DNA of 41,219 nucleotides from Pseudomonadota bacterium (GTDB lineage: Bacteria; Pseudomonadota; Gammaproteobacteria; Acidiferrobacterales; UBA6901): the NCBI GenBank assembly GCA_021819085.1, contig JAKASJ010000026.1, positions 1 to 41,219 on the forward strand, written 5' to 3'. Of this stretch, positions 1 through 41,219 are shown one piece after another (the stretch's first letter is position 1; every line of letters begins with the position of its first letter). The notes under the pieces are model-generated. The model saw only the letters and a list, made by a program, of their open reading frames with translations, was not told the origin of the DNA and did no database searches. A program made the position numbers and the translations under genes.

Positions 1-1842
<1,842 letters not shown>

Positions 1843-1919
1843 CGCGGCCACCCTGCTTCTTTCATTTCACTGTCGCCGGCATGTGCGGCAACATCCGATA
1901 ACACGCGAAGGAACAGACC

Positions 1920-2927
1920 ATGCGCACTTTGATTACCGGCGTTGCCGGGTTCATCGGCTCGAATCTCGCCATGCGGCTGCTGAAGCGCGGCGACACGGTT
2001 TACGGCGTCGACAGCATGAACGACTATTATTCTGTGTCCCTCAAGGAATCACGCCTGGCGCGCTTTGCCGACCATCCGAACTTCCGCTTCCAGAAACTGG
2101 ACATATCGGACCGGGATGCCGTCGCAGGCCTGTTCCGGGAGAACCACTTCGATTCCGTGATGAACCTGGCGGCCCAAGCGGGCGTACGCTACTCGCTTGA
2201 AAATCCGCATGCCTATGTTGATGCCAACCTCGTGGGCTTCGTAAACCTCCTCGAAGGCTGCCGCCATTCCAAGGTCGGCCACTTCGTATTCGCTTCGTCG
2301 AGCTCGGTCTACGGCGCCAACAGCAAGCAGCCATTCTCGGAGCATGACAACGTCGACCATCCAGTCTCGCTTTACGCAGCCACCAAGAAAGCGAACGAAC
2401 TCCTCGCGCACAGCTATGCGCACCTCTTTGGACTGTCCTGCACCGGATTACGCTTCTTCACGGTATACGGACCCTGGGGCCGTCCCGACATGGCTCTGTT
2501 CCTGTTCACAAAGGGCATACTGGAGGGCAAGCCGATCCCGGTTTTCAACCGCGGGCAGATGGTGCGCGATTTCACCTACATTGACGATATCGTAGAGGGA
2601 GTCGTCCGGGTCATCGATCATCCGGCCATGCCCGACCCGGCCTGGTCGGGCGATCGGCCCGACCCGGCAACCAGCCGCGCGCCCTACCGCATCTTCAACA
2701 TAGGCAACAGCTCTCCGGTCGCGCTGATGCACTACATCCGCGTTCTGGAAAAAGAGCTCGGCAGAAAAGCCATCCTGGACCTGCTGCCGATGCAGGACGG
2801 CGACGTACCGTCCACCGTGGCCGACGTACATGAACTGGATGCCGCGGTCGGCTTCAAGCCCTCCACTCCGGTGGAAGTGGGGATCTCGCGCTTCGTAAAA
2901 TGGTACAGGGAGTACTATACGGCGTGA
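1920..2927 (+). CDS. UDP-uronate 4-epimerase (LpsL/TviC-like)
   Basis: This extended short-chain dehydrogenase should interconvert UDP-glucuronate and UDP-galacturonate, or the N-acetylated equivalents, in the cytosol. The 335-residue protein starts with the NAD-binding motif GVAGFIG (7-13), has the SSS segment (about 126-129) and the catalytic Tyr152-x3-Lys156 pair (YAATK). The stretches [13 protein letters not shown] and [13 protein letters not shown] are typical of UDP-glucuronate 4-epimerases. It follows the dehydrogenase closely and probably acts on its product. Its 3' end converges on the ATPase gene, with 63 bases between the two stops containing a weak GCCGC/GCGGC stem but no clear terminator. 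Confidence 0.92.
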
Positions 2928-2990
2928 CGCGCGGCATCATCGACATGCAGTCTGGCCGCAGGGTTAGCGGCGCGCCTGCTCGTACAGGGG

Positions 2991-4076
2991 TCAAAGCGAC
3001 TTCTGTGACCCTTTTTTCTGAGGTCCCGGTCCCGCTGCCTTCTGATTCATCGCCGGATTCCGGGACACGGCAATGCGCCCGAGAGTCCGCTCAATGGTCG
3101 AAATGCCGTTAGCGATATTCGAAAGCAGCGGCGTGATTTCATTGAGCCTGCCAAGGCGTTCGGTCAGATCCGACAATCGCTTGGAGTTTTCCTCGATAAG
3201 ATGCCGCAGTTCGCGGTTTTTCCCGGACGCTTTCTGGAGCCGGACCCGCGCCTTGACCCTCTCCGAATAGGGTTTCCACTGAAGCTCCCCTATAGCGGTC
3301 TTCAAGCTGCCAACGGTTACCGTCGGCGTCCTGTCGGTAAAGGCACAGGTCAGAGCCATATCGCACAGGACATTGATAAGCCGAGGAATGCCTCCCGTGT
3401 ACTCGTAGACCATCGGCAGCACGTCCGCATCGAATAGCAGCCGATCTCCCGCCCCAGCGACCCGCAGCCGGTGGTAGACATAATCCCTTGTCTCCCGGTC
3501 CGACAGTGCCGAGATGTGGCAACGCAGACGCACTCTCTGAAGCAGCTGCTCCATTTCAGGGGAATCCAGTATCTCATTGAGCTCGGGCTGCCCGACAAGG
3601 ATCACGTGCAGGATCTTTTCCTTCTGCGTTTCCAGACCCGAAAGCATGCGGATCTCTTCGAGCACCTTTGGGCTGAGGTTCTGGGCCTCATCCACGATAA
3701 GGACCAGCTGTTTGGACTGAAGAAAGCTGTCTATCAGGAAGGTGCTCAGCATGTCCATGAGCTCGACCTTCGAGGCATTGAAAGGACTGAGCCCGAATTC
3801 CACGAGCACCGCCTGCAGGAACTGAATTTCATCGAGCTGTGTCTGATAGATCTTGGCAACCGCAGCGGTATCGTCGAACTCAGACAGCAATTTCTGAAGG
3901 AGCGTTGTCTTGCCGGCACCGATCTCGCCGGTGACGACCACAAAACCGTCCCGGTTCCAGATCGTATAGTCCATATAGGCCTTGGCACGCGCGTGCGACT
4001 CGCTCATGTACAGAAAATCCGAATCCGGCGTGAGCTGGAATGGATGCTCGTGCAGCTTGTAGAATTCGAGGTACAT
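2991..4076 (-). CDS. XrtA/PEP-CTERM-locus ExeA-like ATPase
   Basis: This AAA-type ATPase resembles the secretion ATPases (ExeA/GspA-like, TIGR03015 type) of XrtA EPS loci. The 361-residue protein begins MYLEFYKLHEHPFQLTPD, a family signature. It has Walker A GEIGAGKTT (50-58), Walker B LVLIVDE (124-130), and an arginine-rich sensor region (QRVRLRCHI). The last quarter, about residues 270-335, is charged and heptad-like and probably forms a coiled coil. The ATG at 4074-4076 was chosen over an upstream in-frame ATG because it matches the family start and lies 7 bases after the stop of the preceding gene. It is the last gene of the export operon. No membrane segment is evident, so it is probably cytosolic or peripheral. 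The exact role in EPS export is unknown in the family. Confidence 0.88.
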   Translation of the reverse strand: MYLEFYKLHEHPFQLTPDSDFLYMSESHARAKAYMDYTIWNRDGFVVVTGEIGAGKTTLLQKLLSEFDDTAAVAKIYQTQLDEIQFLQAVLVEFGLSPFNASKVELMDMLSTFLIDSFLQSKQLVLIVDEAQNLSPKVLEEIRMLSGLETQKEKILHVILVGQPELNEILDSPEMEQLLQRVRLRCHISALSDRETRDYVYHRLRVAGAGDRLLFDADVLPMVYEYTGGIPRLINVLCDMALTCAFTDRTPTVTVGSLKTAIGELQWKPYSERVKARVRLQKASGKNRELRHLIEENSKRLSDLTERLGRLNEITPLLSNIANGISTIERTLGRIAVSRNPAMNQKAAGPGPQKKGSQKSL

Positions 4077-4083
4077 GATCGTA

Positions 4084-5475
4084 TTACCGGCTGTACATGA
4101 TGTCCCTTGCAATGTTGTCCTGTTCCATCAGCGACGGAACCACGTTGCCCGCATTCACGAACGCGAAGTTGCTGTAGTACGAAATGCTCAGGACGATTCG
4201 CTTTTCCGAATACGAGTTCGCAGCAGCGTTGCTTCGCTGGCGTGTCACCTGGCCTTCCAGCCCAAGAAAGATATTGGGACGCGCCTCATACGTCAATCCT
4301 GCGCCTTCCTGCCCGATGCGGTTGATGACCGAGCTCTCGTAAAACCTCGACCTGACGTAACTGCCGAAAATATTTCCGAGAAGCATGCCGGAAAGCCGGT
4401 AACCCAGCTGGACGTCCGCACCCGTCTGCTGCTGATCGAGCGGAGCCGTGTAGTACTTGAGTTTCTGGTCGAAAAGATTGACCGAATCCGTACTGTAGCC
4501 CCTGCTGTACGTATACGTCGCACTCACGCTGTCCTGGCGATAGATATCGGTACCTACGGTAGTACCGCTGGCGATTCCTCCCACCGCTTCGGCTGACAGA
4601 ATCGCGTCCTCGGTATCAGTGATCGCAGACATGGCCGTGACGTCGACCGTCGATCTCTCCGTCAGTCGGTGGGAGGCCAACAGCCTCGCGTAGACGCCGT
4701 TCACGTTTCCGCGACCGGTCTGGTTCAGCCTCTGGTTCAGCCAGGTACCACCGAGATCCGCGATCCACGCGGTGTCCTGCAGGTGCGTGTTCATGCGCAG
4801 GAACAGATCCTGCCGGCTATAGCCGGAGACAGCAACGTTCTGGGTGTACTTGGTATGCTCGCCATGGTAATTGAGCGAGAAAACGGTGATCGGGGAGTAC
4901 TGGTAAAGCCATCCGACAAAGCCCCCGACGCGGTTCGAATTGTTATTGGCGACGCCGGCATGAAAGTTGTCGTAACGTGCCCCGAATGCCAGCGTATTCA
5001 GCGGGTCCACGTGCACCAACACGTTCGGGCCCGTTGTGAACACATTGACGTTCTGGATGTTGTTGGGCGTGATGGTTGCAAACGGAATTATCGGGACCTG
5101 CCCATAGTAGTCCTCTGCAGTCCAGCTCAGGCTCTGGGGCTTGATCATCCACGTCGCGGCCGAATTCAGCGTGAACAGCGTTTGGTTGCTGAAGACCTGG
5201 TGCTGGTAATCGTCGTACTCCAGTTGCGAATAGACGCGTGCGCTGAAATTCCGCAGATTGTTCTCCTGCCACGCCAGTTTTCCCTTGGCGACGTTGAGCC
5301 AGTCTGCGCGCGGATCAGTGCTAGAGAGCGCCATGTTGTTGCTGTGCACGGCGCTGTAGCCCAGTCCGTATCCCAGCTCGGTAGCCGCCGACAACGTGGG
5401 AATGGAAAAAACAAGCAGTCCGAGGGCAGTCGGCCACCACGTTCTGCAATATTCCCCTTTTTCCGTGGCTCCCAC
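4084..5475 (-). CDS. XrtA-locus outer-membrane beta-barrel protein (TIGR03016-like)
   Basis: The mature region shows alternating hydrophobic/polar strands rich in Tyr, Asn and Ser and ends in strand-like KRIVLSISYYSNFAF, the pattern of a large beta-barrel. It is the counterpart of the uncharacterised outer-membrane proteins (EpsL-like) of XrtA EPS loci, thought to be the outer-membrane export channel. The frame is open to 5559, but a GTG at 5475-5473 gives a proper signal peptide (Arg, then ALGLLVFSIP, then cleavage near LSA/ATELG) and lies 4 bases beyond the stop of the kinase-like gene, with GGAG upstream; the longer form would overlap that gene and bury the signal peptide. The product is about 463 residues. 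It is translationally linked to its neighbours on both sides. Confidence 0.82.
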   Translation of the reverse strand: MGATEKGEYCRTWWPTALGLLVFSIPTLSAATELGYGLGYSAVHSNNMALSSTDPRADWLNVAKGKLAWQENNLRNFSARVYSQLEYDDYQHQVFSNQTLFTLNSAATWMIKPQSLSWTAEDYYGQVPIIPFATITPNNIQNVNVFTTGPNVLVHVDPLNTLAFGARYDNFHAGVANNNSNRVGGFVGWLYQYSPITVFSLNYHGEHTKYTQNVAVSGYSRQDLFLRMNTHLQDTAWIADLGGTWLNQRLNQTGRGNVNGVYARLLASHRLTERSTVDVTAMSAITDTEDAILSAEAVGGIASGTTVGTDIYRQDSVSATYTYSRGYSTDSVNLFDQKLKYYTAPLDQQQTGADVQLGYRLSGMLLGNIFGSYVRSRFYESSVINRIGQEGAGLTYEARPNIFLGLEGQVTRQRSNAAANSYSEKRIVLSISYYSNFAFVNAGNVVPSLMEQDNIARDIMYSR

Positions 5476-5479
5476 CGCG

Positions 5480-6400
5480 TCACGCTCCAGCCCGATGCCG
5501 GAACAGCCCTGCCAGCCAGGAAATACCGGGCAGCGAACCGGCCCATGGCCACAGATCACGAAACGGGTTCAATGTCCGGGGTTCATTGTTGAATACGATC
5601 CCCACGAGTTTTTTTGCCCCGATGGCCTTGGCCGCCGCCAGGATCTGGGATTCGCTCACCCTGCCATACGGGACCACCAGCAGAACGTAGTCGGCAAGCT
5701 CAGCGAGAATGCGGCTGTCTGCTGATTCCGTTACGGCCGGCGCATCGAGAACCACGTAGCGTTCCGCATACCGCGCCTTCAGTGCTTCCAGCAACCGCCG
5801 CATCTTGAGCGAGGTGAAGTATTCGCTCGCTATCTCGCGGCGCGCCCCTGAAGGGATCAGCCGCAATCGCGGTATCCCCACCTGATAGATGATTTTCTCC
5901 ACCGGCATGTCCGCGGCTTCCAGATAATCCGTCAGACCGCGCTGAATTTCCGTTCCGCTCTTTTTCATGAGCCCGGGATTGCGCAGGTTGCAGTCGATCA
6001 GCAGCGCCGTCTTGCCTTCATCGAACGCAAACGACACCGCAAGATTGCGTGCCACAAACGTTGCCCCATCACCCGCGGTGACCGATGTGACCATCAGCAC
6101 CATGTTTTCGGAACCGCCTTTCTGGATCAATTTGGTGCGTAATTCCCGGAACGCATCCACAGTGCGGTTGTCCCGCATGTCCGGAAAGATGATCCTGCCT
6201 TCCGCAAGATCCTGTCCGCTGATGCGGTCGGTATCCGCCATGCGCGCGATCTCATCACGGGCATGCCCGCGCTTTTCGAGTTCCGCGACCTCTGAACCCG
6301 GCGTGCGCACGAGCGCCCGTCCGGCCGCCGACTCCGGCCGCGACCCCTTCGAGCGTCTCATGCTCTGGGCCTGTCTAAGCGCCTCCTCGATTTTGCTCAT
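5480..6400 (-). CDS. CpsD/CapB-like tyrosine-kinase-family ATPase with degenerate P-loop
   Basis: The 306-residue protein has the BY-kinase fold layout used to control EPS chain length: a leader starting MSKIEEALRQAQ, then VDAFRELRTKL, a P-loop region, a Walker A'-like LLIDCNLRNP (about 133-142) and Walker B-like VVLDAPAV (about 216-223). The Walker A reads TAGDGATF (108-115), so the position of the invariant nucleotide-binding Lys is Ala113. The A' motif has DCN where DAD/DxD is usual. The C-terminus ends in HRAGA and lacks the Tyr cluster that is autophosphorylated in BY-kinases. It may therefore bind nucleotide poorly and act as a non-catalytic partner of the chain-length protein, whose stop lies 2 bases upstream. 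The family call is firm; loss of kinase activity is inferred. Confidence 0.85.
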   Translation of the reverse strand: MSKIEEALRQAQSMRRSKGSRPESAAGRALVRTPGSEVAELEKRGHARDEIARMADTDRISGQDLAEGRIIFPDMRDNRTVDAFRELRTKLIQKGGSENMVLMVTSVTAGDGATFVARNLAVSFAFDEGKTALLIDCNLRNPGLMKKSGTEIQRGLTDYLEAADMPVEKIIYQVGIPRLRLIPSGARREIASEYFTSLKMRRLLEALKARYAERYVVLDAPAVTESADSRILAELADYVLLVVPYGRVSESQILAAAKAIGAKKLVGIVFNNEPRTLNPFRDLWPWAGSLPGISWLAGLFRHRAGA

Positions 6401-6402
6401 GA

Positions 6403-7953
6403 TCAGATCACTCCAGTCACTTTCAAGACGGAGAGCCCCGCAAGCACCATCACGTCCGCCATCAGCACCATGCCGAGCCGACTCAGGTTGCGCATCGTTG
6501 CCTCATTCTCCTGGGGAGTAAACAGATGCGGTACGACCGCCATCAGAGGCAGCTTCATCTTCTCGGAAATAACCGATTCCGCGCAGACACGTGGATCGAA
6601 CTGCAGCTTGGCAAACAGCAGTCCGATGGGCAGCACCAACCCCAGGAAGAATCCGCCAAAGATGAAATCAGCGAATCGCAGACCTTCCGGTTCGTGAGGC
6701 AATTCTGCATGGCTCTGGATCTGGAAGGTGAGACCCTCCTTCTGATTGTCCAGGTTCATGGTAACCCGCGCAATCTCCCTCCGCCTGAGCAGATCCTGGT
6801 AGATGTCGCGGTTGACCGTATAGTCCCGCGTCAGTTCGGCCAGGGTTTCCTCACCGCTGTGGACTTCACGCCCGCGCTTGAGCTCCTGGGCCATGAGCTT
6901 GCGGTAATCGGCCAGGCGTACACTCAGCGTCGCGATCCGCGTCCGCGTCAGGGACAATTCCTGGCGCAGATGCTGGTAGAGAGGATTGAGATCCATGCTT
7001 TCGTTAAGGGCCAGGTGACCGCCGCTGGTCTTGGCCTCCTGCGCCTTCTTGCGGCTCACCTCGATGTCGCGCCTCAGGTCCGCAATCTCGTGCTTGAGCT
7101 GCACAATGTCCGGATAGGTGTCCCGGTAGTTGAGCTGCAGCGTGGCCAGCTGCCCCTGAAGCTTGGCAATGCGCGCTTCGTACTGGCCCTCACGCGCATA
7201 TTCGGCCGTTGCCCGTGCCTCCCCGTTGAGCTGCTTGTTCAGCGAGCTCTGCTTGATCTCCGTCTCCTTGAGTTCTTCGCTGGTCTTGTCGATTTTGTCC
7301 TGGAGATTGTTCAGCCTTTGCCCGACCTGCCCTTCGCTCCCGGGCCTTGTCGTCAGGTTCGCAGTCTGGAATTTCTTCAGAGCGTTCTCGACGTCAGTCA
7401 GCTTCGCCCGGTACTGCAGTACCTGCTGATTGATGAAGTTGAACGCATCCCTGCTTTCCTTGGCCTTGGCCGCGAGCGTTGTCGCGATGAACAGATCGGT
7501 CAAGTCCTTGGCAGTGAGATAGGCACGCTGGGGGTTGGAATCGGTGTACTGGATCCTGATCAGATTCCTGTTGTCACCAACGTGGGTAACGCTGGTGTGC
7601 GGGATGAGTACCCCGTGGATGATTTTGGATTCCTGCTTCGGGGTCGTTTTGCTGGTGACCCAGCCCGTGTCACGGGCTAACTGGGCCATGATGTGGTGGC
7701 CGTAGATCATCGCGCGCGCGACGCTGGCCGTACTGGTTTCGCCGGTATCGACAGCCGTCCCATGCATTAACGGCCGGATGATGTTCTTGTTCTGGACCAG
7801 GATCGTTGTAGAGGAAGTATAGTGCTGCGGCCAAAACAGGCCCGCTATCGCCACACACAAACTGACAACAACAAACAGGGCCACGATCGCCTTTCGATAT
7901 ACGAATGCCTCGCGTGCCAGCACCTGGAATAATTGTTCGGAAGGCAGATCCAT
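6403..7953 (-). CDS. XrtA-type polysaccharide chain-length determinant (Wzz family)
   Basis: This inner-membrane co-polymerase sets EPS chain length and partners the adjacent kinase-like ATPase. The 516-residue protein has a TM helix at about 22-42 (VALFVVVSLCVAIAGLFW), a Wzz domain starting YTSSTTILVQNKNI, and a long periplasmic section with coiled-coil segments (for example KIDKTSEELKETEIKQSSL and LKHEIADLRRDIEVSRKKA). Two further hydrophobic stretches near the C-terminus (FIFGGFFLGLVLPIGLLF and MADVMVLAGLSVLKV) would return it to the membrane. It resembles TIGR03007 proteins of XrtA loci. The ATG at 7951-7953 is preceded by AGGA at good spacing; a TTG two codons upstream is less likely. 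It lies 37 bases after the exporter gene and 2 bases before the next start. Confidence 0.9.
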   Translation of the reverse strand: MDLPSEQLFQVLAREAFVYRKAIVALFVVVSLCVAIAGLFWPQHYTSSTTILVQNKNIIRPLMHGTAVDTGETSTASVARAMIYGHHIMAQLARDTGWVTSKTTPKQESKIIHGVLIPHTSVTHVGDNRNLIRIQYTDSNPQRAYLTAKDLTDLFIATTLAAKAKESRDAFNFINQQVLQYRAKLTDVENALKKFQTANLTTRPGSEGQVGQRLNNLQDKIDKTSEELKETEIKQSSLNKQLNGEARATAEYAREGQYEARIAKLQGQLATLQLNYRDTYPDIVQLKHEIADLRRDIEVSRKKAQEAKTSGGHLALNESMDLNPLYQHLRQELSLTRTRIATLSVRLADYRKLMAQELKRGREVHSGEETLAELTRDYTVNRDIYQDLLRRREIARVTMNLDNQKEGLTFQIQSHAELPHEPEGLRFADFIFGGFFLGLVLPIGLLFAKLQFDPRVCAESVISEKMKLPLMAVVPHLFTPQENEATMRNLSRLGMVLMADVMVLAGLSVLKVTGVI

Positions 7954-7990
7954 GTTCAATTCCTGATCGATAACTCTGAATCCGCGAAGA

Positions 7991-8620
7991 TTAGAAAAGC
8001 CTTTGCGGAACGGTGATCACGTCTCCCGGCTCGAGTGGGATATTCGTTGCCAGATCACCATCGTTCAAAATGGCGCCGAGATTGATCGGAATGACGATGG
8101 TCTTTTTGCCCACCTCGCGGTAAACCTTGGTGCTGTCCGCTGCGGCAAACTGATTCGGTCCACCTGCCTCCAGGATGGCGTCCAGCACCGTCATACCCTC
8201 CCTCCACGGTATCGACTCCGGTTTCAGCACGGCGCCCGTGATGCGGACACGTGACAGATACTCGTGGCTCTCGAGCCCGACGACGATCACGGTGACATTC
8301 GGATCACGGATGTAATAGGACAACTTCTCTTTGATCACGGCAGCGACCTGTTCGGCCGTCAAACCGCTGGCGCGCACATCGCCGATCAGCGGAACCGATA
8401 TCTTGCCATCCGGACGGACTGGAACGGTAACCGACAGGTCCGGGTTATGCCAGACCGAGACTTCAATACGGTCGGCCACCCCGATCTTGTACTCGCCGGT
8501 ATGGGTGAATGCCTTGTCCGCGCCGGCAAGGGCGGAGGGTTCGACAACCTGCGGTCCGCTGGCGCAGGCAGCGAGCACCAGCAGAAAACTCAATGCGGTC
8601 AAAGAACGGAAAACTCTCAC
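7991..8620 (-). CDS. Polysaccharide export lipoprotein (Wza/EpsA-like, XrtA type)
   Basis: This is a periplasmic/outer-membrane export component and the first gene of the export operon. The 209-residue protein has a lipoprotein signal with lipobox LVLAAC (Cys at about residue 19), a polysaccharide-export domain (YKIGVADRIEVSVWHNPDL through SVPLIGDV), and an SLBB-type beta-grasp (VRITGAVLKPESIPWREGMTVLDAILEAGG). It ends soon after GDVITVPQRLF, shorter than E. coli Wza and like the TIGR03027 exporters of XrtA loci, which lack the C-terminal outer-membrane helix. The beta-barrel downstream may supply that function. Translation starts at a GTG (8618-8620) with a strong purine-rich GAGGGGGAAAG just before it. 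Confidence 0.92.
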   Translation of the reverse strand: MRVFRSLTALSFLLVLAACASGPQVVEPSALAGADKAFTHTGEYKIGVADRIEVSVWHNPDLSVTVPVRPDGKISVPLIGDVRASGLTAEQVAAVIKEKLSYYIRDPNVTVIVVGLESHEYLSRVRITGAVLKPESIPWREGMTVLDAILEAGGPNQFAAADSTKVYREVGKKTIVIPINLGAILNDGDLATNIPLEPGDVITVPQRLF

Positions 8621-9027
8621 CTTTCCCCCTCAATCCAGTCTTTAAAAACGTGTTATTAAAAACCTGCGTTTTCCACAGGAATGACTTAAATCGATTTTAC
8701 TCTGTATAATCGACAGGCGATAGTGCACAGGTGACGAACGGTCGGGCAGGCAGTAGCCACATGGGTCCCGTGAGGGGCGCCTATTCTAAAAGATGGGCAT
8801 GTGCGAGAGCGGTCTGCATTCGAGAACATGGACCCCCTTTCTCCGGCAGGCCTGTCCGACCGAGAACCAAGAAACACTGGCTGATGTTGCATAATGTGTC
8901 CGAGCAATCCGTTAACAATGACCGTCCTTTCTGATCGCTGCGGTCAGGACTGGCTGCTGACAGAGACAGCTCGACTCCTGCCGGAACATCTTCCACCGGG
9001 CGAAATTTGATACAACAGGCTTGATTG
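8621..9027. other. Divergent regulatory region between export operon and J-domain gene
   Basis: These 407 bases separate the divergent exporter and J-domain genes. No gene was found; the small open frames on both strands have no protein-like features. A plus-strand promoter-like pair at 8681-8710 is listed separately. For the export operon no clear -10/-35 was found, only AT-rich sequence within 100 bases upstream of the GTG. I looked for a sigma-54 site because XrtA EPS loci are often RpoN-controlled. The nearest candidate, at about 8878-8891 on the plus strand, has GG and GC separated by 8 instead of 10 bases and was rejected. Confidence 0.4.
8681..8710 (+). promoter_or_regulatory. Possible sigma-70 promoter
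   Basis: A perfect -10 hexamer TATAAT (8705-8710) is preceded at 18 bases by ATGACT (8681-8686), which matches four of six -35 positions. It points toward the J-domain gene, but would leave a leader of about 310 bases before its ATG at 9028. That leader contains no recognised RNA element. Confidence 0.3.
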
Positions 9028-9930
9028 ATGAACCGAGATTATCTTGTCTGGTACCGTGCCCTGGAGGTCGAACCCGGGTGCAGCTGGACACAGCTGCGCA
9101 GCTCCTACCAGCAACTGGTGCGCACCTGGCATCCCGACCGCTTTTGCCAGCAGCCTGAAAAGAAAGCCCTGGCCGAGGAAAGAATCAAGGAGATCAATCA
9201 AGCCTACCATGTACTTTCGGCCTATCGTGAACGCTACGGCAACCTTCCGGCAGCCAATTCCAGACCCGATCGGCACTCCCGGGACGGAACACCCGGCGAA
9301 CACCCGTCACGGGCGCCATCCGCCGTGCTGACGGATTCCGATTGGTCGTCCCCTCGTCCGCCAGGTCCTGCCGCGAAACCCGCCCACCTGCTTCGGCTGC
9401 TGTTAATCGGACTTGCTTCATGGGCGGCATACACGCTCTGGTGGCCTCACCCGCCTGCCGCGGTTCCGCGCCCTGGGCCTTCGCTCGCAGGCAGGCACCG
9501 AACGGCGAAAGCCGGGCTGGTGTCAGCCAGCGTGAACGACCCGGCAAGGAACCGCGGGTTCTTCACAGTGGGTTCAACCCGCGACGAAGTACAGACTGTG
9601 CAGGGAATACCGACCAGCATCAGGAACGGCGTCTGGTACTACGGAAAATCCAGGGTTTATTTCTTGGATGGTACGGTAATGCGCTGGGTGAACGATCCGG
9701 CGGACCCGCTCAGGATCGCCTTCAGTGTGCCGAAGACGCCGCGTCGACCAACAACTTTTACCATAGGCTCCACAAAAACCTTGGTCAAATCAGTCCAGGG
9801 CAGGCCACTGCTGAAAACAGCCCATGAGTGGGACTATGGCGTGTCCAAGGTCTACTTCGCCGATGGTCGCGTTACTGGATGGTACAATTCACCTTTTTCG
9901 CCGCTCAATGCGGCCAGGAGCGCACCCTGA
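9028..9930 (+). CDS. Membrane J-domain protein with duplicated C-terminal repeat
   Basis: The 300-residue protein has three parts. Residues 4-70 form a J domain with the HPD motif at 35-37, which in DnaJ-family proteins stimulates Hsp70 ATPase. After a proline-rich linker, residues 120-139 (HLLRLLLIGLASWAAYTLWW) form one transmembrane helix. The periplasmic or C-terminal part carries two copies of a roughly 52-residue unit (about 178-230 and 243-295) built on GSTxxxVxxVQGxP, a Trp-Asp/Tyr-Tyr-Gly segment, then S-K/R-VYFxDGxVxxW and N-(5)-PL. The unit loosely recalls SmpA/BamE-type repeats. A J domain inside and repeats outside would place chaperone recruitment at the membrane. The start ATG follows a weak CAGG site. 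The gene is divergent from the EPS export operon; a direct link is only inferred. Confidence 0.8.
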   Translation: MNRDYLVWYRALEVEPGCSWTQLRSSYQQLVRTWHPDRFCQQPEKKALAEERIKEINQAYHVLSAYRERYGNLPAANSRPDRHSRDGTPGEHPSRAPSAVLTDSDWSSPRPPGPAAKPAHLLRLLLIGLASWAAYTLWWPHPPAAVPRPGPSLAGRHRTAKAGLVSASVNDPARNRGFFTVGSTRDEVQTVQGIPTSIRNGVWYYGKSRVYFLDGTVMRWVNDPADPLRIAFSVPKTPRRPTTFTIGSTKTLVKSVQGRPLLKTAHEWDYGVSKVYFADGRVTGWYNSPFSPLNAARSAP

Positions 9931-9979
9931 CCTGCGCCGTATTCCGGGAACCGCGTCATTGCAACTGCGCGGCGCAGCC

Positions 9980-10009
9980 TTGATGGTTTTCCAGATGCGG
10001 CTTTATACT
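9980..10009 (+). promoter_or_regulatory. Possible sigma-70 promoter for acyltransferase/GT pair
   Basis: TTGATG (9980-9985) and TATACT (10004-10009) are separated by 18 bases and match four and five positions of the sigma-70 hexamers. The acyltransferase start lies about 360 bases downstream, beyond the transposase remnant, so it may be a fortuitous match or an older promoter stranded by an insertion. Confidence 0.25.
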
Positions 10010-10199
10010 GCTTGCGCGAATCCGGGTGATCGCCATATGCCTATGCCCTGTAAGGGGACTAGGCGGTGCCAATATCCTGCAAAGACATCCATACATCTTG
10101 CCGAGATTATGCGGAAGCAGGTGCGCGTGTCATGCGTGCGCGTGAACCCCTGCGCGATAATTCCAGCAGCCTCACTGCGACAGGCCCTAAATCCTATTT

Positions 10200-10360
10200 G
10201 GCAGCGTCACTGAATTGACCACCGCCATCCACGAGTACATCACCTTGCATAATCAGAACATGGACCCTTCATCTGGGCCGCCAGGGCCTAGGACATCCCG
10301 CAGAAGGTCATTCGCGCCGATTGCCGGTCAGGCTCCAAACAAATAGAAGCACTGTGCTAG
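10200..10360 (+). pseudogene. IS630-like transposase, 3' remnant
   Basis: Translation from 10200 gives GSVTELTTAIHEYITLHNQN and then MDP. After a one-base deletion near 10268 the next frame gives FIWAARA, an in-frame TAG (10286-10288), then DIPQKVIRADCRS, closing with a TAG at 10358-10360. This order (a helix of the type xLxxAIxxYIxxHN, then PFIWxAxAxDIxxKVxRA) is the C-terminal end of IS630-family transposases. Only about the last 50 codons remain, with a frameshift and a stop, and no terminal repeats were recognised. It lies directly upstream of the acyltransferase start. Confidence 0.65.
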
Positions 10361-10369
10361 GTGCCCGAA

Positions 10370-11455
10370 ATGAAAAACAACTACAAAATTGATCTGATCA
10401 ATACGACGGAAGGCTGGGCGACGCTTTCACTCCAGTGGAGCACGCTTCTCTCAGAGTCGGACTCTGATTCGTTGTTCCTCACCCGCGGCTGGATGGAAAG
10501 CTGGATACAATGCTTCATGGGGAGCAAGCGCAGTCTTTTTGTTCTCGTCGTGCGAAATAGTGATGGGCCTGTCGCAATCGCACCTTGGTACCTGGAGACG
10601 GGCCGCTGTGCCGGCCTGCGTTCTCGGGAAATCCGCTTTCTCGGAACACCGGAAACCGGTTCGGACTATCTTGATGTCATAGCACGGCATGGCTACGAAA
10701 AGGATGCCGCCAATGCTATCTATGATTACCTGTTTGGAGCCGGAAGCCGGCATTGGGACCAGCTTTCCCTCAGCGATCTACCCGCAGAGTCGCGGTTCCT
10801 GTTTCATTTCATGAATCGGCTTGATGAGGCCGGGAAGTTCTCGGAACTCCGCCGCAACGCCTATATACCACGCACGACGTTGCCAGCAACAACCAAGAGC
10901 TATTTTGAAGGGCTGTCCGCAAGACGCCGCGCCCGCTATCGCAAGGACTGGCGACATCTCGAAAAACACGGAGCGTGCCATATCACCTATCAGGGTCAGA
11001 ACACGGATGAAAGCCTGCCACGGTTTTTTGCACTGTACACCGCTCAAAGCAAACATGACGGCAGTACCCTCAATCGTTTCCTGCAGGTGTTGTCCGGCAA
11101 AGGCACTACCGTATCACTCCAGATCGACTTCCTCGTAGCGAAGGAGCGCGACATTGCCGCGCTCCTTCATCTTGTTTACGGGAATACGCTTCACCTTCTG
11201 GCGCAAGCGAGCGACAAATCTTTTGATCGACGCCTCAGTCTCGGCAACGCTCTCATCGGTAAGTGCCTGGACAGAGCGATTGAGGCGAAGGTCGCGTGTT
11301 ATGATTTCCTGAAGGGTGGCGAAGAATACAAGTTCGAATGGTCGAATTCTGCAAAGGCTTCCTTGACTCTTCAGGTGGGACAACGGAACCTCCGGTCGTA
11401 TCTGTGCACCGCTTCCCGCCTGCTACGCAATCTCGCCAAGGCAATCCTGCGATAA
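10370..11455 (+). CDS. GNAT-fold N-acyltransferase (BioF2/CelD-like)
   Basis: The 361-residue protein resembles the double-GNAT acyltransferases (Acetyltransf_6, CelD/BioF2-like) common in polysaccharide loci. Visible features are SLFLTRGWMESWIQCF near the N-terminus, a hydrophobic strand LFVLVVRNSDGPVAIAPWYL, a basic RRRARYRKDWRHLEKHG helix, and the C-terminal hallmark YDFLKGGEEYKFEW followed by a basic helix. It probably acylates an amino sugar or links an acyl group to the EPS repeat unit in the cytosol; the donor is unknown. The ATG at 10370 follows a GTG three codons earlier, and either could serve. The glycosyltransferase gene begins 12 bases after the stop, so the two form an operon. 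Confidence 0.82.
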   Translation: MKNNYKIDLINTTEGWATLSLQWSTLLSESDSDSLFLTRGWMESWIQCFMGSKRSLFVLVVRNSDGPVAIAPWYLETGRCAGLRSREIRFLGTPETGSDYLDVIARHGYEKDAANAIYDYLFGAGSRHWDQLSLSDLPAESRFLFHFMNRLDEAGKFSELRRNAYIPRTTLPATTKSYFEGLSARRRARYRKDWRHLEKHGACHITYQGQNTDESLPRFFALYTAQSKHDGSTLNRFLQVLSGKGTTVSLQIDFLVAKERDIAALLHLVYGNTLHLLAQASDKSFDRRLSLGNALIGKCLDRAIEAKVACYDFLKGGEEYKFEWSNSAKASLTLQVGQRNLRSYLCTASRLLRNLAKAILR

Positions 11456-11467
11456 ACGAGGCTGAAA

Positions 11468-12628
11468 ATGAAGATCAAGTTTGTCTCCTGCTGGTATCGC
11501 ACTTCGTACGGAGAATACACGGACGGCTTGCGCAGCGCCCTGGAGAGGCAGTTCGGTTCAGAAATCGGTGTCATTACTTCCAACTGCGGCTGTGGAGATC
11601 CAGCGGAAATCAAGGGCGTATTCCAAAATCAGCGCTGCGAGTTCCTCAGGTTCCCGCACGTCCACTACTACAAATCCACCAATCCGGTGAAATACTGGCT
11701 GAGGACAAAGGCGAGTCACCTGATGTACCAAGAAAGGGCAAGACGTTATCTGCGTCTTGCAGGCGATGCCGATGTTCTGCACTTTCAGCAAGTGCTCAAT
11801 GCCTTCGGATCTGCGGCAGCATTCGGCTGGCTCAGTCTTCCTGCGCGGGCGGCACGGGTCATCACCGTTCATGAACTGGATCCACATCAACTGGATCTTC
11901 CCGAAAGCAACCTGATCTACAACAGGGCCGACCGCATTTTCGTCCATACCGCGGACCTGCGCAAAAAACTGGTGGACCTGGGCGTGGACAGCGGGCGTAT
12001 CGATCTTGTGGAACACGGGATCGATATCGGCCCCTTGCCCGACGGTCCCAGACAGGGAATCATCTTTTACGGCGGACATACGCTGCATCGCGGCAAGGGG
12101 GTCGATACCCTGTTCCAGGCCATGGCACAGCTGAAGGCGCGACTGAAAGAAAACACACCCACACTTGTGATTCATGGTCACTATGGGGATGTGACGCCGG
12201 AGTACGGCCTGCAGCTCGCAGAAGAAACCGGCATCACCGAACTCGTGCGATGGCGAAATCAGATCGATGCACAGGAAACTGCCGAGGCGTACGGCAAGGC
12301 ACTGCTCTGTGTACTGCCGTACACTGGCAGCTTTGCCGGCTGGCCGGCTGTCAACGCCCTGACCTACGGAACTCCCGTCATCGCCACACGTCGCGCCGGC
12401 TTGCCCGAACATCTGGGTGAGGCGGCAGTGTGGGTCCCGGAGAACGATTCGCAATCACTGGCTGAAGCCATCCTGCGGTTGCTGACAGACGAACGTGCCC
12501 GACAGGAACTCGTCGCCAGCGGCCGAACGCGCGCCGAGTCGCTGTTTGGCTGGGACACCATCGCTGCAAAGACCATGGCTTCCTATAAAGCGGCCTTGGA
12601 CCACAAGCGGGCCGGCGCCGGGCGCTAG
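11468..12628 (+). CDS. GT4-family glycosyltransferase
   Basis: The 386-residue protein has the two-domain GT-B layout. The N-terminal half starts MKIKFVSCWYRTSYGEYTDGL, has the acceptor-side motif ITVHELDPHQ and then VEHGIDI. The C-terminal half has the strand/loop IIFYGGHTLHRGKGVDTLFQA and the nucleotide-sugar binding region FAGWPAVNALTYGTPVIATRRAGLPEHLGEAAVWVP, where the usual E-x7-E is weakly kept. It should retain stereochemistry and extend the lipid-linked repeat unit at the cytosolic face. It follows the acyltransferase with a 12-base gap and has a CGAGG ribosome-binding site. Sugar specificity cannot be inferred. Confidence 0.9.
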   Translation: MKIKFVSCWYRTSYGEYTDGLRSALERQFGSEIGVITSNCGCGDPAEIKGVFQNQRCEFLRFPHVHYYKSTNPVKYWLRTKASHLMYQERARRYLRLAGDADVLHFQQVLNAFGSAAAFGWLSLPARAARVITVHELDPHQLDLPESNLIYNRADRIFVHTADLRKKLVDLGVDSGRIDLVEHGIDIGPLPDGPRQGIIFYGGHTLHRGKGVDTLFQAMAQLKARLKENTPTLVIHGHYGDVTPEYGLQLAEETGITELVRWRNQIDAQETAEAYGKALLCVLPYTGSFAGWPAVNALTYGTPVIATRRAGLPEHLGEAAVWVPENDSQSLAEAILRLLTDERARQELVASGRTRAESLFGWDTIAAKTMASYKAALDHKRAGAGR

Positions 12629-12864
12629 GTTCGGAGCCACCTCTGCGAAGAGTCACACGGCTGCCGGACCTATCGCGCAAACAGCGGTTGCTCGCGAACT
12701 GTGTCAGCCTGCCTCTTGCAGGCCGATTGAAATGAACCTTTCGACGCATCCGGCCCCGATTCGAGCTTTCCGTTGCATGAATCTATTTTCCTCTGTTGAC
12801 CTATGCCAATGTGACGCAAACGTAGGCTGGACGCGGGGTTGAGGTTGATACGAGGAGGTCCCCG

Positions 12865-13425
12865 ATGGGTGAGCACAAATTGCCGGCGGTGAAGGCGGTG
12901 GCGACGGCATGTCAGGAAGCGGTCAAGGCGATGATCGAAGCGCCGGACGAAGCGATGCGGGTGCAGACGCCGGGAGGCGTATTCACGGTGTGCTGGGACG
13001 AGCGCGGCAGTGCCACAGCGTTGGGGCAACTGGCGTTCTTCGCCGAGTACTTGGAAGCTACCGGTCAGTTCGAGCGATGACTCAAGAGCTGCCCCCTGAA
13101 CTGCACGAGTCCCAACGCACCCGAGCGGGTCGATGTACTGGGGACGTCGATGTTGTCGATTCTGGACGGACATTGCCGCTACGTCCATGTGGGCACACTG
13201 CGCGGGGATGGCGTAGCTCCGGGTATCCTGGGGATGAACAAGCTGATTGGCGATAACAGTTTGCGTCGCGCACTGAGCGCCATCGCACCAGCAGCCTATG
13301 AGACGCACACCGAGTGCCAACACACCGCGCAACAAGCGCAGCTTGCCCGTGCGGTACAGTGGATGCAGGACCAGCTCAGGCACAGCATTGCGCAGGCCAC
13401 CGCGACACCGTGGATTCTGGATTGA
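12865..13425 (+). pseudogene. DDE transposase remnant (IS4/IS1380-like), N-terminal part
   Basis: The frame opens at an ATG with a good GAGGAGG site and reads MGEHKLPAVKAVATACQEAV, later GGVFTVCWDERGSATALGQ. It meets an in-frame TGA at 13078-13080, most simply a lost Trp codon, then continues in the same frame through NAPERVDVLGTSMLSILDGH and SLRRALSAIAP to TPWILD at 13422. Related transposases continue from WILD into the DTTxKxLYGHQ segment that carries the first catalytic Asp. Here the sequence switches abruptly to ydcF-like DNA. The element therefore has only its N-terminal domain plus a nonsense mutation and cannot be active. The family name is from memory and uncertain. Confidence 0.7.
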
Positions 13426-13429
13426 TGTT

Positions 13430-13662
13430 CTGATGCGTGTCGAGGGAATCCGGTTCAATATGGATATCGGCTGCAGGAACTCCCGTTCGTTCGGCGATAC
13501 GCACCATTCGAGCGGCATCCGAATCCGTGCTGTCCGGGGTCGGTGCTCCTGAAAACAAAATAGTGCCCCCGATCCGATCCCACAGCTGCACTCCGGTATC
13601 GGTGCTCTCCCATCCGGCCTCACCAAGCTCGGGAATCCGGCCATTGCGCGTCACCCGCAGCC
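13430..13662 (-). pseudogene. Internal fragment of a second ydcF-like gene
   Basis: On the minus strand this segment translates from WLRVTRNGRIPELGEAGWES to EPDSLDTHQNI, about 78 codons. It aligns without gaps to the middle of the intact YdcF-like protein encoded at 14047-14817, with roughly three quarters of residues identical by eye. Both ends are abrupt: transposase sequence adjoins one side and acyltransferase-like sequence the other, and the N-terminal membrane part and the C-terminal third are missing. It is a diverged paralogous fragment rather than a recent tandem copy. Confidence 0.75.
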
Positions 13663-13965
13663 AGTCACAAGACCCGCTACGACCCGGCTTTTTCGAAAAA
13701 TTCTCCCGGCCGTACACTGCGCAAGACTGTGCTGCACGGTCTTTACCAGGACGGCAGCTAAGCGATCTACGATCTGCCGGGCACACGGGATGCATGGAAA
13801 AAGGAATGGACGGCTCGAACGCTGCTGCGCCTGCGGCTGCGCGGGGAAACAGAGCTGCCGCCCTTCTTCCGCCACCGACGGTGGGCGCTCATAGCATCGA
13901 TTGTAATCGGTCGAAAACCGCTAGATAACATCTGTTTGCACCCATCGGACGTCGAACGCGAATAA
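13663..13965 (+). pseudogene. Acyltransferase (GNAT-like) C-terminal fragment
   Basis: Plus-strand translation gives SHKTRYDPAFSKNSPGRTLR followed by a helix and LYQDGS, an in-frame TAA at 13759-13761, then AIYDLPGTRDAWKKEWTART and a basic arginine-rich tail ending at TAA 13963-13965. The order (Y-D-xx-F-xxx-SPG-xxLxxxVL, then YDL-xG-xxxxK-xEW) matches the C-terminal end of Acetyltransf_6-type acyltransferases, as in the gene at 10370-11455, but it is too different to be a copy of that gene. It lacks its N-terminal two thirds and carries a stop, so it is a dead fragment. Confidence 0.55.
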
Positions 13966-14046
13966 CATCGGAGCCGGAGATCTTTGCTGTATCGCGGCTG
14001 CGGAGCGCCCAGCACACACCATACACGGGCTCCTGCCGGACCGGAC

Positions 14047-14817
14047 TCAGGCCCAGCCGCGCAAACGGTAATACCACAGCCCTACCCACTCGTGGAGTAC
14101 GTCCTCGAGCACTACCGGAGCATTGTTGCTCGGCATCCACGAGTACACCGTCAAGCGTTGATCGCTTCGGTAAAAACAGGGATAGGGAATCATCCGCAAA
14201 CCGAGACGATGCACCACAGCCATTGTCCGCATCATATGGAATGCGGTCGTTACCAGCCACACGGAACCGTGGAATCGGCGTATGCGCCTGCGGGAAAACT
14301 GGATATTCTGATGCGTGTCGAGAGAATCGGGTTCGATGCGGATGTCCGTGTCCGGCACACCCATCAGCTTCGCCACGCGCGCCATTTCGGCTGCCCCAGA
14401 GTCCGAACTGTCCGGCGTTGATGCACCGGAAAACAGCATGATGCCGCCGATCCGGCGCCACAAGCGCACACCGGCGTAAGTGCTCTCCCATCCGGCCTCG
14501 CCGAGCTCCGGAAACCAGCCATGGCGTGTCACCCGCAGCCATCCGCCGGACAGGACAACGATCAAGTTCTTCCCTTGAACGACGCCGGTCAGAGATGGTG
14601 GACTATAGGCATCTTCAAGCTGCTGCAGCAGAAGATTGGAAAGAAACGGCGTGCTTACCAAGTAGGTAGCCGCTGCAGCCGCAACCAGCACATAGCGCCA
14701 GCGGCGAAGTCCGCCTGCCCGCGACCTGAACGCGGCGAGCGCCATCACAATCAGAACTGCGCAGACGTAAAACAGGGGCACAAAGAGCATTTCTGACAAA
14801 TCTCTGATTGACGGCAT
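14047..14817 (-). CDS. YdcF/SanA/ElyC-type membrane protein (DUF218)
   Basis: The 256-residue protein has two N-terminal hydrophobic segments (about 10-30 and 40-60), then a DUF218 domain. Visible family features are LIVVLSGG, the Gly/Glu-rich FPELGEAGWES, IMLFSGA, MARVAKLMGVP, EPDSLDTHQN (usually S-x-xT-xENA) and VWLVTTAFHMMRTMAVVHRLGL. Members such as ElyC and SanA affect envelope polysaccharide or undecaprenyl-phosphate metabolism; the reaction is not established. It is flanked on both sides by IS debris, and part of a second copy lies 400 bases away. It may be a locus gene stranded by rearrangement. Confidence 0.85.
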   Translation of the reverse strand: MPSIRDLSEMLFVPLFYVCAVLIVMALAAFRSRAGGLRRWRYVLVAAAAATYLVSTPFLSNLLLQQLEDAYSPPSLTGVVQGKNLIVVLSGGWLRVTRHGWFPELGEAGWESTYAGVRLWRRIGGIMLFSGASTPDSSDSGAAEMARVAKLMGVPDTDIRIEPDSLDTHQNIQFSRRRIRRFHGSVWLVTTAFHMMRTMAVVHRLGLRMIPYPCFYRSDQRLTVYSWMPSNNAPVVLEDVLHEWVGLWYYRLRGWA

Positions 14818-15076
14818 CGCTACTATCCTTCAGGGTCGTGGTGACTGCTGGTTATTACCGCACAGAAAAATCCCGATCACCCAGGAGCACAGGCTCCATT
14901 TTCTGTTGATTGGCGACCGTACCCCATCCAGTAAATCGACCCCCGCCATCAGGCCCTAGTTGCCTTGGATCGTGGCGAGCGGTTGAAACAGAACTGCGTT
15001 GAAGGTCATCCGGTCAGGCTTTCGGGCACGCCCGGCGACGGTATCAGAACCCGGGGCATTTCGCGAGCAGGAACCT

Positions 15077-15138
15077 TTTCCAAGGTAGCATGAGCCTGAA
15101 GGAGGGCCCGTGTTTCCAGCGTGACATGAGCCTGAAGG
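15077..15138. repeat. Imperfect tandem repeat, 36-base period
   Basis: A 26-base unit at 15077-15102 recurs at 15113-15138. The two share the leading TTTCC and an identical 14-base core CATGAGCCTGAAGG (15089-15102 and 15125-15138), with a few changes between. It lies next to the IS3 remnant and may be part of an IS end or a duplication made by it. Confidence 0.6.
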
Positions 15139-15198
15139 CGGCCTTGAGTCTGGCATCAACCGGAGACGATCTGCGCCGGCGCTGCTTGCCTCCACAGG

Positions 15199-15324
15199 TT
15201 CTGCAATCCGCTGCGTCTGCATTCTTCGCTCCGCTACTTGTCACCCAACGAGTACGTACGCAGAATGCAACACGCTGATCAGTCCCCCTCTATGAGGTCC
15301 GCCGCGCAGGGACCACTTCATTGA
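15199..15324 (+). pseudogene. IS3-family transposase (OrfB), 3' remnant
   Basis: The frame reads FCNPLRLHSSLRYLSPNEYV and continues to a TGA at 15322-15324. The pattern N-x-x-R-x-HS-x-LxYLSP-x-EY is the hallmark C-terminal end of IS3-family integrase-type transposases. Upstream the similarity fades within about ten codons, so only the last forty or so codons survive. Terminal inverted repeats were not recognised. Confidence 0.7.
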
Positions 15325-15489
15325 TCGTAACGGGTAGTTTCGGGCATGTGGTTTTCCGCTCTCTGGAGAAGATCATATTACGATCTGAAAGCGATCCCAC
15401 GTACCGCGTGCACGGACTGGCGGGGACGAATCTGATCTAGGCAGCTACGGCCCACCACCCCCGACTTTTGCTCTGAGCCTCGCCGCTTG

Positions 15490-16473
15490 TCAGCCACGCC
15501 ACCATGACGGTCTGTAGAAAAAACCGACCGTGCGCCCGAGATAATAGAAATAAAATATGAGCGCATTCACTGCAATCACGAAAGGAGAACAATGGCGGTA
15601 GCGAACGACCGCCGACGCGACGAGCAAACCAAACAGCGTCGCCAGGGCGCCGACGGCCATTCCCCACATTCGAGAGGGGGCGATAAGCGCCGAAAATATC
15701 ACGACATGAAGCACGAAAAAGGCGATCGATGCGAGCGCTACTTTTGATTCGACGATTTTGTGCCAAGAGCCGAGATCACCGCGACCGTGCCAGGCCTCCC
15801 GGCGCACGAACGCGATGATTCCTTTCGGAAACCCGCGATGAATGACCTCCAGATTCTGTTCGTTGATCAGCACCGCGCCCCGGGCAAGCGCACGCCTGCA
15901 GAATTCGTAATCCTCGCCGGTATCAAGGCTCGCGTCGAAACCACTGAGCCTCAGGAAGTGATCGCGCCGGATAATCAGGTGTCCGGAACCAATGTGCGTG
16001 GTTTCGGCCAGTACGGCAAAGTTGCGAAACCAAAATCTTTCGATCCAAGTTCCGTCAGTGGGCGCGGTGCAGTGTGACCCCGTAATGACCGATGAGCCTG
16101 AATTGAGCTCCCGCATTGCCTTGCTTATATGTAGTTGCCATGACTTCGTGAGGTCAACGTCGGCATCGAGAAATACGAGGATCTCGCCAAGGGCCTGTTG
16201 CGCGCCGAAATTCCTCAGAGAGGCGATGGTCCCTCCGGGGCGCACGAAGACCCTGGCATTCGAACTGCTGGCCACCATCGCCGTTCGATCCTCCGAACCA
16301 TGGTCGACCACGATTATCTCGTATTCCCCGAGTCCGCTTGCGTATCGCCGTATCGATTCTATGGTCGGACCGATGTTGCGTTCTTCATTGCGGGCCGGAA
16401 TGATGAACGAGATTGTCAGCTGGCTTGCCATATCCGCCGGTGCCACGGGCGATAACTGCTCACGCGATATCAT
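15490..16473 (-). CDS. GT2-family glycosyltransferase, membrane-anchored
   Basis: The 327-residue protein has a GT-A fold N-terminal domain: ISFIIPARNEERNIGPTIES, EIIVVDHGSEDRT, SLRNFGAQQALGEILVFLDADVDL (DxD metal/nucleotide site), then FDASLDTGEDYEFCRRA, matching the ED catalytic-base region. About three hydrophobic segments follow from residue 245 (ALASIAFFVLHVVIFSALI, AVGALATLFGLLVASAVV, FVIAVNALIFYFYYLG). It would add a sugar to a lipid-linked acceptor at the inner membrane. The start at 16473 is weakly supported; an internal Met at 16431 is also possible. It diverges from the jelly-roll gene. Confidence 0.85.
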   Translation of the reverse strand: MISREQLSPVAPADMASQLTISFIIPARNEERNIGPTIESIRRYASGLGEYEIIVVDHGSEDRTAMVASSSNARVFVRPGGTIASLRNFGAQQALGEILVFLDADVDLTKSWQLHISKAMRELNSGSSVITGSHCTAPTDGTWIERFWFRNFAVLAETTHIGSGHLIIRRDHFLRLSGFDASLDTGEDYEFCRRALARGAVLINEQNLEVIHRGFPKGIIAFVRREAWHGRGDLGSWHKIVESKVALASIAFFVLHVVIFSALIAPSRMWGMAVGALATLFGLLVASAVVRYRHCSPFVIAVNALIFYFYYLGRTVGFFYRPSWWRG

Positions 16474-16928
16474 GAATACGCTATCCGGTTAGTCACAATG
16501 TTGGATGGAGAACCTATGATTTATCGAATGACGGTAAAGGCATTGCGATGTGAAAGGCGCCCTGAAGGTAGGCTGCGCTCCGGAATCATCTGAGGCCGGT
16601 CGTGAAACGGTACCTAAAGTGCTGGCCAGTCCGGACTTTGGGTATTGCATGCTTTTTCATGCTGCGTTGCGAACAGGCCGTCCGTTAAGCGGAATCTCGG
16701 TCAACCACACCGGCCTTTGACACCGTTGCGGATGACTGCACACGGTATCGTGGACTCCGATCCTCATCGGAGTCCACGACGACTCGGGCGGTCGTACAGA
16801 CGGGAACCGGGATGGGCCAATTTCCGTTTACAGACCTGCCCAAGGGACAGTATGATCTTGAGATAATACCCGCGACATGCAACATGCCGAAAGGCCCGAA
16901 TCAGTCCCTGGCGCCAAAGAGGTTCGCA
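16474..16928. other. Divergent intergenic region with long perfect hairpin
   Basis: These 455 bases separate the GT2 gene from the secreted jelly-roll protein. A 13-base perfect inverted repeat at 16748-16779 is the main feature and is listed separately. A perfect TTGACA lies at about 16718-16723 but no -10 box follows at normal distance. The plus-strand frame is open from 16812, but its first 39 codons precede a good ribosome-binding site and a signal peptide and are probably untranslated. Confidence 0.45.
16748..16779. repeat. Perfect 13-base inverted repeat, 6-base loop
   Basis: TCGTGGACTCCGA (16748-16760) is followed by TCCTCA and its exact reverse complement (16767-16779). There is no T-run on either side, so it is unlikely to be an intrinsic terminator. 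It lies about 150 bases before the start of the secreted protein gene and could be an operator, an mRNA hairpin in its leader, or an insertion-element end. Confidence 0.7.
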
Positions 16929-17789
16929 ATGTACAGCATTTACCTGCTCCGGGCAGCAGCACCACCTGCCAGCCACCGCAGAGCCGCTACGTTCCTCGCC
17001 CTTGTGGCAATGATCGCATGCGCACTGACGATGCACGATGCTTTTGCGACCGTTTTGTTTCGGGACGGCTTCGAGAGCGGCAACCTGAAGCATACCGAAA
17101 ACGGCATCGTATGGGGATCAAGCGCCCATACCAGGGTCAGCTCCGCCAATCCGCGGACGGGTACCTACAGCCTGCAATTCAACTACCTGGCGGTCCCGCC
17201 CGGAAAGGATGACTGGTCGGAACAACGCATCCAATTCCATCGTCCATACACGGATCTCTGGTTCAGGTACGATCTTTACATTCCGGGCAACTACTACCAC
17301 CGGATCCAACCGTCCTCGCCATCGAACAATAAATTCTTCGCCATCTACCGGGACCCCTACGGAATTCCAGGCTTCCAGGTGAACTTCTCTACCGAACCCA
17401 ACGGTAGCGGAGGTTCGAATCTAGAGGTCCATTATTATTACAATGGCACCGAGCAGAAACCGATCAGCCCGGAAGGCGCCGGAAACTTCATCAGCTCCGC
17501 CGATCTGGGCCATTGGCACACAATCGTCATCCACGTCAAGGTTCCGAGCGGCAATGACACGAACGATGGCGTCATGCAACTCTGGAAGGACGGCAGACAG
17601 TTCGTGAACATCACAAACCTCGACTCCTGGGGCGGCACGAACAAGAACTACATCGATGCCGCCTACCTCCTGGGCTGGTCGAACTCAGGTTTTACCCGGA
17701 AGACGGATTTCTACATCGACAATGTGATCGTCTCTGACTCCCCGATTTCGCCGGATTCACCCGTCGCGCCCGGCACCACCGCGAAGTAA
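16929..17789 (+). CDS. Secreted jelly-roll-like protein, possible polysaccharide lyase or binding protein
   Basis: The 286-residue protein has an N-terminal signal peptide (Arg-rich start, hydrophobic FLALVAMIACALTM, cleavage near AFA/TVLF). The mature part is beta-rich and aromatic: LFRDGFESGNLKHTENG, then NPRTGTYSLQFNY, LWFRYDLYIPGNYYHR, NNKFFAIYRDPYGIPGFQVNF, WHTIVIHVKVPSG, MQLWKDGRQFVNITN and TDFYIDNVIVSD. That is the layout of concanavalin-like/LamG jelly-roll domains found in polysaccharide lyases and EPS-binding proteins. I cannot identify a catalytic triad, so activity is not claimed. It lacks a PEP-CTERM tail. The ATG at 16929 was chosen because of AAAGAGGT just upstream and the signal peptide directly following. 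It may trim or bind the EPS outside the inner membrane. Confidence 0.72.
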   Translation: MYSIYLLRAAAPPASHRRAATFLALVAMIACALTMHDAFATVLFRDGFESGNLKHTENGIVWGSSAHTRVSSANPRTGTYSLQFNYLAVPPGKDDWSEQRIQFHRPYTDLWFRYDLYIPGNYYHRIQPSSPSNNKFFAIYRDPYGIPGFQVNFSTEPNGSGGSNLEVHYYYNGTEQKPISPEGAGNFISSADLGHWHTIVIHVKVPSGNDTNDGVMQLWKDGRQFVNITNLDSWGGTNKNYIDAAYLLGWSNSGFTRKTDFYIDNVIVSDSPISPDSPVAPGTTAK

Positions 17790-17939
17790 CGCTGCCTCGC
17801 GCCGTGATGACCATCCGTGCACTCCCGCGCCTGCAGATCGCGTACATACTGTTGAGAAACCGAGGGAAGATCGCTGCGCCGGTTAAGCAACACTACCTGC
17901 GCTCTTGCGTCATGGGCAATAGCCCGGGGTGGTCGAAAG

Positions 17940-17957
17940 CGGAGTGGGTGGTATAAT
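17940..17957 (+). promoter_or_regulatory. Extended -10 promoter for ligase gene
   Basis: TGGTATAAT (17949-17957) gives a perfect TATAAT with the upstream TG of an extended -10. A -35 box is weak or absent. Transcription would start near 17964, about 90 bases before the ligase ATG at 18055. That also argues against using the in-frame start at 17929. Confidence 0.4.
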
Positions 17958-18054
17958 CGCGAAGGTACGTCGCCGCCGTACCCGCGATACCGGCTTGATT
18001 TCGATCTTTCAGGATGATGCTGGTACCGCCACACAATCCCAAGATGAGGGGCTC

Positions 18055-19413
18055 ATGGCCAGTTTCCCGCCGGACCTGATGGATCCCGCCGACACCGACG
18101 CAGCGAATGCCATGCGGGACCTTTATGCCGTCAAGATCCGGTCGATCTGGACCGCGGTCAAGCACGAGCCTCTGTCGTTCTGGGCCATCAATCTGTACCT
18201 GCTTTTTGAGTATGTCCGGCCGCAGACGTCCTATCCGTCTATCGACATTCTTCCCTGGGATAAGGTGGTCTTGGTCATCGCGCTCATTGCGCTGTTCGGC
18301 GAACGGCGCGCAGTAGCGGTCAGAAACGGTGCCGACAAGCTGATGGGGCTCTTTCTAATTGCCGTGCTTGTCTCTTCCGCGTTCGCCGCGTATGCCGGAA
18401 TTTCGTTCTCGCATCTCAGCGAATTCACCGACTGGCTGGTAATCTATTTTCTCATAACCCGGATCGTCACCACGGAAAGGCGGTTCTTCATCTTTTATCT
18501 CGCCTTTCTTATCTACAATTTCAAGATGTCCCTGCACGGTTTTCGGACCTGGGCGGGACGCGGGTTTGCCTGGGAGAACTGGGGCGTGACCGGGGCTCCC
18601 GGGTGGTTCCAGAATTCGGGCGAATTCGGAATCGAGCTGTGCATCTTTTTTCCCCTCTGCTACTACTTCATCGCCGCGCTATGGCAAAACTGGGGGCGCG
18701 TAAAACGACTGTTTTTCCTGGCTTTTCCGTTTACGGCGGTCGCCTCGATTGCCGCCACGTCCTCGCGAGGCGCGGCGCTCGGCATCGCCGGTGCCGTTGT
18801 GTTCATGACGATGCAGAGCCGTCACCGCATCAAGGCCATAGCCTTCGCCGCCGCAGTTCTGGCCGCCCTTTACTTCCTCATTCCGCCGCAGTCCTTGGCA
18901 CGCTTCTATACCGCCGGCACTGATAAGACGTCGGTAGAACGGCTTGTGCGCTGGAAGGACGGGCTGAACATGCTCAGCAATCATCCTTTTTTCGGGATCG
19001 GCTACTTCAACTGGGACAAGTATTATGCGTCCCATTATTCCACAGTGACCGGACACTACGGTCTTCCCCATAATATATTCATCCAGGCTGGTGCCGAACT
19101 CGGCATTTTCGGCCTTGGTGCATTCGGCATGCTGATCGTCGCGACCTTTGTGAACAACTACAAGACGCGGAAGCTCGTGCCAAAATCCGAAAACCCGTTT
19201 CTGTACACTACCGCACTCGGACTGGATGCGGCGATGATCGGGTTTCTCGTGAGCGGCTCGTTCATTACGGTACTCTATTATCCCTACTTCTGGATCGATC
19301 TGTCCCTGGTCGTGGCCCTCAGGACAGTGGCCAAGCAGGCCGCCCAGCGTGCTCCAGCGCCACCGTGGTATGCGGCTCCCGAATTCATCGATCCCGTGCC
19401 GCCGGCAATTTGA
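18055..19413 (+). CDS. O-antigen ligase/polymerase family membrane protein
   Basis: The 452-residue protein has about ten hydrophobic segments and the conserved periplasmic loop of the Wzy_C/O-antigen ligase family: VERLVRWKDGLNMLSNHPFF, GIGYFNW, then HYGLPHNIFIQAGAELGIFG with the conserved His. An Arg in TSSRGAALG is also typical. It would polymerise or transfer lipid-linked units at the periplasmic face. XrtA loci carry a ligase family of this kind (TIGR03097), and the sequence FEYVRPQTSYPSIDILPWDK resembles it. The ATG at 18055 has a GAGGGG site; the longer frame starts upstream of the predicted promoter -10. The gene is followed by the ATP-grasp gene after about 75 bases. Confidence 0.88.
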   Translation: MASFPPDLMDPADTDAANAMRDLYAVKIRSIWTAVKHEPLSFWAINLYLLFEYVRPQTSYPSIDILPWDKVVLVIALIALFGERRAVAVRNGADKLMGLFLIAVLVSSAFAAYAGISFSHLSEFTDWLVIYFLITRIVTTERRFFIFYLAFLIYNFKMSLHGFRTWAGRGFAWENWGVTGAPGWFQNSGEFGIELCIFFPLCYYFIAALWQNWGRVKRLFFLAFPFTAVASIAATSSRGAALGIAGAVVFMTMQSRHRIKAIAFAAAVLAALYFLIPPQSLARFYTAGTDKTSVERLVRWKDGLNMLSNHPFFGIGYFNWDKYYASHYSTVTGHYGLPHNIFIQAGAELGIFGLGAFGMLIVATFVNNYKTRKLVPKSENPFLYTTALGLDAAMIGFLVSGSFITVLYYPYFWIDLSLVVALRTVAKQAAQRAPAPPWYAAPEFIDPVPPAI

Positions 19414-19488
19414 ATTGGCCACCGCAACCGGACCCGCCGAGTCCCGTACACCAATCCTGACGTGCCCGTCTGCAGACCGCTGCCAGCC

Positions 19489-20697
19489 ATGAAGCCAATG
19501 CACGTCCCGGCCAAGCATCCTGGCGTCCTCATTCTGGACGGAAACCAGCGTAGTGCTCTGGCGGCGACCCGTTCGCTCGGACGCCGCGGCATACCGGTCA
19601 CGGTCGCCGATGAAACCCGCCGATCGCTGGCCGGATCGTCGCGCTACTGCCGGGAATCCTTCAGTTACCCCTCGCCCACGGAGCGGCCCGACGACTTCCT
19701 CGCGGCTGTGCAGCACCACGCCGCGACACGCGCAGTACGCGTCATCCTCCCGATGACCGAAGTGTCGGCCTACCTTCTTGCCAGAAACCGCGAACGGCTT
19801 GCGCCGGCCGTCGTTCCCTTGCCCGACGCCGACAACTGGGACCAGATTGCGGACAAATGCCGGCTGCTGCAGGTGGCAAAGCAATTGCAGGTTCCGGCTC
19901 CGACAACGCTTTTCCCTGCCAACGCGGACGAACTGGTCGCGGCAGCCGAACATATCGGCTTCCCGGTTGTCCTGAAACCCTGCCGGTCGAAAGTCTGGAA
20001 CCGCAACCGGTGCACCGCCACTGCGGTACACATAGTCCACAACCTGTCACACCTCCATGCGCTCACGGCAGCGCATGGATATCTCAGGGATTTCCCGCTT
20101 GCCGTCCAGACGCATGTTCCCGGTTCGGGCCTCGGGGTCTTTGCGCTTTATAACCACGGCAAGGCCATTGCCTTCTTTGCGCATCGCCGTATCCGGGAAA
20201 AACCGCCGCGCGGCGGCGTGAGCGTACTCAGCGAAAGCGTCGCTGTGCGCGCCGACCTGCAGACCTACACCGCCCGCCTTCTCGATCATGCCCGATGGCA
20301 TGGCGTGGCCATGGTGGAATTCCGGGGAACCGAGGATGGAATCCCCCATCTGATGGAGATCAATCCCAGGTTCTGGGGCTCCTTGCAGCTGGCGATCGAC
20401 TCTGGCATCGATTTCCCCGGGCTGCTCTACGATCTGGCTCTCGGCAATCCCCCGGCACCACCCGCGGCGTACCACACCGGCATCCGCAGCCGCTGGCTCC
20501 TTGGGGATCTCGACCGACTATACCTGGTCCTCAGAAACCGTGAACGTGGCGGGACTGACGTCTCCCGGTTTCGGGAAATCCTGCGATTCATGAATTTCTT
20601 CGACCGCAACACGCGCTTCGAAATCAACCGCTTCGGAGACCTGAGACCATTTCTCTTCGAGCTTCGCCACTATCTGGGTCAGCTGATCTTCTCGTAG
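19489..20697 (+). CDS. ATP-grasp family enzyme
   Basis: The 402-residue protein has the three ATP-grasp parts: an N-terminal pre-ATP-grasp domain (GVLILDGNQRSALAATRSLG), the ATP-binding domain with AEHIGFPVVLKPCRSK, and the Mg/ATP site VAMVEFRGTEDGIPHLMEINPRFWGSLQLA, in which the E and N of MEINPRFWG bind Mg2+. Such enzymes join a carboxylate to an amine or thiol through an acyl phosphate. The family is seen in polysaccharide loci, where it could attach an amino acid or similar group to the glycan; substrates are unknown. The ATG at 19489 lacks a clear ribosome-binding site, and GTG 19462 is an alternative. Its last 19 bases overlap the end of the convergent GT4 gene. Confidence 0.85.
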   Translation: MKPMHVPAKHPGVLILDGNQRSALAATRSLGRRGIPVTVADETRRSLAGSSRYCRESFSYPSPTERPDDFLAAVQHHAATRAVRVILPMTEVSAYLLARNRERLAPAVVPLPDADNWDQIADKCRLLQVAKQLQVPAPTTLFPANADELVAAAEHIGFPVVLKPCRSKVWNRNRCTATAVHIVHNLSHLHALTAAHGYLRDFPLAVQTHVPGSGLGVFALYNHGKAIAFFAHRRIREKPPRGGVSVLSESVAVRADLQTYTARLLDHARWHGVAMVEFRGTEDGIPHLMEINPRFWGSLQLAIDSGIDFPGLLYDLALGNPPAPPAAYHTGIRSRWLLGDLDRLYLVLRNRERGGTDVSRFREILRFMNFFDRNTRFEINRFGDLRPFLFELRHYLGQLIFS

Positions 20698-21830
20698 GAT
20701 CCGGAGCTGCGACTGATCAGCTCTTCGTAGAGCGTGTGGTACCGGACCAGCATCGCATCAAGCGTGTATCGCGACCGTGCCAGTTCCAGCGCGCTGGATG
20801 CCAGTGATTTTTGGATCACAACGTTTTCCGCAACATGCCTGATCGCTCCTGCAAGCTGAGTTTCGGACTGGATGTCGACCAGAATCCCGTTCACTCCGTC
20901 GGAGATGATCTCTTCCGGGCCGCCGCTGCGCGTCGCGACTACAGGAACACCGCACGCCATCGCCTGGACTGTGGCCAGCGAAAATCCCTCCGAAATCGAG
21001 CTGAGCATGAATACGTCGAAACTGTTGAGCAGGGCCGCGATATCCTGCCGGAAGCCGATGAAGTGCACGGCGTCATCAAGACCCAGCTCCCGGCGCAGCT
21101 GCAGCAGCCGGCCGGCCAGCCCGCCGTTGCCCTCCCCGACCACGATGAATTGGTAGCGGGGGTTCCCGGCACGGATCAATGCCGCCGCCCGAAGAAGCGT
21201 ATCGTAGTCCTTGCTGGGCCGAATGTTCCCGACCGCCCCGACGATGATCGCATTGTCGGCAAGCCCCAGCTCCTGCTTGAGCAGGCGATTCCTGTTCGGA
21301 GTAAAAGCAGCCGCGTCGATCCCGTTGTGAATGGTAATGGCCTTCCTGCGACTGATTCCGCAGCGGGCGACAACCTCCTCGCGCAGCGAATCCGAAACAA
21401 ACACGCAGCGGCTGGACCCGCTGTTCAGGGCAAACCTCTTCAAAGCGAGATTTCTTTCGGAACTGCCGAAATCGACCGAACCGTGAAAGGTGGACACCAC
21501 CGGCACACGGCAAATCATGCCAGCCAGACTGCAGTACACGTTTGAACCGAGCAGATGCGACTGGACCAGATCGACTCGGTGTCTGCGAATGAGGCGGACA
21601 AGTCCGTAAAGGTAACGCGCATCGAAAGATCCCGATTCGCTCAGGACATGCGCACTCATACCGCGCCGGCGAAGCTCGTCGTCTACCCAGCCAGGTCCGG
21701 TGATGGCGACAATATTCTCGCCGGCTGGCCCCATAGGCCGTGTTGCCAGTTCGACGAAAACCGTCTCGGCACCACCCGGGCCGGTCGTGTCGATGGTATG
21801 GAGAATCCTGCGCGGCTGCCTGTCATGCAT
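20679..21830 (-). CDS. GT4-family glycosyltransferase
   Basis: This 383-residue GT-B enzyme starts RRILHTIDTTGPGGAETVFV, with the loop GGAE typical of GT4. The middle has STFHGSVDF and VFVSDSLREEVVARCGI, then IHNGIDAAAF. The C-terminal domain has IIVGAVGNIRPSKDYDTLLRA, FIVVGEGNGG and the E-x7-E motif around SSISEGFSLATVQAMACGVPVVATRSGGPEEI. It would add a sugar from a nucleotide donor to the lipid-linked unit. ATG 21830 was preferred over an upstream GTG because of GGAAGG at good spacing and the family-like start. Its 3' end overlaps the ATP-grasp gene by 19 bases tail to tail. Confidence 0.9.
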   Translation of the reverse strand: MHDRQPRRILHTIDTTGPGGAETVFVELATRPMGPAGENIVAITGPGWVDDELRRRGMSAHVLSESGSFDARYLYGLVRLIRRHRVDLVQSHLLGSNVYCSLAGMICRVPVVSTFHGSVDFGSSERNLALKRFALNSGSSRCVFVSDSLREEVVARCGISRRKAITIHNGIDAAAFTPNRNRLLKQELGLADNAIIVGAVGNIRPSKDYDTLLRAAALIRAGNPRYQFIVVGEGNGGLAGRLLQLRRELGLDDAVHFIGFRQDIAALLNSFDVFMLSSISEGFSLATVQAMACGVPVVATRSGGPEEIISDGVNGILVDIQSETQLAGAIRHVAENVVIQKSLASSALELARSRYTLDAMLVRYHTLYEELISRSSGSYEKIS

Positions 21831-21988
21831 CGGCTTTGGCCTTCCGGGATTTTCCGTACTGCGGTGCACTCATGCACCTGACATCGGTCGAGGACCCGGT
21901 AGAGGCGCCCGTCATCGGCAACCCCGGATGCCGTGCCGGACTGCGGACCCGAGAGACAGCATCATCAGGAGGCATAACTGCGCACGCT

Positions 21989-23161
21989 TCAGTGGCCTGC
22001 GACACGTCGGTCCGTGCGCGCCTGCACCAAGCAACCACGCATACGCTGCAGATCGCGTTTCCGGACCCGGGAGTGCACAGGAAGTGTAACGATCCGGCGG
22101 GCAAAGGAATCAGCCTGGGGACACGATACGCCACCGAAGAACCGCTCCAGCCCAGACACCCCCGGCAATGCCGACGGATACATCGCGGACGCCCCCAGCC
22201 CGCGGTGCCCAAGACAGTGAAACAGGCGCTGGCGCACAATGGGATCATTGACCAGAATCGGATACCGCAGGAGCCGGAACGCGGGCGCACCCCCGACACA
22301 TGCCTTCGGCAGATCTACAATATGGTCGCCGGCCGAATCCGCGAGCATGCCGTAAATTGCACGCTGGCGGTCGTCACTGCGTCGCCAGCAGGTGTGGACG
22401 TTGACGGGAAGCCATTCCATGAGCCGCGGATCCGCCGCTTCGATCGAAGCGAGCGGCCGATAGCGGGTTTCCCCGAGTCCAAGGAACGGCAAACCCGCCG
22501 GCAGCCAGTAAAGCCAGGCCGACGACAGCAGGTTGTAGAGCCCGGCACGCAACGCCAATCCGGAGCGAACCTGCCCTGATGTGACCTGCGGCGGTGACAA
22601 AGGAAGCGCCCGGGCCAGCTCCTCTTCCCGGGCCAGTACTGCCCCTCCGTGCAAAAGGCTCACCGGCTTTCCTCGACCGAAACTCAACACCACATAGTCA
22701 CCCAGCCAGCGCGCATCGGCCGGTGGCGGAAACGCTTGAGCACTGTCCTGTATGAGCACAATGCCGGTTCCGGCAATGGCCTCACGTATCTTCGGATAGC
22801 GCTCCGGAATCCCGAAAAGATCGACCCCGACGACCGCCACGGTGTCGGGTCCGAGCGCGGCGCGCAGTCCATCGAGATCCATCCATGGTCGATCACGTTC
22901 AAGATCAATCAACCGTGGACGCGCACCGGCGAACAGCACTGCGCTCACCAGAGCTGGACATCCGTATGCCGGCAGCAGTACTTCCGGAGTAGGCGCGCGT
23001 AGGCGCGCGACCGCTGCGACCAGACTGGCGGCCAGCGCCGAGGTAGCAGAACCGTAAAAGTGCGCAGCGTATGGGGCGAACAACTCCCCGCAGGACCGGG
23101 ATACGGCCCGGTCCCCGGGGATAATCATCGGTTCCCCCGCGGGCGGCAGTCGATAAAACAT
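21989..23161 (-). CDS. DegT/DnrJ/EryC1/StrS-family aminotransferase-like protein
   Basis: The 390-residue protein matches the PLP-dependent sugar aminotransferase fold: SATSALAASLVAAVARL (phosphate-binding helix), VLLPAYGCPALVSAVLFAGA, the substrate/PLP segment VVGVDLFGIPERYPKIREA, VLIQDSAQAF (the Asp pairs with the pyridine N), and SFGRGKPVSLLHGGAVL, in which the Lys in GKP is the likely Schiff-base residue. The GRGKP form places it in the subgroup seen in EPS and XrtA loci rather than the classic PerA-type SxxxxKxxxxGEGG. It may make an amino sugar, but some of this group have unknown activity. It starts directly after the stop of the GT2 gene with no gap, so the two are co-translated. Confidence 0.85.
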   Translation of the reverse strand: MFYRLPPAGEPMIIPGDRAVSRSCGELFAPYAAHFYGSATSALAASLVAAVARLRAPTPEVLLPAYGCPALVSAVLFAGARPRLIDLERDRPWMDLDGLRAALGPDTVAVVGVDLFGIPERYPKIREAIAGTGIVLIQDSAQAFPPPADARWLGDYVVLSFGRGKPVSLLHGGAVLAREEELARALPLSPPQVTSGQVRSGLALRAGLYNLLSSAWLYWLPAGLPFLGLGETRYRPLASIEAADPRLMEWLPVNVHTCWRRSDDRQRAIYGMLADSAGDHIVDLPKACVGGAPAFRLLRYPILVNDPIVRQRLFHCLGHRGLGASAMYPSALPGVSGLERFFGGVSCPQADSFARRIVTLPVHSRVRKRDLQRMRGCLVQARTDRRVAGH

Positions 23162-24292
23162 TTAGCGCTTCGAAGGCTCCCACATCGTCATGCGCCGTCC
23201 CGCCAGAAAGAGCAGCGAAGCGTGCGCAATAGCGATATTGACTTGCACAAAATAGTAGCCGATCCGGAGAAAGACGCTCTTCCGCAACCACGGAGCCATG
23301 AACGCCGCGGCGACTACAGTATAGAAAATCAGCTGCGCCAACGCGGCAAATCTGAAGAATACTCCCGACCGCCACAGAAACAGGGAACTGGCGAAAGTGA
23401 CGAGCATAAACCAGGGCACCAACCACCGCATCACCTTGTGGCTCCAGATCTGCACAGAAAACAAACCGTACGTGAATGGGTTGAGCGTCTCCCGATGTCG
23501 CGCGAGGCCCACGATCCCGCGCAGAACCGTGCGCAGCTTCCGGCGGTACTCCTTGCGGGCGTCTTTGATATCGGCATAGTAGCCGACTACGCCCGGTTCG
23601 GTCACGGCAACCAGGCCTTTGCGGGCACAGCCGATGGCTGCGTTGAAATCGCTTGGCGTCTCCGCATCCCATGTCTCGCATACCGCCCGGCGCGCGGCAA
23701 AGAAAGAACCGCTCAACCCGACTAGCCCGGCGTGCTGCGACTCGAGCCGCCGCAGCCACATTTCATATTTCACGTATGCGCCTTCGCCGACAAGAGAACC
23801 GTCGCGACTCACAAATCGGTCCTCGCTAGATACTGCTCCGATTCTCGGGTCGGAAAACCTGTCGGCGAGGCGCATGAGCGCTTCTCCGGGAATCTCGGTG
23901 CCCGTATCCGTGAATACCAGGATCTCGCCGTGCGCGTGTGCAATCGCGAGCAGCTGCGCATGCTCTTTGCCCTTGCGTACTTCCGAACGCACAAGCCGGA
24001 CACCGCGTTCCTGGTAGCCCAGCACGATTCCGTCCATACCGTCACTGGAGGCATCCGAGGCAACGATAATCTCGAGCCTGTCGCGCGGATATGAAAGTGC
24101 GAGGGTGTTCTCCAGCTTCGGTACGATCCGCGCCTCTTCATTGTGCCCGGCGATTATGATCGACATTACGGGGACCGGCGCCACCGTTCTGGATCCGCCA
24201 TCCCTGCTCTTCGGAAAGAGCATCAAAACCACCGGATAAACCAGGTAGCTGTAGAGACAGCCGACAACCCCGATCCAGAAAACCGATTCCAC
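23162..24292 (-). CDS. GT2-family processive-type glycosyltransferase, membrane protein
   Basis: The 376-residue protein has an N-terminal TM helix (about 4-24), a GT-A domain with MSIIIAGHNEEARIVPKLEN, EIIVASDASSDGMDGIV and EILVFTDTGTEI (DxD replaced by DTGT; the D is kept), SSEDRFVS, and LSGSFFAARRAV. An RRKLRTVLRGI region corresponds to the QxxRW position of BcsA-like enzymes. Four C-terminal TM helices follow. It may synthesise or extend the polymer backbone at the inner membrane. The GTG start (24290-24292) has the strong GGAGGG site. It forms a pair with the aminotransferase gene downstream. Confidence 0.88.
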   Translation of the reverse strand: MESVFWIGVVGCLYSYLVYPVVLMLFPKSRDGGSRTVAPVPVMSIIIAGHNEEARIVPKLENTLALSYPRDRLEIIVASDASSDGMDGIVLGYQERGVRLVRSEVRKGKEHAQLLAIAHAHGEILVFTDTGTEIPGEALMRLADRFSDPRIGAVSSEDRFVSRDGSLVGEGAYVKYEMWLRRLESQHAGLVGLSGSFFAARRAVCETWDAETPSDFNAAIGCARKGLVAVTEPGVVGYYADIKDARKEYRRKLRTVLRGIVGLARHRETLNPFTYGLFSVQIWSHKVMRWLVPWFMLVTFASSLFLWRSGVFFRFAALAQLIFYTVVAAAFMAPWLRKSVFLRIGYYFVQVNIAIAHASLLFLAGRRMTMWEPSKR

Positions 24293-24633
24293 CGATTACC
24301 CTCCTCGTCTGCATGTTCACAAGACGCTTGTCCACACGACTTGCCGGCTTCCGGACACCGGGTCACTCCGGGGGCAACTTCCCCAGAATGATGCACGCCG
24401 CACGGCATCCGGCCGCCCTTGGGTACAAAACAGCTGCGGCGCAATTGTAACCGATGATCGGTCCGTCCGGTCGGTTCGCGAAACACGATGTCCGGGCTGA
24501 ATGGTGCCCGCACATTGCAAAACATACTAACTCTGGGATAGCGTTCGCCCTGCGGCATGATGCATATCTATATCTGGGACCATCCTCGACGGAAGTCCGC
24601 CGGTCAGCAATTTTTCCCACAGGATTCGAGATC
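24293..24633. other. Divergent intergenic region
   Basis: These 341 bases lie between the GT2 gene (minus) and the GT4 gene (plus). The plus-strand frame is open from 24454, but the protein-like part begins at ATG 24634. A short palindrome ACCGATGATCGGT (24450-24462) is present. A sigma-54-like GG/GC pair near 24513-24528 has 12-base spacing and was rejected. No convincing promoter was seen. Confidence 0.4.
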
Positions 24634-25872
24634 ATGAGAGTTCTCTGGCTGTCGCGCTTCGCCCCGTATCCACCGGATGGCGTTGTGCGGCAGCGTAGCT
24701 ACCACCTTCTGCGCGAACTTGCCCGACACAACGACGTGGACGTCATGGCATTTTTTCGGCATGACCTGTTCGCCCAGAACTTTTCCAGCATCGAACAAGG
24801 CCTGCAGGAGGCGCATGCCGCCCTGTCTGAATTCTGCCGGACCGCGGCATTTTTCCCGATACCCTGTGAACGGCATCGCTATGCCAAACACGCCCTGGCG
24901 TTGGCCAGTCTGGCAACACCGGTGCCCTATGCCATCAACTGCCTGCGGTCAGGATCCTTCCGCGCCGCCCTGCATGCGCGCGCCGCGCACAGCTACGATG
25001 TCATTCACATGGATGCAATCGGCCTGGCTCCGCATGCCGACGCCCTCCCCCGGATTCCGCGGGTTTTCGATCACCACAACATCGAGTCGCACATGATGAT
25101 ACGTCGTGCCGGCATCGACAGAAACTGGCTGAAGAAGCTGTATTTCCTGCAGGAAGGAGTCAAATTGCGGAATTACGAGCGCCTCATGTACCCGCGCTTC
25201 AGCCTCCACCTCGCCTGCTCGGAACGGGATTCCAGACAGCTGCGTGCGGTCAGTCCCAACATCCGCGTCGAGGATATTCCGACAGGCATCGATGTGGACT
25301 ACTTCCGCCCGCGCGGTGGCGAGGAGATCCGGCATCGCCTGCTATCCGCAGGACACCTTAACGCGTATCCCGATCGCGACGCCATGACCTGCTTTGCCGC
25401 AGCGGTATGGCCGCGGCTCAAAGCGGCCATACCCGGCATCTCGATGGACGTGGTGGGCGAGAGCATGCCCGATTCCCTGCTTACCCTGTCGAAGCGCGAT
25501 GAAAACTTCCGCGTTCACGGGTTGGTCGATGACCTGCGTCCGTATTTCGAGCGCGCATCGGTTTACGTCTGCCCCACGTCCGATGGCGATGGCACAGGGC
25601 GCAAGGTGCTGAATGCATTCGCGATGGCCAAACCCGTGGTATCCGACCCCGCGGCCTGCGAAGGTATCGCTGTCCAGGAGAGTCTGCACATACTCTTGGC
25701 GAGGGACCCCGAGCAGTGGGTCAGCCACATTCGTGCCCTGTTCGCCGATGATGAACTGCGGCGCGTTCTCGGGCAGGCAGCACGCGAACTCGTACTGGCG
25801 CAATACAGCCACCGCGCAACCGGATTGAAGCTGCGGCGCGCGTACGACGGGCTCGCATCGGCCGCGCAATAG
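24634..25872 (+). CDS. GT4-family glycosyltransferase (TIGR03087-like)
   Basis: The 412-residue protein starts MRVLWLSRFAPYPPDGVVRQ, with the PYPPD motif of the sugar transferases found in XrtA EPS loci. The middle has FDHHNIESHMM, then DIPTGIDVDYFRP, a family-type linker. The C-terminal domain has DVVGESMPD, VHGLVDDLRPYFERASVYVCP and GTGRKVLNAFAMAKPVVSDPAACEGI, corresponding to the donor-binding E-x7-E region with weak conservation. It should elongate the lipid-linked repeat unit. The preceding frame is open but noncoding in character, and ATG 24634 fits family starts. It converges on AsnB with only 33 bases between stops. Confidence 0.86.
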   Translation: MRVLWLSRFAPYPPDGVVRQRSYHLLRELARHNDVDVMAFFRHDLFAQNFSSIEQGLQEAHAALSEFCRTAAFFPIPCERHRYAKHALALASLATPVPYAINCLRSGSFRAALHARAAHSYDVIHMDAIGLAPHADALPRIPRVFDHHNIESHMMIRRAGIDRNWLKKLYFLQEGVKLRNYERLMYPRFSLHLACSERDSRQLRAVSPNIRVEDIPTGIDVDYFRPRGGEEIRHRLLSAGHLNAYPDRDAMTCFAAAVWPRLKAAIPGISMDVVGESMPDSLLTLSKRDENFRVHGLVDDLRPYFERASVYVCPTSDGDGTGRKVLNAFAMAKPVVSDPAACEGIAVQESLHILLARDPEQWVSHIRALFADDELRRVLGQAARELVLAQYSHRATGLKLRRAYDGLASAAQ

Positions 25873-25905
25873 ATCCCCGCATCATTGTGCTCTCGCGGCA
25901 GGGGT

Positions 25906-27975
25906 TCAACCCGGGGGAATCCGCCGGAGCGCCGAGGCAGGCGACCCGGCCGCCGCGATCTCGTGCCGATCCGACTGCACGGCGCGCTGCTGTGCGTACC
26001 ACGTCTCGAACATCAATACCGCCCACAGCGACAAAGAGTGGTCACGCTCGCCAGACAGATGTTCGCTCCAGCGCCGACGCACACGCACGACATCCAGGTA
26101 CCCTTCCTCCTGCAATCGCGATTCGCCCAGCATCTCTTCTGCCCAGGGACGCAATTCTCCGCGCAGCCAATCGCCGATCGGCACAGAAAAGCCCATCTTC
26201 GGTCGCTCGGTAAGTGCCGGCGGAACATAGCGGGCCAGCACCTGCCGCAATATCCACTTGCCGCTGCCTCCGTGGATTTTCATGTCCCGCGGAAGCGACC
26301 ATGCATACTCGACAATGCGCGGATCCAGCAGCGGCGCGCGCACCTCCAGTCCCACGCGCATGCTGGCCCGGTCGACCTTGACCAGGTTGTCGTCCGGCAA
26401 ATATTGCCGAAGATCCCTGTACATCGCCTCGTCAACCGCATCCGCCGTGCCGCCGAGAAGATCCACAGCCCCGCAAAGACGGCTCGACCAGTCTGCGGCA
26501 TCGCGCACGATCGACGGATCGTCGGCCCAATAGGAAACAAGCGACTCATACATCTGTCCGACGGACCTTGCCTCGATTGCCCGTCCCAGCTTGTGAAGTT
26601 TGTTGCCCAGCTGCGGCAATCGGCCGTGCTCCGCGCCCTTGGCACCCCACCACCTTGATGCCAGCCGGTCCCAGGTCGCGGGCGGAAGCGCGGTCAGGGA
26701 ACGTGCGAACAGGCGTCTTGTCGGCAGCGGGATCCAGCGGACACCATTCCACACTGTCCGCAGCCATTTGTAACGGTTGTATCCACCGAAAACCTCGTCA
26801 CCCCCATCACCGGAAAGGCATACGGTAACATGCTGGCGGGCAAGCTTGCAGATCAGATAGGTCGGCAATTGCGATGCGTCGGAAAATGGCTCATCGTAGA
26901 GTTCCGGCATCATGGGTATCACGTCACGCACCTGGCCGGGGTCGATATACAGTTCCGTGTGGTCGGTACCGAGATGTCTGGCTACAGCGAGCGCATGTTC
27001 TGCCTCGTTGAAATCCCCTTCCTGGTAGCCGATCGTATAGGTCTTGATCGGCCGGGCAGATTGCGCCTGCATGCACGCGACAACTGTCGAGGAGTCGATA
27101 CCCCCCGACAGGAAGGCTCCCAGAGGCACATCCGCCAGCATCTGCTGGCCGACCACTTTCAGGAGAATCGCGTCGAGATCATCCGTCGCCTCCACCAGCG
27201 AGCAACTGCGCGTTGCGGACTGCGCCACGCTGCGCGCCGACCAATACCGGCGCGGTGCCGTCATCCCCGGCGCAGCCTCATCCGGGTCGGGACAGATCGC
27301 CGACGGCCCTGACAGGGTACTTGTGACCAGAGAAAGAATGCAGCCGGGCGGAAGCTTGAAGATCCCGCTGTAGATTGACCATGGCCCAGGAATGTATCCG
27401 TAACGCATCTGCAATGCCAGGCTGGCGCGGTCTATCCTACCCACCCATGCCGGCGCTGCGCGCAACGCCTTGAGCTCCGAACCGAAAACAAACAGGTTCC
27501 CGGCCCAGCCATAGTACAGCGGCTTCTCTCCCACACGGTCGCGCACGAGATGCAGGATCCCGTCCTTGCGATCCCATAGCGCGAACGCGAACATCCCGGA
27601 CAGGCGCGACGACGCTGCATCCACCCCCCATTGTTCCATCGCGGCAAGCAGCACCTCCGTATCCGACCGTCCCCTGAATTCATGCCCCAAGTCACGGAGT
27701 TCCTTCATGAGCTCCAGAAAATTGTAGATCTCGCCATTGAAGCAGACGCAGTATCTGCCCGATGCCGACCGCATCGGCTGATGTCCGGCCGGCGACAAAT
27801 CGATAATGGCCAGCCGCCTGTGAACAAGTCCTATCCCTACGGCCGCGTCGATCCATACGCCCTGATCGTCCGGGCCCCGGTGCGCTAGCGTGACGGCCAT
27901 GCTGTCGGCCAGCCCGCGGTGATCGATCTTCGATGCGTTTCTTGAAGGGTCCACGAACCCGGCTATCCCGCACAT
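25906..27975 (-). CDS. asnB: AsnB-type glutamine-dependent amidotransferase
   Basis: The 689-residue protein has the class II glutamine amidotransferase domain (Cys2 nucleophile in MCGIAGF, then HRGPDDQG, VHRRLAIIDLS, FNGEIYNF, SDTEVLLAAMEQWG) and an asparagine-synthetase domain with the ATP-pyrophosphatase loop FLSGGIDSS (about 288-296) and CLSGDGGDEVFGGYNRYK. It would transfer ammonia from Gln to an acyl-AMP. In polysaccharide loci such homologues (for example WbpS) amidate uronic acids rather than make Asn, and this locus has uronic-acid genes at its left end, so that role is likely. An insertion of about 30 residues near 218-245 and the C-terminal tail look non-conserved. It follows a GT4 gene by 70 bases. 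Confidence 0.92.
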   Translation of the reverse strand: MCGIAGFVDPSRNASKIDHRGLADSMAVTLAHRGPDDQGVWIDAAVGIGLVHRRLAIIDLSPAGHQPMRSASGRYCVCFNGEIYNFLELMKELRDLGHEFRGRSDTEVLLAAMEQWGVDAASSRLSGMFAFALWDRKDGILHLVRDRVGEKPLYYGWAGNLFVFGSELKALRAAPAWVGRIDRASLALQMRYGYIPGPWSIYSGIFKLPPGCILSLVTSTLSGPSAICPDPDEAAPGMTAPRRYWSARSVAQSATRSCSLVEATDDLDAILLKVVGQQMLADVPLGAFLSGGIDSSTVVACMQAQSARPIKTYTIGYQEGDFNEAEHALAVARHLGTDHTELYIDPGQVRDVIPMMPELYDEPFSDASQLPTYLICKLARQHVTVCLSGDGGDEVFGGYNRYKWLRTVWNGVRWIPLPTRRLFARSLTALPPATWDRLASRWWGAKGAEHGRLPQLGNKLHKLGRAIEARSVGQMYESLVSYWADDPSIVRDAADWSSRLCGAVDLLGGTADAVDEAMYRDLRQYLPDDNLVKVDRASMRVGLEVRAPLLDPRIVEYAWSLPRDMKIHGGSGKWILRQVLARYVPPALTERPKMGFSVPIGDWLRGELRPWAEEMLGESRLQEEGYLDVVRVRRRWSEHLSGERDHSLSLWAVLMFETWYAQQRAVQSDRHEIAAAGSPASALRRIPPG

Positions 27976-28045
27976 ATTATTCTGTCAACCCTTGTCGTAC
28001 TGTAGTGTTCATTTGACGCCACCGGAACCCGTGCTGATGTCCACT

Positions 28046-29182
28046 TCAGCTGCCGCTGAGCGAACGATACAGCTCCATGTACCGCGCCGTGCACACCGAA
28101 GCCGTGTAGCGATGCCCGACTTGCTGGCGTGCGCCTTCGACTTTTTCGCGGGTTGCCTGCGGATCGTCGACACTGTCGATGATCGCAGCCGCATATTCGG
28201 CGGCGTCTTGATGCTCCACCAGGACACCGAATTGCCCATGCCCCAGAACATCCGGAATTCCGCCGACTGCATGTGCTACCACGGGGACATTCAAAGCCAT
28301 GGCCTCGAGCAGAACCATCGGTAATCCTTCGTGATCGGATGTGATGACCAGGCAATCCATGAGACTGAGATAGGGCGCAAGCCTCTCCCGGAATCCCATG
28401 AAATGCACCTCATGCTCCAGACCCAGATCGTTGCGAAGTTCCTGCAGTGCATCGGTCCCCGGGCCATCGCCGAAGATGAAAAAGCAGAACCGGTCCGGAA
28501 AGCGTCTGACCAGTTGCAGCGCGACGCCCAGAAACACATCGACACGCTTCACCGGAACCAGCCTGCCGACGAGCGCGATCTTCGTACAGCGCACATTTCC
28601 CGGCAACGGCTCCGAAAGCGGACTTTCACTGGCCAACTCCTCCGTGTCGATGCCATTTTCGATGACTTTGACCTTCGGTTGCCGCAGGAATCCGAGCCGC
28701 GCACCCAGTTCCGGCGACACGGCCACCACCCTGGCGGCGAATATTCTGGCGGTCATACGATCAAGCATTCCGTAGATACGCCTGGCTACCGCCCAGAACC
28801 CGAAGTGCTCCTCCGGAAGCCCATGAACGGTCTGCACGATAGCCATGCCGCCCGCCAGCTTCGCTGCCACTGCCCCGATGACATTCTCCTTCCTGCGATG
28901 GGTATGCACGACGTCCGGCCGGATCCGCCGAAGCAGCTTCCATGTCTCGAAAATTATCCGTATTCCGTACAGCCTGGATTCGTCGAAGACATGCACGTCC
29001 ACACCCAAACTGCTCAGTCGGCGCTCCAGAATTCCGTGATTCAGGAGGATCACGGAGACCTTGCATTGTGCGCTTCTGTGCAGCTGTCTGATCAACTGAT
29101 ACAGCTGCACCTCCGCACCTGCATAAAGGTCTCCGGAGGCGATATGCACCACCGTCATCGCATCAGTAACCTGCCGCCGCAT
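28046..29182 (-). CDS. GT4-family glycosyltransferase
   Basis: This GT-B enzyme of 378 residues starts near VVHIASGDLYAGAEVQLYQ, with the GAE motif. The N-domain includes VVHTHRRKENVIGAVAAKLAG and VQTVHGLPEEHFGF. The C-domain has VKVIENGIDTEEL, IALVGRLVPVKRVDVFL, FIFGDGPGTDALQELRNDLGL and SDHEGLPMVLLEAMALNVPVVAHAVGGIPDVL, with an intact E-x7-E (EGLPMVLLE). It would extend the repeat unit in the cytosol. The frame is open to 29233, and internal ATGs at 29182 and 29158 are both plausible. It lies directly upstream of AsnB on the same strand. Confidence 0.88.
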   Translation of the reverse strand: MRRQVTDAMTVVHIASGDLYAGAEVQLYQLIRQLHRSAQCKVSVILLNHGILERRLSSLGVDVHVFDESRLYGIRIIFETWKLLRRIRPDVVHTHRRKENVIGAVAAKLAGGMAIVQTVHGLPEEHFGFWAVARRIYGMLDRMTARIFAARVVAVSPELGARLGFLRQPKVKVIENGIDTEELASESPLSEPLPGNVRCTKIALVGRLVPVKRVDVFLGVALQLVRRFPDRFCFFIFGDGPGTDALQELRNDLGLEHEVHFMGFRERLAPYLSLMDCLVITSDHEGLPMVLLEAMALNVPVVAHAVGGIPDVLGHGQFGVLVEHQDAAEYAAAIIDSVDDPQATREKVEGARQQVGHRYTASVCTARYMELYRSLSGS

Positions 29183-29726
29183 GCGGCTATTTGAACAACC
29201 CACGGCTGTGATTCCTTTGCGGCGGCAGCTCATGCAGATGATCCGAAGCCATTACCGCGCTCCGGTGACTGAATTGCGGCAGATCCCGGACACTCGCTTG
29301 TTACAGCACGCCGATTCCTGACCTGAAACCTGTCAGCGGGGCGTCCACCTGCTTGCGGTGGAACCGGCATTGAAGACAGCTGCAGTTGTCTGATGTCCGG
29401 CACCGCCCTATACTTTTCCGGTGCAATGCCCCGAGACCCTGATCGGAGACCGCAGCAATGGGAAAATGCAGGTGTCCGGCCGAGCACCTCTGGCAACGCA
29501 CGAGAAGAGCGGTGAAATCCGTCCCGCATTTGCCACCAACCAGCCCGTATGACCGTACCACCATGTCCGCAACTCGCATTCATGTCATGCCTCCCGTCCA
29601 CTACCCATGCGGCATTGCGGATAGCCCGGCGCTGTCTCGCCGTCGGTATCGCGGCCCTGCCACGGCACAGGCCCGCAGACGTGAGGTATGGCAGACTTTG
29701 CTCCGGATCACGCCGGTGTCACTCCG
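29183..29726. other. Divergent intergenic region
   Basis: These roughly 544 bases separate the GT4 gene (minus) from the deacetylase (plus). No gene or RNA was recognised. An inverted repeat with a 6-base stem (TCCACC/GGTGGA, 29344-29362) is present. Short open frames here show no protein features. A sigma-54-like match near 29690 has wrong spacing. Confidence 0.4.
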
Positions 29727-30761
29727 ATGAACCTGCGAACGGCCAAAGTCGCAGTGAAGCGCATAGCCGAGTTCGCCACAGCCAAAACTGCGCCACTGCT
29801 TTGGCACAGACGCCGTGGTTCGCTGGTCGTCCTCATGTATCACAGGGTACTCCCGCCCGGCGATCCGCGCCTGGAAGTGGAGCAGCCGGGAATGTATGTG
29901 CACCCGGCAACCCTGCACCTCCATCTGAGGACACTCAAACGCCACTTTCAGCCGGTTCGGCTTGACCATTGGATCCGTGCGGCACGCGATAACGCGCCCC
30001 TGCCCGAACGCGCATTTGCCATCACTTTCGACGACGGGTGGGCCGACAATTTCGAATACGCGTATCCGCTGCTGGTCGCGGAAAACGTACCGGCGACGAT
30101 TTTCGTGGTCTCCGACCTGGTGGGCACCGGACGTCTTTTCTGGCCGGAACGTCTGGGAACCCTGCTGCGGCAGGGTCTGGCGCAGCACGCTGCGAAACTC
30201 TATTCCCTCAGCGAGTTCGCGTGGCTGCGCACTCTCGACATGCCAATTCCGTCATCAGAGCGGGAACTCGACCCCGAACTGCTGGATCGCATCGTCAACG
30301 GTGCCAAACGCGATGACGACGCAACGCTGTGTGCGCGCGTCGAGGCCATGGCCGCACGTCTCGGCGACAGCGGATCGCCCCGGACTGCCGAGCTTCTGAG
30401 CTGGGACCAGATCCGTGAGATGGCCGGCAGCGGGCTGGTCTCGATCGGCTCACACACGCGCCGGCACACGCGGTTATCCGATGCCTTGACTCCCGAAACG
30501 CTGCATGACGAGATCGCCGGATCCAGGCACATCATCGAAAGCAACGCCGGCTGCGAGGCTCCGCTATTCTGCTATCCCAACGGAGACGCCACCGCCAACG
30601 TGCGCTCAATAGTCTCGGAACACTATCAGGCGGCATGTTCGACGCTGCCCGGCTGGCACGGCGTCGGCGCAGACCATTACATGATCCGACGGATTTCGGT
30701 GCACCAGGACATCACCTGCGACGAGACCTCTTTGCTCGCAAGACTTTCCGGTTGGATCTAG
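29727..30761 (+). CDS. Polysaccharide deacetylase (NodB family)
   Basis: The protein (about 344 residues) has a NodB homology domain: VVLMYHRVLPP, then FAITFDDGWADNF (the catalytic Asp-Asp, motif 1), the metal-ligand motif IGSHTRRHTRLS (H-x3-H, motif 2), and FCYPNGDAT. It would remove N- or O-acyl groups from the glycan or precursor. The region between motifs (LFWPERLGTLL through the Glu/Asp-rich stretch) resembles a family of EPS-locus deacetylases. No signal peptide was seen, so a cytosolic or membrane-edge role is possible. ATG 29727 was chosen; ATG 29688 has a GAGG only two bases away. Its last 50 bases overlap the phosphatase gene tail to tail. Confidence 0.85.
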   Translation: MNLRTAKVAVKRIAEFATAKTAPLLWHRRRGSLVVLMYHRVLPPGDPRLEVEQPGMYVHPATLHLHLRTLKRHFQPVRLDHWIRAARDNAPLPERAFAITFDDGWADNFEYAYPLLVAENVPATIFVVSDLVGTGRLFWPERLGTLLRQGLAQHAAKLYSLSEFAWLRTLDMPIPSSERELDPELLDRIVNGAKRDDDATLCARVEAMAARLGDSGSPRTAELLSWDQIREMAGSGLVSIGSHTRRHTRLSDALTPETLHDEIAGSRHIIESNAGCEAPLFCYPNGDATANVRSIVSEHYQAACSTLPGWHGVGADHYMIRRISVHQDITCDETSLLARLSGWI

Positions 30762-31425
30762 ATTCCGGAACACCGCCGATGGGGACAGATCCGTCCCCGA
30801 CCTGCTCCAGGATGCCGGCAACACCGGCATCGATGCGTGCATAGCACGTTTGGAAATAGCTGTCGCCGCAGCCGTATGGATCGGCAATATACGGTTCCGG
30901 TCGACCGCCCCAGAGTCCAAGCAGTGTGATCTGAGCCTGCGAATTGCGCACGCGCCCGATATGCTTCAGGCGCCGCGCCTGCCAAGGTTCCATTCCGATG
31001 ATCAGATCCTCCGGGCCGATGTCGAGATCGTCTATGCTCCGGACCGAATGGCCTGTGAGATCGACTCCTCGCCGTTTGGCGTTGCGGATGGCATCGGGAT
31101 TGGCACTTCCACCGGACATAGGTCTCAGGCCGGCCGAAATAACTGGTCCCCGGAACCCGGCCGCCACCGCTTCCGCATACGGGCTGCGGCAGATGTTTCC
31201 CATGCATACGAATACCAGACGTTTTACCCGTGGCCAATCGATGCGCTCGAACTTTCGCCAGAACCCGATGCGATATGCCAGTAAATAGGGGTAGTACGCA
31301 GCCATCGCCCGCTTGCGCCCATGTCGCTGCGCGATCTGCTGTGACCATTTCTTCCACAACGGCAGGTGCGCCGACGCGTCAGCTGAACGTCGGCCCGGGA
31401 CCGGGGGATTGGTATTTGCCGTCAC
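30712..31425 (-). CDS. Low-molecular-weight protein-tyrosine phosphatase-like protein
   Basis: The 237-residue protein has the LMW-PTP P-loop FVCMGNICRSPYAEA, in which Cys74 and Arg80 form the CX5R catalytic site, followed by the second motif SAGLRPMSGG. A DPYGCGDSYF segment near the C-terminal side supplies the general-acid Asp. It could dephosphorylate tyrosine sites of EPS regulators; note that the BY-kinase-like protein of this locus lacks the usual Tyr cluster. An N-terminal extension of about 65 residues (HLPLWKKWSQQIAQRHGRKRA and onwards) precedes the domain. Start GTG 31425 overlaps the preceding stop by four bases (GTGA) and has an AGGA site; the internal ATG at 31305 is an alternative. 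The C-terminal tail is very basic. Confidence 0.86.
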   Translation of the reverse strand: MTANTNPPVPGRRSADASAHLPLWKKWSQQIAQRHGRKRAMAAYYPYLLAYRIGFWRKFERIDWPRVKRLVFVCMGNICRSPYAEAVAAGFRGPVISAGLRPMSGGSANPDAIRNAKRRGVDLTGHSVRSIDDLDIGPEDLIIGMEPWQARRLKHIGRVRNSQAQITLLGLWGGRPEPYIADPYGCGDSYFQTCYARIDAGVAGILEQVGDGSVPIGGVPESRSNRKVLRAKRSRRR

Positions 31426-32489
31426 GAATTGCGCGTCCTGGAACGGAGCCAGTCCTTCGAACGAAGCCAATTCTTCCCCCACTCGATCCATGTGCTGTAC
31501 TGCAGGAAGTCCTCCAGCGTCTCCGGAAACACAAACCGGTCAATCCGTCGCGGCAGGTCGATACGCTTTGTATTCTCGCAGGATTGAACATAGCCTGCAT
31601 CCGACGTGACAAACGTCGATAGCCCGGCATCACGCAGAAATCCGACCTCGCGCGTTCCAAAAATCCCGCTGGGAAAATTGAAAACGGGCAATGGATCGTC
31701 CAGCTCGCGGCAGACCCGCTGCCAGGAACCCGTGATCTCGCTGCGCGCCAGATCGTCCGGCATGCCCGTCAGGATACGATGGCTTACCGAGTGCGGCGCG
31801 AAGGAGAAAAGCCCGGTGCGCTCGAGCGCCCTGGCTTCGTCCCAGGTCATGGGCGCGTATGCGCGTGGCGCGGACTGCGGGATCCCCACACCGGTCGCTT
31901 CAGACAGTCCTGCGAGCACGGCAAGAAACTCGGTGTGCTCCATCAACTTGCAGCGCAGACGCAGATCGTCGATGGCACGGGTACGCTGCGCATCGGTGCG
32001 GAGATCATATGACAGCATCGTTGATCCGGTCCGGATCGCCACCGAAGTGTGCGCAGTATTTCTGAGCGCATACGCCACCTGATCGTCCCACGGCCACAGC
32101 ATACGGTCGATGAAACCCGTGATCAGGAAGATCGTGGCCGGGCAATCATAGTGCCCGAACAAGGGCGCCGCGATTGCCGCCTGATCGTAGCTACCGTCAT
32201 CGAACGTAAACGCCACGCAGTGATCCTTCGAGGACACATCGCAATCCTGACTGGCAATCAGATCCCGGAGCGATACGAGTCGGCAGTTCTGGTGCCGAAG
32301 GCGCTGCAACACGGTTTCCACGAACGCTACGGAGTGGCCGGGCATGCCCCGCGCCGGATCTTCGAAGCGGTGCATCATGAACACCGTTCCGAGGCATCCG
32401 GTCAAAGAATTGAATAGCGTGCATACCCTCGGATGCGCCAGCGTGCGGATGGTCGCCTGTTTCAAGATGCTCTTTGTCCGCCGGATCAC
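31422..32489 (-). CDS. Polysaccharide deacetylase (NodB family)
   Basis: The 355-residue protein has VFMMHRFEDP, the catalytic FTFDDGSYDQA, metal-ligand APHSVSHRILTG (H-x3-H) and VFNFPSGIFGTREVGFLRDAG, which keeps the Arg/Asp of motif 3 to 4. It is a second member of the same family as the gene at 29727, with clear differences. Translation starts at GTG 32487-32489 after an AAGGG site. The promoter region 32517-32538 lies immediately upstream. It is coupled to the phosphatase gene through the GTGA overlap at 31422-31425. Substrate acyl group unknown. Confidence 0.85.
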   Translation of the reverse strand: MIRRTKSILKQATIRTLAHPRVCTLFNSLTGCLGTVFMMHRFEDPARGMPGHSVAFVETVLQRLRHQNCRLVSLRDLIASQDCDVSSKDHCVAFTFDDGSYDQAAIAAPLFGHYDCPATIFLITGFIDRMLWPWDDQVAYALRNTAHTSVAIRTGSTMLSYDLRTDAQRTRAIDDLRLRCKLMEHTEFLAVLAGLSEATGVGIPQSAPRAYAPMTWDEARALERTGLFSFAPHSVSHRILTGMPDDLARSEITGSWQRVCRELDDPLPVFNFPSGIFGTREVGFLRDAGLSTFVTSDAGYVQSCENTKRIDLPRRIDRFVFPETLEDFLQYSTWIEWGKNWLRSKDWLRSRTRNS

Positions 32490-32516
32490 CGTAAGCCCTT
32501 AAGCCGAATTACCGGG

Positions 32517-32538
32517 ATTATAGCAAGATATATGCCAA
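32517..32538 (-). promoter_or_regulatory. Sigma-54-type promoter overlapping a sigma-70 extended -10
   Basis: Reading the minus strand, TGGCATATATCTTGCT (32537-32522) matches the RpoN consensus TGGCAYR-N4-TTGCW at every position, with the GG and GC exactly 10 bases apart. It is directly continuous with TATAAT (32522-32517), giving TGCTATAAT, an extended -10 for sigma-70. The transcription start from either form would fall near 32510, about 20 bases before the deacetylase GTG. The -35 side for sigma-70 is poor (TTCAGG at 16 bases). EPS genes of XrtA loci have been reported to be RpoN-controlled through PrsK/PrsR; neither gene is in this window. Confidence 0.65.
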
Positions 32539-32740
32539 CCTGAATCCCTGGAACCACCTCGTACCGATGGTGCCCTTTCCTCTCCGAAATAGGCATGTCC
32601 TGTGCGACTGACGATGGTAACAGGCCACCCCGTCCCATCGCCCGCCGCGCTCCGGCGCAACAGCCGGAACATCCTGGACCTAATGCGGACCCGGGAGAAC
32701 CATTGTCTGGCCCGTCTCATGTCTCGCGCGCCGCCGGCAC

Positions 32741-33610
32741 CTAGCGGCGATAGAGCGTGGTCCATTCGTTGAAATCCCGCCCGAGCATGGCTCTTATCCC
32801 TTCGGTCTTTTCGAGCAGAATCGGCCTCAGATAGCGTTCCACGGCGGCAACGTCCTGTGACGCGTGATCCACGCGTCGCTCTGCTAGCCGGGTCCCGATT
32901 TGCCGCAGACTCCGCGGAACCATCGGCGCCAAGCTGTCCCATGCCTGTGAATAGCGGAGACGGTTGAGAATCCCGAAACCGCCCACGCGCTTTGCCTCCG
33001 CAGGCGCCGCGTTCCAGCGTCTGCGTGTGCCTTCCGGCCGGAACCCGCTGTCCACCCGCAACCAATCGAAAATTTCCCGCAACACATCATCCGGATTTCC
33101 GACCATGTGCTCGAATGTCGTCGTATACACGCGTTCGCGTCCGAAAATATCGATATAAGGCCTCAGCTGCATCGCATAGTCGCTGAACGCGACGTACTGA
33201 GGATCGCGCCTGACGGCAGACAGCATGCTACGCCATTCCCGACCCCACTTCATGTCGCGCACGTTGTGCCAGTAATGGCTGATGGCGCGCTCGACGGGAT
33301 CGCGCATCAGATAGATGAAGCGCGCATCGGGATTGAATCTGGCGATGCGCTCTGGCACGCCCTTGTAGACCGGCAGCTTCGTGTAATGAGTACTGGATTC
33401 GCCCAGGACGACCGCACCGTTCGCCTGCGCGAACAGGCTGCGGTACCATTCGTACCCCTTGGGCCACGCCAGTTCCTCAACGAAGAATCCCGGCTCTTTC
33501 GGCTCGCACATAAATATGGCGGGATGCTCGTTGAGATAGTTGTGCAATGATGTCGTGCCCGATTTCATCGCACCGATGATAAACAGGTTTACATTCGGTG
33601 ATTCCTGCAT
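32741..33610 (-). CDS. PAPS-dependent sulfotransferase
   Basis: The 289-residue protein has both PAPS-binding motifs of cytosolic/Golgi-type sulfotransferases: IIGAMKSGTTSLHNYL (5'-phosphosulfate loop, Lys16) and FIYLMRDPVERAISHYWH (3'-phosphate loop, Arg103 and Ser111). It should transfer sulfate from PAPS to an alcohol of the glycan. ATG 33610 was chosen because of GAGGTG just upstream; a GTG at 33682 would add 24 residues. No TM segment is evident, so sulfation would occur on lipid-linked units at the cytosolic face. It follows the flippase gene on the same strand. Confidence 0.88.
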   Translation of the reverse strand: MQESPNVNLFIIGAMKSGTTSLHNYLNEHPAIFMCEPKEPGFFVEELAWPKGYEWYRSLFAQANGAVVLGESSTHYTKLPVYKGVPERIARFNPDARFIYLMRDPVERAISHYWHNVRDMKWGREWRSMLSAVRRDPQYVAFSDYAMQLRPYIDIFGRERVYTTTFEHMVGNPDDVLREIFDWLRVDSGFRPEGTRRRWNAAPAEAKRVGGFGILNRLRYSQAWDSLAPMVPRSLRQIGTRLAERRVDHASQDVAAVERYLRPILLEKTEGIRAMLGRDFNEWTTLYRR

Positions 33611-33690
33611 GGACACCTCGAGAACGCTCTGCCGCCCGGGAACTGGATTGAATGACGCGGTTATTGCCCTGGCCAAGGACACCTTCGGAC

Positions 33691-35175
33691 TCAGGAGCCA
33701 TCGGCCGCGAAAAGAAGGGCCCGCACCGCCCGCGGGTTCCGTACCAACGACAGGATCCGGGCCCGCTCCTGCGGGTCGAAAACCGGCAGCACCAGCAGCA
33801 GTCCGATGAACAGCAGCATCTCCATCGCGTGAATGGTGATTGCCCAGACGAGCCTGCCCGGAACAAAAAGCGACAGCAGGTAGACACTGACTGCCAAGGC
33901 GCAGATCTTAGCGACCTTCCCCCACCGCAGACCCATGTTATATGAGGACTGCGATACGCTGTAGATCCATACGAACCTCGCCGCGAAACCGATCAGCGTG
34001 GCAACCGCCGCACCGATCGCTCCGAAACGCGGGATCAGGATCACATAGCCCACGGCGGCGATCATGGCGGCCGCAATGGTCGAATAGAACGTATGCATGG
34101 TCTTGCCGTGGAGCAGCAGGCCGACGTTCGTAAAGGAGGTCCATGCCTGGAACACGTAGGCGACGACGATCATCGGCACCACCTCATAGGCGTTCCAAAA
34201 ATTGCGATTGGACATGATCCGCAACACATCCTGCGCGAACACCGAAATGCCCAAGGCCCCGAAGACCAGCGTCAGACTGACGACAACGAAGGTCTTGTTG
34301 AAAATGGCCTGGGGGTTCTCGCTCTTCAGGACAACATAGCGCTGGCTATCCCAGATGCCCGAAAACGGCGCCCAGCCCATGGCAAGCAGCAGATAACCGA
34401 ACCGGTAGCCCAGACTATATATGCCCACTTCTGCGGTATTGCTGAAGTGCCGAAGGAAAAACCGGTCGCTGCTGGTAAAAAAGAACGTCGCCACAGCCGA
34501 CAGAACCAGCGGCCAGCTGAACGCCGCAAGCTCGCGCGCCTTGCTGCGCGAAAACCGCAGTCCGGTGCGTGATAGGGTATAAAGCGCAAGCACGACAAAC
34601 ATGACGCTCCCGGAGAGCAGGGCGCTGTAGATGACACCAGACACCCGCAGATGCTCGATCACAACAAAATAGATGTTGAAACTCAGCTGCAGCACGAGCC
34701 GCAGTGTGCTGAGCGCCACGAACGACCAGGGACGCTGTTCCGCGCGCAAGCTGATGAAAGCGAGCTCCACGAGCGCTGAAAGCGGAAGTGTGATGCCGTA
34801 CAGGCGCATGTCGGTGGCACGCTTAGTGGTGCCGAACACGGCCAGCGAAAGTTCGTTGCCCAGTCCTATCAGCAGCAGAAGACCGAACAGCGTCAGGCAT
34901 GCCACCAGAATCAGGGCGGTGGATACCACTTCGTTCTTGTCCCGGGCCTCCTCATAGCTCGCGTGATACCGGAATATCGCCTCCCCTACCCGCAGACCGA
35001 ATACGACCGAGAACAGGTCGACCGTCGTCGAAAGCAGCTCGATCACGCCATAATCCGATGGGCTCAGATGGCGCGTATAAATCGGCAGCATGACTATGCT
35101 GGCCAGATTGCGCAGGATCGTGCCGAACGTGTAGATGGCCGTATGTCTGACCAGCGTTTGGGTTTCGCGGCTCAC
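33691..35175 (-). CDS. Wzx-like polysaccharide flippase
   Basis: The 494-residue protein has about 12-14 hydrophobic helices and the polysaccharide-transporter start LVRHTAIYTFGTILRNLASIVMLPIYTRHLSPSDYGVIEL, typical of MOP-superfamily flippases. Basic residues (Arg in SRSKARELAAFSWPLVLS) lie between helices, as in lipid-linked-oligosaccharide translocases. It would move the undecaprenyl-linked repeat unit to the periplasm. A GTG start at 35173-35175 is used; a nearby ATG is out of frame. The run continues into the sulfotransferase gene, 80 bases downstream. Confidence 0.9.
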   Translation of the reverse strand: MSRETQTLVRHTAIYTFGTILRNLASIVMLPIYTRHLSPSDYGVIELLSTTVDLFSVVFGLRVGEAIFRYHASYEEARDKNEVVSTALILVACLTLFGLLLLIGLGNELSLAVFGTTKRATDMRLYGITLPLSALVELAFISLRAEQRPWSFVALSTLRLVLQLSFNIYFVVIEHLRVSGVIYSALLSGSVMFVVLALYTLSRTGLRFSRSKARELAAFSWPLVLSAVATFFFTSSDRFFLRHFSNTAEVGIYSLGYRFGYLLLAMGWAPFSGIWDSQRYVVLKSENPQAIFNKTFVVVSLTLVFGALGISVFAQDVLRIMSNRNFWNAYEVVPMIVVAYVFQAWTSFTNVGLLLHGKTMHTFYSTIAAAMIAAVGYVILIPRFGAIGAAVATLIGFAARFVWIYSVSQSSYNMGLRWGKVAKICALAVSVYLLSLFVPGRLVWAITIHAMEMLLFIGLLLVLPVFDPQERARILSLVRNPRAVRALLFAADGS

Positions 35176-35220
35176 GGCGTTCTCATTGTTCGGGCATTGC
35201 GACCGTCCGGACCCGCCCGT

Positions 35221-36636
35221 TCACGGGCGGGCACCGTGCGCCCAGTCGCCGCCCATGACACGGTGATAAGCCCGCTCCATCCGGCGCGCGTACTCATCCA
35301 CATTGTATCGGGCGAGCACCTTGCGGCGCCCCAGATCTCCCATTTCGCCACGCAGGCGCTCATCTGTGAGCAGGGTCCGGATGGCCCGCGCCAATGCAGG
35401 CGTATCCCTCGGATCCACGATAAATCCGTCCTTCCCATCGTCTATGATTTCGCACGGAGCGCCGAGATTCGATGCCACCACCGGAATTCCGCAAGCCATC
35501 GCTTCCGTGATTACGAGTCCGAACGGCTCGGGGCGGATTGACGTGTGCACGACCACATCCATGATTCCGTACAGCTCGACAACCTTGGCGATATAGCCGG
35601 TGAAGATGAACCGGTCCTGCAGCCCCTGCTGGCGAATGAGATCGTGCAGTTCGTCCCACAGCTTCCGGTCTCCGTCCGAAACGTCCCCGACCACAACCGC
35701 GACCGCTTCGGGCATGCTCCTCAGCACATCGCTTGCCGCCAGCACAAACTCGCGATGTCCCTTCCAGCTGACGATCCGTCCGAATATCCCGAAGACCAGC
35801 TGTCCGGGCCGCAGACCATACCTGGCCTTGACCGCCTGCGTCACGTCGCGATCGATCGTCATTTTCTCGGCCGGATTGGGGATAACCTCGACCAGCCGTT
35901 CGGGAATTCCCTGGTTCACAAGACCTTCCTTGATGTGGGTGGATACCGCCACGAAACCGTGCGCCCGGCGCGCCAGGAACCGGCGCAGTAATCCGAGGTG
36001 GCCGAGCCCATGTACGTGGACCAGAAAGCGGCGACCCAGCATCCAGGCCACCAGCGCCGCTTCGGAATTATCCAGTCCATTGTTCACATGAACCACGTCA
36101 ATCTTCCCCCGGACAATACGCAAACCGATCCGCCATGCGTACACCGCGTTGGCCACTGTCGAAACAACGGACATCGCATACATGGCCGGACGCGTGATCA
36201 GACCGGACATTGGCATCCTGCCGAGCCAGCGCGTTATCCGGGCGTGATCCGCATAGCTGACTGGATGCCTGATGATTTCGAACTTTTCCCACGCCCCGAA
36301 TTGGCTGCGCAGGATTGCGGGGTCCATCTCACTAACCACCCGGCTCTCGACCTTCCAAGGGTCGAGCGCGTGCACCAGACGTGCAGCGACGACGATGGAA
36401 CCGCCGAAAGCAGTCGCCTGATCGACGATCAGCACCCGGATTCTGCGCTCCTTCACTCCGTCGATCGTCACTGGCGGAAGCGTGGGTTCTCTCACGGCAG
36501 ACCCGGCGAGTTCCTGTGTACCGTCTGCCGTTCCGCGCGGCGGCGGATTGCGGGCTGATTCAATCGAGCCGCCGGACCGAAGTCGATCCTCGGCTGTCTC
36601 CTGGTGTTTGACATCGTGTTCCCCGCTCCTGGCCAT
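35221..36636 (-). CDS. GT4-family glycosyltransferase
   Basis: The 471-residue frame begins with about 65 polar, low-complexity residues, then the GT-B core RIRVLIVDQATAFGGSIVVAARLV. It has HVNNGLDNSEAALVAW, LVHVHGLGHLGLL, VIPNPAEKMTI, VFGIFGRIVSWKGHREFV and the donor-binding RPEPFGLVITEAMACGIPVVASNLGAPCEI, with E-x7-E kept as EPFGLVITE. The N-terminal extension is unusual; internal GTG starts just before the core (near 36473-36450) are possible. It extends the repeat unit in the cytosol. It lies between FemAB and the flippase in a same-strand run. Confidence 0.88.
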   Translation of the reverse strand: MARSGEHDVKHQETAEDRLRSGGSIESARNPPPRGTADGTQELAGSAVREPTLPPVTIDGVKERRIRVLIVDQATAFGGSIVVAARLVHALDPWKVESRVVSEMDPAILRSQFGAWEKFEIIRHPVSYADHARITRWLGRMPMSGLITRPAMYAMSVVSTVANAVYAWRIGLRIVRGKIDVVHVNNGLDNSEAALVAWMLGRRFLVHVHGLGHLGLLRRFLARRAHGFVAVSTHIKEGLVNQGIPERLVEVIPNPAEKMTIDRDVTQAVKARYGLRPGQLVFGIFGRIVSWKGHREFVLAASDVLRSMPEAVAVVVGDVSDGDRKLWDELHDLIRQQGLQDRFIFTGYIAKVVELYGIMDVVVHTSIRPEPFGLVITEAMACGIPVVASNLGAPCEIIDDGKDGFIVDPRDTPALARAIRTLLTDERLRGEMGDLGRRKVLARYNVDEYARRMERAYHRVMGGDWAHGARP

Positions 36637-36807
36637 ACTCGCACTACCCCATTCCCGGACTGCGGCACACCGGAGGCACCGCGGTCACCGGGATCCCTAT
36701 ATCGCGCGCGTCCTGCGGCCGGACGCCTCCCTCCGCAACCCCATCGATCCCGCTCCCACATGCAGGTCCGGACATCCGATGTACCGCCGATCGTCCCGTG
36801 GAAACCC

Positions 36808-37962
36808 TCATGGCAGGTATTTGACAATCATCGGCCCCAGTCCGTTTGCGATGCAAACGGGCAGACGTTGCCACGCAGCGATTGCCAGCCGGTACTTCGG
36901 GTTGTCAGGCGTAAGCCGTGGCATTTCCCGGTGCTCAGCCAGCCAGTAATGCCAGTAAAGCTGCTGCGCCGCAGCTCCCCACTGCTTCTTGAAACGGTAC
37001 GTGCCGCTGTCGACCGAGCTTCTCCCGAAATCGAACACCCGGTAACCGCTCTCGATCGCTGCCTTGAGTGCTTCCGCGTACAGCAGCATGTTCACGCCCA
37101 AAGGATTGTACTCTCGCAGCGACGATGCCCAGGGTATTTCCAGACGGTCCCGGAATCCGAGCAGAAAACCGGCCGCAACCGGCCGCCGCTTGTGCTGTAC
37201 CACCATGATCGAGGCGCTGTCCGGAAGAGCGCGCAGAACCGTCTCGAAAAATGACCGAGAATACACGGGCGTTCCGAGATCCCGCATGTTCCGGGCAAAC
37301 ACCGCATAAAACCGGGACAGCAGCTCCGCACCGCCGCGCAGCACCTCAGCGCCCTCTTTCTGCGGCCTGCGTATCTGTGCCCGCAATTTGGTCCCAAGCG
37401 CAGCCCAGAGCTGCTCATAAGTCTCGGGTAGCGTCAATTGCATCGCCACCTTGTCGGTCCGCACCTTCCAGCCTTCATGCGCAACCGTATCGCGAAATTC
37501 CACGTGGCCACATCCGACCCGACATGCCTCCGCGCCAGCAGCCGACATCAACTGCTGGGCAATCACCGCCGACCGCGCCAGCGCACCACCGTAATTGAAG
37601 AATGGCATCGACACCATATAATCCCCGAACAGGCGGCTGCGCAACCGCACCAACGGCAGCACTCCTGCCAGACCCGTGGCATCGCGCGCGGCAAGGCGGA
37701 TCACTTCATGTCCGAAAACCTCGTGAATCACGCCGTGCCATACCGACCGGTGGTAGAGGCTCGACTGCGGGTGGCGATCCACATACGCGTCCCACTCGGC
37801 AGCGGATTCGGCGCCCAGCGGGGCGATTTCCACGCCTTCGTGCGGGACGCCCGCGACCGGATCCTCCACACGCGAATCCGATATGTGGCCTGCCGGTTTG
37901 GAAGTACAACCAGTTATATTCATCTTTCCGGGACTTTTTCTGTTCTGCGGCACGGTATTCAT
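36808..37962 (-). CDS. FemAB/GNAT-family XrtA-associated protein
   Basis: The 384-residue protein resembles TIGR03019-type FemAB-like proteins of XrtA loci. Features are SSLYHRSVWHGVIHEVFGHE, a hydrophobic LAGVLPLVRLRSRLFGDYMVSMPFFNYGG, EQLWAALGTKLRAQIRRPQKEG, PVYSRSFFETVLRALPD, RRPVAAGFLLGFRDRLEIPWASS, and the C-terminal FDFGRSSVDSGTYRFKKQWG, in which the K-x-Q-W segment ends the second GNAT half. Such proteins use aminoacyl-tRNA or acyl donors in other families; the reaction here is unknown. The start at 37962 has no clear ribosome-binding site; ATG 37923 is also possible. It follows the deacetylase gene by 36 bases. Confidence 0.87.
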   Translation of the reverse strand: MNTVPQNRKSPGKMNITGCTSKPAGHISDSRVEDPVAGVPHEGVEIAPLGAESAAEWDAYVDRHPQSSLYHRSVWHGVIHEVFGHEVIRLAARDATGLAGVLPLVRLRSRLFGDYMVSMPFFNYGGALARSAVIAQQLMSAAGAEACRVGCGHVEFRDTVAHEGWKVRTDKVAMQLTLPETYEQLWAALGTKLRAQIRRPQKEGAEVLRGGAELLSRFYAVFARNMRDLGTPVYSRSFFETVLRALPDSASIMVVQHKRRPVAAGFLLGFRDRLEIPWASSLREYNPLGVNMLLYAEALKAAIESGYRVFDFGRSSVDSGTYRFKKQWGAAAQQLYWHYWLAEHREMPRLTPDNPKYRLAIAAWQRLPVCIANGLGPMIVKYLP

Positions 37963-37998
37963 GGTATGGGGAGTCCCGTCACCGGCAACAGTCGCGAT

Positions 37999-38979
37999 CT
38001 ATCGGCTTGCAGAACCGGAATCCAGCGGCTGGCTGGTGTTTTGCGGGTCCGACCCTGCCTCGGGCCACAGACCCATCTCGCCGAGGCTGTCGCATACTGT
38101 CCCGAAACGGAACTCAGCCAGCAGCCGGTTCAGCATGGATTCGCACTTCGCGAGATTAGTGTAATGCCGGAAACGCGACAGCCGGCTCGCGCGGATCCGC
38201 GGCTGATCAGGATCGATCTCCCACGGATGCAGGTAGAAAATGAACGGAATTCCCTCGCTACGGTTGATGCTTGCGAGCGCCCTGCGCGTAACCGCGTAGG
38301 GAAGAAGCCTGAAATAGCCACCGCCCGCAACAGGTAAACGCAGGAATCCGAGGTCCTTGGTGCTGAGCGGGAACTCCAGCAGGCTCGCGCCGCCCGCACC
38401 ACGCAGCCAGTGCGGTCGGCGGGCAGCTCCTGGAATACCGTAACGGTCATGCCGGATCGGAAATATGCTCGAATCGTACCGGAAACCCAATTCGGCAAGG
38501 ATATCGATGGCCCACAGGGATCTGGCGGTAATCGAATAGCTGGCAGCACGGTATCCATTGACGGGTGCCTGGACAATGTCTTCCAGAAGCGCCTTTGCGG
38601 TCTTGGTTTCATCGTGGAATTCGCGCGGCGTCTGCTCGTACACAAGCCTGTGAGTGAGCCCGTGGCAGGCAATCTCATGCCCGGCATCCGCAATTTCACG
38701 CACCAGGCCGGGATAGCGGCTGGCGACCCAGCCGAGCACGAAGAACGTTGCCTTGACCTTATGGCATGCCAGCATCCCGAGCAACTTGCGGGTGTTGTTT
38801 TCGACGCGGCATTCGTAGCGGTCCCAAAGTGACCGATCGATGACTTTCGCAAAGGCCGAAACATGGAAGTAATCTTCCACATCCACGGTCATGGCGTTCG
38901 TGATCGATACTGGGCCGGCCCCGGCAACGCCTGGCTCCAGGGACTTCGCTGGGTCACTGAGCAGATCGGTCATTCGCAT
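37999..38979 (-). CDS. XrtA-system polysaccharide deacetylase (TIGR03006-like)
   Basis: The 326-residue protein opens its domain with TVDVEDYFHVSAFAKVID, the hallmark of the XrtA-system deacetylase family, and keeps the Asp-x-Glu-Asp in place of TFDDG. Motif 2 is HEIACHGLTHRLVY (H-x3-H). RAASYSITARSLWAIDILAELGFRYDSSIFP and LEFPLSTKDLGFLRLPVAGGGYFR follow. The end HPWEIDPDQPRIRASRLSRFRHY is also family-typical. It should remove N-acetyl groups from EPS hexosamine. No obvious signal peptide. It is the third deacetylase in the window and the one most like the XrtA family; it forms a pair with FemAB. Confidence 0.9.
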   Translation of the reverse strand: MRMTDLLSDPAKSLEPGVAGAGPVSITNAMTVDVEDYFHVSAFAKVIDRSLWDRYECRVENNTRKLLGMLACHKVKATFFVLGWVASRYPGLVREIADAGHEIACHGLTHRLVYEQTPREFHDETKTAKALLEDIVQAPVNGYRAASYSITARSLWAIDILAELGFRYDSSIFPIRHDRYGIPGAARRPHWLRGAGGASLLEFPLSTKDLGFLRLPVAGGGYFRLLPYAVTRRALASINRSEGIPFIFYLHPWEIDPDQPRIRASRLSRFRHYTNLAKCESMLNRLLAEFRFGTVCDSLGEMGLWPEAGSDPQNTSQPLDSGSASR

Positions 38980-39066
38980 ACACTCGCTGTTTGCCGATGT
39001 TGGACACCAGGCACGACCGGACAGTCCGCGGCCCGCGCATGGCAGATAGGCACGACACTGCTAACC

Positions 39067-39223
39067 CGTGCCATTTCGGCACGCTACCGCATGCGAAGCC
39101 ACGCTTCGCACCAAAACGCCCCGCTCCGGCATCGGCCATATCCTGGCCGTGACGGCCGGCTCCGGCACGCCGGGCCAAGCACACGATCGACCGCCCGCAC
39201 TGCACACGGCATAGGCCCTATGC
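39067..39223. repeat. Cluster of four stem-loops between deacetylase and priming GT
   Basis: Four perfect inverted repeats lie in 157 bases: CGTGCC/GGCACG (39067-39083), GCGAAGC/GCTTCGC (39093-39109), GGCCG/CGGCC (39145-39157), and GCATAGG/CCTATGC (39209-39223). The last lies 8 bases beyond the stop of the priming transferase (39232). None is followed by a T-run on the minus strand, so this is not a textbook intrinsic terminator. It could be a transcript 3' structure, a REP-like intergenic element, or a transcription brake between the two genes. Confidence 0.5.
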
Positions 39224-39231
39224 GGCTGCCG

Positions 39232-40632
39232 CTACCGTGATCCCTTTCCGAAAAGTATGACCTGCACGGTCTGGGCCAGGACAACCAGATCCAAAAACAG
39301 GCTGTGATTCTTCACATAGTAAAGGTCATACTGCAGCTTTTCGATCGCCTCTTCCACCGAGGCACCATAGGAACAGCGTATCTGGGCCCAGCCGGTGATC
39401 CCCGGCTTGACGTTATGACGGCACATGAAGAAGGGAATCTGCTTCGATAGCTGTTCGACGAAATACGGCCTCTCCGGTCGCGGCCCGACAAAACTCATCT
39501 CCCCTTTGAGCACATTGAATATCTGCGGTAGCTCGTCGATCCGGAGTTTGCGTATCACCCGACCAACCCGCGTGACGCGATCATCGTTCTGGCTGGCCCA
39601 GCGGGGCTTCCCGTCCTTTTCGGCATCGGTGCGCATGCTGCGGAACTTCAGGACGTCAAACGGTGCATTCCCCCGTCCGACACGCTCCTGCCGGTAAAGG
39701 ATAGGCCCTGGGCTATCGAGCTTTATGAGTACCGCCGTGATGATCATCACAGGTAGTGATATCGCGAGCAACAATATGCTGGCGATCAAGTCAAACATCC
39801 GCTTGCTGGTGTCCCGAAGCGGGCCGCGGTCGAAGCCGTCGGAGAATATCATCCAGCTCGGATTCATCGCCTGCAGCTGGACATAACCGGTCTCGCGCTC
39901 GAAAAACGAGGGCAGGTCGATGATGTCGATTCCACTGAGCTTGCACATGAGAACATCGTAAATAGGCAACCCGCCGTCTCGCCGGTCTCTGACCCCGATC
40001 ACGATTTCGTCGATATCGTACTTCTTCGCAATAGCGCAAAGCGGTGCATCGTCGGTCAGAATCTTGTCCTTGGAGACAAAATGATGCGCGCCCTGCAGCG
40101 CCAGATACCCTACGATGCGGAATCCTTGCTGGCCATTTCCCGATTTTTCCAGGGCGTCTATTTTCGCGGCACGCGTTCCGGTCCCGAGCACGAGTACGCG
40201 CCGCTTGTTGGCGTTGTAGCCGGTTAGCTTGAAATAGCTAAAACGGACAATGCCGATGGCTGCAAACGCAACGATATAGGCGATGCTGAATGCCCCGCGG
40301 CCAAGAAACAGCTGCGGCACCGCGTAGAAGATCAGGGTCATGGCTGCAAGTCCGGCAATGAAGCTGACTCCGAGCCGTCCATAATGCCATGCCTGCGGTT
40401 GATGCTCCCTCTGGTACAGGCCCATGGCGATCATTATGCCGAGCATGATCGCTGCGAAAGCGATTGCCTTCGGGTAAATCGGCAGTGCCTCGCCGATGTA
40501 GGAAACGCTGCGAAGGTGTCCCCAGAACCGGATCCCCACCCCGACGTACATCGACAGAAACAATATGAGGGTCTCTACGGCACCGAGGACCAACAGTGAT
40601 GTAGAGATGTAATGCTTGAAAATACGGATCAT
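39232..40632 (-). CDS. Priming glycosyl-phosphate transferase, XrtA type (TIGR03013-like)
   Basis: The 466-residue protein has four or five N-terminal TM helices, a CoA-binding-like domain (KRRVLVLGTGTRAAKIDAL and onwards, then IDEIVIGVRDRRDGG), and a C-terminal bacterial sugar transferase domain: KRMFDLIASILLLAISLPVM (re-entrant helix), GPILYRQERVGRGNAPFDVLKFRSMR, RVIRKLRIDELPQIFNVLKGEMSFVGPRPERP and VKPGITGWAQI. This is a PglC/WbaP-type enzyme that places the first sugar phosphate on undecaprenyl phosphate. It resembles the EpsB-type transferase of XrtA EPS loci. ATG 40632 follows a GGGGAG site. It is probably the first gene of the minus-strand run down to the sulfotransferase, interrupted only by the stem-loop region. 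Confidence 0.93.
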   Translation of the reverse strand: MIRIFKHYISTSLLVLGAVETLILFLSMYVGVGIRFWGHLRSVSYIGEALPIYPKAIAFAAIMLGIMIAMGLYQREHQPQAWHYGRLGVSFIAGLAAMTLIFYAVPQLFLGRGAFSIAYIVAFAAIGIVRFSYFKLTGYNANKRRVLVLGTGTRAAKIDALEKSGNGQQGFRIVGYLALQGAHHFVSKDKILTDDAPLCAIAKKYDIDEIVIGVRDRRDGGLPIYDVLMCKLSGIDIIDLPSFFERETGYVQLQAMNPSWMIFSDGFDRGPLRDTSKRMFDLIASILLLAISLPVMIITAVLIKLDSPGPILYRQERVGRGNAPFDVLKFRSMRTDAEKDGKPRWASQNDDRVTRVGRVIRKLRIDELPQIFNVLKGEMSFVGPRPERPYFVEQLSKQIPFFMCRHNVKPGITGWAQIRCSYGASVEEAIEKLQYDLYYVKNHSLFLDLVVLAQTVQVILFGKGSR

Positions 40633-41219
40633 GCAGCGTGCTCCCCGACGCCAAATGCCGCGTGACAGCGCAACCGCCCGAACGGCCAGCCGTCATGCTG
40701 TTCCCGATGTCAGCCCCAACAACGTCCTTGGAGCGGCGGCAACGCAAACCACTACGCTTATTTCTGTCCGCAAGAAAGCGTATTTATCAAAAAATCTGCA
40801 TTGATTTCATGCACAAGTCGCCGCTGCGGTATCGGTTTTTGGCGTGTTTCGAACCTAAGACAGCGGTTTTGCCGCTCGGTGACGAACAGCTTGCCGGCGA
40901 GTCCACCCCGCCAGAACCTTATTTGCAGTTTACCATTAGTCTAATCCCTGCGGAAAGAAACACCACGACATTTACGGCTTTATTTCTTTTTGTTCTTTGA
41001 AGAACCGTGATGCGAGTCGTCTCCATAACAGAGGGTCGCGCCGAGCCTGAAGAGACGGATGACCCGGGAGATCACCGTGCCTGCGGCAGGATCGGTCCAG
41101 CGCGGGGTATCTGAATCGCAGCCAGGACTCCGTCCCGGGACAGATTGCATCGAAAGGGCCCCTCTCTGCGCTGGTCTCGCCCCGAAGCGGACTGCGCCCG
41201 AGCTGGGCACGATAGTCAA
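40633..41219. other. Upstream region of the priming transferase; no identified gene
   Basis: These 587 bases contain no gene I can identify. The part at 40750-41010 is notably AT-richer than its surroundings and probably includes the promoter of the priming transferase, but no clear -35/-10 or RpoN site was found. A small palindrome ATTAGTCTAAT lies at about 40935-40945. Confidence 0.4.
40980..41219 (-). other. Unidentified open frame running off the right edge
   Basis: A minus-strand frame is open from the window edge to a stop near 40980 and ends SHHGSSKNKKK. The amino-acid composition (Arg, Ser, Gly, Pro) and the parallel openness of another frame suggest it may be noncoding. No domain was recognised. 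Confidence 0.15.

Follow-up and report, generated by a model that had tools for sequence, protein, structure and literature searches.

Promoters in which sigma-54 and sigma-70 sites overlap are already known, and Escherichia coli glmY provides the precedent. The sequence 5' of the glmY start is TTGGCACAGTTACTGCATAATAG, in which the GC of the -12 element continues into a -10-like hexamer. According to PMC6075780, glmY carries three TGTN12ACA activator sites that are bound by QseF/GlrR with the assistance of IHF, and binding of sigma-54 usually represses its weak, overlapping sigma-70 promoter. For Salmonella glmY and glmZ, the sigma-70 and sigma-54 promoters are reported to overlap fully, with the polymerases competing; loss of rpoN left glmY transcription at a similar level and increased that of glmZ (PMC3844500). 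Repression of overlapping sigma-70 promoters by sigma-54 has also been described, all such motifs having a C at -12 (PMC4551910). Other relevant systems are the sigma-54 promoters of PEP-CTERM genes described by Haft et al. 2006, where a 17-nt motif ending in TTTACA (motif 1, the PrsR box) lies 32-92 nt upstream of the sigma-54 site (PMC1569441), and the class II pilE promoter of Neisseria meningitidis (PMC6755734).

Overlapping elements upstream of a deacetylase gene

The window (i.e., the whole stretch of 41,219 nt that was analysed) is an XrtA-type EPS cluster, and the site described here, which is probably a further case of the known overlapping kind, lies in a gap between a sulfotransferase gene and a polysaccharide deacetylase gene that is likely co-transcribed with the phosphatase gene following it (Table 1). 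On the minus strand, TGGCATATATCTTGCT occupies positions 32537-32522, TGC 32525-32523, and TATAAT 32522-32517, with the final T of the first serving as the initial T of the last. The GG at 32536-32535 and the GC at 32524-32523, with N10 between them, reproduce the exact -24/-12 form of a sigma-54 element, and the TG located one base 5' of TATAAT is in the register of an extended -10. The coordinates and register given in the initial annotation, which did not name the strand, are correct, as are its descriptions of a full RpoN consensus (the site matches TGGCAYRNNNNTTGCW at each specified position) and of a sigma-54 element running directly into TATAAT with the TG of an extended -10.

Table 1. 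Promoter elements and genes at the deacetylase locus, in window coordinates.
Feature	Position	Strand	Remarks
Sigma-54 -24/-12 element TGGCATATATCTTGCT	32522..32537	-	Exact consensus match; best in the window; ChIP-seq binding at a near-identical E. coli site
Sigma-70 extended -10 TGCTATAAT	32517..32525	-	Exact match, with one other in the window; without a good -35
Predicted common transcription start (A)	32510	-	Placed 7 nt past the -10 hexamer; glmY-like spacing from the sigma-54 site
Weak candidate enhancer dyad TCCGGCTGTTGCGCCGGA	32651..32668	-	6-nt perfect arms
Polysaccharide deacetylase, 355 aa, GTG start	31422..32489	-	Pfam PF01522, E 1.2e-12; start common to four orthologues
Low-molecular-weight tyrosine phosphatase	30712..31491	-	Pfam PF01451, E 1.1e-20; overlaps the deacetylase end
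Sulfotransferase, upstream of the deacetylase	32741..33682	-	Pfam PF13469, E 1.6e-20; 251-nt gap between

Judged by their spacing, the sigma-54 and sigma-70 elements would share a start at 32510, which would leave a 21-nt leader before the deacetylase GTG (32489); an AAGG-type ribosome site falls within this stretch, and such a short leader fits the predicted start. The earlier placement of the site about 20 bases before the gene is apt for the predicted transcription start and inaccurate for the -10 hexamer, which ends 27 nt before the GTG.

The geometry is nearly identical to that of glmY (TTGGCACAGTTACTGCATAAT): the distance from the site to the predicted start equals that in glmY, and in both cases the GC of the -12 element leads directly into a -10-like hexamer (TGCATAAT in glmY, TGCTATAAT here), although the hexamer is offset by one base and is perfect only here. 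Both loci are tied to cell-envelope sugar functions, but glmY is a small RNA, whereas the transcript here would be an mRNA, and no convincing counterpart of the three glmY activator sites was found in the deacetylase upstream region. The C at -12 common to the repressing motifs is present. Like the promoters of Haft et al. 2006, this one places a sigma-54 site before a gene, in a genome of XrtA/PEP-CTERM type that also encodes PrsR; unlike those promoters as described there, it has no motif 1, no PEP-CTERM product, and an overlapping sigma-70 element. The pilE promoter similarly combines a -12/-24 site with a sigma-70 promoter, but its two elements do not overlap, and RpoN is reported to be atypical and dispensable for pilE expression (PMC6755734).

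We consider it somewhat better than an even chance that basal transcription of the deacetylase-phosphatase unit comes from a sigma-70 extended -10 promoter, that a strong sigma-54 site overlaps this promoter, and that the two polymerases compete there, with activation by a protein other than PrsR possible. Sigma-70 polymerase would start at the extended -10, providing basal expression. The bases of this element double as part of a near-consensus sigma-54 site, so sigma-54 polymerase should also bind there, presumably as a closed complex. In the absence of an activator it would compete with and dampen the sigma-70 promoter, and an activator, if one acts here, would add sigma-54-driven transcription. 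The initial annotation had proposed two modes of expression from one start region; this is a sound reading of the sequence with a precedent in glmY, tempered by the failure of all four relatives (see below) to conserve the site. If both polymerases use the site, a gene for EPS modification would join the few documented overlapping sigma-54/sigma-70 promoters, and an rpoN mutant by itself could look unchanged. Since Salmonella glmY is reported to be unaffected by rpoN, unchanged expression in an rpoN mutant would be a weak refutation.

Strength of the two promoter matches

The deacetylase-upstream site is the sole exact match to TGGCAYRNNNNTTGCW in the window. Sigma-54-like sites with up to two mismatches are in no excess (17 versus 19.6 expected), which leaves the full match as the distinctive one. 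Measured by a matrix derived from 50 intergenic ChIP-seq sites of E. coli (PMC4591121), the site has a score of 19.9 bits and outscores 49 of those 50 sites under leave-one-out scoring. The window runner-up, inside an open frame, reaches 15.3 bits, in agreement with the initial annotation, which had found no comparably good site elsewhere in the window. A Markov model of the window yields a score this high at a rate of 3.3e-7 per position (a single hit in 3 million positions), equivalent to rough expectations of ~8e-5 for one strand of a 251-nt gap and ~0.03 for both strands of the whole window, and a Markov model of the gap itself produced no such score in 3 million positions. The sigma-54 match is unexpected by chance within one 251-nt gap. 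In vivo, sigma-54 is reported to occupy the nearly identical E. coli sequence CTGGCATATATTTTGCC strongly (PMC4591121 Table 1, OA05; fold above threshold 61); that sequence faces away from genes and lacks a following TATAAT.

The sigma-70 element is less distinctive. Exact TGNTATAAT occurs twice in the window, matches with up to one mismatch number 10 versus 9.7 expected, and the expectation for an extended -10 is ~1e-3 to 1.5e-3 per 251-nt gap. On these counts an extended -10 promoter is plausible, aided by its position, and unremarkable across the whole window. The -35 region is poor (TTCAGG, three of six bases matching, spacer 16), and for that reason only the extended -10 reading works. The other exact TGNTATAAT is on the plus strand at 17949-17957, 20 nt inside the longest ORF of an O-ligase-like gene (17929-19413) whose true start may be farther downstream than 17929.

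The main rival explanation holds that the sigma-70 extended -10 alone works, that an AT-rich promoter contains the sigma-54 match by coincidence, and that RpoN is uninvolved. In its favor, TGCTATAAT by itself would already contain part of a -12 element, which would leave the two matches non-independent. Such a coincidence would nevertheless have to account for a sigma-54 match that is far above background and in the correct place and orientation, and a sequence of this kind should bind sigma-54 regardless of its history. We regard this rival as fairly unlikely, and further evidence on it comes from the rest of the genome and from relatives.

Sigma-54 sites in the genome and the PrsR box

The genome encodes RpoN (C54, 491 bits) and contains 24 exact matches to the sigma-54 consensus versus six for the reversed pattern. 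The deacetylase-upstream site ranks second among the 24 by matrix score, or third when the matrix is built without the near-identical E. coli site. Downstream proteins were scanned with Pfam for 20 of the 23 other exact matches. The genes identified include typical RpoN targets (fliL, fliK, and those of a flagellar rod protein and a FleQ-like activator) and an ANTAR regulator, and other matches precede unrelated genes (e.g., integrase, ankyrin repeats) or no convincing gene. For L006, also among the 20, Pfam gave no match, yet the protein has a PEP-CTERM-like end by eye. The flagellar-type targets together with the unrelated neighbors indicate that the usual sigma-54 sites exist in this genome and that some exact matches are due to chance. 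The reversed control puts the latter at ~6 of the 24, a point in favor of coincidence at the deacetylase site as well.

The high rank of the site is also what would be expected of a plain sigma-54 promoter, tightly dependent on an activator, in which TATAAT is merely an AT-rich start region, and A/T-rich DNA does follow some other sigma-54 sites (e.g., TGGCATATGAATTGCTATTGT at C73:33773). However, sigma-70 would be expected to recognize a perfect TGNTATAAT, and the enhancer search described below found none upstream, making a plain sigma-54 promoter quite improbable. The TGGCATATGAATTGCTATTGT locus (G000:C73:33773-33793, L021) is the sigma-54 site most similar to that of the deacetylase; a perfect palindrome, CTACAAAATTTGTAG, lies ~90 nt upstream of it and an NtrC-type activator gene (L026) is ~2 kb away.

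According to the initial annotation, the deacetylase/phosphatase pair is linked to control of the RpoN-PrsR type reported for XrtA EPS genes. On this view, PrsK-PrsR and RpoN would control the deacetylase gene along with PEP-CTERM genes. A true PrsR is encoded in the genome (C20:98480-99808), far above the model cut-off (719.7 versus 502.6 bits), the window is a cluster of the appropriate type, and an RpoN-dependent PEP-CTERM gene has been reported in Aquincola (PMC9850573). A PrsR box was derived from matches to TTTACA, spacer, and sigma-54 site in this genome and its relatives. Thirteen loci were inspected, six of which (L078, L087, L090, L091, L093, L096) have a GTCG left half before TTTACA at the correct distance, and a PEP-CTERM-like protein end was recognized by eye downstream at five of these. 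The consensus, TGTCGRNANNNTTTACA, was taken from those six loci only, picked by form; L095 was excluded for lack of the left half, though it precedes a PEP-CTERM-like protein. The PEP-CTERM model TIGR02595 identifies a single gene in the genome, at C10.

Upstream of the deacetylase there is no TGTCGRNANNNTTTACA with up to three mismatches. The best match in 222 nt has five, a level equalled or bettered by 81% of 300 random sequences. Because the box is missing there, RpoN-PrsR control of the pair is unsupported, and we consider the proposal very improbable despite the presence of PrsR. Patterns of the NtrC-like, FleQ-like, and TGTN12ACA types were likewise no better than random upstream of the gene. 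GC-rich dyads (e.g., the one in Table 1) number two in 222 nt versus 0.5 expected, which is not significant (reached by 11% of 200 random sequences). The upstream enhancer scan suggested earlier thus returned weak dyads at chance level and no convincing enhancer, a result consistent with sigma-70 acting alone.

Elsewhere in the genome, the locus L006/L078 (G000:C20:38773-38868, minus strand) has a textbook PrsR box and sigma-54 site before a protein ending in VPVPAAVWLLGSGLLGLVGVARRK; this makes the gene a good candidate for control by PrsR, and relatives have counterparts of it (L087, L090, L091, L093). Across the whole window, PrsR-box-like sequences with up to three mismatches number 18 versus 9.0 in shuffles, with none of 100 shuffles having as many, an excess that probably reflects coding composition.

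Conservation in relatives and recurrence of the fusion

Of 60 genomes searched, 22 contain a match of any kind to the deacetylase. Only four besides the source genome (G033, G003, G002, G004) provided orthologues for comparison, at 67-74% protein identity and near full length; a second, partial copy in G033 (L056/L086), weaker homologues, and a 36% identical Nitrospira homologue (L085) were excluded from the upstream comparison. A scan of genome contigs recovered six loci, namely the same four as in the metagenome-assembled genomes, the second copy, and the Nitrospira homologue, and a scan of viral contigs for the deacetylase confirmed no locus. RpoN is present in all four relatives. A phosphatase match is found 3' of the deacetylase in each (just 72 residues in G033, L081), a convergent second deacetylase also follows in each, and the sulfotransferase precedes in three.

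Neither the sigma-54 nor the extended -10 element is conserved upstream of any of the four orthologues. The best sigma-54 scores within 400 nt are 7.1, 4.4, 5.5, and 6.6 (L035-L038), versus 19.9 here, and the best extended -10 in each relative matches six of eight bases; L038 has two sigma-70 candidates elsewhere (9/12 each). In G033, the closest relative, the aligned stretch looks homologous and both elements are gone. Their absence from the four relatives makes the site specific to this lineage, and a single match in one species, absent from relatives with the same flanking genes, does not amount to conserved regulation of XrtA EPS genes. Non-conservation argues against an important shared role, and is a further point for sigma-70 acting alone, but it does not prevent either polymerase from binding the sequence. 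It is also conceivable, though we consider it unlikely, that this is a recent lineage-specific dual promoter at which sigma-54 polymerase, with no dedicated enhancer, would mainly repress the sigma-70 promoter of an EPS-modifying deacetylase and its partner phosphatase, such that the level of RpoN would set polymer modification.

Recurrence of the fused arrangement was also examined. In the source genome, the fused pattern with up to two mismatches occurs 55 times versus 114 for the reversed pattern, and the one exact occurrence is unique. Across 369 genomes of the class, a search for TGGCAYN6TGCTATAAT, covering the exact fusion with its own spacing rather than that of glmY, gave two matches (the source genome included). 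The control counts were three (reversed pattern) and six (permuted hexamer), showing no enrichment. A recurrent class of fused promoters was rejected, given no excess over controls in the source genome or in the 369. The rarity of the exact fusion may be explained by the leakiness that a strong -10 would confer on a sigma-54 promoter.

At ~20-95 nt upstream of the deacetylase orthologue, L036 and L037 contain the palindromes CGACAAAATTTTGTCG and TGCCGCATATGCGGCA, perfect in L037 and near-perfect in L036. These occupy the place of the promoter in the window and constitute a different control region conserved in two genomes of the same genus. The XrtA-type EPS cluster in the window itself contains three different polysaccharide deacetylase genes (29688-30761, 31422-32489, and 37999-38979), two of which flank the phosphatase gene in convergent orientation.
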